Below are positions 1 to 64,000 of a stretch of 64,000 nucleotides of DNA, one piece after another (positions within the stretch are counted from its first letter, which is position 1; every line of letters begins with the position of its first letter). Made by a program: the position numbers and the translations under genes. The stretch comes from Tritrichomonas musculus (lineage: Eukaryota > Parabasalia > Tritrichomonadida > Tritrichomonadidae): positions 744,001 to 808,000 of the forward strand of contig JAPFFF010000051.1 in assembly GCA_039105265.1 (NCBI GenBank), written 5' to 3'. A model generated the notes under the pieces. The model was not told the DNA's origin, ran no database searches, and saw only the letters and a program-made list of their open reading frames with translations.

Positions 1-477
1 TTTATACTATTAATATATGTTTAAATATTTTTAATCATAATAATTTCTAGATTTATATTTTGAATAGAAGAAATTTAAAAAACAAAAATTACAGTAATTC
101 TTCTTAAACCAATAATTCAAAATTGAATTTACCCGAAAAATTGAATTTTAATTTTTTAAAAAATCAATCAAATAATTCTGAGATATATTCAATTGATTCT
201 TTCAATTTCATTATCGTAGAAAAATATTATTTCAAATTTCAAATATTTTATTCAATTTTGTAAATCTCAAATTGATATCGATTCTAACAGTTTTAATTGA
301 AAATATCTAAAAAAATAAATCATTTTCTAAATAAAAAACAATTAATATAAATATTTCATTAAACATTAATATATAAAAAATTATTTAAATTAATAATAAA
401 TCACAAAAAAACATTTTTTTTGGTTGTCAAAATTTTCATTTTCAATCAAACCCCAGAATGCAACACCAAAAATAACT
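1..477. other. intergenic AT-rich sequence
   Basis: This stretch is very AT-rich, with short homopolymer runs and stops in all frames. I see no gene, repeat array or RNA gene in it. It is presumably the upstream region of the CH-domain gene that begins at 509. Confidence 0.6.
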
Positions 478-482
478 TCATT
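478..482 (+). promoter_or_regulatory. initiator-like motif (TCATT)
   Basis: TCATT lies 27-31 nt upstream of the ATG at 509. Trichomonads use an Inr of the form TCA followed by Y and W just upstream of the start codon. The motif is short and common in AT-rich DNA, so the call rests on position. Confidence 0.35.
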
Positions 483-508
483 TTTTATTTGTTATTCGAA
501 ATAATATA

Positions 509-3500
509 ATGAGTACTTCAAAAGTTGATAATTGGATCCCACTTCAGATCAAGGTTTTCACCAGGTGGGTAAATGGCCAATTAAAAGCCGGTAATTGCAG
601 CGAAATCGGAGAAATCACGAAAGACTTATCCAATGGTGTCCCTTTAGTCGAACTAGCAGAAATTCTTACGAAAAAACAAGCCCCAATCAAATGGGCCAAG
701 ACACCAAAACGAAATATTGATCAAGTTATGAACTGTGATTTATCCGTCGATATGTTTACGAAAGATGGAGTCAAATTAGTCGGTATCAGTGGTAAAGATG
801 TCAATGATAACAACGAGAAACTTATTTTAGGTTACGTATGGTCATTAATTTTACATTACTCCATCGGAAATGCAGTTACAGACGACAAAGACAATAATTC
901 AGCTAAGAAACCTGCCAAAAACGCGTTACTTGAATGGGCAATTGGACGAACCTCTAATTATCCAAATGTTAATAAGTTCCAACCATATTCAGTTTCAATG
1001 TGCGCTCTTCTAGATTCATATGTTCCGGAGAAGATTAATTATTATTCCTTAAATCCAGCAGATGTTGAGAAAAATGCAGAATTAGCATGCAAAGTCATGG
1101 AAGAACTCGGTATCCCAGTTTACGTTATGCCGGACGATCTCACAGCAAGTGGAGACAAAGTTGATGAGAAAACATTATTGACACAACTTGCTGCAGCCAA
1201 AGTAGTTCTCGAAAATTTGAAAGGAAAAGAAGCAGATGCCGAACGTTTTGCCAAAGAAAAAGCAGACGCCGAAAGAGCTGCCAGAGAGAAAGCAGAAGCC
1301 GAAGCGAAAGCCAAAGCTGATGCAGAACGTGCAGAACGTGAAAGAGAAGAAGCAGAAAGATTATCACGCGAGAAAGAAGAACAAGATCGTCTGGCACGTG
1401 AAAAAGCAGACGCTGAAGCGAAAGCAGAAGCAGAAAGATTGGCACGTGAAAAGGCAGAAGCTGAAGCGAAAGCAGAAGCAGATCGTCTAGCACGTGAAAA
1501 AGCTGAAGCTGATGCTAAAGCAGCAGCAGAAAGAGATAACTTATTAGCCGAGATAGAGCGTTTAAAGAAATCACTCGCTGAAACTGAGTCCGATAGAGAT
1601 AATTGGAAGGAGAAATATATGGTTGCACATGCCCATGAGGAACAATTAACGAAGGATAACGCGGACTTGTCAGCTGAAATAGAACGTTTGAAGAACGAAT
1701 TATCTGAGACTAAACGACAAGCCAAAGAAGATCATGACAATTTATCGAGCGAACTCGATCGTGTAAAGAAAGATGCTCAAGAAGATCACGATAACCTTTC
1801 AGCCGAAATTGATCGTTTGAAGAAAGAATTGGCTGACACGAAAGATCAAGCTAAAGTTGATCACGATAGCTTGACAGCCGAAATCGAGCGCTTGAAGAGA
1901 GAGTTGACTGACACTCAAACAGCAGCTAGAGAAGATCACGATAAATTGACAGCTGAAATAACAAGATTGAACTCAGAAGTCGAAAATTACAAGCAACAGG
2001 TTGAATCACTCAACGCAAAAACTGCTGAATTACAGTCAACAATCGAAGCTAAAGATAGAGAAATCGATGGTCTCAATGGAAAGATCAGTGAAATGACAAA
2101 TGAAATTTCAAGGTTGAACTCTGAAGTCAACAATTTCAAGTCACAAATCGAATCACTCAATGCAAAGGTTGCTGAATTACAGTCAACAGTCGAAGCTAAA
2201 GACAGAGAGATCGAAGCCCTCAACGGCAAGATTTCAGAGTTAACCTCTACAGTTGAATCACTCAATGCAAAGATCGCTGAATTGCAATCAACTGTTGAAG
2301 CCAAAGACAGAGAGATTGAAGCCCTCAACAGCAGGATCAGCGAATTGCAATCAGAAATTGAAAACTACAAGTCACAAATCGAAACACTTAATGGCAAGAT
2401 TGCTGAATTAACATCAACTGTTGAAGCCAAAGACAGAGAGATTGAAGCCCTCAACAGCAAGATTTCAGAATTGACATCAACAATTGAATCTCTCAACAGT
2501 AGAATCACTGAATTAACATCTGAAATTGACAATTACAAGTCACAAATCGAAACACTCAACTTTAAAGTAACTGAATTAACATCTGAAATCACAAGATTGA
2601 ACTCAGAAATTGACAGCTACAAGCAACAAATTGAAGGCCTCAACAGCAAGATAGCTGAATTACAGTCAACAGTTGAAGCCAAAGACAGAGAAATTGAAGG
2701 CCTCAACAGCAAGATTTCAGAGTTATCATCCACAATTGAATCTCTCAACACAAAGATCACTGAGTTAACGTCAACAATCGAAAGCAAAGACAGAGAGATC
2801 GAAGGACTTAATGGCAAGATCAACGACTTGACAAACGAAGTCACCAGATTGAATTCTGAAGTCGAAAACTACAAGTCACAGATAGAAACACTCAACAGCA
2901 AGATCACTGAATTAACGTCAGAACTTGAACGTGTCAAGAACCTCTTAGCAGAAGCACAAAGCAAGGGACAAGCCGACCACGACAAGTTAACCGCAGAAAT
3001 CGAAAGATTGAACCAACAAATCACAAGCATGACAAGCGAGATTGACAATTACAAGGCAACAATCGACGGCTTGAATTCAAAGATCGCCCAATTAGAATCA
3101 GAAATCGAGAACTTGAGAAGAGAGTTAGCTGACACACAACGTAACGCACAAGAAGACCATGACAAGTTATCAGCAGAAATCGAAAGATTAAAGAACGAAT
3201 TATCTGAAGCACAACGTAATGCTAAAGAAGACCACGATAACTTATCAGCAGAAATTGAAAGATTGAAGTCTGAAATTGAAAATTACAAGTCAAGAATTAC
3301 CGAATTAACATCTGAAGTTGACAGATTGAAGAACGAATTGTCTGAAACACAACGCAAGGCACAAGAAGACCATGACAATTTGTCTTTAGAAATTGAAAGA
3401 TTGAAGAATGAACTAGCTGAAACACAACGTAATGCTAAAGAAGATCATGATAACTTATCAGCTGAATTAGAAAGATTAAGAAAAGAATTAGCTGAAATCA

Positions 3501-3703
3501 TTCGTAAGGCACAAGAAGACCATGATAGCTTAGTTGCTGAAAATGAAAACTTGAAGGGTGAACTTTCTCAATTGAGAATCAAATTGACTGAGACAATACA
3601 AAATGCAGAAATTGATCATAACAAACTTAGCCAAGAATGTGAAAGATACAGGCAGGCATTAATTGAAATTGGTGAAATTGATGAGAATGCACTCGCAGAC
3701 TAA
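509..3703 (+). CDS. CH-domain (alpha-actinin/spectrin-type) actin-binding protein with long coiled coil
   Basis: The 1064-residue protein opens with a calponin-homology domain at about residues 13-120. It shows the KVFTRW start, the DL..G..LVEL core, and GVKLVGI followed by NEKLILG and a W.LIL helix, as in type-1 CH domains of alpha-actinin, spectrin and cortexillin. A weaker second CH-like segment (LLEWA... to about residue 215) follows, so a tandem actin-binding module is likely. Residues about 235-340 are a charged Ala/Glu/Lys/Arg helix. The rest is heptad-patterned coiled coil built from recurring segments such as IESLNSKI, ELTSTVEAKDREIE and EDHDKLSAEIERLK. There is no EF-hand or spectrin repeat I can recognise, so it is not a canonical alpha-actinin. 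By family it should bundle or tether F-actin at the cortex or cytoskeleton. Good codon content runs to the TAA at 3703. Confidence 0.85.
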   Translation: MSTSKVDNWIPLQIKVFTRWVNGQLKAGNCSEIGEITKDLSNGVPLVELAEILTKKQAPIKWAKTPKRNIDQVMNCDLSVDMFTKDGVKLVGISGKDVNDNNEKLILGYVWSLILHYSIGNAVTDDKDNNSAKKPAKNALLEWAIGRTSNYPNVNKFQPYSVSMCALLDSYVPEKINYYSLNPADVEKNAELACKVMEELGIPVYVMPDDLTASGDKVDEKTLLTQLAAAKVVLENLKGKEADAERFAKEKADAERAAREKAEAEAKAKADAERAEREREEAERLSREKEEQDRLAREKADAEAKAEAERLAREKAEAEAKAEADRLAREKAEADAKAAAERDNLLAEIERLKKSLAETESDRDNWKEKYMVAHAHEEQLTKDNADLSAEIERLKNELSETKRQAKEDHDNLSSELDRVKKDAQEDHDNLSAEIDRLKKELADTKDQAKVDHDSLTAEIERLKRELTDTQTAAREDHDKLTAEITRLNSEVENYKQQVESLNAKTAELQSTIEAKDREIDGLNGKISEMTNEISRLNSEVNNFKSQIESLNAKVAELQSTVEAKDREIEALNGKISELTSTVESLNAKIAELQSTVEAKDREIEALNSRISELQSEIENYKSQIETLNGKIAELTSTVEAKDREIEALNSKISELTSTIESLNSRITELTSEIDNYKSQIETLNFKVTELTSEITRLNSEIDSYKQQIEGLNSKIAELQSTVEAKDREIEGLNSKISELSSTIESLNTKITELTSTIESKDREIEGLNGKINDLTNEVTRLNSEVENYKSQIETLNSKITELTSELERVKNLLAEAQSKGQADHDKLTAEIERLNQQITSMTSEIDNYKATIDGLNSKIAQLESEIENLRRELADTQRNAQEDHDKLSAEIERLKNELSEAQRNAKEDHDNLSAEIERLKSEIENYKSRITELTSEVDRLKNELSETQRKAQEDHDNLSLEIERLKNELAETQRNAKEDHDNLSAELERLRKELAEIIRKAQEDHDSLVAENENLKGELSQLRIKLTETIQNAEIDHNKLSQECERYRQALIEIGEIDENALAD

Positions 3704-4051
3704 GCTCTTTTTTTTTTATAGATCATAGAATTTAATAGATTTTAACATGAAATCTAAATAAATATAAATTTTTAAAAAAAATATTATTTCTTTTTTATTT
3801 TATATTAGATCAAAATTGAATAAAGCAAAGGTATTCGCCAAAGTATTAGTTTTTTTTTTTTTAAAATCAACAGAAAAAATTAATTGAGAATAGTGAAATT
3901 TATTTAATAATACTTATAGAAATATTTCAATTAAAACAACCAAATAATCATTCAACATATATTTGGCAAATAAATATTTTTTTTCATTAATGAATTCAAA
4001 ACTCATTCAAAACCATGTTGATGCTGTGAACACCCATTATTTTGTATATAA
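3704..4051. other. intergenic sequence left of the transposon
   Basis: AT-rich, with T homopolymers just after the stop codon of the CH-domain gene. I see no gene. It ends at the TA dinucleotide (4052-4053) that flanks the transposon. Confidence 0.5.
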
Positions 4052-4053
4052 TA

Positions 4054-4180
4054 CAGTCGTTTAGGAAATAGATTCTTTTTTTTAGGAAATAAATTCCACC
4101 AATTTGAATGGTTTACATGAAGGTTTATTTTTTTTAGGAAATAAATTATTTTTTTTAGGAAATAAATTCCAGAACGATTA
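4054..4180 (+). repeat. left terminal inverted repeat of the transposon
   Basis: About 127 bp matching the right end in inverted orientation, from CAGTCGTTTAGG to CCAGAACGAT. Four copies of a TTTAGGAAATAAATTC-type box lie at about 4060, 4081, 4133 and 4154. They are candidate transposase-binding sites. The left TIR has about 30 bp between boxes 2 and 3 that is missing on the right. Confidence 0.85.
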
Positions 4181-4210
4181 TTTCTAATTCAAATTTTTTA
4201 TTTAAAAATA

Positions 4211-6718
4211 ATGTTAACAAGATCGAAATCTCAAGCCAAAGAAAAGCAAATTCCTGAACCAAAGCAAAGTTTTTTAACAAGCGGGATTAGAAATGCAGGT
4301 TGCAGTTGCTACCTCAACTGTTTGCTACAGATCTTTGCAAATTACACTCCTTTATTTCTCCAAATTAGTAAGATAAGTCCCCAAAAAGAATTAGAAGCCA
4401 AATTTTACTTGATTATACAAAAACTCATGCAATCTAAAGAACCGATTTCAGCTAATTGTTTTTTATCTGTATTAGGAAGAGAACTTCATATTAATATCTC
4501 TAATCAGCAGAATTTTTTTGATGTATTAAATGATTTATGCCGCAAAATCCCAATTATTTCTGAATTGTTTCAATTTGATATTGATATATCATATTTTCAA
4601 AAAAAGGCAAAAAAGCCTTTTCAATTTGCAACAGATAAACAATTTTATTTAATTAATTTTTCTGAAAGCCAAAATCGAATGCCTGCCTTATCTGAAATTT
4701 TTGTTTTTAAAAATATAAGATTTGATGGGAAAATTTGTAAAAAAATTAAACAAATGACCTCATTACCACGTATATTAACTTTTTCAATTGAGTATCGTTC
4801 ATACAATCAAACCAATTTTGCATTTGCGACAAAAATAAATTTAAAAAAATATTGTAAAATAGCCACAAAAGAAAATTTTGATTATGAACTATTTGCAATT
4901 CTAGTTTACATAAGTTTGAATCCAGGTCTTGGTCATTATGTTGTTTACATTCGAAATTTCGAGTCTGATCAATGGTTCGAATATAACGATTCAAAAGTAA
5001 CTGCATTAAAATCATTAAAAGAAGTGAATGATCGAATGAAAACATCACATGTTTCTGGATTATTTTACGTCAACAAAAGCATTTTTTCCAATTTTCAAAA
5101 GAAAAAAAGAAAATATGAAAATGCGATGAATCTCTTTTGTAAACAAACTTTCGTAGAAAAAAATGATATTGATAATACTTTAGTTGTTAAAGATGAAAAT
5201 GACAAGTATGGCAACGATGATGCTCCATGTACATCAGATATTGCTGAATATGAATATAGTTATATTGATACAGATGATGACAACCATAGCAAAGATGGCA
5301 GCGATGGAGATGATGACAGCGATAGCAAAGATGGTAGTGATGGCAATGATGGCAGCGATAGCACATCTTTTAAGAAACACAATAATGATGATATTGACTC
5401 TAGTTCATCTGACTTAGATGTATTTTCTATTAATAAAGAAAACCAAGAAGACCATATGCAACACCATTCAGTCAATTTCAAACATGGTCCTATTGATTAC
5501 ATTGATGTTAGACCACACGGAAATTTAACTGAATATATAAAACAATCACCTCAAATCCCAGAAGACGAAGATCAAAGGCCTGAACCTGTACAAGTTGATT
5601 TAAGTGATGATCATTTCGAAGAGGTTTCTGAAATAAATAAAAAGGTTAACAAAGATGAAACAACCATACCAAAAGTTAAAGAAAAAAGCAAAAGATTATA
5701 TGTTAAAACCACTCAGGCACAAAGGGACAGGCTTCAGCAGTTATATAATGAACACCAAGATACATGGCCGACACGAAAATATTCGATTGAAACAGGAATT
5801 CGAGAACAAAATTGCATAAAACTAATAAAAAAAATTAGACATAATGAATCTTTGGAAATCAAAAATTACTTAAAAGGACGCAACCCAAAAATTGATGCCA
5901 AACAAATCAGGATTCTTCAAAGCTCAATTGAAGAAGATCCATTTATGACGCTAAAGCAAATGCAACAAAAGTTAAAAAATGAGTCTGAGTTGGAAGTTTC
6001 TCAGACACAGATTTGGGAAGGTATAGTTGGCAATACACAAGTGGGGAAAAGATCTGGTTGTTACGTTTATTCTTTTAAAACTGCATCCAAAAGGGATCCT
6101 GAAGCCAATTCATATGAAAATAAACTTATTAGAAAGGAAAGGGTGAAGCAACTAACTCAATGCCTAGTTGAAGGTTACGAATGGGTGTGCATTGACGAAA
6201 CAAGGTTTGATGTTGGATATGTTAGAGTTAAAGGGTGGAGCAAAAAAGGTAAAAAGGTTTATATCCATAGAAAAAAAAGAGGTTTTTCATGCTCTGCTCT
6301 TACAGCTATTGGACCCAATGGAATGCTGTATTGCACCCTTGTCAGAGGGAAAGTCACGGCCGAAATATATGATGCCTTTCTAGACCACTTAGCAGAAGAA
6401 CTTAAGTCAGACGGTCCAATCGTATTTTGGATGGACAATGCCAGCATTCACAACAATGCACAAGAAAAATTCAAAAGTTCAAAACATAAAGTAATTTTCA
6501 ATGCACCATATTCGCCAGAAATTAATCCAATTGAAAATATTTTTGGAGTATGGAAAGAAAAGATCACTAAAGAAATAGTTCAGTTTAAATCAGAGGCCGA
6601 ATTGTTAGATCTTATTAAAGAAACATTTACCAAGATCGATCCAGCTACAGTTCGAAAAACATTGGAAAATACCCGTTGGAATGTGTTTCCCAAAGTGATT
6701 AAACTTGAAGACTTATGA
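4211..6718 (+). CDS. USP-like (C19) cysteine protease domain fused to DDE transposase
   Basis: The protein has 835 residues. Residues about 23-270 look like a compact ubiquitin-specific protease. The Cys box is GIRNAGCSCYLNCLLQ (nucleophile Cys33) and the His box is GHYVVY (His242), followed by WFEYND where Asn259 or Asp260 would complete the triad. Residues about 340-400 are an acidic Asp/Ser/Gly-rich linker. Residues about 490-610 are a helix-turn-helix-like DNA-binding region. A DDE catalytic domain follows, with CIDETRFD, WMDNASIHN and PYSPEINPIEN. About 32 residues separate the second Asp from the Glu. The single reading frame has no break, and the ATG at 4211 lies just inside the left TIR. 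Transposase function is well supported. Deubiquitinase activity is inferred from conserved motifs. The domain is shorter than typical USPs and may act on ubiquitin-like substrates or as a structural module. Confidence 0.85.
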   Translation: MLTRSKSQAKEKQIPEPKQSFLTSGIRNAGCSCYLNCLLQIFANYTPLFLQISKISPQKELEAKFYLIIQKLMQSKEPISANCFLSVLGRELHINISNQQNFFDVLNDLCRKIPIISELFQFDIDISYFQKKAKKPFQFATDKQFYLINFSESQNRMPALSEIFVFKNIRFDGKICKKIKQMTSLPRILTFSIEYRSYNQTNFAFATKINLKKYCKIATKENFDYELFAILVYISLNPGLGHYVVYIRNFESDQWFEYNDSKVTALKSLKEVNDRMKTSHVSGLFYVNKSIFSNFQKKKRKYENAMNLFCKQTFVEKNDIDNTLVVKDENDKYGNDDAPCTSDIAEYEYSYIDTDDDNHSKDGSDGDDDSDSKDGSDGNDGSDSTSFKKHNNDDIDSSSSDLDVFSINKENQEDHMQHHSVNFKHGPIDYIDVRPHGNLTEYIKQSPQIPEDEDQRPEPVQVDLSDDHFEEVSEINKKVNKDETTIPKVKEKSKRLYVKTTQAQRDRLQQLYNEHQDTWPTRKYSIETGIREQNCIKLIKKIRHNESLEIKNYLKGRNPKIDAKQIRILQSSIEEDPFMTLKQMQQKLKNESELEVSQTQIWEGIVGNTQVGKRSGCYVYSFKTASKRDPEANSYENKLIRKERVKQLTQCLVEGYEWVCIDETRFDVGYVRVKGWSKKGKKVYIHRKKRGFSCSALTAIGPNGMLYCTLVRGKVTAEIYDAFLDHLAEELKSDGPIVFWMDNASIHNNAQEKFKSSKHKVIFNAPYSPEINPIENIFGVWKEKITKEIVQFKSEAELLDLIKETFTKIDPATVRKTLENTRWNVFPKVIKLEDL

Positions 6719-6780
6719 AATATCTTTTAATACCTTCTTAATTAATTAAAACAGAAATAATTTATCCTTATTTTATTATT

Positions 6781-8354
6781 TTAATTATCTTTTTTCGCTT
6801 TATCTACTTCACCATTGTTTTCTTCTTCTTCATCACCATCTTCTTCTTCTTCTTCACCATCATCATCTTCTTCTTCTTCACCATCATCATCTTCTTCTTC
6901 TTCTTCGCCATCATCACCATCTTCTTCTTCTTCACCATCATCTTCTTCTTCTTCTTCTTCACCATCATCATCTTCTTCTTCTTCTTCTTCGTCACCATCA
7001 CCATCTTCTTCTTAGTCATCATCTTATTCTTCTTCTTCGTCATCATCACTATCTTCTTCTTCTTCGTCATCATCACTATCTTCTTCTTCTTCGTCATCAT
7101 CACCATCTTCTTCTCCTTCGTCATCATCACCATCTTCTTCTCCTTCGTCATCATCACCATCTTCTTCTCCTTCGTCATCATCACCATCTTCTTCTTCTTC
7201 GTCATCATCACCATCTTCTTCTCCTTCGTCATCATCACCATCTTCTTCTCCTTCGTCATCATCACCATCTTCTTCTCCTTCGTCATCATCACCATCTTCT
7301 TCTCCTTCGTCATCATCACCATCTTCTTCTCCTTCGTCATCATCACCATCTTCTTCTCCTTCGTCATCATCACCATCTTCTTCTCCTTCGTCATCATCAC
7401 CATCTTCTTCTCCTTCGTCATCATCACCATCTTCTTCTCCTTCGTCATCATCATCTTCTTCTTCTTCACCATCATCATCACCATCTTCTTCTTCTTCTTC
7501 TTCACCATCACCTTCTTCTTCTTCTTCTCCTTCGTCATCATCATCATCTTCTTCTTCTCCTTCGTCATCATCACCTTCTTCTTCTTCTTCATCACCATCA
7601 CCTTCTTCTTCTTCTTCTTCTTCATCACCATCACCTTCTTCTTCTTCTTCTTCTTCGTCACCATCACCATCTTCTTCTTCTTCGTCACCATCACCATCTT
7701 CTTCTTCTTCGTCACCATCACCTTCTTCTTCTTCTTCTTCTTCGTCACCATCACCATCACCTTCTTCTTCTTCTTCTTCTTCGTCACCATCACCATCTTC
7801 TTCTTCATCACCATCACCATCTTCTTCTTCTTCTTCTTCGTCACCATCACCATCTTCTTCTTCTTCTTCTTCGTCACTATCACCTTCTTCTTCTTCTTCT
7901 TCTTCTTCACCATCACCTTCTTCTTCTTCTTCTTCTTCGTCACCATCACCATCTTCTTCTTCTTCGTCACCATCACCATCTTCTTCTTCTTCTTCACCAT
8001 CATCATAGTCATCTTCTTCTTCTTCGTCGTCATCATCACCATCTTCTTCTTCTTCTTCGTCATCATCACCTTCTTCTTCTTCTTCACCATCATCACCATC
8101 TTCTTCTTCACCATCATCATAATCTTCTTCTTCTTCTTCGTCACCATCACCTTCTTCTTCTTCATCACCATCACCTTCTTCTTCTTCTTCTTCTTCGTCA
8201 TCATCATTTTCTTCTTCTTCTCTGTCACCGTCACTATCGTCTTCTTTGTCACCATCATCTTCTTCTTCGTAGTCATCATCATTACCTTCATCTTCTTCAC
8301 CATCATCTTCGCCTTAATCCTCTTCATCATTATAATCTTTTTCAAAATTATCAT
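6781..8354 (-). repeat. low-complexity acidic-coding tract inside the transposon
   Basis: The plus strand is almost pure TTC/TTCTTCATCACC-type sequence. On the minus strand, the frame that ends with TAA at 6781-6783 reads as an acidic E/D/G protein with units such as DEGEEDGDD and EEEDYDDG. It finishes with a less repetitive tail, ENNGEVDKAKKDN. That frame has three internal TAA codons (7012-7014, 7024-7026, 8314-8316) and no visible ATG. A longer uninterrupted minus frame (6804-8354) reads only as Lys/Met/Val runs and is probably not the biological frame. This is either a decayed second gene of the element or a simple-sequence expansion. The 250 bp from 8355 to the right TIR show nothing else. 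Confidence 0.55.
7093..7446 (-). repeat. 27-bp minisatellite (about 13 units) within the acidic tract
   Basis: A 27-bp unit, nine codons encoding DEGEEDGDD in the acidic minus-strand frame, repeats about 13 times with very few changes. A unit length divisible by three and near-perfect copies suggest recent expansion in a frame that was once coding. Confidence 0.75.
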
Positions 8355-8607
8355 CTTTTGTACTTTTATATAATTTTCTTAAGTTTAAAAATTTATAAAA
8401 CCTGAATTTATATCAAATTTTATCATGACTAAATCCAAAGTTTTTTTCAATCTTTGATGATTCAAGAATTTCTTGTTAAAAATTGTAATATAATGTTTTT
8501 AATCTTGTATATTATTCGAATTATGTTTATAATCTCATTAACAATTTTGATAGAACTCTGGAAAGCTTTGCTGGTCCTTTTTTACAAAATAAAAATTGAA
8601 TGCAAAA

Positions 8608-8703
8608 TGATCGTTCTGGAATTTATTTCCTAAAAAAAATATTTTATTTCCTAAAAAAAAGAATCTGTTTCCTAAAAAAAAGAATTTATTTCCTAAACGA
8701 CTG
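8608..8703 (-). repeat. right terminal inverted repeat of the transposon
   Basis: About 96 bp, the inverted partner of 4054-4180, with four boxes reading GAATTTATTTCCTAAA or a close variant at about 8619, 8639, 8661 and 8682. It ends ...CGACTG followed by TA. Confidence 0.85.
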
Positions 8704-8706
8704 TAT

Positions 8707-9077
8707 AAATCAAAATTTCGATTTTTCTCAAAAATGTTAGCATAAAGAGTTATAATTTTACTTTTGTTTATTATGCAATAATATATATAGAAGCGATATA
8801 TATGATTCAATATGGAAACAATAATCCAAATAATCCGATATTTCGATTTTATTTTTTCATCTTCAGCAATAGAAAAAATGCTAAATTTTCAATTTTTGGT
8901 TCGAATGCTATATTTATTTATATCAACTATTAAGTGCTTAACATATTGATATATTTCATTTATTACCAAAGTCTTTGTATCTAGAGAAAAATAAAAAATA
9001 AATAAAAAATTTTAAAAAATTTTAAAAATTTTCCGATCACATTTATATCCATTTTCACATTTGAATCCTTTTCTGTA
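8707..9077 (+). repeat. 371-bp dispersed repeat, copy 1
   Basis: Nearly identical to 24087-24457 in direct orientation and with the same length. I noticed a difference only near the right end (CCGATCAC against CGATTCAC). It begins AAATCAAAATTTCG directly after the transposon's right TA and ends ...CCTTTTCTGTA just past the 3' end of the kinase frame. It has no ORF and no recognisable terminal repeats. Confidence 0.85.
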
Positions 9078-9098
9078 ATTAAGTTAAGTTAAATCAAA

Positions 9099-10118
9099 TT
9101 ATTTCAATCCCAAGTGTCCCATAAGTTTGGGGATTTCTTTCTCAATTCCATCGATGAGCATGAAATTATGGTCATTTATCTTTTTCAAAATGTCATTGAA
9201 GCTTGGACGTTCTTGAGGTATTTTAGACCAGCATTTTTTGATTATTGATTGAGACAATTTGTTGATGCTATCAGATAGTTTTACTTTTAAATAACGGCCG
9301 GTTCCGAGGAATGGTGGCATCTCTCCTGTGATGGTGAAGTACATCACAACACCAAACGAGTAAACATCAACTTTTTCATCATATTTTTGGTCTTGATTGA
9401 ATAATTCAGGTGCCATGAATGCAATTGTTCCAACGTTGTGTGTGAGAGATGTCAATGTTGTCAAGTTAATTACTTTTGAGATTCCAAAGTCACAGATTTT
9501 GACATGTTTTTCGATATTGATGAGGATGTTCGCCATCTTTAAGTCACGATGAATAACATTGTTTTCGTGAAGATATTTCATCGCTGAGCAGATTTCATAG
9601 ATAACTCCAACACGATAAACGCTATCAAGCTTTGTAATGGCATCGTGGAGGTTGCACGCACAATATTCAAGGAGAATTGCTGGACTGTGTTTTTTGTCTC
9701 CAAAATAGAATCCATAAGCTTTTATGATGTTTGGATGAGAGAGAAGATGTAATAATTCATATTCTTTGTAAAGTTGTTGGGCCATTTCCTCGTCAAATAT
9801 TGGATTTTCTTCTTCTTCATTGTATTGTTCTTCTTCTTCTGTCAATTCTGATTTACTCTTTGGTTTATTTGTATTTTGTTCATTAACTATCATGAAATAT
9901 TCACCATTCAATATTTTCAAACAGAGTGAGCCTTTGTTAGTAAAACAGTTTTTTACTCTATATGTTGTCGATGTGGCTCCATTTCCTATTTTTTTCTTTG
10001 TACTTAAGAGCTGAACGATCAGTTCTGTTTTCAAAACTGTGAATTTTCTACTTTTGGATTCATATTTCCGAAACAGCGATATTATTTCTTTATTACTTGT
10101 TAGCTCAATTGGTGTTTG
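9099..10118 (-). CDS. protein kinase domain with ankyrin-type N-terminal tail (start missing)
   Basis: The 339-codon open frame encodes a Ser/Thr-type kinase with all key motifs: glycine loop GNGATSTTY, beta-3 CLKIL, catalytic loop HRDLKMANIL, CDFGIS, APELF for the APE motif, VDVYSFGVV and a C-lobe ending RPSFNDILKKI. An acidic insert of about 20 residues sits between beta-3 and helix C. The frame has no ATG upstream of the kinase core. It opens after a TGA at 10119-10121 and begins TPIELTSNKEIISLFRKYE, the typical C-terminal tail of trichomonad ankyrin proteins. I infer that this was the 3' end of the DUF3447-ankyrin gene extending up to 13988, separated from it by a frameshift near 10120. 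The catalytic residues are intact, but expression is doubtful without a start codon. Confidence 0.7.
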   Translation of the reverse strand, partial: QTPIELTSNKEIISLFRKYESKSRKFTVLKTELIVQLLSTKKKIGNGATSTTYRVKNCFTNKGSLCLKILNGEYFMIVNEQNTNKPKSKSELTEEEEQYNEEEENPIFDEEMAQQLYKEYELLHLLSHPNIIKAYGFYFGDKKHSPAILLEYCACNLHDAITKLDSVYRVGVIYEICSAMKYLHENNVIHRDLKMANILINIEKHVKICDFGISKVINLTTLTSLTHNVGTIAFMAPELFNQDQKYDEKVDVYSFGVVMYFTITGEMPPFLGTGRYLKVKLSDSINKLSQSIIKKCWSKIPQERPSFNDILKKINDHNFMLIDGIEKEIPKLMGHLGLK

Positions 10119-10131
10119 TCATAAATTAATT

Positions 10132-10294
10132 TTATTTTGTACCATGAATGATGGATGAAATCTTATAAATGATATTGAAAATTTCATCTTTTAAGTTGAC
10201 ATCTATTTTTGAATGATTTAATAAAATATCAACAATTTTTATATTTTGTTTTTTAACTGCAATACACAATGGTGTTTTATAAAAATCAAATATA
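10132..10294 (-). pseudogene. ankyrin repeat relic next to the kinase frame
   Basis: The minus strand reads KTPLCIAVKKQNIKIVDILLNHSKIDVN, a clear trichomonad ankyrin repeat, followed by a stop at 10132. It is in a different frame from the kinase ORF that follows, so a frameshift separates them. It is contiguous upstream with the 25-bp minisatellite. Confidence 0.7.
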
Positions 10295-12930
10295 AATTTC
10301 ATTGAAATACTTGATTTTGAATGTAATTGAAATATTTGATTTTGAATTTCATTGAAATATTTGATTTTGAATTTCATTGAAATATTTGATTTTGAATGTA
10401 ATTGAAATATTTGATTTTGAATTCCATTGAAATATAAAAATTTGAATTTTATTGAAACATATGATTTTGAATTTTATTGAAATATTTGATTTTGAATTCC
10501 ATTGAAATATTTGATTTTGAATTATATTGAAATATTTGATTTTGAATGTAATTGAAATATTTGATTTTGAATTTCATTGAAATATAAAAATTTGAATTTT
10601 ATTGAAACATATGATTTTGAATTTTATTGAAATATTTGATTTTGAATTTCATTGAAATATTTGATTTTGAATGTAATTGAAATATTTGATTTTGAATTCT
10701 ATTGAAATATTTGATTTTGAATGTAATTGAAATATTTGATTTTGAATGTAATTGAAATATTTGATTTTGAATTATATTGAAATATTTGATTTTGAATTCC
10801 ATTGAAATATAAAAATTTGAATTTCATTGAAATATTTGATTTTGAATGTAATTGAAATATAAAAATTTGAATTTCATTGAAATATAAAAATTTGAATTTT
10901 ATTGAAACATATGATTTTGAATTTTATTGAAAATATAAAATTTCGAATGTAATTAAAATATTAGATTTTGAATTTGAAAAATAAATATAATTTAAAATAT
11001 ATTTAATGTTAACATCAATTTTGTCATTCGATAACAAAAGTTTAACTATTTCGATATTTTCTTTCTCCACAGCCAAACATAATGCTGTTTTATTAATTTA
11101 AATTATAATTTCATTGAAATATTTGATTTTGAATGTAATTGAAATATTTGATTTTGAATGTAATTGAAATATTTGATTTTGAATTTCATTGAAATATTTG
11201 ATTTTGAATGTAATTGAAATATTTGATTTTGAATTTCATTGAAATATTTGATTTTGAATTTCATTGAAATATTTGATTTTGAATGTAATTGAAATATTTG
11301 ATTTTGAATTCTATTGAAATATTTGATTTTGAATGTAATTGAAATATTTGATTTTGAATGTAATTGAAATATTTGATTTTGAATTATATTGAAATATTTG
11401 ATTTTGAATTCCATTGAAATATAAAAATTTGAATTTCATTGAAATATTTGATTTTGAATGTAATTGAAATATAAAAATTTGAATTTCATTGAAATATAAA
11501 AATTTGAATTTTATTGAAACATATGATTTTGAATTTTATTGAAAATATAAAATTTCGAATGTAATTAAAATATTAGATTTTGAATTTGAAAAATAAATAT
11601 AATTTAAAATATATTTAATGTTAACATCAATTTTGTCATTCGATAACAAAAGTTTAACTATTTCGATATTTTCTTTCTCCACAGCCAAACATAATGCTGT
11701 TTTATTAATTTAAATTATAATTTCATTGAAATATTTGATTTTGAATTCCATTGAAATATATGATTTTGAATGTAATTGAAATATTTGATTTTGAATTTCA
11801 TTGAAATATTTGATTTTGAATGTAATTGAAATATATGATTTTGAATTATATTGAAATATTTGATTTTGAATGTAATTGAAATATTTGATTTTGAATGTAA
11901 TTGAAATATTTGATTTTGAATTCCATTGAAATATAAAAATTTGAATTTCATTGAAACATATGATTTTGAATTTTATTGAAATATTTGATTTTGAATTATA
12001 TTGAAATATTTGATTTTGAATTCCATTGAAATATAAAATTTTGAATTTTATTGAAATATTTGATTTTGAATTCCATTGAAATATATGATTTTGAATTTTA
12101 TTGAAAATATAAAATTTCGAATGTAATTAAAATATTAGATTTTGAATTTGAAAAATAAATATAATTTAAAATATATTTAATGTTAACATCAATTTTGTCA
12201 TTCGATAACAAAAGTTTAACTATTTCGATATTTTCTTTCTCCACAGCCAAACATAATGCTGTTTTATTAATTTAAATTATAATTTCATTGAAATATTTGA
12301 TTTTGAATTCCATTGAAATATATGATTTTGAATGTAATTGAAATATTTGATTTTGAATTTCATTGAAATATTTGATTTTGAATGTAATTGAAATATATGA
12401 TTTTGAATGTAATTGAAATATATGATTTTGAATGTAATTGAAATAGTCAATTTTTAATTAAATTGAAAAAATTAATTTTAAATTACATTAAATATTTGAT
12501 TTTAAATTTCATTGAAATACTTGATTTTGAATAAAATTGAAATATAAAATTTTGAATTTCATTGAAACATATGATTTTGAATTTTATTGAAATATTTGAT
12601 TTTGAATTATATTGAAATATTTGATTTTGAATTTTATTGAAATATAAAATTTTGAATTTCATTGAAATATAAAAATTTGAATTCCATTGAAATATATGAT
12701 TTTGAATTTTATTGAAAATATAAAATTTCGAATGTAATTAAAATATTAGATTTTGAATTTGAAAAATAAATATAATTTAAAATATATTTAATGTTAACAT
12801 CAATTTTGTCATTCGATAACAAAAGTTTGACTATTTCGATATTTTCTTTCTCCACAGCCAAACATAATGCTGTTTTATTAATTTAAATTATAATTTCATT
12901 GAAATATTTGATTTTGAATGTAATTGAATA
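10295..12930 (-). repeat. 25-bp minisatellite interspersed with four ankyrin-coding islands
   Basis: A 25-bp unit (GAAATATTTGATTTTGAA plus a variable seven-base tail such as TTTCATT, GTAATT or TTCCATT) fills most of 2.6 kb. Because 25 is not a multiple of three, three units form a 75-bp period, and the minus strand translates to a 25-residue cycle (KIKYFNEIQNQIFQLHSKSN). At about 10968-11108, 11582-11720, 12143-12281 and 12755-12893 lie nearly identical islands encoding an ankyrin repeat, INKTALCLAVEKENIEIVKL and onward to DVN. An in-frame TAA immediately precedes each island. Minisatellite plus island forms a super-unit of about 0.56-0.61 kb, amplified at least four times. Confidence 0.85.
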
Positions 12931-13988
12931 ATTTGATGTTGAATTTTCTTATTATTTATGTCAATCTCTTTGGTTTTTAAGATAGATATAACAAAATAAA
13001 TGTAATCATATTGGCATAATTCATGAAAAACAGATCCATCCAAAAAATCTTTGATGATAAATGAATAGTTGTGATATTTCAAACCAAATTGAAGCATTTG
13101 CTGTGCAATCTTTTGTTTTCGAGGGAAAAGATTGGTCGTGAAATAGTTCATGATATCTGTATTGTGACATGAAATCGATTCTTCAATATATTTTTCATAG
13201 TCATCTTCGATTGGTTCAACTTGAAATTCTTCGAGAAGGTAGATCATATCTATATTGTTACTATGAATTGCAAAATGCCATAATTCGGGCTTCAATTCAA
13301 CTTTGTTTTCATGTAAATAATTGAATATGCCAACTGAACCTGAAAAAACTGCGTATTCAATCAACGTTGGATTTTTATCAATCAAGAATGAATTTGTCTC
13401 ATAAATCGATTTATATGTTTTGCTCGAAAGTTTTATTTTATTTTCTTTAACAAAAGAAATGAAATCGTCAAGCATATCTTCCCTGATCATTTTGCACAGT
13501 AAATCATCGTTTTCACCTGTTCGTCTTCTTTCTTCAAAATCTTCTGGTAATTGTTCATGAATTTTTATAAACGGTTTGATTTCAGGTGCAAAATATTTGA
13601 GATAATCTGAATTTTCTTTAATGAAACCAGCAAATGTTTCAATTTTTATGAATTTTTCTTCAATCAGAAATAAAATAATTCTTTTGTTATGTTTAAAAAT
13701 CGTGAATATTGATCTTTCGGAAAAATTGGATTTGATACCACTTTTTAATTCATTAAGAATCTGAAATATTTTGTTGAAAAATCCGGGCTTGCGGGGATGG
13801 TAATTTGAGATATCTGATATTATATGAAGAACTTCTTTCAGTTCAATCGCATTTTTTTCAATATTTGGTTTTTGAAATAATTTTTTTAAATTCGAAAAGA
13901 GACTGCTTTCGTTATACTCGCTATCGATGTATTTGAGGACAGCTGCTTGAATTTTTTTCATTTTCAACAGATGCTGCTGAATTGTCAT
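12888..13988 (-). pseudogene. DUF3447 N-terminal domain of an ankyrin protein, running into the minisatellite
   Basis: The 366 codons match the trichomonad DUF3447 architecture: MKKIQAAVLKYID start, FFNKIFQIL, RIILFLIEE, RRRTGENDDLLCKMIR, ETNSFLIDKNPTLIEYAVFSGS and a degenerate repeat ELWHFAIHSNNIDMIYLLEE. After ILKTKEIDINN the normal ankyrin repeats should begin. Instead the frame enters the 25-bp minisatellite and stops at 12888. The ATG at 13986-13988 has an Inr-like motif 20 nt upstream. Full-length relatives carry many ankyrin repeats, so this is either a short product or the 5' part of a broken DUF3447-ankyrin-kinase gene. Ankyrin proteins are scaffolds, and the partner here is unknown. 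Confidence 0.7.
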
Positions 13989-14007
13989 GCTCCGAGGATG
14001 TTTTATC

Positions 14008-14012
14008 TATGA
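14008..14012 (-). promoter_or_regulatory. initiator-like motif (TCATA)
   Basis: On the minus strand, TCATA lies about 20 nt upstream of the ATG at 13986-13988 and fits the trichomonad Inr pattern. Confidence 0.35.
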
Positions 14013-14286
14013 AAATTTTGAAAATTTTAAGCTTGCTTTCAATTTTTCAATGATTATTTTTTTAAGGGCCCTTTTTGCTGTTTATCCTTATCTAGTTATA
14101 AAATAGAGAAATTATTAAAATAATAATTTAAATAAATGAAATGTAAGATATTTGAAGATAAATTTATAAATATTGGTGATTAACCCAAAAGAAATAAATT
14201 AATAATTTTTATGTAATATAAAAAACAACATGTGATACTTCATTTTACATTTTAATACATATTCAAAATTAAAAAAGATCAGAATT

Positions 14287-15340
14287 ATGTTTTTAAATTC
14301 ATCAAATCACTTTTTTCCAAAACCAAGAGATGAATCATTCTTTAAGTCTATAGAAGAAAGAATGGAAAAAATGAGAGAATCCTTTGTTTCTAGATTTGAA
14401 GTCACCCTATTGTTGATTTTATTTATTTTTTAAAGTTATTCAAAATATTAATGTTCAAGCTGAGCTAGAGAATAATCAGAATGAAATTATCAAATTACAG
14501 AAAGAACCGAATGAATAGAAACAAAAAATTGCAGAGCTTGAAAATCTTCTTAATGATGCTGTTTAGAACTAGCATGAAAGTCAAGTCATAGACAAGCCAA
14601 GCTTAAAGCTGATGCCATTCAAAATCTCAAGAAGGTGAAAAAGATAGAAGTCATCAAAACATATAAAAAGACGTAAGTTTTAAAAGATCTTATTCAAGTA
14701 GATTGAAAACATATAAAGAGATTCTTTCAAGAACATGGATTTCTCAGTTTACATCATCAAAACAAGCAGAGTTTCCATAGGAGATGAAGAAACAATGTTT
14801 TCAATTCTGCTTGAATGTTGTAACAAAGACTTTGGCAGAACAATGAAAGAGAACAACTTATCAAAAGTTAACATATCATTTTATGTTTACCAAATTGCAG
14901 AAGGAATGAAATACGTCCATTCTAAAGATGTCATTCATAGAGACTTGAAATCAGAAAATATTCTTCTCAGTTTTGTGACTTCTGTACTGCTAAATTAATT
15001 TCACCTGAAGAATTAACAACAACTACTGATGTTGTCGGAACTTTATGTTACATTGAGCAAGAAATATTGATGAATCAAGAATATTCAGATAATGTTGAAA
15101 TATATTCTTTCGGTGCTATTATTTTCTTATTATTAAACCAAAGTAAAGATCAAAGTCCAATGTTTTTGGTGGTCTTTGAATAAGAAGAAAAAATATTCTT
15201 TCTCATAATTAGATAATCAAATAATTCAAAAATGTTGGAATACATGTCCTAAGTAACATTCAAGTTTTGAGGAAATTGCTAGAAATTGGAAGAAAACAAT
15301 TATTGCTTGTTTAATATGGAGGATGCTGAAAAATTTAATT
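14287..15340 (+). pseudogene. degenerate protein kinase pseudogene with coiled-coil remnant
   Basis: The 5' part, from an ATG at 14287, holds broken frames with coiled-coil content (AELENNQNEIIKLQKE). From 14735 a kinase domain is readable: LLECCNKDFG, YQIAEGMKYVHSKDVIHRDLKSENIL, then a frameshift at about 14975. The next frame reads FCDFCTAKLISPEE, VVGTLCYIEQEI and VEIYSFGAI, where DFG has become DFC and the APE motif is lost. A C-lobe remnant (KCWNTCPK, stop, FEEIARNWKK) follows. In-frame stops and frameshifts make it a clear pseudogene of the trichomonad TKL-like kinase expansion. Confidence 0.75.
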
Positions 15341-15894
15341 TGAAAAAAAAAAAACTGATATCTCAATATAAAGATCAAATATCTCATTTCAAATCAATAA
15401 TCATTACTTGAATTTATTTAGTATGTCATTTTTCTTGAAAGTAAGTAGGGAATAATAAATAAATATCTTTAAATCTTAATTATTACAGTTGTTTTTATTT
15501 ATATATTTGATGACCATGCATTTTATTATATATTAATGAAAAGTCGCAAAACTGATCCTTCTAAAATAAAATGAACCATATTTTTGGCTCAAAAAAACAA
15601 AAGTTTAAACGAGTTAATCAAAAAGAAAACATTAAGTTGCAGTATAATAATTTCTACAAATAAATTTATTGCCTTATATTGCTATAAAATTATTGTATAC
15701 CGCGATCACTTTTTTTTTTTTTTTTCAGAACATATTTGTTTTTTTAATTGAATAATTTGTATATAAAATAAATAAAATAAAACTTTTTGTTAAATTTATG
15801 TGATCAATAAAAATATATTTTATTTAAATAATTGAATGGTTCCAATCAAAAAGTTGGTTAAAAAATATTAATTTCAATGATGATATAAATAACT
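15341..15894. other. intergenic sequence
   Basis: AT-rich with a long T run near 15710-15725. No gene or repeat array is visible. Confidence 0.5.
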
Positions 15895-15899
15895 TCATT
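15895..15899 (+). promoter_or_regulatory. initiator-like motif (TCATT)
   Basis: TCATT lies 9-13 nt upstream of the ATG at 15908, the expected Inr position in trichomonads. Confidence 0.45.
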
Positions 15900-15907
15900 T
15901 TAAAAAA

Positions 15908-16489
15908 ATGTATGGTTTATATATACATGTGCAATCCATTCATTTAAATCAGGATGTTATTGGTTCAAATGATAAGATCAGAGTAAGTATTACAACAGTC
16001 CCAGAAGAAAACAAACAAGCATTTGTAATAGAAGCTAAAAAAATGGACAATATACATCATTTTTTCACTGTTAACATTACAGATCAAACGAAAAAAATTA
16101 TAATTGTTTTCAGAAAAAAGAGTTTTATTTTAAATGATCCAATAATTGCATCAACCATTTTACATTCAGATCAATTTCCAAATTTTCAAGATAAATCAAA
16201 AAACACAGAAATAAAATTAATTGACATTTATGACCCTCTTCAACACTCGCATCAGGAAAAAAGTATTTATTCAAATAATCAAAGAAGAAATTTGGGACGA
16301 ATGGAAATTCAACTTTCATTAGAAGAAGCATTCCCAGTGAATAATAATCAAAATAGCCAACAAAGAAATCCAATAAGAAATTCAAAAAGAAAAGGTAACT
16401 CAAAAACATCAGCCGACACTAACCAAAATGAAAATATTTATCAAAATCAAAACGATATGTTTTTTGTTGATAATGGTGTTTATAATTAA
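15908..16489 (+). CDS. small C2-like domain protein, trichomonad-type
   Basis: The protein has 193 residues. The first 145 show alternating beta-strand pattern (GLYIHVQSIHL, DKIRVSITTV, HHFFTVNI, KKIIIVFRKK, NLGRMEIQLS) resembling a C2 sandwich. They have the same layout as the protein at 58451-59074. The Ca-binding aspartates are not evident, so a lipid- or protein-binding role without calcium is possible. The last 45 residues are Asn/Gln/Ser-rich and probably disordered. There is no signal peptide or membrane segment. The C2 assignment is by fold pattern only. Confidence 0.55.
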   Translation: MYGLYIHVQSIHLNQDVIGSNDKIRVSITTVPEENKQAFVIEAKKMDNIHHFFTVNITDQTKKIIIVFRKKSFILNDPIIASTILHSDQFPNFQDKSKNTEIKLIDIYDPLQHSHQEKSIYSNNQRRNLGRMEIQLSLEEAFPVNNNQNSQQRNPIRNSKRKGNSKTSADTNQNENIYQNQNDMFFVDNGVYN

Positions 16490-17110
16490 TTAATTTCTTC
16501 ATTAAGCTTTTTTTATAAATAAATGAAAGTACTTCTTATATGATTTATTTATTTATCACTATTTACAAAAATTATTTTCTTTATGTCATTACTGAAGCCA
16601 TGAATATCCTTGTTTATAGAAATATTTGTATTCGCTTTATAATGATCATTCAATCGAATCATTAAATTTATTTTATAGGCATTAAAATGCATAATTAATT
16701 CGTATTTTAGTGTTAACATCTATTGTACAAATTTAAATTTAAAGATATTTATACAAAAAAAATACAAAACCAATTCATTCAAATAGATTATTTTGAATTT
16801 AAATAGTTAAAAATAATAATATTAAAAATATCTTCGCGTTTATTGCAGAAATAAAAATATATTAAGTATAAATGTGTATAAATTAATGTTTAAAAATTAT
16901 AAATTAAAATAAATAAATCAAAATTAAAGAAAAAATGAAATATATATGAATTAAAAAAAACAAAAAAAAATAATGACGATTAAAAATGGGTCAATTTTAT
17001 TCCAAATGAACACCAAGTATTGAAAATTTTTAAGAATTTTTCTTTTGATTGAATAATCTTTTTTATTTTTATTTTAATTATTTGAATTAAATAAAATATT
17101 ATTTTTATTT
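16490..17110. other. intergenic sequence
   Basis: Very AT-rich, with poly-A/T runs and no ORF or recognisable repeat. Confidence 0.5.
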
Positions 17111-19561
17111 ATGATAGATGATAATGTTTACAATATATTAATTTCTAATGTGAATCAAGGCATGCAATCATATTATAAAAATCAATGCAAATCGCTCGAG
17201 AAATTGAGAAATCGCATTATAAAAATACATCGAACAATTTGTTTATTACCTTATTACATGTTTGTTATTGAAAGTAAAAAACGCCAACGACAGGTACAAT
17301 ATTTTCTGCCAGCTATGTCAGATATAGATCTAATATCAACACTAATTCGGCCAAAAGAAATCAAAGCTTTTCCTGTTCTTTCAATGATGGCTCAAGAATC
17401 ATCATTTCTAATTAATTATTTGATCAATAATCCAAACGATTTTGCGAGAGAAATTATTAATTCCAAAAATAATATAGAAAATTTAGATTATTACCATTTA
17501 ATGTTTCAAATTATTCCCTCTATTTTTGGATTTTTTCATTCTTTTGAGCATTTAAGTGCTGCATCAAATTTTTATCAAGTTGTTATTGATTTGATGTATG
17601 ATAACCCAAAAAACTCGATTCGTATTTTACAACCTTTTTTAAATTCGCCAGCTACATATCGATATATTGAATATGTTATGACCAAATTTTTCAAAAAATT
17701 AATTTTGAGCAAATTATATAATAATTTTTACGAAATTAATTTTAATGATAAAAATTCTCCCTCGTATAAAGAATATATTTTACACCAAAACAAACACACG
17801 AAAAAACTTTTATATTATTTAACCAAGGGAGCCTCTCTTTTACCAGATCAAATTCTTCAAATTTTCCGTCAAATCAGAGTCAAATACGCAGACAAATGGG
17901 ACGTTAAATTATGGTATAAGCTCGTTTTTGTTATTTTTATTAATCCACATGCCAATAGATGGGCAAGATCCCACTTTTTTAATAAAGATGAGAATCCGAT
18001 ATATTCATTCCAAAATCTATTCAAAAAAAATTCCGATACAAAATTACGAATCTCATCATTACCTAAATCTCCAATGTCTTTATTACCCAAATCGCCCATA
18101 TCTTCCTTTCCAAACTCCTTTTTTTCGCCTACTTATAAATTTGACAAATTAATGACAAATAAACTAAACAAACTTAATCTTATTAATGATATTTTATCCA
18201 ATGTTTTGAATGATTTATTCAAACGAGATTTCGACCTTTTTATTGATACATTGTGTACTGTCCAGTCATCCTACAGTCCGCCGAAAATGTACAATTTTTA
18301 TGGCAACTTTTCGATTCAATATTTCATGATGACGAATGACCTGATCGTTTTGGTCAATTTTATGGTCGAAAGGAACATAGTGCCATCCTTCATAAAGACT
18401 AATCTTTTTCAAGGCATTTCCGATGAATACATAACCGGCAATTTCTATCTAACAATCTATCAAAATCCACCTACAGAAAAAGTTATCAAAATTGAGCACC
18501 CTATCGTCTTTTCTCATATTTCAATTGATCCTGAAGTTATCAAAAAGTTCAACCAACAAATTGAATACAGGTCAAGATTGGCCTCTCTTGAATCACTCGC
18601 TTATAATAAAGACGTTAACGGGAATCTTTTTGCATTGGAAAAGTCAGCTAAAGATCCAGATTTCCATCAATATGTGCAGACGCATGTGACGATACAGCTT
18701 GCTGATTCAGCTGAATCGTTTGAAGAGTTTATTGAGTGTCAAAGACTTCTTGATGAAGTTGAAAAGTGGGATATTTTAACGTCTTCCTATTCAAATTTGT
18801 TGTTTTTGGCCTATTTGCTTCATTTTCAAAAAATGCCGTCACTTTTTGAATTTTTACCTAATAAGGTCAAATTATTGAATCAACTGGATATTGTGGATGA
18901 GAAAGAGTTCCAGGACAAGTTTGAAAAAGTGCTGGTCTTTGCAGACGATTGGGATTCTTACATAAATACGTTAGAAATTGATAAATCAAAAAGTGGGAAC
19001 TTTTTTAGCGGTTGTTATGAAAACTTTCCGGTTATTTTTGAGCCTTATTCTGAAGTAGACCCGACGGGCTTGAAATATTTGGAATTTATCGATCAGTTGG
19101 ATTACATTAACAAATCCTCTCAACTTCCGTTATACTTTTTGAAAGCATTTTCCACTTTTTCAATGATACCGTTAGTCAGTCTCCCAGAAAAGTACGAACT
19201 TTTTATGGACTTCCTTGAAATTATTGACCTCTTCTTTCCAAAGGAAAATAACTCGTTATTCTTACTCTTGATAAAGAAGATTTCTGGATCACTCCTGATG
19301 AAGTTATTCATTGAAATTTCAACCGTCGCTATCCACAACGATAGATGCTTCAGTTGTATATCAGTAAGAGAAATGACAAAATGGCAAAGATTCGAAAATT
19401 TGATATATGAAACAGTCTCCGATAACAATGAAATATTTCAAAAAATTTTGAAATGTCAGATGTTTTTTCATGACTTTTTCGATTCATGGAAAAAAGAAAT
19501 TTCTGGCTCAAAAAATAAACAATTAAAAAGAAATAAAAGCATTTTAATTAATATTGAATGA
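17111..19561 (+). CDS. large alpha-helical protein of unknown function
   Basis: The 816-residue ORF has no interruption and clear coding composition. It is rich in Phe, Leu, Ile and Lys and looks all-helical, with a helical N-terminal region (QSYYKNQCKSLEKLRNRIIKIH), a block with SIFGFFHSFEHLSAASNFYQ and NSPATYRYIEYVM at about residues 138-195, and a C-terminal basic tail. I see no transmembrane pattern, catalytic motif or low-complexity tract apart from a short Ser/Pro/Lys-rich loop near residues 310-330. The style matches trichomonad-restricted families of large helical proteins. I recall such proteins carrying weak Ras-GAP-like annotations, but no arginine-finger motif stands out, so no function is assigned. 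Confidence 0.7.
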   Translation: MIDDNVYNILISNVNQGMQSYYKNQCKSLEKLRNRIIKIHRTICLLPYYMFVIESKKRQRQVQYFLPAMSDIDLISTLIRPKEIKAFPVLSMMAQESSFLINYLINNPNDFAREIINSKNNIENLDYYHLMFQIIPSIFGFFHSFEHLSAASNFYQVVIDLMYDNPKNSIRILQPFLNSPATYRYIEYVMTKFFKKLILSKLYNNFYEINFNDKNSPSYKEYILHQNKHTKKLLYYLTKGASLLPDQILQIFRQIRVKYADKWDVKLWYKLVFVIFINPHANRWARSHFFNKDENPIYSFQNLFKKNSDTKLRISSLPKSPMSLLPKSPISSFPNSFFSPTYKFDKLMTNKLNKLNLINDILSNVLNDLFKRDFDLFIDTLCTVQSSYSPPKMYNFYGNFSIQYFMMTNDLIVLVNFMVERNIVPSFIKTNLFQGISDEYITGNFYLTIYQNPPTEKVIKIEHPIVFSHISIDPEVIKKFNQQIEYRSRLASLESLAYNKDVNGNLFALEKSAKDPDFHQYVQTHVTIQLADSAESFEEFIECQRLLDEVEKWDILTSSYSNLLFLAYLLHFQKMPSLFEFLPNKVKLLNQLDIVDEKEFQDKFEKVLVFADDWDSYINTLEIDKSKSGNFFSGCYENFPVIFEPYSEVDPTGLKYLEFIDQLDYINKSSQLPLYFLKAFSTFSMIPLVSLPEKYELFMDFLEIIDLFFPKENNSLFLLLIKKISGSLLMKLFIEISTVAIHNDRCFSCISVREMTKWQRFENLIYETVSDNNEIFQKILKCQMFFHDFFDSWKKEISGSKNKQLKRNKSILINIE

Positions 19562-20088
19562 GTCGATTGATTCATTCAATATTAATTAAGGAAAAAAAAA
19601 AAAGTAATGGAAATAATTATTTGAGATATTAGATAATTTTTTTTATCATTATGTTTATGTAATTAATAGAGGAAATGATGGACATCTACTTATAAGAATG
19701 AGTTTAATTGATTGGTTCTTTTGTTATTATTGCCAATTTTAAAAATTCATTATTTAGATTTCCTCTTAATAAAATAGATTATTTTAGATTTCTTTTAATA
19801 TTTTTATGTTATTCAACTTTGCCAGATAAAAAAAATTGGAATGAGTTTTGCCCTTGTTTTTGCTACTACACATTAAAAAAAAAAAAAAAAAAGATTTATA
19901 ACGTTTTTTTTTTAAAAAAAAAAGTGATATTGTTAACAAAGTTTTTTTGATTTTCAATTAACCGTATAGCACATTATCTTTATATTTATCTTGATCAAGA
20001 TTAAAATTATATCTAATATTATTAACTTTATTTAATACAAAAGTGACCATGTTTTATAAAATAATATTGGTGAGTAAATGTAAATTTA
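19562..20088. other. intergenic region between convergent genes
   Basis: Contains A and T homopolymers (about 19876-19891 and 19905-19922). The short open frame at 19708-19950 is composed of Phe/Lys runs and is not credible. Nothing else is seen. Confidence 0.5.
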
Positions 20089-21378
20089 TTAAGGTTTTTG
20101 AGATAAAGCTTTTTTAAAAATGTCCTTGACATACTCATTTTGATAGATTGGAAATATAACCAAGGTAAAATAGTTTTTAAGTCCTTCGTCAATTAAAACT
20201 TCTGCGAAAATTTTTGAAATATCAGAAGGATCGTTATTGAACACACCGCAGCCAAAAGCGCCAAGTATTAATATTTTATTTTTCTTGAATGCTGCTAATT
20301 TGATTATTTTTCTAATTCTTCTTTTCATTATCTCTTTGGAATTTCTAACATATTTTCTATTGTCTACAGCTGGTGCAGAAATAACGTTAACATTAAATGG
20401 AAAATTTAATGGTAAATTGTCATTGTCTCGAATGACTCTAACATTAGGAGAGTAAATCATGATATCTTTAGAATAAAGATTTCGTTCATTTCTGTAAGTA
20501 TCATACATTTTGCTTTCTTTGAGGGTAGGATAAAGAAATGTTTGACGGCAAAGCGATTCTTCTTGTGCATTCCTACCGTTTAAATAGCCACCGCCTGGAT
20601 TTCGAGCATCTGCAAAATTAAGGATGCATATTCTCGAGTAGCCACTGTCATGGTAATAAATAGCACTATCTATTGTGGAGTTTCCTGTAATATAAATTGG
20701 AGTTTCTTTTCTTATTGGAGGCTTTAATTGAGCATCAATATCTGCATGTTGAGGTTCATCGACTGTATCAATTCTATGGTCAATTAAATCAGGATTACGT
20801 TTTACATATTCATAATTTTCTTCTGCGATTTTTTTTCTTTTTAAATCAGCTTTAGAAAGTGGATGTTTGGGTTGATAAGATTTTTTGGTATTGTGATCAG
20901 TTTCTGGATAATCTATACTATTCATAGTCTTGCTTAGACTTTTATATTTTTTTGGAGGTTGTATAAAATTGTTAATATCGTATTGAAAATTATTAGGTTG
21001 ACTTGAATCTTTTTGATACTTTCCTATATTATTATTATTGCTTTGATACCATTGAAAATGATCAGTATAAGATTTACCTTTTTCTTCCTGGTTTATATCG
21101 CCTGTTAAATTATGAGATTGCCAGAGGACATTTTTATCTTTTTGTTTTGAAAAAATCAAATCGTATTGAGGGTTTTGAATACGATTAAACTCATTGTTAT
21201 ATAAGCATGGGGTGTATGAAGGAGATATTGATTTATCATATTCATGTTTATGAGGACACTCTAAATGATTTTTATTTTTGAAGTTTGATTCTTCATATGG
21301 ATAATAAGGTTGCCTAGGATCTAAGGGAGGGACACTAAAATATCGACAGAAAGGATAATAAATTTCATTATAATACAT
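20089..21378 (-). CDS. poly(ADP-ribose) glycohydrolase-like macrodomain protein (bacterial-type PARG, TIGR02452-like)
   Basis: The 429-residue protein has a C-terminal catalytic domain from about residue 190. It shows the PARG signature GGGYLNGRNAQEE, that is GGG followed after six residues by QEE, preceded by NFADARNPG and followed by SLCRQTFLYPTL. Further conserved blocks are MIYSPNVRVIRD, VNVISAPAVDNR and LILGAFGCGVFNNDP, as in the microbial-type PARG/TIGR02452 family. The second Glu of QEE would be the catalytic acid. Such enzymes remove ADP-ribose chains from proteins. The first about 170 residues are Asn/Tyr/Pro-rich, lack a known domain and are probably disordered, which makes this longer than bacterial relatives. 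No signal peptide is seen, so a cytosolic or nuclear location is likely. Confidence 0.85.
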   Translation of the reverse strand: MYYNEIYYPFCRYFSVPPLDPRQPYYPYEESNFKNKNHLECPHKHEYDKSISPSYTPCLYNNEFNRIQNPQYDLIFSKQKDKNVLWQSHNLTGDINQEEKGKSYTDHFQWYQSNNNNIGKYQKDSSQPNNFQYDINNFIQPPKKYKSLSKTMNSIDYPETDHNTKKSYQPKHPLSKADLKRKKIAEENYEYVKRNPDLIDHRIDTVDEPQHADIDAQLKPPIRKETPIYITGNSTIDSAIYYHDSGYSRICILNFADARNPGGGYLNGRNAQEESLCRQTFLYPTLKESKMYDTYRNERNLYSKDIMIYSPNVRVIRDNDNLPLNFPFNVNVISAPAVDNRKYVRNSKEIMKRRIRKIIKLAAFKKNKILILGAFGCGVFNNDPSDISKIFAEVLIDEGLKNYFTLVIFPIYQNEYVKDIFKKALSQKP

Positions 21379-21841
21379 TGATTATCATGACGTATAAAAA
21401 ACGTTATTTTGATTTTTCATTTTATCTCAATATTTTCTTTATTTTTATTGAATAATATCCAAAAAATATTAAATTAATATATTATTTAATCTGATATTTA
21501 AAATTAGCAATGAAATTAAAAAAAAAAAAAAATTCCAAAATTTGTTAACAGATTTAAATATTATATATTCCAGATTGCAATATTTTGATATTATTTTGCT
21601 TATTAATACTTTTGTTATTTTGTAAAATGTTATCAATATTCAAATAATGATATTTTTTATGAGGATAAAGTTTATTGAATGAAGTTTCAAAATTAATTAA
21701 TTTTTGAGAATAAAATTTTATAAACAAACTTTTTCAGATAAAAGAATGAAAATTTTAATTTCAAAAAATAAAATAAATTGAGAAATTAATTGGTTTAAAG
21801 TATACAAAATAAGTTTTATGACGAAATAAAGAAATTTTGGT
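21379..21841. other. intergenic region between divergent genes
   Basis: AT-rich spacer between the minus-strand PARG-like gene and the plus-strand gene at 21866. It should hold both promoters. No repeat is recognised. Confidence 0.45.
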
Positions 21842-21846
21842 TCATT
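21842..21846 (+). promoter_or_regulatory. initiator-like motif (TCATT)
   Basis: TCATT lies about 20 nt upstream of the ATG at 21866, consistent with the trichomonad Inr. Confidence 0.4.
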
Positions 21847-21865
21847 TTTATATTTTACAAGCAAA

Positions 21866-22243
21866 ATGATTCCAAACGATTTTGATCAAAATGATGATAT
21901 TCAAATTATTGATGGAAATTTTGCATTGTCATCAGGTTCGAATGATCCAAGTGCATTCTTCAACATGAACCTTCCTAACATGCAATATCAAAACAATCAA
22001 CCGAACTTTGGAGCTCCTTCATCAAATATCAATCTTACAGGAGGAATTGGATTCAATAACACATTTGGGATGCCAACAAGAAATGATGAAATAATTGTTC
22101 CTAATACGACTCCGCAAGGACAATCAATGAATCAAGGACCACAATGCAGTGGTAACTGTGGTGCGTGCGTTTGGAGTTTCTTATGTAGGAAAGCTACAGC
22201 TAATTTGACGTCGATTGGAGGAGGTGTACCTAAGCTATGCTAA
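21866..22243 (+). CDS. small Asn/Gly-rich protein with C-terminal cysteine cluster
   Basis: The protein has 125 residues. The N-terminal 90 are Asn/Pro/Gly/Gln-rich and probably disordered. The last 35 contain CSGNCGACVWSFLCRK and end in a C-terminal Cys (GGGVPKLC). The CxxxCxxC spacing could bind metal, be lipidated or form disulfides. There is no signal peptide, so palmitoylation of a cytosolic protein is possible. The codon use is coding-like and an Inr-like motif precedes the ATG. No family is recognised. Confidence 0.55.
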   Translation: MIPNDFDQNDDIQIIDGNFALSSGSNDPSAFFNMNLPNMQYQNNQPNFGAPSSNINLTGGIGFNNTFGMPTRNDEIIVPNTTPQGQSMNQGPQCSGNCGACVWSFLCRKATANLTSIGGGVPKLC

Positions 22244-22777
22244 TTAATTTACTTTTGCTGATTTTTTATTTTATTCTGTTTTATATTTTTTATTAACTAA
22301 TAAATGTTTTCGTATATTATTTGTCTAATTTTATCATTCTTTAAATCAAAAAAAACTTTTATTAATAAAATATGGTTTAGGTCAATATAAGGTTAATTAA
22401 TATAACAAAGCATAAAAAGAAATTATAAAAAGTTCTTCTATTTTTGGTTTTAGCATTCGATTAGCATCACTATTGAGCATTCAAGTTATCTTTTATTCAA
22501 TTAAAATCTGTCATCAATTTATAAATGAGAATGACAATTTTATTTCTGGAAAAACGATTACTGGTCCTAAAATATAAATAATGAAATTTTCCCTAAGCAA
22601 TCAAAAAAATCCTTCATCTTTTGTAAAATAGGCTTTAGTATATTAAAATATTGATTATTTAATTTTGTCATTTATTAACTTATTTTAGAATAATATAACT
22701 TAAAAGCATTTCATATATTTTGTTTTTAATATTTTATGAATTAATTAGAGTAATGTTAATTAAAATTTTAATAACTA
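22244..22777. other. intergenic region between convergent genes
   Basis: AT-rich and without any convincing ORF. The stretch 22440-22620 is slightly less AT-rich but has stops in all frames. Confidence 0.5.
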
Positions 22778-24082
22778 TTACCAATTTTTGCAACTAAAAG
22801 CAAATTCATGTGTATTAAATGTATATAATCTGGTACAGCATGATTGGTAACAGCCACCACAATTTCTTGGCAAACCTTTCTCGTTAACATCATGTGTATC
22901 ATGAATAGTTAATATCATCCACCCCCGAGCATTTGGTGCAACAGCTCCAATCCATGTGCCAAACTTCACATCTTTGTAATTTTCGCAGATCCAAACAAGA
23001 AGTTTTTTGAAATATTCGTTTGTATCAGTTTTTGATTCCATTTTGCTGTAATCTAAATGAGGAATTGGGAAAATGCGGTTATCATTTTGCTTACTTATCA
23101 ATGATTTGGCTGTTAAATTTGGCATTTGTTGTTGCAATTGCTGAATTATTTGTTCTTGAGAATTGACTTGTGGCTTCATGCTATCAATGATTGTCTTCAA
23201 ATTGTCAATTTCTTTTTCATTTTCTTTATTCAATTTAACTATATCGTTCTTTATTGTTTCTACTTCACTTGTATTCTGTTCTTTATTCATTTTTAGATCA
23301 TTGAGAAGTTTTTCATTCATTTCTTTCATGGCTTTTAAATCCTTTTTCAATTGATCGATTTCATTGTTTATGTTTTTCACATATTCTTCATTTTGTTTCT
23401 CTCGAAGAATCATCTGATTAAGTATTTCATAGAGTGTTTTTGTTAATGATGTATTAATGAACTGAAAATCAAAGACATTTGAATACTTTGTTAGTAACTG
23501 ATTCAAATGTATTGGATCGAGTTTTTCAATACTTACAAATGAAAACAAAACAGATGCTTTTCTGCCTTGTTTGTCGAGGCATTTGAATAAAAAATCAATA
23601 ATGTTTGTGTCAATCTCTTTTTGTGTATGATATTTTTCAATAATACGATAGAGAACTGAAATATTTAAATTTGTTAAAGATTCATTTTGAACAAATTCTT
23701 CTAAATTTTTTGCAATAATATCTTCGTAGAAGTCTATATCAAATGATGGATTGCTTTGGTTAATTGTAAAAAGTGGTATAATGAGGTCTTGATGATGATC
23801 ATTAATGTATTCTTCAGTTTTTGAAATTAATGAAAAAACTTCATATTTCTTTGCTAGGTAATTTATTTCGGTAACATTGTTGTTGTTTAAAAAAATATCT
23901 TGACGATGAACATAATTTATGAAATTTTGTATTGAATCATCAGAAAAATTAAGATTTTCTTCTAATTTATCATCAAAAAGATTAATGGTCTTGTCTTCAT
24001 TAATATTCACTTGATTTTTTGCAAATTTATTTGAAGATATCTTAAAAAAATCAATCTTAATAGGAATTTTTTTGTTTTTACA
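22778..24082 (-). pseudogene. BTB/POZ-like coiled-coil protein lacking its 5' end
   Basis: The open frame of about 434 codons carries a trichomonad BTB-like N-terminal region (IQNFINYVHRQDIFLN, VTEINYLAKKYEVFSLI) and a helical BACK-like part ending IDFLFKCLDKQGRKASVLFS. A coiled coil of about 90 residues follows. The C-terminal domain contains FGTWIGAVAPNARGWMILTI and a Cys pattern GGCYQSCC. The frame has no ATG before the middle of the protein. It opens after a TAA at 24083-24085, four bases from the left edge of the 371-bp repeat at 24087. The first BTB strand and start codon are missing, so the gene was decapitated by the rearrangement that placed the repeat. The remaining frame has no stop, so the event looks recent. 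Confidence 0.65.
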
Positions 24083-24086
24083 TTAA

Positions 24087-24457
24087 AAATCAAAATTTCG
24101 ATTTTTCTCAAAAATGTTAGCATAAAGAGTTATAATTTTACTTTTGTTTATTATGCAATAATATATATAGAAGCGATATATATGATTCAATATGGAAACA
24201 ATAATCCAAATAATCCGATATTTCGATTTTATTTTTTCATCTTCAGCAATAGAAAAAATGCTAAATTTTCAATTTTTGGTTCGAATGCTATATTTATTTA
24301 TATCAACTATTAAGTGCTTAACATATTGATATATTTCATTTATTACCAAAGTCTTTGTATCTAGAGAAAAATAAAAAATAAATAAAAAATTTTAAAAAAT
24401 TTTAAAAATTTTCGATTCACATTTATATCCATTTTCACATTTGAATCCTTTTCTGTA
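24087..24457 (+). repeat. 371-bp dispersed repeat, copy 2
   Basis: Second copy of 8707-9077, in the same orientation and the same length, 15,380 bp away. Its left edge coincides with the break in the BTB-like gene. Confidence 0.85.
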
Positions 24458-24949
24458 CTTACTAAATTAAGAACTAATATTTATTATAATTATTATTTCA
24501 TATATTATGTCAGTTGGATTTTCTATTTATTTATTATATAAGAGGAATTTGATCATCAATTAAAAATGAATTCAATTCATCTTTTGATGAAATAAGGTTA
24601 TATATTTGATTTTTTTCTTTGATTTGTAATAGCTATATTTCTGGCCAGATTCCCCTTTTCTGTTTTTTCATTATATTAATATATGAATTATGAATGAAAA
24701 TTCATACATAAAACATTGATTGCAAATTAAATATAAATATTCTATAAATTTGAATGAATCAGCGACAATATCAAAAATCAACCGATATCAATAATAAATA
24801 CCGATCGATAATGATTTATAAAGTTATAAATATTGTCCATTATTTTTCATTATTGATATTGAAATAAATTGAGTATTCAGAAAATCAAATGTCACTTTTT
24901 CAGGGAAAATTTAAAAGAACCCTTAAGTATTCTATATTATGCTGATTGT
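24458..24949. other. intergenic sequence
   Basis: AT-rich and without an ORF. No repeat structure was recognised. Confidence 0.45.
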
Positions 24950-25450
24950 TCATCTCAAATGCCTGATAAAACATCAAACGGAAATGAATACTGCCTTGTT
25001 CCATCAGCGAGTTCTGAGTGCAAGAAAATAGAATGGAATTGAATTTCTAAATTGTTCGTTGTTCGCAACATTGATTCGAGCTGCCCTCCGTCTGCTGATT
25101 TTGGGTTGAAAATTACTGTCAAGAAGAATATTCGAGCATCGAAAATGACGGTGAATGATGTTGTGCTTGTGAAGATATTTCATGCCAAAAGCAATTCCAA
25201 TCAGGTTGATCATTTTCTTAGTGTTTATCAGTTCTTTCATGTGCTTTTCAAGTGCTGACGATAGAGTGACTCCCGTATAAAGTTCGGTGATGATCATCGG
25301 TTTATGTTTATGTTGAAAAAATTAGACATGCAACAAAAAATAAATCATTCTCGTTGAAACCAATGAAGCTGATGATTGATGGGTATTTCAATTTCATCAT
25401 GATGGAAACTTTTCGCTTGAATCGCTCTAGAACATTTAATAAAATCAATG
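24950..25450 (-). pseudogene. protein kinase pseudogene fragment
   Basis: Reading the minus strand, pieces of one kinase domain occur in order: FKRKVSIMMKLKYPSIISFIGF (about 25345-25440), a stop-containing gap, then MIITELYTGVTLSSAL, FGMKYLHKHNIIHRHFRCSNILLD (HRD changed to HRH) and a frame-shifted ELADGTRQYSFPFDV at about 24965-25010. Stops, frameshifts and the lost catalytic Asp mark it as dead. It is another member of the trichomonad TKL-like kinase expansion. Confidence 0.7.
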
Positions 25451-25648
25451 ATAACAAAAAAAATTATTATATTTTATATTCCTCAATATTTCTTTGGTTC
25501 ATTTTTCTGTGGTTCTCAATTTAACAGAATCTGGCCAGAAATATAGTTTTTACAAATCAAAGAAAATAATCAAATATATATATAAATTTTCAGAATAAAA
25601 TTTTATTCAACTTGATTGAATATTACGAGAAAATGAAGATCAATTTAT

Positions 25649-28204
25649 TTAATATGAATGATTAATTAATGCTATTATCTCTTCTTTTGTGGATAAATCT
25701 GCTGGCTTTCTTCCTTGTTTATCAATGATATTAACATCAATATTTTTTTTCCTAATAATAATTTTACAATATGCACATTTCCTTTTGCAACTGCTTCGTG
25801 CAAAGCTGTTTCATCTTTATCAACAACTTCCTCCCTTTCTTTCTCCTCCTCTTCTTCTTCCCTTCTATTTTCTTCTTCATCATCTTCTTCTTCTTCACTT
25901 CTATTTTTTACTTCTTCTTCTTCCATTCTGTTTTCTACTTCTTCATCATCTTCACTTCTGTTTTCTACTTCTTCATCATCTTCACTTCTGTTTTCTACTT
26001 CTTCATCATCTTCTTTTGCTTGTTTTATTTTGTTACCAAATTTTTTGTATTTCAATGAATAAATGGATGATTTCTGATTTAAATCTACTCTTTCATTCTC
26101 AACTAAAAGTTTAATAATTTCATAATTCCCATTTTGCACAGCAAGATAAAGTGGAGTTATCTCCTCTAAGGCTTTACTTTCTTCTTCTCTTCCAGATTTA
26201 TCTATGAAATAATCATAAAACCTATAAAATGACTTTGTATTCACATCAATATTTTCATTACCAAGTAAATATTGAACAATTTCTGGGTTATTCTTTTCAA
26301 TTGCAAAAGAAAATATCGTTTTTTCTTTAATAAAATAGTAAAAACCAGAACCAATGTATTCAGATTCACGAAGTTTATTTTGAATTTCTAATTTACGTGA
26401 TTTTATATTTTCTTCAGACCAACAATCAGGATTTTGTTTTATTCCTGGTTCTGAAATTTTTATATTCACGTCAATTTTTTTATTTTCCAGCAATTTTTTA
26501 ACAACTTTTGGTTGAGGGATGTTAATTGCTTCTTGTAACAAAGGAATTTCATTGATTACATCATTATCAAGAATAAATTTTGATTTAAAATTAATATCAA
26601 TATTTTCTTGATCAAGTAAAAGCAAAGCATATTCTGTATTTCCTTCTGCTATTGCACAATATAAAGCTGTTTCTTCTTTATGATAAATTTTATCATTTGC
26701 CATTCTGTTCAATTTTTCTTGTTTAATTTTTGTTATAGCATTTATATTGATATCTTTACGTTCGAGTAATAATTTAACAGCATCGATTTTCATGCTTCTT
26801 TTAACAGCTTGATACAAAAGGAGTGATTTCTCTTGTCACCATGCGTTCACTTTCATTTATAAATTCTCTTCCATGCTCAATTGATTGAAGATTAATATCA
26901 ACATCTTCTCTTTTGATAAGCAATTTAATGATATCAATGTTCTTGTATCCTTCTCTTATTGCTGTATATAAAGGTGTGACGATATAATCATAATTGTTCG
27001 ATTTCATGTTAACTTTAATATTTTTATGATTAAGTAAAAGTTGAACAATTTCAGTATCAGAATTTGCAAAGGCAAGTTGCAATGGAGTGAATTATTTTTG
27101 CCCCTGATCATCTGATCTTAAAGATTTCTTATTTACATCTATTTCATCTTGCTGCAGTAATAAATGAATAATTTCTATGTTGCGTTTTTCAATTACACTA
27201 AATAAGACAGTGTTTTCAATTTTGATTTTTTCATTACTATAATAATCAACTTTTTCATGCGTGTTTAACATATTGATGTCAATGCTTTTATCATTTCTTA
27301 ATAGAGCAGCAGAAAGGATGTAATAATTCCTCCTACAAATTTCATAAAAATTTGATTTGTTTACAAATTTCGATTCAATGAAAGAAAAATCAAAATACCT
27401 CAATCCTTTCTTGAATATAAATAATGAAATATTTTCATTATTTTCGATATAGTTATTCAATATGTATTGTGCAATATCGTCATGATGACATTGAATTGCA
27501 AAAACAAGCAAATTTTGGTATGAAAAATTTTCGGGTTCAATTTTTGCATCTTCTAAAATGTGAATGATTTCTGGATTTCGACCATGAATTGCTTTAAACC
27601 ATAAATATGGCTCCAATTCACATTTATTAGAAACTAAATATTTGAATATTTTTATTGAGCCGAAAAATGCTGCATAATCGATCGGTTTATGATTGCAATC
27701 TTGAAGTAATGGATTTGTTTCAAATACAGAAGATATTTCTATCGCTTCATCAAGTTTGAAATCAATTTTACTTGTTTGTGATATAAATTCATCAATAAGA
27801 TCTTATTCGATCTCTCGACATTTTTCTAAATTTGTTGGAATTTTCATTTTTTTGATATTATCAGAGTCTAAAAATTGTTTAATCTCTGGAAATAAATAGA
27901 TTCCTGTATCAGTAATCTGATACTCGCTTTTAATTATTATTGATGCAATCGTTTTATCAAAATTTAGTATCTTTTCTTGGGAAAGGAAAAGAAGGATTCG
28001 TGTATTTTGGAAAAAATCAAAAATTTCTATATTTGTGAAATGCTTTTTGATATGATCTTTTAAAATTAGAATAACTTTGAAAATCTTTTCAAAAAAAGAA
28101 ATTGTACGGAAATGATAATCAATCCATTCTTTACTTGGCAAAGAACAGTGAAATCGATCTGAATTCTGAATCAAGTGAAACATTTTTGCATAGTTCAGAT
28201 TCAT
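25649..28204 (-). pseudogene. DUF3447-ankyrin repeat gene, broken by stops and frameshifts
   Basis: The N-terminal DUF3447 segment (FFEKIFKVILIL, RILLFLSQEK, FLDSDN) runs from 28204 to an in-frame TAA at 27803 (REIE*DLIDEF), where a block of about 10 residues also seems deleted. The same frame resumes with KPIDYAAFFGSIKIFKYL and ELEPYLWFKAIHGRNPEIIHILE, then reaches a second in-frame TAA at about 27092 (DQGQK*FTPLQLAFAN). Ankyrin repeats continue to about 26810, where one frameshift occurs (REITP to LLYQAVKRS). They then run through a Glu-rich insert (about 25840-26000) to about 25745. There an A-run indel shifts the frame, and the tail DVNI...GRKPADLSTKEEIIALINHSY ends at 25649. Two nonsense and two frameshift lesions make it a pseudogene. 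Its 5' end is also truncated against the beta-helix gene. Confidence 0.75.
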
Positions 28205-29124
28205 ATTTCAGTTTCCATTCATCAAAAAGAGGCAACATTGAAATCTACACCTTTGAAATACTGAATGTTGGATGTCCTCTTTATTTTTCATATGATTCTA
28301 ATGTTCATTTTGAAAATTTGACAATGAGTCATTGCAACGAAGGTCCCCAAATTCAGCAATGTGAAAATGTTACTATTCAGCATTGCCTGATTCAAGACAT
28401 GGGAGGAAGACTTGCATATATCAGCAAGACAGACGGTGTCCTTATCAATGATTCCATCATTAAAACAGGAGGAATAATGACACAAGCAAGCCAAGGAATT
28501 TTGTTCGGCCGAGGAAATAACAGCACTGTTATTTCTAACAATGAAATTGCTGATTCATATCAGTCATTGATCCAAATTGATGGTGCTGATGGTTACAATA
28601 TGGAAAAGTTTTTGAGTTTCAAATTGATCAACAATCATCTTCATCATTGTGGAAAGAACATCTTTGATGACATGGGAGGCATTCAAATCTTGAATCATTG
28701 TCGAGGAATTGTTGTTGAACACAATTGGATACATGATATATATGCACCAAGACACGCTGGTCAAGCTATTTGTTCCTGCTCTGGAACAGCAGGCACAATT
28801 ATTCGAAATAACTTAGTTTATGATTCAACTCAACTTGCTTTTAAAATGGATACTGGATGCAATGTAACAGTTGAGAATAACATATTTGGTCCTGGTTATC
28901 ATGGTGTCATTGGATGGACCAATAAAGCTCCTAAGTATCATGCATTAGACATGAAACATAACATATTGATTTACAATTCAACTGCATTAATTGGTGACTT
29001 CAATAAAGATGGAATTAATATCAGCTTTGATAAGAACATTTATTGGATTACAAGAGGTGCTGTTTTGGTTGATTTTAGAACAATGATTTTTTTTTTTTTT
29101 TTTTTTCCATCCAAATATATATAG
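28102..29124 (+). pseudogene. right-handed parallel beta-helix protein, truncated at both ends
   Basis: The open frame of 340 codons carries beta-helix repeats from about residue 35: FEILNVGCPLYFSYDSNVHFENLTMSHC, VTIQHCLIQDMGG, VLINDSIIKTGG, STVISNNEIADS, IVVEHNWIHDI, GTIIRNNLVYDS and VTVENNIFG. This fold is used by pectate-lyase-like enzymes and surface proteins. No catalytic site is identifiable and no signal peptide remains. The frame has no good ATG (it opens at a TTG). Its first 100 bp overlap the opposite-strand DUF3447 relic, and its end runs into a 20-base T tract giving Phe codons, then a stop. GC content is well above that of the flanks. It looks like an internal gene fragment. Bacterial ancestry of such genes is possible but unproven here. 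Confidence 0.6.
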
Positions 29125-29348
29125 TTTTTAATATAGTATATAATGTTTAAACGTTGAATAATAATTAAAAAAAACAGATATGTATGGAAATAAAAAAGAA
29201 AAATTAAAAACATATAAAATAAATATTTTTTCTTACCCTTCGGACGTAATTGGAATTTTATAAAATTCAATGAAAAGACGTATTAAAATGTAAAAATTGC
29301 CGAAATGAAACGTAATTACATAATTTATATAAAAATACAAACTTTATA

Positions 29349-30833
29349 GGTGGGCCACCAATGAATTTTTATAACTTTTGCACCATTAGATAGATTACAT
29401 ATAATAATAAAATAAAATATTAATTATAGTTCATAAATATTAAAGATAAAGTTTTTATGAATAATTTAAAATTTCATATTTTTTTTGTAAACTATTCAAA
29501 TAGTATAGATAAAATCTTTCAAAAATATTTGAAATAATTTTCTCAAAATTAAAAGAATTTAAAAAGATCATTCAATTTATATAAGAAAATTTCATTTATT
29601 AAGAATAAAAATATCTATTTTAATTTTAAATTAATTGTTTAATTTAATTTTGTTTAAAGTTATATCTTGTTGATTATAATCAAAGACAAAATATAAAAAG
29701 AAATAAATGATTTTTTCTATACATAAAATTTTGAATATAACAATTGAAGCATGCTATAAAAAGTCGTTTTGAAAAAGTTAGAAATAATCAATTATTCGAT
29801 TATAATGATTTTTAAAATTTATTAGTATATGATTTATTATAAATATTTTAAAATATTATTTACTATTATATTTATGTTTATAATATTATAATAAAAATAT
29901 ATTATGTTTATTTCTATTTAAATTGCTATATTTATAATTTTTATTAAATCTTTTTTTTTTTTTGAAATTTTAAAAATTCAAATAAATATAAAATAATTTT
30001 TATTTTGATTATCTTTGCTTTTTAAATTTAAAATGAAATATCTCATTTATATATATTTTTAATATATAATTCTATTATGAAATTATAATATTAATATAGA
30101 TTAATTAATTTTAAATTAAGATATTGCTTTTTCCAAAAATCTCAAAATTTCAATAATGGAAAAAATATAAAAATTATTTGAAAGCTATTTTTATAAATTG
30201 AGAGAAAATTGAATAAAAAAAAGCTGATTTTAATTTTTTATGATTTTTTAATAAAGGTCCAATATTCTAGGACATATATCTAATTTTAATTTACCTTTAT
30301 TTATACCAAATTTATTGTTTGACCGTTTATAATTTCTTACTAAGTGGCTCCAAAATTGAATCATTCCGTTAACTAATTCAACTTTTTGAATATGTTTTCC
30401 CAACTAACCTTTATCTTTGAAGTTATGTTATAACTAACTATATCAATAAAAAGCCTGGGCGATGAAGAAACTAAATATCAAAAAAGAAAACGTTCAATTT
30501 TTTTATATACTTCTGAAAATTAAAAATACCTTTTATTTTAACTTTTTAGAGAAATCTATTAATTATTTTATATTGTTTCCAGATCATTCTTGATATATGA
30601 CATAGATAATATCATAAAATAATAGAAATATGTATTTTAATTCATTTGAACTTGTGATATTGCATATCATGTATTAAAAAAAAAGTTGATGAATATTAGT
30701 TCAAAACTTAATTTAACAACTGCATCCTATCACATATGTGTTATATAAATATATATTATGAAATTGCTGAATAATTCTTAAAATTCGAAGAAAAAAAAGA
30801 ACTTTTTTAAAGTCAAAAAAAAAGTGGCCCACC
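29349..30833. mobile_element. possible non-autonomous TA-flanked element with short inverted termini
   Basis: The left end reads GGTGGGCCACC after TATA. The right end reads GTGGCCCACC before TAT, its inverted match over 10 bp. Similarity continues weakly outside the TA on both sides (AAACTTTATA against AAAGTTTGATA), so the true boundary may lie further out. The 1485-bp interior has no ORF. The terminus is close to palindromic, so chance cannot be excluded. Confidence 0.4.
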
Positions 30834-32246
30834 TATCAAACTTTTCAAAAATTTTGAAAAAATATTCATAATTTGCTAATTATTCATATAGATAAATATT
30901 TCTTGTAAACCAAATTATATTCTATTAATAAATACAAATATAATATTTTATATTGATATTACTTATTAATATAAAAGGTAATCAAACTAATATTATTCGA
31001 TAGATTCTTTTGATATCTTAATATCTTTTTTATATGGATTATATCTATTATATTTAAAATAATAATTGCTTATTAACTTATTAAAAATAAAGATATTAAT
31101 TAATAATGCTTTTAAGTAGTTTACAAATTTTGTCAAATAATTTGAATTGAATATTCAGCAATGAAATACTTTTAAAAAAGCTTTTTTTCATAATATATAA
31201 ATCATTATATATATGATACATTTATAATTAAAACTGTATTTGAAATATTCTAATAATTATTTTTTTCATTATGAAAAATTACAAAAAAATAACTTTAAAA
31301 CTTCTTTTTCTTTGAAATAAACATTATTTTTAACTTTTTCTTTTTATTATTTACTTTATTATTGATCGTTTAAAATTAGATTTTCTAGAAATTTCAAAAA
31401 AATACTTTTTTTAAATAAAAAGATATATTTATTGAATATCTTCGATTTTTTTTAACAAAATAATAAATTTTTATATTGTATAATATTTATTCTGTAATTA
31501 ATATATATATATTTGTATATTATTAAATTTATAAATATAAATAAAAATATCGAAAATTTTATGATTATTTAGGTTTTGAATGAATTATTTCTTTTTAATT
31601 CAATTTTGAATGCTCTAATTAGAGCATTTTTGAAAAGAAAAATAACTGATTTTATTTCACCATAACCAATCATTTAATTCACTATTAAATATAATGTACG
31701 AATATCTTGGAAATTTCACAGTAATATTTTGATATTATTATGTATTAAAATCATAAATGAAATATATAATATTATATAATCATAATAGTATATTTTACCG
31801 AACAAATTCTGCACAATATTAATTTATTGATTTTGGAATAAATAAATAATAAATATCAGATTAAAAAATTAATATTTAATCGTTTATATATGTTTACAAT
31901 ATTAATTAAATGTTTTATTATATTATATATTAATATATCTATCGAATTAATATGAAAAGGGCCATTTTTACTGCATTTTTACCAAATTTGGGATTTGCAG
32001 AGGACGAGATTATTTCCTAATAAAACAGTATCATTAAATTATACACTTTATATAAATTAATAATATGTTAAAATAAAAGGAAAAAGTCTAAAATTCATCG
32101 ACTTTTCTCTGAAAAAAAATTCAATGAAAAAGAGTTTTATTACCTTTTTAATATATTTAATAATTTAGAAAAAGAGCAAAATATAGATCTATAACAAACT
32201 TATTAAAAAGGATCGTTAAATTCAATTTCAATCAATTACATTTTTA

Positions 32247-33859
32247 AGGGTGTAGTATGAACACTAATATCTGGATAAATAAGTAGTATATAACTATTAT
32301 ATTATATAATCGATGATTGTGATTTTTTTAAACATAAAATATTATGTTATTAAATAAAAAACAATTTTTTATTATTGTATATTTATAAAACATTAATTGA
32401 ATTAATAATTGCTTTTTTGAATAAATAAAAAAGGAATTATTTGAAAAAAAAATTGAATTATTCATTTTTCAAATGAGAATATCTCATTATAAATTAAATA
32501 TAGAATTGTTTAAATATCCATATATCCAGATGTTATTTCAATAAAATAAAAATAGATTGTAAAAGAATCAAAATTATAATTTTCTGGAAAATGAAGATAA
32601 TATAAGCAAGATGTGATCATGCAATATTTTATTTATTTATATGAAAAAATATTATAAAATCAAATTTTTAATATAAGTATTCATATAAAAGTTATCTATT
32701 ATAAATACATGTTTTTTTAAAGCGCTTTGAAATTTTGTTACAAATGAATTAAAATTGATTAATAAAAAACTTTTTTTAAAATAGAATAAAAAAAAAAATC
32801 TCTTTGTCAGATTAAACTTCTTTGTGAGTAAAAAGAATAATGCTGCTTTATAATTTCATTCATCAAAAATTGAATGACTACATAGATCTACAAATAGTCC
32901 GTTAATCAAGAAAAATTGAAAAACTATGTAGTCCTTCAATATGAACAATGAATCAATTATTCATTAAAAATTCGAATCTATGAATTTTAATAATTAACTT
33001 GACAGAGCAATTTTTGGGATTTTGGATATATTTATAAAAAAATGATATCAAATTTTATTTCCTTACGATAAAAACTTCATCTGATTTTTTTATATGTATA
33101 AAACATTTCAAAGTGAATATGTGTATAGATATTTTTTTAAAAAAGTTAATATTCATATGTTCAAAACTACGATTTCAAGTCTAAAATTTTGAAAGATCAT
33201 TCAATTTTCTGAACATTCGTTTATTAATAAAAATTTTTATTCTAAAAGCAAGAGACTGCAAAGCTGCTAAATATGATGTTAGGCAAGATTAAAATCAGGA
33301 CAGTGAATAGGAATATGCCAATTTTTTCGCAAAACTGCTATGATTATATTAACGATGTATAAGTAGATAAGTATTATGAAGGAGCAAGAGTAATATTTCT
33401 AAAATTGCTGAAAAAGTATTCATAAATAGCTGGAAAACCGTTGACTATTAGTTAATTGATTCGAAAATCATAATCAACGAATAGTGTAAAATCTGGCATG
33501 TAATGGAAGTCAAGTTGTTATATGCATCTATACAAATATTAACCACTGGTTTTTGTCCGTATTTTATTTTAAGTATTGTTTCAAATTTGTTGGAATAAAG
33601 CCATGTAAAATGAAATTGACCAATAATGATTAATTTTGTATCGATCATGATTCAAAAATATTGAAAAAATCTATTTAAAATTTTTGAAAGTATTGTCATA
33701 ATCAATTCAATTTTTAAAATCATAATTTCTTATTTATAAAATTATAAAATTATTATATATTATATTTATATATTTTTAAAAATTTTTTATATAATATAAT
33801 TCGATAATTTTACTAAAAAATCACTTTTTAATGAGAAAAACTCATTCATACTGCACCCT
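32247..33859. mobile_element. TA-flanked non-autonomous Tc1/mariner-like element (1613 bp)
   Basis: The left terminus AGGGTGTAGTATGAAC and the inverted right terminus AGGGTGCAGTATGAAT match at 14 of 16 positions. TA flanks both sides (32245-32246, 33860-33861). The interior holds only degenerate sequence. The terminal motif resembles that of the element at 60031-60995 (AGGG, two bases, AGTAT). Confidence 0.6.
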
Positions 33860-33929
33860 TAACATTTCATAAAATTTGAACAATTAAATCAATCGGAAAT
33901 TGAAAGCAAAAGTAAAAGAAAATAATATC

Positions 33930-35075
33930 ATGAAAATGATGCGCACAAAACTTCATCCGAAAATAGTTATTTCATCAGATGACTATTCAGATAATTCAAA
34001 TGATTTGCCAGATGTTAGTACACCAAGGGCTTATGATGTAAATTACATTATGAGTGATTCTTCATCTGAAGATTATTCATATGAATCTGAGGCTGCAGAA
34101 ATAGATTGGAATTCTAAAAATAAACCGCGTAACAAGAGTTATCATCCTGCTGTTTCAACACCATCCCAAATTCAAATAAAAAATAAGATCGTTACACCCC
34201 ATCACCCAAAATTAAAGCAAGAAATCCAGAAGAAGGCAATAGAAGAAAATTCCACGGGAGAATTTAAATTAAATAACGATGATAATCAAATTAAAGAAAT
34301 AAATAAAGAGCCTATAAAGACAAAACAGTCAAACCCAGAAAATGAAAACTTAATTTCAAATTCCATATCTACCGAAAATCAACATAATGATATTCAAACA
34401 GATACAACTATTAAAAAAGTCGAGGAGCAACAGATTTTTCAAGTTTTTTATGGACATAAAAATCTTAAAAAAATATGGAAAAGACAAATTCAAATGACGA
34501 AAGAAGGAACTTTATTATATATTTGTGACTCATTCAAATTTAAAGAATATGGTAAAACTCACGTCATTTGTACCAAGCCACCTGTTAACATCAATTCCCA
34601 ACATTTTTGTGGGATGATAATTCGTCATCAAAGCGGGACTAGATTCACTCTATATGGCAAAAAAGATAATGAAATTACAAATCCTCAACTTGCCGGAATT
34701 TCATTTATTACAAACGATAATGATCATAAAATTCGAATGTTTCGTGTTGCTGTTCCTGATGCCAGCTTTCCTTACTTTCCGTCGAATAAACAAGAAGATT
34801 TGTCTAGGATCGCTCAAAAAGGTGTTAATGTACCAAATGTTAAAATTTTTAGTACACAATTGCCAGTAAAAGAAAAAGGAGTATTTCGTTTATATTTTGG
34901 TGGTGCTTATGACGTGATTAGCTCAACAAAAAATTTTGTTATTTATGATGACGGAACCCAAGCTCTGGCATTTTTCAAAATTTTTGATGGTATGTGTACA
35001 TTAAAAATTGGAAAGCAATTTTCAAATTTAATAGGATTCGCTATTGCTGTAGCTATTTCAACTTCACCAAAATAA
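33930..35075 (+). CDS. tubby C-terminal-like domain protein
   Basis: I chose the ATG at 33930, after which 381 codons remain open. The first about 170 residues are Ser/Asp/Lys/Asn-rich and probably disordered. The C-terminal domain (about 172-381) is a beta-rich block with KEGTLLYICDSFKF, HFCGMIIRH, RFTLYGKKDN, LAGISFITND, FRLYFGGAYDV and a final strand-helix FVIYDDGTQALAFFKIFDG...LIGFAIAVAISTS. The ALAFF...G pattern followed by a hydrophobic C-terminal helix is the hallmark of tubby/phospholipid-scramblase-like folds. Trichomonads have an expanded family of such proteins. The role is probably phosphoinositide binding and trafficking, by inference. The start lies 70 bp after the right end of the TA-flanked element, so that element may have supplied part of the promoter. 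Confidence 0.7.
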   Translation: MKMMRTKLHPKIVISSDDYSDNSNDLPDVSTPRAYDVNYIMSDSSSEDYSYESEAAEIDWNSKNKPRNKSYHPAVSTPSQIQIKNKIVTPHHPKLKQEIQKKAIEENSTGEFKLNNDDNQIKEINKEPIKTKQSNPENENLISNSISTENQHNDIQTDTTIKKVEEQQIFQVFYGHKNLKKIWKRQIQMTKEGTLLYICDSFKFKEYGKTHVICTKPPVNINSQHFCGMIIRHQSGTRFTLYGKKDNEITNPQLAGISFITNDNDHKIRMFRVAVPDASFPYFPSNKQEDLSRIAQKGVNVPNVKIFSTQLPVKEKGVFRLYFGGAYDVISSTKNFVIYDDGTQALAFFKIFDGMCTLKIGKQFSNLIGFAIAVAISTSPK

Positions 35076-35891
35076 GATTTGATTATGAAACATTTATAAT
35101 CGAAATATTTGTTTGTATTTTAATAAATCCTCGGGAAACGAATAATCATAAATATTGATATGTGGAAATTTATAAGATATTATTATATCTTTTTTTTTTT
35201 CTAAATAAATAATCATCTAAATAAATTTTAAAGCAAATTGACTGCGTTGCTATTAACATAGATACCTTTGAATTAGTGTTAACGAATTCATAATTAAATA
35301 ATACAGAAACAATTTACAATGCAATTTAATTATGGCAAGTATTAATTATAACATAAGATAGAATGATTTTACCACATTTAAAATAACTAAATCTTGTGGA
35401 TATTTCATCATTTTATTATTATTGGTAATATCTCATTAGATTAATTGGTTGAAAATATTATAAAAATTAATTTTACACAATACATATAGCTTATATTCAT
35501 TTAATATTCATATAAATATCATTTAAAAAAGATGATAAAAGCATTTTAAAAATTTTGAAAAACAAATATAAATAGAATTTATACCCTTCAAATTTCAAAA
35601 TGTGCTTTGAAATAAATAACGATCATCACTTTTCAAAGAATTTTATATTATTTTTTGACCTTTGGTTTTACCTTAAAAAAATAAACAATTAAATAAATTT
35701 TTTATAATACAAATTAATTCAATATTGAATGATCAATTAAACTATGATTATCTTTCATTAATTTTATTTAAATTTAAAATAAAAATATAATTTATCTTAA
35801 AGTTAGCATATTTCATAAAAATAAAAATAAAATAAAATATGTACATTGTTATTTCCTGATAAAACTATGTTTTTTTTTAATAATTTTATTA
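35076..35891. other. intergenic sequence
   Basis: 816 bp, AT-rich, with no ORF or repeat array. It separates two codirectional genes and probably holds the Myb gene promoter. Confidence 0.5.
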
Positions 35892-36974
35892 ATGAATCAA
35901 GTCTCTTCTTGTGAGCAAGCTAATTTCAAGCATGCTTTTTCGCCACAAGAAGATGAGAGACTTCGTCAACTTGTCTCAATTTATGGTGATAAACAATGGA
36001 AGCTTGTTGCTCAAAAAATGCCAAATCGTACAACTCGTCAATGCAGAGAACGCTACAAAAGTTACCTTGCACCTGATATAAAAAATGGACCTTGGACTCC
36101 AGAAGAAGATGAACTCCTCAAACAGAAATATGAAGAATATGGTTCAAAATGGTCAGTTATCCAAACTTTTTTTAAATCACGTTCAGATGTTAACATTAAA
36201 AACAGATGGACAATTATATCGGGTCGAATAAACAGAGAGCATAAGCTCAGAGCTTATTTAATTAAAACTCAAAATATTATAAAATCTCCTGAAAGCACAA
36301 ATATTTCATCTCTTCCAATGTCCGATCAGCCTATTGCAGGAATTAACAACAGTACAAACGCAATCAATTATATTACTTCCAGCAGTAACAATTTACAAAT
36401 CAACTCATTTTCAACTCAAAATAACGATAGAGTTCAATTTTTAAATCAGCAAAATTCTCCAACATCTCCCATTTCACCGAGTTCACCTGGAATTCTTGCT
36501 CATATTTCTCCACCTGGTATATCTAATCCTATACCTTCATCTTGTATCTCACTTCCAACTCATAATGCAATTCAAGATAAAAGCCATTCAATTTCCTCGA
36601 GTTCTCAGAATAAAATCATAGCAGAATCATCAATTCCATTTTTAACAATTAATCACCAACATACTCAAGATTCCATTGACAGCTCAAATTTGCCACACTA
36701 TAAAAAACAACGGCTATCAATTAACCAACCACTTGGCGATAAGAATGAAAAAGAAGCAGAATCCGTTATTGTTAATCGAATTAAACCTCCTGGCCCCAAA
36801 AAGCAACTTATTCCTCCAATTTCAAGTTTGCCGATGCTTTCTGAAGACCGAATGCTGATTAATGATAAACTGTTTTTACATACTGAAACTCGTATTGATG
36901 AATCAATCATTACCAGTGGACCAAATTTAACTCTCGCAAACAATTTCCCTCATTTTGGCGGGAATATTTGGTAA
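35892..36974 (+). CDS. two-repeat Myb DNA-binding transcription factor
   Basis: The protein has 360 residues. Repeat 1 (about residues 16-60) reads FSPQEDERLRQLV...QWKLVAQKMPNRTTRQCRERYKSYL. Repeat 2 (about 65-112) reads GPWTPEEDELLKQKYEEYGSKWSVIQTFFKSRSDVNIKNRW. Spacing of the aromatic residues and the recognition helices RTTRQCRERY and SDVNIKNRW fit R2R3-type Myb. The rest is a Ser/Pro/Asn-rich disordered region with SPTSPISPSSP-type clusters and basic patches (KKQRLSI). In trichomonads, R2R3 Myb proteins bind promoter elements, including Inr-related and iron-responsive sites. The target here cannot be told from sequence. Confidence 0.9.
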   Translation: MNQVSSCEQANFKHAFSPQEDERLRQLVSIYGDKQWKLVAQKMPNRTTRQCRERYKSYLAPDIKNGPWTPEEDELLKQKYEEYGSKWSVIQTFFKSRSDVNIKNRWTIISGRINREHKLRAYLIKTQNIIKSPESTNISSLPMSDQPIAGINNSTNAINYITSSSNNLQINSFSTQNNDRVQFLNQQNSPTSPISPSSPGILAHISPPGISNPIPSSCISLPTHNAIQDKSHSISSSSQNKIIAESSIPFLTINHQHTQDSIDSSNLPHYKKQRLSINQPLGDKNEKEAESVIVNRIKPPGPKKQLIPPISSLPMLSEDRMLINDKLFLHTETRIDESIITSGPNLTLANNFPHFGGNIW

Positions 36975-37403
36975 GATATATTTTTTGTTTTTTATATTTG
37001 TTAACGATGAAATGTTTTAAAACCTTTTTATATATATATATTATATTATTGTTAAAAATCTCATATTAAAACCTTCATTTTATTATTTTAAAGTATTAAC
37101 CACATATATAATTGAATATATTTCATAATTTATGAATTAATTTACATTTCAAAATAATTAAAAAATATTTTGTTGATTAACAACACAACAGATTAAATTT
37201 TTTCAGGCTCATAATCATTTATATACTGACAATAATCAGATCAAATGTAAATTGCAAGAAATTTTTACACTGATTAAAGAAATGAAGATTAAGACAATAA
37301 AAATTTTTACAGTTTTTTTTTTTTTTTTAATTGTGAATAAGACAATTAATATTTTTCTGAGTTTTTTTTTTTTTAAAAAAACTTTTTGAATATTTCATAG
37401 ACT
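36975..37403. other. intergenic sequence
   Basis: AT-rich with two T runs (about 37313-37329 and 37363-37374) upstream of the BEACH gene. Nothing else is seen. Confidence 0.5.
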
Positions 37404-37408
37404 TCATA
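37404..37408 (+). promoter_or_regulatory. initiator-like motif (TCATA)
   Basis: TCATA lies 9-13 nt upstream of the ATG at 37417 and fits the TCA-Y-W Inr. Confidence 0.45.
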
Positions 37409-37416
37409 AATAAATA

Positions 37417-40400
37417 ATGAATGAAGACGAGTACTTGATCGATCTTACAGGATACACACACCAAGAGGATTTTAGAGATGACAAAACGAAAAAGGTTAAT
37501 AAAGTTTATATTATTAAAGATAAAGATGGGAATTCATATGTTGCCAAGACCATACAAAACCAAACAGATCAACTTCAAAGAAAATATTTTTCACGCGAAA
37601 TTAGAATCTTACTTAAGGTACAGCATCAGACCATTGTTTCTATGAAAGGCTTTTCATATAGTGATATTAAATCACAAAATAATATTACATTTGTAATGAG
37701 ATACATGCAAAAGGGCAACCTTGGAGAAAAATTTGTTGATGATGTTTTACAACTTGATTTCCAACAGCGTCAAATAATATTAATCGGAATCTCATTTGGA
37801 ATGATGTTGCTTCATAAACATCATATAATTCATCGAGATTTAAAACCAGAAAATATTCTTCTCTATGATGATGAAAAACCATGTTTGACCGATTTTAACG
37901 TCTCAAAAAATTTCAATCCACAGAATGCAATTGACCAATCAATGACTTGCTGCGGATCATCACGTTACATATCGCCAGAGTTATACGCAAATTATTGTTA
38001 TGATGTAAGCACTGATGTTTATTCATTTGGAATTATTATGTGCGAGTTTCTTACAGGCAAACGGGCTTATAAAGATCAAACAAATCCTTTTGAATTGTTA
38101 GAAAAAGTTAAAAAAGGGGAACGACCGTTTATTTCGGTAGATATAAAGAATAATTACCCAGGATTCATATCGGTTATTGACAGATGTATTTCTGAAGATA
38201 CAAGTAAACGGCCAACTTTCCGTTATCTATTCAAAAAGTTGAGTTTAATGTCATCCGACTTTTTCAGACAATATGAAGACAAACTTCCATTTTTGAAAGA
38301 CGAAAATGATTTTGATGGCATAAATTGCTGCTTTGAGAATGTTACTCCAGACATGGTTAAGCCATATGTTGAACAATTATTGAATGAAACTGAACCAGAA
38401 AAGTTGATTGATGAGACAAAATTTTCTCAAACAAAAGAAATTTGTAACCTCATTTTTGACTTGGATCCAATGATAAAAATTGATAATAATGAGCCATTTA
38501 ACATAATGAATGGCATTCCAAAAGATGGTTTTAAAGATATAGCGCAACCTGACTTTTTGAATAACCTTTTAATATTTTTCCCAAATTCAAGCGAATTCAA
38601 TTCTATTAAGAATTATCTTTCTAATTTATCGCTCAACGAGTTTAATGACTTTTTCTTATTCCCAATTATCTATAAAAACTTAAAAGAAATAGAAGATAAC
38701 ATTAATAACATTAAGCAAGAATTGTACTTTAAAATTTATTCTTTTTATGCTTTCTTCACTTGGATTTCGTTTTCATTTCGAATTCTTATTGATCAGAAAA
38801 AAAAAGACATTTTGCCACTTTTGAAAATTTTAAATCATATTAAAAAAGAATCCATTAAATATATAACGAATAGTAATTCACAATATCCTAAGCCAAATTA
38901 TCATAACATTGCTTCCTTTTGTTTTGTTGATCTTATAAAATTGGCTGTTGAAAATGAAATAATTGATGATTATGCAGAAATCATACAAGAAATGAAAGAG
39001 TTTTATGATGATGCATTGCTTCCCGACAAATCTGATGAAATAATACAGACTCTTGTGGTAAAATTGGTCAATCAAAGAGAAGAATTGAATAAACCATCAA
39101 GTGATCTTATCGATATGATTTCTTATATTTATGATAATTTTCCTGATCATTTCAGTGTTAATACAATTCAAACAATCATTGAACAAATCATGTGGCCGAT
39201 TAATAATTTTGATAAACGATGTTTGGTTTTTTTTGAGCATTCGTCAAATAAAATTGATATTGACTTATCTTTTAAAATCTTGAAAAATTTGATTGAACAC
39301 GTTTTATTAGAATTGGAAAAGGATGAAATTGATCTCAGTGAAAATTCAGATAAACCGCTTTCTATAGAAAATGTTTCAGACTATTTTCATACACCTGATG
39401 ATTTATATCAATTGAACAAAATAGACTCTCCAAATGTTATTGATTTCTTTGAACCATTAGAATCTTTCCAAAATAATGAATTAAAGGAGCAAATCTTGTT
39501 AATCAGTAGAGCAATCACTTCTAGTAAAGAGTTGGCTCAGAAAATTCTTGATTATTTAACGGATAAACTTAAGCAGATAAAAACAAAAAAATATTTTTAT
39601 CAAAAAACTCCATTTGTTTTATTTTTGATGCAATCAATAATTCAAAAATATACAGCAATTATTCTTTCATCATCTTTATTTAACAATGAACTAATCTTTG
39701 ATACAAATAACACTTACTTTACACAGAAAAATAACTATAAAATACTTGTATCAATTCGTCATTTTGTAATCAATTTTTTAATAAATTACGATATAAGTGT
39801 TCTCAAAAAAATATTAGAAATATATTCACTTTTTCCACACCTGTTTTTAGAATGCCTTTATCATATTAAATGGATAACTGAAAAAAATGAAAATTCAGGA
39901 TTAAATCTTTGCTCAATTGCAGATACATTGACAAGATCATTGGTCAATTATCGGATCACTTCAGACACTAAAGATAATGATGAACTCTTCTTGAAAATAC
40001 GAAAGGCAATTTTCTCATTATTTAAATATTATCAACAAGAAACAAGTTTTTTCACATCGCCTAATTTTCTTGCTTATTATTTCATTCTTTTGACAGAGCC
40101 ACCAATTCGAGATGATATTATTAACTATCTTTCTATGTTCTTGAAGTCCGTGAATAAGGAAAATTTAGATGATAAGATTGCTGAGGCTTTAGCTTTTTGG
40201 TTTAGAAAGATTTTCGTAGTTTGTTATACATCTAAAGAAATGAAGGGAAAAGAAGGAATTGATTTGATTCATATAATATTAGAATTATTAAATGATGTTA
40301 CTGATGAAAATGAAATTCTTTTAGATGTGATCAGTCCGATAATATTAAATTTTGTTAATTCTTTGTTGAAGAATAAGGTTGAATTAAATGAAATAGATAA

Positions 40401-43400
40401 TTTGGATTGTTTGGTGATTCCTTTGATTGACTTTTTGTTTAAAACATATCAAAACAAAGAAATTGATGAAACTGATTCTTCATTATTAGAATCATTAATA
40501 AATCGTTTCTTTCCAAAATTAAAACAAGTACAAATTATTAATAAACTTGTTATGATTATTGCCAATAAGAAAATGTCAATCATTTCGCCAACTTTTGAAA
40601 TTAAACAGCCAAAACTTCTTTGTTCGTTGTTTTCAATTTTCATTAAAACAAGTCAGATTTATAACATTGTTGATTTCTTTAATAAACTTTGTTCGTTTTC
40701 AACAGAAAATTGCATCAAATGTCATGAAGGTCAATTAGACTTGTTCATTATTGATCACATTAATGAATGGAGAATAAAAATCAATTCAATTATTCCTTCA
40801 AATGAAGCTAGACCAAAATCTATTTCAAATTATTTTGAAGAAATAGATGAATTTGTCTTTGAAGATAAAGAAGATGGTCATTTATTAATGAATGAGAAAT
40901 TAATTGATGTATTTTTAAATTTGTTTTCTACAATAGCATCAACTATTTCTTCAGTTCCAGTTGTTTACAGATACTTTTCATTGTTGTCACCAAATGATCA
41001 AGGACATTATTCATTAATTCATACGAAGATCATTAATTCTATGAATACCATAATGAAAAACTTAATGAAAACACCATTCGTACCTTTCCCTATGCAGCAG
41101 AAGCATTTCAAAGTTTTCAACATTGATGGGTCATATTTCGAAAATGGATTCAGCTTTGTCTTTTGGATTTCACTTTCATCATTGAAAGATGAAAATCAAC
41201 AGACGGTTTTTAAACTCTTTGATGGTTCTTCCCATGAATTTTGTGTTGATATAAAGGGAGATAGTTTACGTGCTAATGTTGTCCTTGATAAATGTAGACA
41301 AGAATATCTTTTTCAAATGAAAATTGGAGCTAAAACATGGTTTATGATAACAATAACTTCATTTATTGATAAAGAAAGAAATATAAACAATGTTATTCTT
41401 TATATAAATGATAAAAAAAATGATCACAAGAATTTCGGTTTAACATTCAGACCTGAAAACCAAGTTAAATGCATAATTAGTGATAATACAAATAAAGAAA
41501 GTTATGATCCGAACTTGCTCGGCCTTTTCATGCTTACGAAATCTTTAAGTGATGATGATGTTGTCAAATTATATAAAAAAGGCCAACGATCGCCATTCTT
41601 AATTTCAAATAGTATTATTTTTGCTTACAAACCACAATATGAAAATAATTCCATTGCAATAAAACCAATTTATGAAGCCCAAAATATTAGTCATAAAGAT
41701 ATTGATAGATTTATTCCAAATAATTATGTGTATTCATTCTTTGATTTGTTATTGAATCATTTCGATTTCAATATAATTACTCCGATTTTTGGACAATTAA
41801 ATAAAACATTAATTGATGGAACTAAATGTGATTCAATCACTACACTTAGTGTTGAAATTCTATCTAATTTATTTAGCTTAGGAGAAGAATTTCAATTATC
41901 ATTTTATAGTTCGAATTGTTTTTATATAATTTCACGTTTTTTGGAAGGTTTTGATGAATCAATTCTTACTTTTAATTTATATGGTTTCTATTCCGATTTG
42001 CTTCAGATTATTTCTAATGTAAATCTTCAAAAACAATTGATTGATGCAATTTTGATGAATTATAATTTGTGGTCAAAAAGTGATTCAATAAATAAAAAGA
42101 ATATCTTCAAAAATTGGTCAACAAATCTTTATCAAGAAGATACATTTAAGCCAATAATTGATTCAATAAAATCGCCAGAATGGTTTCTTTTCAAAGTTCA
42201 TAAATGTTTTGATCCAAAAAATTTGGAAGATACAAATTATCTAAATTGTAGAAAAGCACTCAAATCAATTACTAAGAAATCATTTGAATCCAAAATTACA
42301 ATAAATCATCTTTTATTGATTATCTTTTTAATTTCTGAAAGTACAACGTTAATTGAAAAGAAAGATATGGCTGACTTTTTGATTGAGATTCTTAATGATG
42401 AAAATTTTATTAAAAATTTAGACCTTTCACAAATTATTCGACAACTTTTAACAATCTTTGACACACAACCAATTGATGGTGATATAATATATCAGATTAT
42501 ATCATTGATTAATACAATATATTCTAAAGAAAAATATGAAATTAAAGACACACTTGATAGCATTATTCAAAGTATCTTTATTAAGCTAAATAACAATAAT
42601 AATGATAACAATAATAATGATAACAATAATAATGATAACAATAATAATGATAACAATAATAATGATAACAATAATAATGATAACAATAATAATGATAACA
42701 ATAATAATGATAACAATAATAATGATAACAATAATAATGATAACAATAATAATGATAACAATAATAATGATAACAATAATAATGATAACAATAATAATGA
42801 TAACAATAATAATGATAACAATAATAATGATAACAATAATGATGATAACAATAATGATGATAACAATAATAATGATAACAATAATAATGATAGCAATAAT
42901 AGCAGTTTCCCAAGGTTTAAATTTTTGATTGAAAAATTGAAATTTTCTCAAAAAAATATTCTGCCACTTTTATGTATCAGTATAGATAAAAGAAGCAAAG
43001 AATGGTCTAATTATTTCATTAAGCAAATAGGAGTTAATCCCGATTATTATGTTGATAAAACTTCGCCATTTTTTGTTGCTTTTCTGTTATTCAAATTATA
43101 TGGAATTGAAGATTATCAAAGAGTTATTGACAAAAGTGTTACGTTGTTTAAGTCGCACATAATTGAGCTTATTTATGCTATTAATACCATTGGCTATTAT
43201 TGCTATTCACAACAGAAATTTGATCAAATTCAGCATGATGTTTTGTTATCTATTCTGCGAAAAAAGCAATATTTACCAGAAAATACAAAAGCATTATTTT
43301 ATCTTATTAGAAACTTCTTATTTTTCAGATCAGCAAAAAAGCAAACAAGTTTAGAACAACTTCATTCGACTTCGTGTTTCAATGAAAATAAAAACAATAA

Positions 43401-46332
43401 TAATACAAATAATGATGATGATAAAAGCATAATAGATATCATTTCAAATATTACTTCATTTGATAATGATATTGAATACAAATTTGGATTGAGACTTGTT
43501 CCTAAATGGCTTGATTTAGATCTTGCTAAACAGACAATTGAGTTGTTTAAAGAAATTGATATACCTAAAAATCGAATAGATAATTCTAAACTCACACAAA
43601 CAATGAATATTTTATTTTATTTTATCGGAAAATTTGAACATGATCTTTCATTTATTGCTAATGAAAAAGTGAAAATTTCTAGTACAAAGCATATAAAGTT
43701 GAAAATTATTTCCCAAAAAGAATATTGTACTCAAATAGAAAGCGAAAAGAAAAATTATTATGGCATCAATTCGGAAATAAATAATTTTGCTCAAGATATC
43801 CATAAATTATTCATTACGAATTACTTGGAAAATGTATCGATTAACGTGCATGATTTAATGAGCAAATATCAGGAATTCTTTGATAATGTACTATTCATTG
43901 ATAAAGAATTGAGTCATACGATTGAAAATGAATATTTGAATTTGATTAATTCATTGTCAACAAAATCATCATGGACTGAATTTAATTGTGTTGGTAATGA
44001 AAGACTGAAAAGAGATGAAACATTTTGTATTGATTATTGTCCATTTAAAGTTGTTAAAAACTCATCTCATTCAATTGATGAATCAAAGATAGAAAATCTG
44101 GGAAATATTAAATGTACGATAATTACAATAGAAGGAGAAGAAGAAGCATACCTCATTATAAATCAAAGATTTGTTTTTCTGAAAAAAGTTAAATCAAATG
44201 ATACAACAATCATTGAATCAACTGACATTGATTATGTTTTATTTACATGTAAAAATCAAGAAAAAAGTGTTTTTCAAATTCTCACAAAAAGTGGAAAGAA
44301 TTTCTATTTGTATTTTAAGAATAAATCTATAGATGCTCTTAATGATTTATTTGATTCATTCCAATTCATGAATTCAATTGATAAAACAAAATTGTTGAAA
44401 ATAGACGATATTCAAATGAAAATGCAAGAGCTAACTGATCTTTGGGTTAACAACAAAATTTCCAATTTTGACTACTTAATGAAACTCAACATTTTGAGTG
44501 GAAGAAGCTTCAACGACATTGACCAATATCCTGTTTTTCCATGGATTCTCACTAACTATGAAAGTGACAAACTTGATCTTAATGAAGAGTCTTCATATAG
44601 AGATCTGTCAAAGCCAGTTGGTGCCTTTGAAGAGACTCGTTTGCGTAGCATTCAAAGCGGATTAAATAAGTACTTATATAAAAGCGGTTATTCCAATCGT
44701 TTTTCAGTTATGAATTGGCTCTATCGTCTTGAACCGTTCTTCACAAAAAGTCAGAATGAATTTGACGATTCTTACACCAAATTCAAGTCAATTTTGGAAG
44801 CTTTCAAGGATGTCAACAATAATGATAATGACCATCGTGAACTCATTCCTGAATTCTTTTTCTTACCTGAATTTTTGACCAGTAATGATGGCGATAATGT
44901 TGAATTACCACGATGGTCAAATAATTCACCTATCGAGTTTATTTATCAGCATCGAAAAGCACTTGAATCAGATTTTGTCTCATCACACTTGAATGATTGG
45001 ATTGACCTCATTTGGGGATACAAACAGGATGGATCAGAAGCAGCCAGAGCGAATAACACTTTCTCACCAGATGTTGTAATTCCATTTAAATTGTTTAATA
45101 CTAAACATCCAGCCAGAAACAAATTTGACATGCCAAAATCATCCATTGATTCAACAACAATACCAAACATCCAGCCAGAAACAAATTTGGCATTCCAAAA
45201 TCAAACATTGAATCGACAACAATCAGCAACAATCAAGTTTTTGAATGTCTCTTCACCTGTCACTGTTTATGTGACTTCAGAAAAATCGGTTTTGACATTC
45301 AAAATAATCGATTCAAAAGGGAACTTTTTCAATCATTCCATTGAAATTTCTGAACTTAAAAGTAAAGAAATTAAAGTCGAAGAGAAAATTATAAAGAACA
45401 TCAAGAATGATGGAAATAGACCTGTTTTCATCAGTGCAAATATGATCTGTTTTGTTGACAAGAACTTGAAGCAAGTGAACGTTTACAATTGTGAGAATTG
45501 GACGTTAGAGCAAATCACTTTTCAAAACTTTGAAATTGAATCGATTGAAAGTGATGAAAAAGGATATCTTGCAGTATGTTCCAATGATTCATCGGTGACA
45601 CTTTTCAACCTAACATCAAAGATTAAACCGCCTTCAGTTATGATGAAGATTGCATCAGCATCGAGTCTTTTATCATCACAGAAATTATTGCCGTCTTCTT
45701 CGTCAAACACGCTTTTTTCGTCAAACAGGTCGTTAGTATCGCGATCATCATCGAACGATAGAATTCCAATCAATTCAATTGACTCGGGTCTGTCTGATTA
45801 CAGCGTATCTTTCTACTCGTACATAGACACGATTCACTCTGTTGGAATTAGCCAGGAATTCAAGACAATCGTCTGCGGAACATCTGACAATCGGCTGCTC
45901 TTCTGCCAGTTTGATTTGGACCAAATCACATTAAGTAGAGTCGTCAAAGTCGACGGAAGGCCAAAGAAAATAATTGTAACCGACAATTTCGGTTTTGTTG
46001 TCGTCTTGCTTACTCAACGAGTTGAATGTTTTGTTCATCAAAAATTGGTTCTTTTCAATATCAATGGAAATGAGATTAGAACATTGGATGGTGATGATAT
46101 TGTCCAGATGACTTGCGCTTCATCAACGCCTGGCTGCTTCGATTATTTGATCATCGCTGATAAATCGAATAGAATATTCGTGCTCGAAGCATATTCATTG
46201 AGTTTGAAAAATCCAATTTTTACTTGCAAATCAAAAATCACTCAATTGAAATATTTAAGAGATGAAATGCTAATACTCGCTGTCTGCGAAGATGGAACTG
46301 TAAACGTCATCTTTCACCCTATTATTGGCTAA
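37417..46332 (+). CDS. giant kinase-BEACH-WD40 protein
   Basis: The ORF of 2971 codons is uninterrupted. Residues about 20-275 are a protein kinase: beta-3 YVAK (Lys44), Glu61, catalytic loop HRDLKPEN (139-146), then TDFNVSK where DFG has become DFN (159-161), YISPELY as APE, and TDVYSFGI. A long helical armadillo-like region follows. At about 1228-1390 there is a concanavalin/LamG-like block (GFSFVFWISL, HEFCVDIKGD, LLGLFMLTKSLS) typical of BEACH proteins. An Asn/Asp repeat occupies about 1724-1827. A PH-like module precedes the BEACH domain (about 2340-2550: ISNFDYLMKLNILSGRSFNDIDQYPVFPW, HRELIPEFFFLPEFL, LPRWSNNSPIEFIYQHRKALES, LNDWIDLIWGYKQ). WD40-like repeats form the C-terminus. BEACH proteins (LYST, neurobeachin, LvsA) act as scaffolds in membrane fusion and trafficking. 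Confidence 0.9.
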   Translation: MNEDEYLIDLTGYTHQEDFRDDKTKKVNKVYIIKDKDGNSYVAKTIQNQTDQLQRKYFSREIRILLKVQHQTIVSMKGFSYSDIKSQNNITFVMRYMQKGNLGEKFVDDVLQLDFQQRQIILIGISFGMMLLHKHHIIHRDLKPENILLYDDEKPCLTDFNVSKNFNPQNAIDQSMTCCGSSRYISPELYANYCYDVSTDVYSFGIIMCEFLTGKRAYKDQTNPFELLEKVKKGERPFISVDIKNNYPGFISVIDRCISEDTSKRPTFRYLFKKLSLMSSDFFRQYEDKLPFLKDENDFDGINCCFENVTPDMVKPYVEQLLNETEPEKLIDETKFSQTKEICNLIFDLDPMIKIDNNEPFNIMNGIPKDGFKDIAQPDFLNNLLIFFPNSSEFNSIKNYLSNLSLNEFNDFFLFPIIYKNLKEIEDNINNIKQELYFKIYSFYAFFTWISFSFRILIDQKKKDILPLLKILNHIKKESIKYITNSNSQYPKPNYHNIASFCFVDLIKLAVENEIIDDYAEIIQEMKEFYDDALLPDKSDEIIQTLVVKLVNQREELNKPSSDLIDMISYIYDNFPDHFSVNTIQTIIEQIMWPINNFDKRCLVFFEHSSNKIDIDLSFKILKNLIEHVLLELEKDEIDLSENSDKPLSIENVSDYFHTPDDLYQLNKIDSPNVIDFFEPLESFQNNELKEQILLISRAITSSKELAQKILDYLTDKLKQIKTKKYFYQKTPFVLFLMQSIIQKYTAIILSSSLFNNELIFDTNNTYFTQKNNYKILVSIRHFVINFLINYDISVLKKILEIYSLFPHLFLECLYHIKWITEKNENSGLNLCSIADTLTRSLVNYRITSDTKDNDELFLKIRKAIFSLFKYYQQETSFFTSPNFLAYYFILLTEPPIRDDIINYLSMFLKSVNKENLDDKIAEALAFWFRKIFVVCYTSKEMKGKEGIDLIHIILELLNDVTDENEILLDVISPIILNFVNSLLKNKVELNEIDNLDCLVIPLIDFLFKTYQNKEIDETDSSLLESLINRFFPKLKQVQIINKLVMIIANKKMSIISPTFEIKQPKLLCSLFSIFIKTSQIYNIVDFFNKLCSFSTENCIKCHEGQLDLFIIDHINEWRIKINSIIPSNEARPKSISNYFEEIDEFVFEDKEDGHLLMNEKLIDVFLNLFSTIASTISSVPVVYRYFSLLSPNDQGHYSLIHTKIINSMNTIMKNLMKTPFVPFPMQQKHFKVFNIDGSYFENGFSFVFWISLSSLKDENQQTVFKLFDGSSHEFCVDIKGDSLRANVVLDKCRQEYLFQMKIGAKTWFMITITSFIDKERNINNVILYINDKKNDHKNFGLTFRPENQVKCIISDNTNKESYDPNLLGLFMLTKSLSDDDVVKLYKKGQRSPFLISNSIIFAYKPQYENNSIAIKPIYEAQNISHKDIDRFIPNNYVYSFFDLLLNHFDFNIITPIFGQLNKTLIDGTKCDSITTLSVEILSNLFSLGEEFQLSFYSSNCFYIISRFLEGFDESILTFNLYGFYSDLLQIISNVNLQKQLIDAILMNYNLWSKSDSINKKNIFKNWSTNLYQEDTFKPIIDSIKSPEWFLFKVHKCFDPKNLEDTNYLNCRKALKSITKKSFESKITINHLLLIIFLISESTTLIEKKDMADFLIEILNDENFIKNLDLSQIIRQLLTIFDTQPIDGDIIYQIISLINTIYSKEKYEIKDTLDSIIQSIFIKLNNNNNDNNNNDNNNNDNNNNDNNNNDNNNNDNNNNDNNNNDNNNNDNNNNDNNNNDNNNNDNNNNDNNNNDNNNNDNNNNDNNNDDNNNDDNNNNDNNNNDSNNSSFPRFKFLIEKLKFSQKNILPLLCISIDKRSKEWSNYFIKQIGVNPDYYVDKTSPFFVAFLLFKLYGIEDYQRVIDKSVTLFKSHIIELIYAINTIGYYCYSQQKFDQIQHDVLLSILRKKQYLPENTKALFYLIRNFLFFRSAKKQTSLEQLHSTSCFNENKNNNNTNNDDDKSIIDIISNITSFDNDIEYKFGLRLVPKWLDLDLAKQTIELFKEIDIPKNRIDNSKLTQTMNILFYFIGKFEHDLSFIANEKVKISSTKHIKLKIISQKEYCTQIESEKKNYYGINSEINNFAQDIHKLFITNYLENVSINVHDLMSKYQEFFDNVLFIDKELSHTIENEYLNLINSLSTKSSWTEFNCVGNERLKRDETFCIDYCPFKVVKNSSHSIDESKIENLGNIKCTIITIEGEEEAYLIINQRFVFLKKVKSNDTTIIESTDIDYVLFTCKNQEKSVFQILTKSGKNFYLYFKNKSIDALNDLFDSFQFMNSIDKTKLLKIDDIQMKMQELTDLWVNNKISNFDYLMKLNILSGRSFNDIDQYPVFPWILTNYESDKLDLNEESSYRDLSKPVGAFEETRLRSIQSGLNKYLYKSGYSNRFSVMNWLYRLEPFFTKSQNEFDDSYTKFKSILEAFKDVNNNDNDHRELIPEFFFLPEFLTSNDGDNVELPRWSNNSPIEFIYQHRKALESDFVSSHLNDWIDLIWGYKQDGSEAARANNTFSPDVVIPFKLFNTKHPARNKFDMPKSSIDSTTIPNIQPETNLAFQNQTLNRQQSATIKFLNVSSPVTVYVTSEKSVLTFKIIDSKGNFFNHSIEISELKSKEIKVEEKIIKNIKNDGNRPVFISANMICFVDKNLKQVNVYNCENWTLEQITFQNFEIESIESDEKGYLAVCSNDSSVTLFNLTSKIKPPSVMMKIASASSLLSSQKLLPSSSSNTLFSSNRSLVSRSSSNDRIPINSIDSGLSDYSVSFYSYIDTIHSVGISQEFKTIVCGTSDNRLLFCQFDLDQITLSRVVKVDGRPKKIIVTDNFGFVVVLLTQRVECFVHQKLVLFNINGNEIRTLDGDDIVQMTCASSTPGCFDYLIIADKSNRIFVLEAYSLSLKNPIFTCKSKITQLKYLRDEMLILAVCEDGTVNVIFHPIIG
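42588..42897 (+). repeat. 15-bp tandem repeat coding for (NNNND)n inside the BEACH gene
   Basis: AACAATAATAATGAT is repeated about 20 times, with a few AAT to GAT changes near the 3' end. It keeps the reading frame and encodes Asn-rich NNNND units. All other frames are open too, which gives spurious ORFs. It lies between two helical segments and probably forms a disordered, length-variable linker. Confidence 0.9.
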
Positions 46333-47171
46333 GCTAAGTAAGTGATTAATGAATAAAAAAAAAAAAAAAAAAACTAATTTTGATTATTATTTTGTTTTGT
46401 TTTGTTTATTTGTTACTGTTTTTATATGAATTGTTGGTAAAAGAATGCATCCACCAAAAGCATAATTCCAAATAGATGTAATATTTTCATGTATTTCAAA
46501 TGATCTCATATTTATGCATCTTGAAAAACAATAACTATTAATCATAATAACTTTCAGTAAATTCTTTAAAAACATTAAAATTCAAATGGTTGACGAAAGA
46601 AATCATTGTTTCAACAATTGCGTCAAAATTAATAAAACATAAGCCAATAAAGTATTTCCTAGTATATGTTAACTTAATTTTTCCTTTTCTTTTAATTTCT
46701 TATTTCATTTTTTAACAAATCCTTTTTCTCCAATTCTCTTATTAAACATTGATTGTTTTGCTTAAATTATTGCTTTTTATTATCCTATTTCCATCGTTCT
46801 CACAATTTCAAACCAATATTACGAAATTAGGAAATAAACTTGATTCAGTTACTTTTAATAGTGTTTAATTGATTTCTCTAATCGATTGAAAATTTATAAA
46901 ATTGAATCAAATCAAAACTAGGACCAAAATTGAATGAGAAAGTGTTCTTATTTGAGAAGGATAAAAATAAAAAAACTGTCAGAAAGGCCAATATAAAGTT
47001 GAAAGTGGTCTGACTTTTGATTCGTAGTTTATTTGAGGTCATTTTGAAATGTTGGCTCTCAAAATATCTCTTCAGTTATATTTGTATGAATATGATATTG
47101 GTCATTTATAAGAATTTGTGTAATATCTCGACAATGATAAACAAATAAAAAAAAATCAGATTATTTCTTTA
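46333..47171. other. intergenic region with an LRR fragment
   Basis: Apart from the small BspA-type fragment at 46387-46575, the region has an A run after the BEACH gene (about 46353-46373) and no further ORF. Confidence 0.45.
46387..46575 (-). pseudogene. BspA-type leucine-rich repeat relic
   Basis: The minus strand reads CFSRCINMRSFEIHENITSIWNYAFGGCILLPTIHI, one degenerate TpLRR unit (I..NITSI...AF..C..L..I.I). It is isolated and short, so I take it as a relic of a neighbouring LRR gene. Confidence 0.45.
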
Positions 47172-48956
47172 TTAAAAAATTAAGCATTTAGAGTTTGATT
47201 GCTCATTTGTTACATATGAAACACTTTCAGTATTACAATAATATGGCTTTTGTATTAAATTTGGACATTTGTCACAAATACCTGATCCAAAAGAAATTTC
47301 TGAAGAAGTATTTATTATTCTCAAAGCAGTGCATTCTGCAAATGCATAATTACCTATTTCTTTAACAGATGAAGGAATATTAATTTGTATCAATGAAGAA
47401 CACTTTCTGAAGACATTATCTTTAATGGAAATAACAGTTGGAGGAATTACAACTTCTTCTAAAGATGAACAAGAAAAAAATAATGAGTCTTCAATTACAT
47501 TAATGTGAGCTAAAATTGAAACACTTTTCAATGAAAAACAATTTTGAAAGCAATTACTTCCAATCAAATTGACATTAGAAGGAATTTTTATTTCTCTTAA
47601 TGAAGAACAATTGTAGAAAGAGCAAGATCCAATAGTTTTAACATTAGAAGGAATTTTTATTTCTTGTAATGAAGAACAATTGTAGAAAGAGCAAGATCCA
47701 ATATCTATAACATTAGAAGGAATATTGATAAATTCCAAAGACTTGCATCCGTAAAATGTAAAAGGTTTTATGATGTCAATTGATGGAGGTAATTCAATTT
47801 CTTTCAATGATTCACAATTTTTAAAAGCATTTTCACCGATTAAAATGACTGAATCAGGAATAATTATGTGAATTAGTGATGTACAATCCAAAAAAAGACC
47901 GTTTGAAATTGTGTTAATAGAAGAAGGAATTGTAAATTTTGTTAAAGATTCACATTTTTCAAAAGCTCTTTCTCCAATAAAAGAAACTGAAGAAGGAATA
48001 ATAATTTTAACTAATGATGTGCAACTTTTAAAAGCTTGTTCTTCAATAGATGTTACTGATGAAGGAATAACAATTTCTGTCAATGATTTACAAAAATCAA
48101 AAAGATTATTTTGAATTGATTTCACTGATGGTAAAGTTATTGTTGTTAAAGATTCACAACTATAAAATGCACTGCTTTTAATTAATGTAATAGAAGAAGG
48201 AATTGTTATTTGCTTCAATGAATAACAATATTGAAATGTAAATTCATTAATTTCAGTCATCAATTTAGGAATTGTTGCTTCTTCTAAACCTGAAAATTTA
48301 AAAGCTCCTTCACCAATTAAAGTTACAGAAGAAGGAATTGAAAGTACATTCAACTTAACACAATTGTAAAAAGCATATTTACCAATTGAAGTTACAGATG
48401 ATGGAAGTTTTATTTTTGTAAGAGATTTGCATTCAGAAAAGGATGATTCTTCTATTTTTGTTACTGAAGATGGGATCTTTACTTCCTTTAATTTTGAACA
48501 ACCAAAAAATAAGAAAGAATTAATCGTATCGACTGAAGAAGGAATTGACACATGTAACAATGAAAAACAGTTTTTAAAAGCAGATGATCCAATAAAAGTT
48601 AAAGAAGAAGGAAGGGATATTTTGCTTAATGATGAGCATCCATCAAATATTAAAGAACCAATATAAGTTACAGATAGTGGAAGTATTATTTCTTTTAAGC
48701 TTCCGCAATTTTGGAAAGCTCCTGAATCTATCTTTTTAATTGAAGAAGGAATTGTTATATGAGCTAATATAAAGCAATTCTTAAATGCATTTTTTCCAAT
48801 GTATGATATCGATGAAGGTATCGTTATTTCAGTCAAATTAATGCAATTAAATAATACCTCATCATCAAACTTAATATTCTTACTATCAAGAAATAATTGT
48901 GCAATATCATTATATCCTTTTTCATATGCAATCATTAATGGAGTTTTTTTATTAAT
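47172..48956 (-). CDS. BspA-like TpLRR repeat protein, C-terminal part of a DUF3447-ankyrin-LRR gene
   Basis: The frame encodes about 22 BspA/TpLRR repeats with the consensus CxSLxxIxIPSSVTxIGxxAFxxC, starting after an ankyrin-like stub INKKTPLMIAYEKGYNDIAQLFLDSKNI. An ATG occurs at 48935, but the frame is open back to a TAA at 48957-48959, immediately before INKKTPL. The first residues are therefore the second half of an ankyrin unit whose first half is at 48965-49126 in another frame. There is no signal peptide and no transmembrane helix. The protein ends CLIF, a CaaX-like motif that could be prenylated. TpLRR proteins of trichomonads and Treponema are linked to surface adhesion, but this one looks cytosolic. 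The LRR part is intact. The link to the upstream domains is broken. Confidence 0.75.
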   Translation of the reverse strand: MNKKTPLMIAYEKGYNDIAQLFLDSKNIKFDDEVLFNCINLTEITIPSSISYIGKNAFKNCFILAHITIPSSIKKIDSGAFQNCGSLKEIILPLSVTYIGSLIFDGCSSLSKISLPSSLTFIGSSAFKNCFSLLHVSIPSSVDTINSFLFFGCSKLKEVKIPSSVTKIEESSFSECKSLTKIKLPSSVTSIGKYAFYNCVKLNVLSIPSSVTLIGEGAFKFSGLEEATIPKLMTEINEFTFQYCYSLKQITIPSSITLIKSSAFYSCESLTTITLPSVKSIQNNLFDFCKSLTEIVIPSSVTSIEEQAFKSCTSLVKIIIPSSVSFIGERAFEKCESLTKFTIPSSINTISNGLFLDCTSLIHIIIPDSVILIGENAFKNCESLKEIELPPSIDIIKPFTFYGCKSLEFINIPSNVIDIGSCSFYNCSSLQEIKIPSNVKTIGSCSFYNCSSLREIKIPSNVNLIGSNCFQNCFSLKSVSILAHINVIEDSLFFSCSSLEEVVIPPTVISIKDNVFRKCSSLIQINIPSSVKEIGNYAFAECTALRIINTSSEISFGSGICDKCPNLIQKPYYCNTESVSYVTNEQSNSKCLIF

Positions 48957-48964
48957 TTACATAA

Positions 48965-49126
48965 ATTTTGAAACAGATACAGAATTAACATAATTTGTTG
49001 TTTTAAAATAGTTTTGATATTTATATCAATATTATCTTTTGTCATAAGAATTTGAACAAATTTAATATTACCTCTTTCTAAAGCATAATGTAGAATAGTT
49101 TTATTTAAAAAATCTTTGCATTTCAA
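48965..49126 (-). pseudogene. ankyrin repeat half-unit, out of frame with its neighbours
   Basis: The minus strand reads LNKTILHYALERGNIKFVQILMTKDNIDINI, a clear ankyrin repeat, followed by about 50 bp of unrelated sequence before the INKKTPLM stub of the LRR frame. It connects the DUF3447 part (49249-50370) with the LRR part (47172-48956). Confidence 0.65.
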
Positions 49127-49248
49127 ATTTTATTCAAATGATATTCATTAAAACTTCATTTAAGTTAAAAAGAATTTCATTAAAAACAAATCATTGATGA
49201 AATCCCATGAAAAAAAAATGGTTTAAAAACATCATTCACAAAAAAATA

Positions 49249-50370
49249 TTATAAATAAACTTGATTAGTATAAATATTGTCATGAATTATCATTTCATTT
49301 ATATCTGTAAAATTCATTTTCATTAACTGCAAAACAAGAAAATTATAATGATATTCAACGAAATAATATAGCATTTTTAATGGTGAACTTTCATTCAAAA
49401 ATAAATAATTGTGATACTTGAAAAAAATATGATAATCATCAAAATTATTTTGATAATTTGTTAATAAATTATCATGAACATATAAAGCCATATCATTCCA
49501 ATGACATTTAATGGCTTCAACAAAGCATTCATAAAAACACTTATCAGAAGGTTCAATGTGTAATTCTTCAAGAATATGAATGATTTCTGGTTTCTTTCCA
49601 TGAATTGCATAAAGCCATAATGATGGCCTTAAAATTGCATCATTCAATTGTAAATATTTAAATATTTGAAAAGAACCAAAAAAAGCAGCATATTCTATTA
49701 ATGATGGATTTGAATTCATTAAAAATAAATTTGTTTCAAAAATTGATTTTTCAATAGTTGAGTTAACCGAAAGATTCGTTTTATTCATATAAATGACAAA
49801 ATCATCAATTGAATCATTCCGAATTAATTCACAAATGTAATGATCATTTTCACCAATTCTTCTCTTTGCTTTATATGATTTAATGTCCCTTATATCATCT
49901 TTTATATCGTTTTTAATTTCTGAATACAAATCTTGTGAAATGTGTTTTTTTGTTTCTGGCAAAAAAAATTGGATGTATTGCATGTTCCAATATTTGTTTT
50001 CTGAAATATGATTGAATATTGAATGATCAATTTTTAAGGTCGATTTTTCAATAAAAAAGAGAAGAATTCGTTTGTTACTTTTAAAAAGATTGAAAATCTC
50101 TGAATTAGTGTAGTTTTCTTCAATTTCTGATTTCATGAGATTTAAAATTTTGAAAATTTTGTTGAAAAAATCTGGAGTTCTATGATGGTTATTTGATATT
50201 TCGACGATCAATTGAATGATATAGTTCATTTCTCTAATATTAACATATTTTTGAAAATCACGAATTGATTCAGTAATTGCTTCAAAATCCTTTTCATCAT
50301 TCAGATAGTCGATTAAATTGCTTTGAAAACTCCTCATTTTTTCTAACCATTTTTGAAATTGAACATTCAT
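49249..50370 (-). CDS. DUF3447 N-terminal domain of the split ankyrin-LRR gene
   Basis: I take the start at the ATG 50368-50370 (MNVQFQKWLEKM), because TCATTA lies a few bases upstream and because DUF3447 proteins begin with this kind of helix. The frame is also open upstream to 50415. Motifs: SNNHHRTPDFFNKIFKIL, RILLFFIEK, RRIGENDHYICELIRNDSIDDFV, ETNLFLMNSNPSLIEYAAFFGSFQIFKYLQ and LWLYAIHGKKPEIIHILEELHIEP. The frame ends at 49249, after DINEMIIHDN, where ankyrin repeats should follow. The next ankyrin unit starts 120 bp downstream in another frame. It is either a short product or the 5' part of a broken gene. Confidence 0.7.
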   Translation of the reverse strand: MNVQFQKWLEKMRSFQSNLIDYLNDEKDFEAITESIRDFQKYVNIREMNYIIQLIVEISNNHHRTPDFFNKIFKILNLMKSEIEENYTNSEIFNLFKSNKRILLFFIEKSTLKIDHSIFNHISENKYWNMQYIQFFLPETKKHISQDLYSEIKNDIKDDIRDIKSYKAKRRIGENDHYICELIRNDSIDDFVIYMNKTNLSVNSTIEKSIFETNLFLMNSNPSLIEYAAFFGSFQIFKYLQLNDAILRPSLWLYAIHGKKPEIIHILEELHIEPSDKCFYECFVEAIKCHWNDMALYVHDNLLTNYQNNFDDYHIFFKYHNYLFLNESSPLKMLYYFVEYHYNFLVLQLMKMNFTDINEMIIHDNIYTNQVYL

Positions 50371-50373
50371 TTT

Positions 50374-50378
50374 AATGA
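50374..50378 (-). promoter_or_regulatory. initiator-like motif (TCATT)
   Basis: On the minus strand, TCATT sits 4-8 nt before the ATG at 50368-50370. It helps choose that start over the in-frame upstream extension. Confidence 0.4.
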
Positions 50379-51045
50379 AATGTGATATGAAAAATATCGA
50401 TTTTAAAAATTTCATTTAAATGAATATATTTGGGGATATCATTTCAATGATTTAAATAAGTACATATACAGCAACAGCAAGAAAAATAACAAAAATTGGA
50501 TTACTCTTATTTATTTATAAAAAAAAACGCCAATTGGTAATTGGCAAAAGTACAATCAATACAAAAACAAGAAGCTGTTGGATGATTCTCAAATTGAAAA
50601 GGTCTTTTATGCAGGCCTGTCAACACATAAAAGTAGAGAAATGTAACCTTCACAACAAAAACTATTACACTATTAGAATGTCCCCATAGCCATTGATGAG
50701 TTTAGAAAGAGTGATACAAATTGATTCACAAATGAATTCTGCAGTCTTGTAAAATTTCAATATTTTCAAGTAATCAAGATTACAGTTTTGATATATTTTA
50801 AACATATTTGTATTATTATAGTGCTTCCAAAAAAGATAATCCACCTCTTATAAAAGTTTAACTTTTTAAAAGCATTTCAATGAAAACTCGTTGCTAAGTG
50901 GATTATCGTTTTTGAAACCACTTTATATAAAAATTATTTGGTGTATTTATATGACCAAATTGCTAATTAATTAAAAAGAGATAGTAAATATTGATCGATA
51001 TAAAATATATTTTTATTAGAAAGTTTCTTATTGAAAACAATGCAT

Positions 51046-51298
51046 CAGCCCTCCATGCGACTCCCATCTCAACGTTTCTTCACTTTCCTCCTTTTCAGCG
51101 TGCTCTAGTCACACGATTTTTATTACGAAAGAAGGACAAGGTTATGCAGTTGGTGACAATGAAAATGGGCGAATCCTTGGAGCACATAAGAAAGAAGTTA
51201 TTTTGAAAAATAAACTTCACATAGATTTTTTTGGTTGTTTTTTCATAAATAAAGCTTTTCTAAAAACCCTTAACATTTTGGTTTTTGTGATAAAATGA
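51046..51298 (+). pseudogene. RCC1-like repeat relic
   Basis: One plus frame reads SHLNVSSLSSFSACSSHTIFITKEGQGYAVGDNENGRIL, which matches the trichomonad RCC1 blade pattern (SS.H..F.T..G..YA.GDN..G). The 3' end decays into Phe/Lys-rich sequence and stops at 51298. With no start and only one blade, it is a gene fragment. Confidence 0.55.
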
Positions 51299-51337
51299 AT
51301 ATTTATTTATGTATTTGTTTTCTATATATAAAATTAA

Positions 51338-51440
51338 ATATAGCATCTTGTTAAGTCCAAATGTCACTTTTTTTTTGGTGAAAAAATTCTGATAAAAGGT
51401 CAAGAAAAAAATGGAATTTGGACTTAACAAGATGCTATAT
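51338..51440. mobile_element. short inverted-repeat element (MITE-like)
   Basis: Perfect 25-bp arms at 51338-51362 and 51416-51440, starting ATATAGCATCTTGTTAAG, around a 53-bp centre. TA flanks a 97-bp element if the boundary is set at TAGCATC...GATGCTA. It could instead be a stable hairpin of another kind. Nothing is coded. Confidence 0.5.
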
Positions 51441-53017
51441 TACTAAACAAAAGTTAATTTAACCTTATTGCCAATAAATGCATTGTTAAAGAGATATTTA
51501 AATTATTATTTAAAAAGTATTTTGTTTCCTTATATTTCCTATATTATCATACTTATATAAGATATTAGCACTGTTATAAAGAATACTTGTTCATTTATTT
51601 TTAATATATTAGGAATTTAAAAATGAAAATAACCAAAAATTAGATATATATATTAAAAAAAAATAAAATATATTTATATTAAATTATATATTATAAAAAG
51701 CTATATATATTTACTAATTATGATATATTTATTAATATAAAAATATTTCAAATCTAAATAATCACTATATACAAAACAACTCGTTTTTCTAACCTGAAAT
51801 GCTCAAATATTCTGAAGAGCAATTCAAAATAACTCGTTTTTCTAACCCGAAATGCTCAAATATTCAATTAAATTTCTGAATATTATTTTAAAAATAAATA
51901 AAAAAATTTTTAGTTATCTATTATAACATAACCAATTTTCAACATAAAATTAAATTGAATCTAAAAGGGGTCGACTCTCTCAAATTTATTTTAATTGAAA
52001 AATAATAATATCTTAAAAATTAGATATTCTTTTTAATTAATAAATTTTTATATCAACATTAAATAGAATCCGAATTCATGTATAATATCATAAAAATTAA
52101 AAATTTCATTATTTATTCCAAAAATCATTAAAAATAGTATTTTTATTAAGCTATTTGAGGTATTTTCTTTAATGATTTACTATTTACATTATTTATATGT
52201 AGCTTTGAAATATAATAATAATATTTAATAAATTATATTATTGATTTTCAAGAAATTATTATTTTTTCTAAATAAAAATTTTGAATTTAAAATTGAATTA
52301 AATTCTAGTTTTTGAAAAAATTATTTTGATAACATCAGAATTTTGAAAATATATTATTTTTATTAACAAATACTTATTTATTTGATAATATATTAGTAAT
52401 ATCTTTATATTAATGATTATGTATATATTAAATATAATATAAAACACATTTATATTATTATAAAATATATTTTTACATTTTAACTCAGTTTATTTGTATA
52501 TCACAATTGAGAATTAGTTTTAATAACGTATTAATTCAATTCTATTTTTCATAAATAATATTATCTTATATGATATTCAATTAATTACTTTTTAATTAAT
52601 TTAAAATATGTAAATAAAATTATGAAAAAAGAATATATGATATGAAGGTTGTAAAATATTTAAATATTTGGATATTTACAAATTCCCAAAATCCCTTTGA
52701 ATAGGGGAAATTAGATAAGAACTCAAAAATATTTTCCCCTTTCAAAAGTTAAACTTTTTCAGATTTTATTTTTTTTAGTGAAATATCTCTCTTTTGGCTA
52801 ATAGAATCGGCTTCATATTTAAAATTGCATTATGTTATTGATAATGTTAATATTATTTATTATTATTTTTTTATAATTTTAGAATATGATAACCGCCAAA
52901 CGTCGAACCCTTTTTTGAATCTCTATTATCTTGACATATTAATGATTTTATATATATAAAATGCAAATATTCTTTAAATAATATTTATAAATCTATATTT
53001 AAAAATAACAGATAGTT

Positions 53018-53551
53018 TTAAAGCCTCTTCAGCTTCTTTTTAGATGAATTTGAAATATTTTTTTTGATTGTTGAAACTGGTTTGGATTTCATTGCGTATA
53101 CTTGTGTCATCAATTTTACTTTTTGAAAATAATTGTTGTAATTTTCCAGCAAAAGTCTTCCTGCATCTTCGTTTAATGCACTTTCAGGATTAGGTTCTAT
53201 TAATAAGCATTTTATTGCAAGTAAAAGATGATCTAATTTTGTATCTTCAGTCCAGTCGCTGCTTAGAAGACTTAAACAAATCGCACCAGTTTCTGGGTGA
53301 ATATTTGGGTGAAATATTTTGGTTAAAAAGTATCCTTTTGGAGGCTTCTGTGGATACTCATTTGTAATTTCTAGTTTTATTTGAAACTCGCCTCCTTCAT
53401 ATGGTGTATTTTCTGGGCCTTCTATGGTTGCTTGAATCTGTGTTAAATCGTCTCCATTGATTTTTACTTTAATGCCTGGTAATTCATTTTTTTGAAGTTT
53501 CCGCATTTCATTCATTAGTCTTTTTGTTGCATCTTTCCTTAATGTATTCAT
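53018..53551 (-). CDS. ubiquitin-conjugating enzyme E2, UBE2S-like
   Basis: The protein has 177 residues with a complete UBC fold at about 7-155: [49 protein letters not shown], with HPN at 81-83 and the active Cys at 92. [26 protein letters not shown] is nearly the UBE2S signature. The C-terminal tail is short and basic and ends KKKLKRL, similar to the Leu-Arg-Arg-Leu end by which animal UBE2S docks on the anaphase-promoting complex. In the known family, UBE2S extends K11-linked chains on APC/C substrates. That role here is inferred. TCATT lies 8-12 nt upstream of the ATG. Confidence 0.9.
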
Positions 53552-53992
53552 GCTATAAAATGATTACATATTCAAAAATATAAAATTTTGATTATATTTT
53601 CAGACTTTATTTGTTCAATTTAATTGAATTATTTGAGAGTATCCCGTTAAATATGCATTTAAAATAAAATTTTCATTCAAAAATTTCAGCAATTATTTTT
53701 TTATCAACCATTGAAATAGAAAATTTTAAAAAATAGACAATCAACCACCAACATTTTATAGAATATTATCAGCAAAAAAAAGTCAATTTATAATGCATAC
53801 TCATTGATTGCATATAGATGTTACGACGGAAGATAATGAATTATTATAATGAAAAATGCGATATTTTATTCAAATTGCAAATGATTACTCATCAATTATA
53901 TTATTCTTTTTAAATAAAAATAAAAGGATTATATAAAATATTTTTATATAAAACTCTGAAATAAGCCTTAGTTTTTTATGTTAATAAACATA
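53552..53992. other. intergenic sequence
   Basis: AT-rich spacer between two codirectional minus-strand genes. Apart from the Inr-like motif, nothing is seen. Confidence 0.5.
53559..53563 (-). promoter_or_regulatory. initiator-like motif (TCATT)
   Basis: Minus-strand TCATT just upstream of the E2 start codon at 53549-53551. Confidence 0.45.
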
Positions 53993-54655
53993 TTAAGGCT
54001 CAAACTTAAATAAACTAAAATCAAAATCGTCCAGTGAGCTAATTCTAATATAAGGCTTTGATAGGGGATCTTCATGATCGACTTCATTCTTGTTTAGAAA
54101 GATAGAAACCATTTTTGCTTTATTAGCAGCCACCATTCCATTCAGTGCATCATCAATAACAATGATATTTTCGGGATTGATGTTTCCAAGCTTTTCGGCG
54201 GCAGTCAAAAATATTTCTGGCGACGGTTTGGCATTTTTCACCTCATCTCCACAAATAATGACATCAAACAATGAATAAAGCTCTTTGTGATTAGTCGCTT
54301 TCAAAATTTGACCAGCTCTGTCTCCACTCGTGGCAAGAGCAAGCGGAAGACCAAGTTTTTTCAGTTTGTGTACAATTTTATCAGCACCGGGAATCAATTT
54401 TGATTCGGGGAATTTTTTAGCAAGTTCATTTTGGCGTTTCTCGTAAAATTCTTCAGCTGTCATTGGCAAATTTAAATCATGAACTGCAATTCGGCATACT
54501 TCCCAGTCACTTCGTCCAGAAATCTTTTTTAAACGAGATTGAGGATAATCAAATCCTATTATTTCTTTAAAAACTTGTCTATAAATTGGAATCGAATCAA
54601 CTATAACACCATCATTATCAAATATAACTGCTTTAATTGGATGTGGATAAATCAT
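53993..54655 (-). CDS. HAD-superfamily phosphatase, PUDP/beta-phosphoglucomutase-like
   Basis: The 220-residue protein has all four HAD motifs: motif I AVIFDNDGVIVDS (Asp13 nucleophile, Asp15 acid/base), motif II LALATSGDR, motif III Lys in AKPSPEIF and motif IV IVIDDALNGMVAA. An alpha-helical C1 cap sits between motifs I and II (FKEIIGFDYP, PMTAEEFYEKRQ, LIPGADKIVHKLKKLG). Overall it is closest to pseudouridine-5'-phosphatase (HDHD1/PUDP), DOG1 and beta-phosphoglucomutase types. The second residue of motif I is Asn rather than Met or Leu, which is tolerated. It is probably a cytosolic sugar-phosphate or nucleotide phosphatase with unresolved substrate. Length and start fit the family. Confidence 0.88.
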   Translation of the reverse strand: MIYPHPIKAVIFDNDGVIVDSIPIYRQVFKEIIGFDYPQSRLKKISGRSDWEVCRIAVHDLNLPMTAEEFYEKRQNELAKKFPESKLIPGADKIVHKLKKLGLPLALATSGDRAGQILKATNHKELYSLFDVIICGDEVKNAKPSPEIFLTAAEKLGNINPENIIVIDDALNGMVAANKAKMVSIFLNKNEVDHEDPLSKPYIRISSLDDFDFSLFKFEP

Positions 54656-54849
54656 TTATAAAAAGGGAACGACCTCTCAATTATTTGTGTTTATTTGTAC
54701 CATGTTTATCTCAAAATATAAATGATATCAACTCTATATAAATCAATATATAAATTTTAAATATATTAAATTATCATATAAAAATATGAATGAAATAATA
54801 AATTATTCATATATATTAAGGAGGTAGTTTTCAAATTCAATGCTATAAT

Positions 54850-55298
54850 TCAATGAGTTCTCACAAAAATTAGGAAAAGATTGAGAAAAATTATTAAAAT
54901 AGCAGGTTTATAATGATATATTGTTAAAATTATTAAAAAGCGAATCATTTTTCTATCTCCTTTATAAAATAAAATCAAAATGATAATAATATGAAAATAT
55001 ATGAGTCCAAGGTGTTTTAATATTACTTTGAGGTGAGATTGGAGTGCATTTCCTGTGGTTTGAACAAAATAATCATAATCTTTAATTGAATCAAATAAAA
55101 TCTGATAGAGTTTATATGGAGAATATTTCTTATCGTTTTCATAAATAAATGCTTGTGCACCTTTTCCGTATTGGTCAGTCTTTGAAAATCTTAGATTTAA
55201 AATTCTTTCAAAAAGTTGGTCGTATAATTTCGAAGCAAATGCAAAAAAGCATTCAAAAAGTGAAAATTGATAAGAATTCGAGTTTATACGGACCTACT
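54850..55298 (-). pseudogene. unidentified coding relic
   Basis: About 149 codons are open on the minus strand between a TAG (about 55300) and a TGA at 54850, with no ATG at the start. The middle part is coding-like (ASKLYDQLFERILNLRFSKTD, GAQAFIYENDKKYSPYKLYQ, DYDYFVQTTGNALQSHLKVI). The last 50 codons become Ile/Leu-rich and look random. I do not recognise the family. Its 5' end runs into the hairpin at 55279-55336. Confidence 0.4.
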
Positions 55299-55336
55299 TT
55301 TTGAGCGAAGCTCAAAAAGTAGGTCGTATAAACTCG
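55279..55336. repeat. near-perfect hairpin (27-bp stem, 3-nt loop)
   Basis: Left arm CGAGTTTATACGGACCTAC... and right arm fold into a 27-bp stem with one bulged G and the loop GAA. A degenerate third copy (AGTTGGTCGTATAATTTCG) lies at about 55214-55232. It could be two abutting ends of a small inverted-repeat element, or a structural element. Confidence 0.6.
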
Positions 55337-55699
55337 TAATTTTGTTATAATATCTTTTATTAAAGAAAATTATTTGCTGAGATATTTAGCAAATGGCAAA
55401 TAAAACATGCGGTGTAAAATGGTGTTTCTGATTTTGTCTGAGGAAGTTTGTTGAGTAAGATAAGAATAAGATATGCTAAAAAAGGAGTAGTAGAAATGAC
55501 TTATAACATAAAGAAGTATTATTTAGTAAAGATTGTGATGTATATAGTGCTGTTGATTATGTCTGAGGAAGCTTGTAAAGGGTGATGAGAAATAATTTTG
55601 GAAATATAAAAAGTTGTAGAAATGAGTTAAATATCTAGTCTTTATCTTTTTATTAATTAATTTGTGTATTGAAAATTTATCAAAAATTAAGATCCTAAG

Positions 55700-55960
55700 A
55701 AGATCTTCCCAACCTTCTTTTTATTAATTAATTCTTTTTATTAATAAAAAGAATTATTTCCAACTTCATAAGAATCCTGAAATTTTTTCATGATTTTTTT
55801 TCCCCGATTAAGGGATTCACCTTTTATTCTGATACATGTTTGTAGCCTTGATCTAAAAAAGTCGATTAATAAACTGATAGTGGATAAAGGAGTTTCATCC
55901 CAAATTTTCTGAACTTCTTTAAATAAATCATCTGAAGATTGTAAATTTTTTCAGAAAATT
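55700..55960 (-). pseudogene. possible Tc1/mariner-like transposase C-terminal relic
   Basis: The minus strand reads SSDDLFKEVQKIWDETPLST, then ISLLIDFFRSRLQTCIRIKGESLNR, which resembles the C-terminal helices of Tc1/mariner transposases (W..IP..TI..LI.SF..RL..C....G.SLN). No catalytic residues remain. Stops follow. The match is from memory of the pattern and moderate only. Confidence 0.4.
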
Positions 55961-55989
55961 GAATCCAATTATAAAACAAAAAAAGTTTG

Positions 55990-56910
55990 ATAGTTTATCA
56001 AAATTATCCATCATTTGATTATTCTAACCAAATATTTAACGATGAATTCAAAGAAGAATCAAAGCACCTAATTGCACAAAATAATAATAATAATATTATT
56101 ATTAAAAAAGAATCACTATCTTATGTATAGACCATGATGAATATCATAATTTGATATCAGCATATGGAAATCCTATGCTTATAGATGGCATAGCTATACC
56201 AAATCGCTTGAATTGGGAACTTACAATGATTATATTGGTCGATAAATATTTAGGTATCCAGGTTTTTTGAGCAATGTTTTCATTAAATAGTAATAAAGAA
56301 TCCTTTGAATTGTTCCTAAAGAAAATTATGAAGTTAATTTTATAAAGAGATAAAGCGACAATCATTTCAGATGAGGATAATGCATTATGTTCAAGTATTA
56401 AAACATACAATAGCAGAGGATTCAATCAAGTAAAAATTACACATATATTGTTTGCATGGCATAAAGAGCAACACATTCATAAAAAGCTTGCTAAATGAGG
56501 TTTCGATGATGAGCAGATGGAGTATATAAAATATTTTTTGAAACATATATGCAATTTACCAAAAAAGTGCTGTATTGGAATGCATTAAACAAAATAAAGC
56601 AAAATAATAATCATAAATTAACTCATTATCTTGATAAGCATATAATTCCAATACTCAACAACGTTGCAAGAGCTTTTATTCCGGAATTCACAGCTGGTTA
56701 TAATGTTTCAAGTTTTGCGGAGAGTGCAAATTCACATTTTTAAATGAAAAATTTGGTAGAAGTAGTATATGTAAATGGCTTGATTTTTTAACGTCACGTC
56801 AAAAGTCATTTTTCATCTAAAAACAATTTGGCTCTGTAAAGTTGTTGAGAGCTAACACAATCGTTAACTAGTCCCTAACACAGATTTGGGTTTCAAGTTT
56901 TTTATTTAAA
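55990..56910 (+). pseudogene. Mutator-like (MULE) transposase pseudogene
   Basis: Plus-strand fragments in order: FNDEFKEESKHLIAQ, then after a frameshift NPMLIDGIAIPNRLNWELTMIILVDKYLGIQVF, stop, NSNKESFELFLKKIMKL, stop, ATIISDEDNALCSSIK, ITHILFAWHKEQHIHKKL, stop, and near the end TAGYNVSSFAESANSHF and KWLDFLTSRQKSFF. The order L(I/L)DG...N, ES..F..FL, ISDED.AL..A, W H matches the MULE transposase domain. Several in-frame stops and at least two frameshifts make it dead. No terminal inverted repeats were found. Confidence 0.75.
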
Positions 56911-58433
56911 TGATATAATGATAATATGACTAATGATGAGTATATTATTCGTAAAATTTTCAACTTATAAATATTAGTTATTGAATCTATTGGAACATAT
57001 AGCATTAAATCTAATATCAGTTACAACATCTAATGTAAAAAATCTAACAATAACATATGAGGACTTACTTTTTATAATTTTAATAAACAAATAACTATTG
57101 GTCGCTATGATTTCTTTGATATTAATCATAACATTTTTTTTATTCAATGAAAAACAATTATTTTAACAATTATATATAGTTTATCTTTCATATATATCAA
57201 TATATATTAATTTAGTAAACTGGAATCGAAAAGTCGATATCGCCAAATAAGCATTGAATTTTTTATTTTAAAACAGAATTATTATTTTTGAGCAAAAAAA
57301 ATAAGTGATTAGCGCCAAGCCAGCAAACCACTAAACTTTATCAATGAAAATACTCCACAAGTTCAATCATTTCAATTTTCTGCTATAACCCAACTTCAAT
57401 ATTCAATTTTGAAATAACATTAATTTCTCGAGTGATGCTCCAAAATAATCCAAAATTAGTCGATAAAGCAATAGAAAGCCTACTAATTATGATGATTCCA
57501 CGCATTTCTAGTCTTTTTATGTAGTTTTTACTCTCTTTATTTTCAATCAATTAACATAATAGGAATTAAATGAAAAAAAATTAAGCTTTTCTACTATTTT
57601 TAATAAAGAAAACTCAATTAAACTATACAATAAGCATTCGAAAGGCTTTCAATTGATACAATTACATAATTAATTTCAATCATTCTACCACAACTACTTC
57701 ATTTTTCTTCAATACAATGCAAAAATCGATGCATGTCTCATTAAAAGAAGTTATACTCACCAAAATAAGTGATGAAGAAAGAAGAAGTTGGTGTTTATTA
57801 TTACTGGCTACATCTTAAATCGAAACTTTTTGAATAAAAATTATATAATTTTCAAACTTTTTGAGATCATCAAAATCTCGATATCATTATTTTCACTTTT
57901 TGATAAGCATTTTTCAGAGAGTTCTTAATTTTTGTTTGATTGAAAAAAATAATTGCCTCAAAATCGATATCCTGTTTTTGATTCCAGTTTATTTTCAATT
58001 CAATTGATAATTCATTGAAAAAATAAAAAAAAATTTGTGTTCAAAATATGATTTTTAGAAGATTTACAGGATTTAGATCTAAATAATTTCACTTTACAAA
58101 ATTGAAAAATTTTGAAATAACGATCGAACTTTTTCAATCATTATAATAAATATTAGAGAAGAGTATTTTTTTTTTAAATAAAATTCTTTTTATTAATGAA
58201 ATAATGATTTTGCTTATCCTGCAAAATAAAATATCACAAACTTTTATTAACTCAATTTTGTATAAATTATTTAATTATTCAAATTATAATTCAAATAATT
58301 GAATTTGTATTAAATAAAAAACATTCAATATTTATTAAAAATTTATAACCTTTGAATAAATTGAGACTTCATTTAATTTAATAAATAAAAAGCTATTCAA
58401 AATATTTATTTATTTTTTTCTATTTATTTGATA

Positions 58434-58438
58434 TCATT
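58434..58438 (+). promoter_or_regulatory. initiator-like motif (TCATT)
   Basis: TCATT lies 13-17 nt upstream of the ATG at 58451, the usual Inr distance in trichomonads. Confidence 0.45.
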
Positions 58439-58450
58439 TTATTATTTTAA

Positions 58451-59074
58451 ATGTCAATCATTACATACCGAGTTAAATCAATTGATCTCAAAGACTCAAC
58501 CCTTCATACCTTCAATAAAAATGCTCTTATTCGGTTAAATCTTACTCAAAAGCCAAGTTCATTATGTGAAGAATATGTTCTCAAAAATGCTCAATGCCTA
58601 GCTGATATAAACCATGAATTTGTTATCGATGATCCATTTAATAAAGTCGATATTCTTTCATTAACTGTTCGTTCTGTTATGAAAAAAACATCATTAGCTA
58701 GCGTTTTAGGATTTGAAGATAATACAAAAAGGAATGCCAAGCCAACAGAAATCTCAGTAGATAAATTTGTTTCAGGGTTCAGAGAAAATCGAAATAACAA
58801 TGCAGATTGTGAATATGTTGAACCAAAACATTCTTTAATTGGATATTGCCAAGTCAATCTCAGAGAAATTGAAAAAGGAACTAATAACGTCCTACATCTC
58901 AATCTTATTACTAAAAAGAATGAAACTGTTGGTTATGTGAACTTAGAAATTTACTCTTGGGATAGTCCTAATAGGATTAATAATCAACAAAAGATGACAC
59001 AAAAATACGATACTCCAATCTTATTTGTTGACCCAGGATGCCAACCAGCAGATCCACAGCATTCAGCGTATTAA
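58451..59074 (+). CDS. small C2-like domain protein, trichomonad-type
   Basis: 207 residues with beta-strand spacing of a C2-like sandwich: IITYRVKSIDL, NALIRLNLTQK, HEFVIDDPFNKVDILSLTVRSV, a loop of about 50 residues, then LIGYCQVNLREIEKG, VLHLNLITKKNETVGYVNLEIYSW. The lines IGYCQVNLREI and GYVNLEIYSW are the usual last two strands of C2 domains. Calcium-binding aspartates are not obvious. The C-terminal 35 residues are polar and end PADPQHSAY. It resembles the protein at 15908 in layout only. Function is unknown and a membrane- or protein-docking role is a guess. Confidence 0.6.
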   Translation: MSIITYRVKSIDLKDSTLHTFNKNALIRLNLTQKPSSLCEEYVLKNAQCLADINHEFVIDDPFNKVDILSLTVRSVMKKTSLASVLGFEDNTKRNAKPTEISVDKFVSGFRENRNNNADCEYVEPKHSLIGYCQVNLREIEKGTNNVLHLNLITKKNETVGYVNLEIYSWDSPNRINNQQKMTQKYDTPILFVDPGCQPADPQHSAY

Positions 59075-60030
59075 ACAATTATTCATGTTATTTCATTTAT
59101 ATAAATATTTTATATATAAAAAAGTTTTCATATATTTATTTTAAATTAGAGCCACACAACAAAATTTCGTTTTTTGGGTCCAAATAAGGTTAAAAAGAAT
59201 CATCATTCAAATCGAATGATTCAATTAATAAAGAGACCAAATATTATCTTAAAAAGTTTCCATTCAAAATTCAAAAACACTAAAAAAACCTTACTTTTCT
59301 CAGTTGAATATACTTTTTTTGGTGAGCGCCATCTTTCTAGTATACCTTCATCATAAGTGAAATTGGCGGTAGATTGCCATCCATGCATCTTGTTGAAGTT
59401 TTGAGGAGTTAATCTTACCTACAATATGTCAAGTTTTTTTTTTCAATATCATATTCTTAGGAAAAAAGCGATCTTTTAAAATTTACGATTTGATTTGTTC
59501 TTCCTTTTTTGAGATAAAATATTATAATGGACCATGTTCTTTCAGCAAATTCGTGTTTAATATTAAAATCAAGATATATCCAATATATAATAACAGTTAA
59601 TTAAAATAATCTATATATTTAATTGTTATAAAAACCCTTCATTATTTTTAAGGTATAACAAGCAATTAAGTAAATATTTTTTTTTTTTAATAATCTTTTA
59701 AAACACAGGAGACATCTATAAGAATTACAAGGGATAAAGACAGGGTGATTACATATATAATGAAATTTTGAATTTATAAAAATTGTTATAATAAATAACT
59801 TTTTAATTGATAATTATTATTATTATTATTTTTTTTGAAATTTTATGAGAAAACTCATTTTAAATACATCATTATAACAGTGAATGTATTAAAATATGTT
59901 TAATTTCATCTCTGTCAAATGGATAATGCATTCTTGGAACGTCTCTTTTTTCTATAGGTTTATAGATTGGTTAACGTATTTTGTGGGACAATTGTTAACT
60001 ATACTTAATAAAAATAACGAACATTTTTTA
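59075..60030. other. intergenic sequence
   Basis: No convincing ORF. The frame at 59174-59356 is short, Lys/Ser-rich and lacks family features. Nothing else is seen up to the TA before the element at 60031. Confidence 0.45.
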
Positions 60031-60995
60031 AGGGGGGAGTATTTTACTTAAATAAAGAAGAATTATTTTATAATTTTCTGAGAATTACAATTATTTAACT
60101 ATAAATAATAATATATTATCTTAATTAAAGCGTTCATTAAATATTCATTGAGTTAATGATGATTTTATTTAAAAGGTGAAATATTTGACCCAATATAAGC
60201 TTATTTTTATAAAAAGAAAGCATTATCTTTCAATGATACACTCATCAAAAGCAACAAAAAATTGCCTCAAGTAATTTTATACAGATATTATTACGACATA
60301 TCTTACAGTAAGTCTGAAAATTTTGTAATTTAATTGACATCATATTACATTTTACTGATATATTTTTTTTAATATGGAAATTAATTTTAAAATATGCTAA
60401 ATTAACGTCAATAAACTTTTTTTTATGATATTATATTCTTTTTTATTCATTTTATTTTCTTTTTTAGAAAGTGGACTCTTCTATTCAAAATTTCAATACT
60501 TAAAAAATTTGAGTATTCAAAAATTAAAAAAATTGATTACTTTAAAAAAAGCAAAGCCGAGAATCGTGTGAACAATTTTGTTTGCAATTAATGGAAAAAT
60601 ATTTATTTATTTAAAAATTTCAACAGAGTAATAGAAAGCTTTTTTCAAAAAAAAATCCTTTTTATAAAATTCGATATTAATTATTGTATCAATAAATGCT
60701 TTATTAATAAATGCTCTCTATTACTTTCTTTATTAACAAGATATATGATTATTTTTGTAAAGAAAATTTGATTTTATTATTTCACTATTTCTCGGCTTTG
60801 CAATTTTAAATTGAAATATATGAATAAAAGAAAACTAAGTTTCAAATTGATTGGAGAATATTTTACAAATTAATTAATTGATTCACATAATTAAACCCAT
60901 ATATTATATAAATGTTAAATATCATAAATAAAACTTAACTTAAAAGTATATTTTCATTCATTTTAATTTTGTTGGATATTTGAATACTCCCCCCT
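60031..60995. mobile_element. TA-flanked non-autonomous Tc1/mariner-like element (965 bp)
   Basis: Left terminus AGGGGGGAGTATT and the right terminus are 13-bp perfect inverted repeats, with TA outside both ends (60029-60030 and 60996-60997). No ORF lies inside. A second inverted repeat is nested within. The terminal motif resembles that of the element at 32247-33859. Confidence 0.65.
60551..60801. mobile_element. nested inverted-repeat insertion
   Basis: GCAAAGCCGAGAA at 60551-60563 and its exact reverse complement at 60789-60801 bound a 251-bp segment. The GC-rich ends contrast with the AT-rich context. Similarity extends imperfectly inward (TCGTG against ATAGTG). It may be a small MITE inserted in the element at 60031-60995. 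A target duplication is not clear. Confidence 0.45.
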
Positions 60996-61099
60996 TAAAA
61001 AACTCATTATTTTTGACTATGACAAGATGACATAAATAAAGAAATCTATCTATTTATTGAGTTCTACTTTTTCTATGAAATAAATAAAAAAAAACGATT

Positions 61100-63589
61100 T
61101 TAACAAATATTACAATTTTGATTTGGAAAAGCATCTTCACCAATATAAGTTACAGTTGAAGGAATAGGTATATTTGGTAATGCGTAACATTCACGAAACG
61201 CATAATTGTCAATTGTACTGACTGAAAGAGGAATTGTTATCTGTGACAACGATGAACAGCCGTCAAAAGCAGATTCGCCAATTGTTGTCACGGATGAAGG
61301 TATTGCCACCTGCACCAATGACGAGCAACCTTTAAAAGCAGCCTTTCCGATTGAGCTAATTAAAGAAGGGATGTCAATTTTCACTTGGACCAAAGCCAAG
61401 CATCTGTGAAAAAGGTATGGCTTGATTGCAACCACTGTTGAAGGTATTGCTATTTCTTGCAATGAAGTGCACTCTTCAAATGCTGATTCTCCGATTTCAC
61501 TTATTGAAGAGGGCCTTTCATAAATGACTCTCTCCAGTGCTGAGCAGCCATAAAAAGCATTCGACTCAATTGAAACAACAGAAGATGGAATCGTTATTTC
61601 AGGCAATGACGTGCATCCTTTGAATGCAAACTCACCAATGGACTTCAATGAAGAAGGATTTTCAAATACAACTTTTGTCAATGACGAACAGCCATAAAAA
61701 GCGTTCGATTCAATTGAAGTCACCGAAAATGGAATCGTGATTTCAGCTAATAATGCGCAATATTGGAATGTTTGATCTTTGATGGAATTCACAGATGAAG
61801 GAATTGTGATTTTAGTGAGCGCTAAACATCCATTGAATGCAAGTTTTCCTATCTTTGCAATTGAAAATGGAATTTCAATATCAGATAAAGTTGAGCAATA
61901 ACAAAAAGAACCATCGCCAATGTAAGTCACAGAAGACGGAATTACAACTTGCTTCAAATGGGAACAATAACTGAATGCGTTATCGCCAATGAATGTAACA
62001 GATTGAGGAATTGTAAATTGCTTGAGTGATTTGCAATCATTAAAAGTCGATTCATCAATCGAAGTAATTAAAGGAGGATCTTCAAATACAATCTCTTCAA
62101 GTAGTTTGCATCCACTAAAAGAACTGGATTCAATTGTCTCAACAGAAGAAGGAATTGTAACTTTTTTCAAAGATGTGCATTTTTGGAAGGCATGACTTTT
62201 AATTAAAGTGACTGAATTTGGCATTGTAACTTCAGTCAATGATGTGCATTTATCAAAAGCATACTCGCCAATCGTATTCAATGACGAGTTGCCATCAAAT
62301 ATTATATTAGACAATGCTGAACATTTAGAAAACGCATTGGATTCAATCGAAGTGACTGAAGAAGGAATTGTAATCTCAGGAAGTGAAGTACAACCTTTGA
62401 ACGCAAACAATTTAATTGTGCTCAAAGATGAAGGACTCTCAAAAGTAACTTTTTCTAAAGATGAACAGTCACAAAAAGTGTCAGACTCAATTGATGTCAA
62501 TGATGATGGAATCGTTATTTCAAGAAGTGAAGTGCACTCATTAAATGCATATTTCTCAATTGAGGTAACGGTTGGCAGTATCGTTATTTGGACTAATGAC
62601 GAACATCCATGAAAAGCATAGCTCTTGATAGATTTTACTGATGAAGGAATTGTCACTTTTTCTAACGATGAACAACCATCAAGCAAATTGGATTCAATTG
62701 CTTCAAAGTTGTCAGGAATAGTTATTTCATGAAGAGATGAGCATCCTTTGAAAACAAACTCGCCAATTGACTTTAATGAAGAAGGACTCTCAAACACAAC
62801 TTTGTTCAATGATGAACAACCGTAAAAAGCATTTGATGCAATTGAATCAACTGATGAAGGAATAACTATTTCTTGAATTGAGCTGCAGTTATGAAAAGCA
62901 TTCTCACCAATAGAAGTTGTTGAAAACGGAATTGTTATTTCTTTGAGTGCTGAGCAGCCTTCAAAAGCACACAATCCAATTAATTTCGATGTTGCTTCTT
63001 CGTCATTTGAAGGCATAGATGGAATTGATATTTGCTCAAGCGAAGAGCAACCTTGGAATGCATATTCACCGATTGATGACAAGAATGAGATGATTGTTAC
63101 ATTAGTCAATGACGTGCACTCTTGAAAAGCAGCTTTTTCAATAGAAACAACAGAATGAATTGCCACTTTTTTCAAAGAAGAACAACCTTTGAATGTTGAG
63201 TTTCCAATCGAATTTAATGAAGAATCAATTGTGACTTCAGTCAATGAAGAGCATCCAATGAATGCAAACGATTCAATTGAAGTAACTGAAGATGGAATTG
63301 TTATTGATTCCAATGATGTGCATTTATTGAACGCAAATGATTCAATCAAAGTCACTGAAGAAGGAATCGTGATTTTCTTCAAAGACGAGCATCCTTTGAA
63401 TGCTTTAAAGCCGATCGATACAACTGAAGAAGGAATCGACATCTCTGTTATTTCAGTACAATCTTCAAATGAATTCGGTCCAATCTTTGTCTCTGGTAAT
63501 GATAACAAAAGATTAATGATTTCAATGTTGTTGTTCTCTGCAGCTACATGCAATGCTGATATATTAAAAAATAACAAAAAAAGAAATTT
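61100..63589 (-). CDS. BspA-like TpLRR repeat protein, C-terminal part of a DUF3447-ankyrin-LRR gene
   Basis: The frame opens with an ankyrin half-unit (NISALHVAAENNNIEIINLLLS) and then carries about 30 TpLRR repeats (ITIPSSVTSIESNAFYGCSSLTKV type). There is no ATG at the 5' end, which opens after a TAA just upstream of residue 1, so translation would have to come from the DUF3447 part upstream. There is no signal peptide and no membrane helix. It ends NQNCNIC, with a Cys at position -4 like the LRR protein at 47172. The repeats are intact with no frameshift. Residue spacing fits the TpLRR superhelix, a family used in adhesion and protein binding. The link to the upstream domain is interrupted by about 110-150 bp of AT-rich sequence. 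Confidence 0.75.
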   Translation of the reverse strand, partial: KFLFLLFFNISALHVAAENNNIEIINLLLSLPETKIGPNSFEDCTEITEMSIPSSVVSIGFKAFKGCSSLKKITIPSSVTLIESFAFNKCTSLESITIPSSVTSIESFAFIGCSSLTEVTIDSSLNSIGNSTFKGCSSLKKVAIHSVVSIEKAAFQECTSLTNVTIISFLSSIGEYAFQGCSSLEQISIPSMPSNDEEATSKLIGLCAFEGCSALKEITIPFSTTSIGENAFHNCSSIQEIVIPSSVDSIASNAFYGCSSLNKVVFESPSSLKSIGEFVFKGCSSLHEITIPDNFEAIESNLLDGCSSLEKVTIPSSVKSIKSYAFHGCSSLVQITILPTVTSIEKYAFNECTSLLEITIPSSLTSIESDTFCDCSSLEKVTFESPSSLSTIKLFAFKGCTSLPEITIPSSVTSIESNAFSKCSALSNIIFDGNSSLNTIGEYAFDKCTSLTEVTMPNSVTLIKSHAFQKCTSLKKVTIPSSVETIESSSFSGCKLLEEIVFEDPPLITSIDESTFNDCKSLKQFTIPQSVTFIGDNAFSYCSHLKQVVIPSSVTYIGDGSFCYCSTLSDIEIPFSIAKIGKLAFNGCLALTKITIPSSVNSIKDQTFQYCALLAEITIPFSVTSIESNAFYGCSSLTKVVFENPSSLKSIGEFAFKGCTSLPEITIPSSVVSIESNAFYGCSALERVIYERPSSISEIGESAFEECTSLQEIAIPSTVVAIKPYLFHRCLALVQVKIDIPSLISSIGKAAFKGCSSLVQVAIPSSVTTIGESAFDGCSSLSQITIPLSVSTIDNYAFRECYALPNIPIPSTVTYIGEDAFPNQNCNIC

Positions 63590-63687
63590 TATTTAAAATA
63601 AAAATAATGAAACATCATTCAAAAACAAATAATTAGTTTGAAATTGAATTAAAATAAATGATTTGAAACTCCATTTTAAAAAATTTA

Positions 63688-64000
63688 TCATTTTTGGAAC
63701 GAAATTAAAAGCAAAAAATTATTTTGGAATTTGATAAAAAAAAAAAGTTTCTTAGAAATTATTGATTCACTTATGTCTATTTCTTGGTCTTTCATAAGAA
63801 TCTCAACAAGTGTAATGTAATTAAAACGGCACAAATAGCACAAAATAAGATTTGTTTCCAAATCAATTGGAACGGTTGAGAAGTTGAAATAACGGAAACG
63901 ATAAGCAACAATTGTTTCATCAAAATTGTTTTTTCGATTCATTTTTTCAACTCCTCTTTTGAAAGTCTTTCTTTGGAGATATTGAGCAATTTCATTGTGA
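63688..64000 (-). pseudogene. DUF3447-ankyrin N-terminal part, running off the right edge
   Basis: The open minus frame enters from beyond the window with HNEIAQYLQRKTFKRGVEKMNRK, reads VAYRFRYFNFST and an ankyrin start LCYLCRFNYITLVEILMKDQEIDI, then decays into Phe/Leu-rich sequence and stops at 63688. The ankyrin half-unit continues in another frame at 63580 (ISALHVAAENN). It is the middle of a DUF3447-ankyrin-LRR gene, and the 5' part is outside the window. Confidence 0.65.

Follow-up and report, generated by a model that had tools for sequence, protein, structure and literature searches.

Organization of the transposon and its gene

Within the 64-kb stretch of Tritrichomonas musculus DNA that was analysed as a whole (the window) lies a complete transposon, the parts of which are collected in Table 1. 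Its ends at 4054 and 8703 fall outside the region that had been covered by the initial annotation of this DNA. The inverted repeats begin with CAGTCG, and the element ends read TA followed by CAGTCGTTTAGGAAATA. The hallmarks of IS630/Tc1/mariner elements, terminal inverted repeats plus TA target duplication, are thus present. All eight matches of the TTTAGGAAATA-type motif in the 64-kb window fall inside the two element ends, and these units of the inverted repeats probably represent transposase-binding sites. Element length varies among copies from 3824 to more than 5000 bp, when a deletion copy described below is set aside.

Table 1. Coordinates of the transposon and its parts within the window
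Feature	Positions	Strand	Remarks
TA target-site duplication, left copy	4052..4053	.	TA outside the inverted repeat at 7/7 left ends
Complete transposon	4054..8703	+	4650 bp; ends set by comparing 7 copies in the genome
Left terminal inverted repeat	4054..4198	+	Contains four subrepeats of the TTTAGGAAATA type (4060, 4081, 4133, 4154); inner boundary approximate
USP-transposase gene (predicted)	4211..6718	+	835 aa, intact frame without stop
USP (C19) domain, residues 25-274	4283..5032	+	Cys33, His242, Asp260; Pfam UCH 5.1e-23
Acidic linker, residues 301-480	5111..5650	+	Low identity between relatives
IS630/Tc1-type transposase region, residues 518-809	5762..6637	+	NCBIfam IS630; DDE_3; DDE domain with D79D32E spacing
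Tandem-repeat array with 516-aa ORF	6804..8354	-	Probably not coding
Right terminal inverted repeat	8579..8703	-	Four subrepeats 21 bp apart; inner boundary approximate
TA target-site duplication, right copy	8704..8705	.	TA at 6/6 right ends compared (all copies but L011)

The gene consists of one uninterrupted frame of 835 codons, as had been proposed when the DNA was first annotated; one frame of the opposite strand was inspected and contains many stops. In the encoded protein, labelled P0001, the Pfam profile UCH (PF00443) matched with 82.4 bits against a cut-off of 23.9 and covered profile positions 2-246 of 254, i.e. nearly its full length. The proposal of a USP of the C19 type is thereby confirmed by a profile comparison, and the boxes expected of such an enzyme were all found at the positions given in the initial annotation: Cys33 within GIRNAGCSCYLNC, His242 within GHYVVY and Asp260 within EYNDS (the WFEYND of that annotation). 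For the C-terminal part, a DDE domain of the Tc1/mariner/IS630 type had been suggested. This assignment is borne out both by DDE_3 (PF13358; residues 659-789, E 1.7e-24, 86.8 bits against a cut-off of 28.6) and by the NCBIfam IS630 transposase model, which reached 116.3 bits against a cut-off of 100. The Pfam family HTH_32 gave 24.1 bits, below its cut-off of 33.7; the same part of the protein is covered by the IS630 model, which starts at residue 518.

When P0001 was compared with PDB sequences (E<=1), the best 60 of the 61 matches comprised 59 USPs and one Sleeping Beauty transposase, the latter matching the C-terminus with E 0.028. Altogether, positions 4211-6718 are predicted to encode a USP (C19) domain followed by an acidic linker and a DDE transposase of the IS630/Tc1 type.

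The 516-aa frame within the tandem array was considered as a second gene and rejected. The array is open in several frames, varies in length between copies and has no Pfam match, and for these reasons the region is not counted as a gene.

Copies in the genome and evidence of mobility

The T. musculus genome (193.4 Mb in 746 contigs) was searched with P0001, and 54 of the 723 candidates were scored. At least five full-length copies are present, the one in the window included; four are 100% identical and free of stops, and one is 99% identical with a single stop. A frameshift divides the gene in a sixth copy, and others exist that are partial or decayed. One locus (L015) is an internal-deletion derivative of 1385 bp in which both ends and the TA are present.

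The flanks differ between the compared copies, but two of them, L011 and L012, both lie in similar satellite repeats. For five copies we searched for joined sites, i.e. the two flanks with one TA between them, and each was judged against its own flanks. The joined site of L012 was found exactly (42/42 bases) in two neighbouring satellite units and represents a paralogous empty site; for the other four copies just 24-29 of the 42 bases matched when compared with their own flanks. The inverted repeats, the TA duplication, the near-identical copies and the empty site of L012 show that this is a real and recently mobile element. It is an autonomous cut-and-paste transposon of the IS630/Tc1/mariner type with a single clear gene. 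T. musculus is described as a commensal of the mouse gut (PMC11978803), and the main text of that genome paper mentions neither transposons nor transposases.

Conservation of the fusion

Five proteins from outside this genome matched P0001, namely P0002 (99% identity) and four others at 51-57%. According to precomputed domains, both the USP and the DDE domain are present in four of the five; the record of the fifth, P0006, is truncated and stops short of the DDE domain. Since both domains also occur in all five full-length genome copies, the fusion is neither unique nor accidental, and the initial annotation withstands its own test for an accidental fusion. A profile search of the protein database (six matches from 6464 candidates, within the length limits) revealed no unfused close relative; its sole addition was P0012, an ordinary USP.

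Among the outside relatives, Cys33 is kept in all four that cover this residue (P0002 included), and His242 and Asp260 are kept in five of five. P0005 is without a Cys box, its frame beginning near residue 186. The relatives resemble P0001 most in the DDE domain (71-77% identity), less in the USP domain (48-60%) and least in the linker (33-39%, residues 301-415).

We then compared P0001 with decayed copies of the same genome. For the USP domain, dN/dS was 0.34 with L019 (294 codons) and 0.41 with L017 (222 codons); as the compared copies contain stops, these and the following figures average across the periods before and after loss of function, and synonymous change is near saturation. Changes in the USP domain were fewest at the second codon position with both copies (102/67/133 at the three positions with L019 and 108/67/114 with L017). 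The putative HTH and the DDE part together gave 0.12-0.39 across four decayed copies, while two more comparisons were saturated and yielded no value. In the aligned part of the linker (L019, 106 codons) the ratio was 0.19 and hence even lower than that of the USP domain, so that dN/dS does not single out the latter; as far as such averages reach, the ratios show constraint on the predicted protein as a whole. In the decayed copy L019, Cys33, His242, Asp260 and Asn28 are all kept, and the catalytic triad is likewise kept in L017 and L019 where it is covered. These alignments show the predicted active-site residues of the USP domain to be retained. The fusion is not accidental, since the diverged relatives keep both domains and the USP ratios lie at 0.34-0.41; judged from sequence comparison, it is old and selected.

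A second USP-like domain on a different transposase lineage

Another USP-like domain was found in the same genome on a different DDE_3 transposase lineage (L065/L069/L070; C1:10653000-10656600, frame of 999 aa). With UCH the first 290 aa of L065 reached 36.9 bits (cut-off 23.9), and the Cys, His and Asp positions are kept, as judged by eye. The DDE domain of L065 shares 33% identity with that of P0001 over 92 aa. Like the element in the window, this family is multicopy, with a 97% copy lying in two frames at C18:2346483-2348230.

With regard to a single origin of both USP fusions, BLAST aligned the USP domains of P0001 and L065 in one segment of 95 aa surrounding the His box, at 27% identity. 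A tree was calculated with 30 host USPs out of 138 scored, C12:5430770, the best host USP match to P0001, being left out. The two transposon-borne domains fall in separate places of this tree, but their branches are very long and the support is weak. The USP domain of P0001 stands beside the host sequence L046 (92/88 support; branch length 4.29 changes per column), and L046 itself belongs to a region in which the Cys boxes are USP7-like. The domain of L065 diverges strongly, with a branch of 5.95. The USP family of T. musculus is large: at least 138 of the 271 PF00443 candidates were scored, and the matches listed all exceed the cut-off.

A third family with an Rpn10-like domain

In a DDE_3 survey of the genome, 150 of 720 candidates were scored and several long frames were among the matches listed. 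The N-termini were viewed at nine loci (L052-L056 and L065-L068) picked by closeness or frame length. An N-terminal domain that belongs to no Pfam family was seen in L052 and L053, and part of it in L054. The three loci lie on C22, C40 and C12, respectively, and P0009 is an outside member of the same IS630/Tc1-like family. Three copies of the L053 family (C40, C12 and C2) show about 97% nucleotide identity; the left end of the family reads TA followed by CAGTCTTTACGG, and the flanks differ between copies.

Neither single-sequence searches nor Pfam gave a relevant match for this domain, and its likeness to Rpn10 appears in profile searches alone. Four sequences, two of this genome plus two outside relatives (one partial), were combined into a profile that was compared with PDB (E<=10). 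The best seven of its ten matches were six named Rpn10/PSMD4 entries and one 'VWFA domain-containing protein', the best reaching 3e-5, and the remaining three were a dehydrogenase at 0.36-1. The domain also finds three host frames of 303-371 aa (L061-L063; 8.7e-7 to 8e-4), whose VWA profile in turn matched Rpn10 in PDB with 8e-31 and the same VWFA protein with 3.2e-28. When the domain was aligned to these three host Rpn10 homologues by hhalign, 170 columns were covered with a probability of 97.4% in a run without negative control.

The N-terminus of the L053-type transposase aligns collinearly with the VWA-like domain of host Rpn10. The two proteins differ in their ubiquitin-binding UIM motifs: according to Pfam, UIMs are present in the host proteins L062 and L063 (the L061 sequence is partial) and absent from the transposases L052, L053 and L054. 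By these profile comparisons, a third DDE_3 family appears to bear a VWA-like domain closest to Rpn10, a receptor of the 26S proteasome. Given the second USP-transposase and the Rpn10-like transposase in one and the same genome, such elements seem to have become linked to the ubiquitin-proteasome pathway on more than one occasion and through different parts.

These transposases have also captured a domain from outside that pathway: the 744-aa transposase frame of L066 (C73:226000-227600) carries an N-terminal RRM (4.6e-12). The N-termini of L067 and L068 are low-complexity repeats, and for L055 and L056 the DDE part alone was listed. As this survey of N-termini was small and non-random, we claim no enrichment of ubiquitin-proteasome domains. 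Frames as long as that of L066 also occur at C17:636402 and C5:6893160.

Ulp1 (PF02902) gave at least 150 matches from 441 candidates; many of them score equally and lie in frames close to 505, 526 and 742 aa long. These are apparently multicopy genes and perhaps mobile; no frame shared by Ulp1 and DDE_3 was noticed when the matches listed were compared by eye.

Relation to known transposons with protease domains

The nearest precedent is a T. vaginalis protein combining C19 and Transposase_11 (XP_001314237.1), which is mentioned by Bao et al. 2010 citing Gladyshev and Arkhipova 2009 (PMC2836005). As in the T. musculus element, a C19 deubiquitinase is joined there to a DNA transposase in a parabasalid, but the transposase is of the pfam01609 type instead of IS630/Tc1/mariner. 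A search of the T. musculus genome for PF01609 gave 20 matches, all of them within frames that, at 172-417 aa, are too short to hold a fusion of C19 and Transposase_11. We take the pfam01609 transposase to be IS4/IS5-like.

Ginger1 transposases of Hydra and other animals are described as carrying OTU or Ulp1 domains (PMC2836005). They resemble the T. musculus protein in that a DDE transposase is combined with a cysteine protease of the ubiquitin/SUMO pathway, but OTU and Ulp1 are C-terminal and the transposase is like a Gypsy integrase, whereas the T. musculus USP is N-terminal. The same source also mentions Ulp1 in Mutator and OTU in Helitrons; the Ulp1-bearing Mutator-like elements are again DNA transposons with a protease of a ubiquitin-like modifier, but they have Ulp1 instead of USP and belong to the Mutator superfamily (PMC2836005). 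Tvmar1 of T. vaginalis is likewise a Tc1/mariner element of a trichomonad (PMC4021607), and the main text of its description mentions neither ubiquitin nor a peptidase nor a domain. Neither ubiquitin, nor a peptidase or protease, nor a fusion is mentioned in the main text of the paper on IS481EU transposons of parabasalids (PMC10045372).

In the openly licensed literature, a scope outside which many subscription papers and the Repbase reports lie, we found no report of a Tc1/mariner-USP or an Rpn10-transposase fusion. The novelty suggested by the initial annotation therefore stands, as far as found, for Tc1/mariner transposases; for transposases in general it would not hold in view of the T. 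vaginalis protein. What is new is the N-terminal USP on an IS630/Tc1/mariner transposase, while deubiquitinase-transposase fusions as such have precedent. With OTU and Ulp1 in Ginger1 and C19 plus Transposase_11 in T. vaginalis, the T. musculus USP fusion is a variant on a known theme.

Possible role of the USP domain

In the reading that we favour, and to which we assign a probability of roughly one half, the USP domain acts in cis on the transposase or transpososome of this autonomous IS630/Tc1/mariner element, which would thereby escape or control its proteasomal removal. The DDE part would move the element into TA sites, the targeting being evident from the anatomy of the element and catalysis being presumed, and the transposase would bind the repeated units within the inverted repeats. 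The USP domain would strip ubiquitin off the transposase or other proteins of the transpososome, and the deubiquitinated complex could then escape, delay or shape removal by the proteasome. The existence of an Rpn10-like sister family suggests that these elements depend in some way on contact with the proteasome.

The USP domain might instead act in trans, at the donor or target site, on chromatin or repair factors such as ubiquitinated H2A/H2B, PCNA or components of DSB signalling. The transposase would carry the domain to DNA, and for the OTU and Ulp1 domains of Ginger1 a function in repair was suggested by Bao et al. 2010 (PMC2836005), but the Rpn10-like domain of the sister family points to the proteasome and not to chromatin; on balance we rate an action in trans as rather unlikely. 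A domain that is no longer an enzyme, and now serves as a binding or oligomerisation module recognising ubiquitin or a partner, would be consistent with the lower conservation of USP than of DDE, with P0005 and its missing Cys box, and with the strong divergence of the L065 domain. However, Cys33, His242, Asp260 and Asn28 persist even in the decayed L019, and the triad is kept in the relatives covering those positions. We regard such a loss of activity as improbable.

Slightly less probable still is that the domain cleaves a different ubiquitin-like modifier, be it SUMO, NEDD8 or one specific to the lineage. The closest PDB sequence to the N-terminus is USP18 (1.9e-7, 33.0 bits), and the substrate of USP18 is ISG15, not ubiquitin. 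P0001 also has a weak match to the SUMO isopeptidase family Peptidase_C98 (E 0.033, below the Pfam cut-off). Against these stand USP47 (27.8 bits) and USP7 (21.2 bits), which come next in the PDB ranking and are followed by USP2, as well as the tree position, on its long branch, by a host sequence among USP7-like Cys boxes. That the fusion arose by chance, or is a host gene domesticated next to transposon DNA, has hardly any probability: nothing was found in favour of either version, the multiple full-length copies refute both, and both are opposed by the different flanks of the five such copies, by the inverted repeats with TA, and by the same fusion in diverged relatives.

An action in cis may be extended, tentatively and by analogy, to the other families. 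Parabasalid transposases may have captured ubiquitin-proteasome parts repeatedly because transposition is limited by that system. The Rpn10-like fusion might recruit the 26S proteasome to unfold and remove the spent transpososome, much as ClpX does with MuA, and the USP fusions would delay this removal, i.e. the two would set opposite timing of one step. We consider this wider proposal possible but doubtful.

Ubiquitin-pathway proteases on DNA transposases have so far been scattered cases with a role that was merely guessed. The T. musculus genome holds three DDE_3 transposase lineages that bear two USP-like domains and one proteasome-receptor-like domain, and with three such lineages in one genome the guessed role becomes testable by simple assays. 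They suggest that jumping genes have tied themselves to the protein-disposal system of the cell. If this is true, transposition would have a general control point in the handling of the transposase by ubiquitin, and a transposase that comes with its own stabiliser could serve as a tool.

Other open reading frames in the window

Nine other ORFs of the window were scanned. They include two BspA-type leucine-rich repeat proteins and one Myb protein, as expected for a trichomonad. The ORF at 20089-21378 on the minus strand (429 aa) contains a microbial-type PARG domain at residues 213-318 (1.2e-31).
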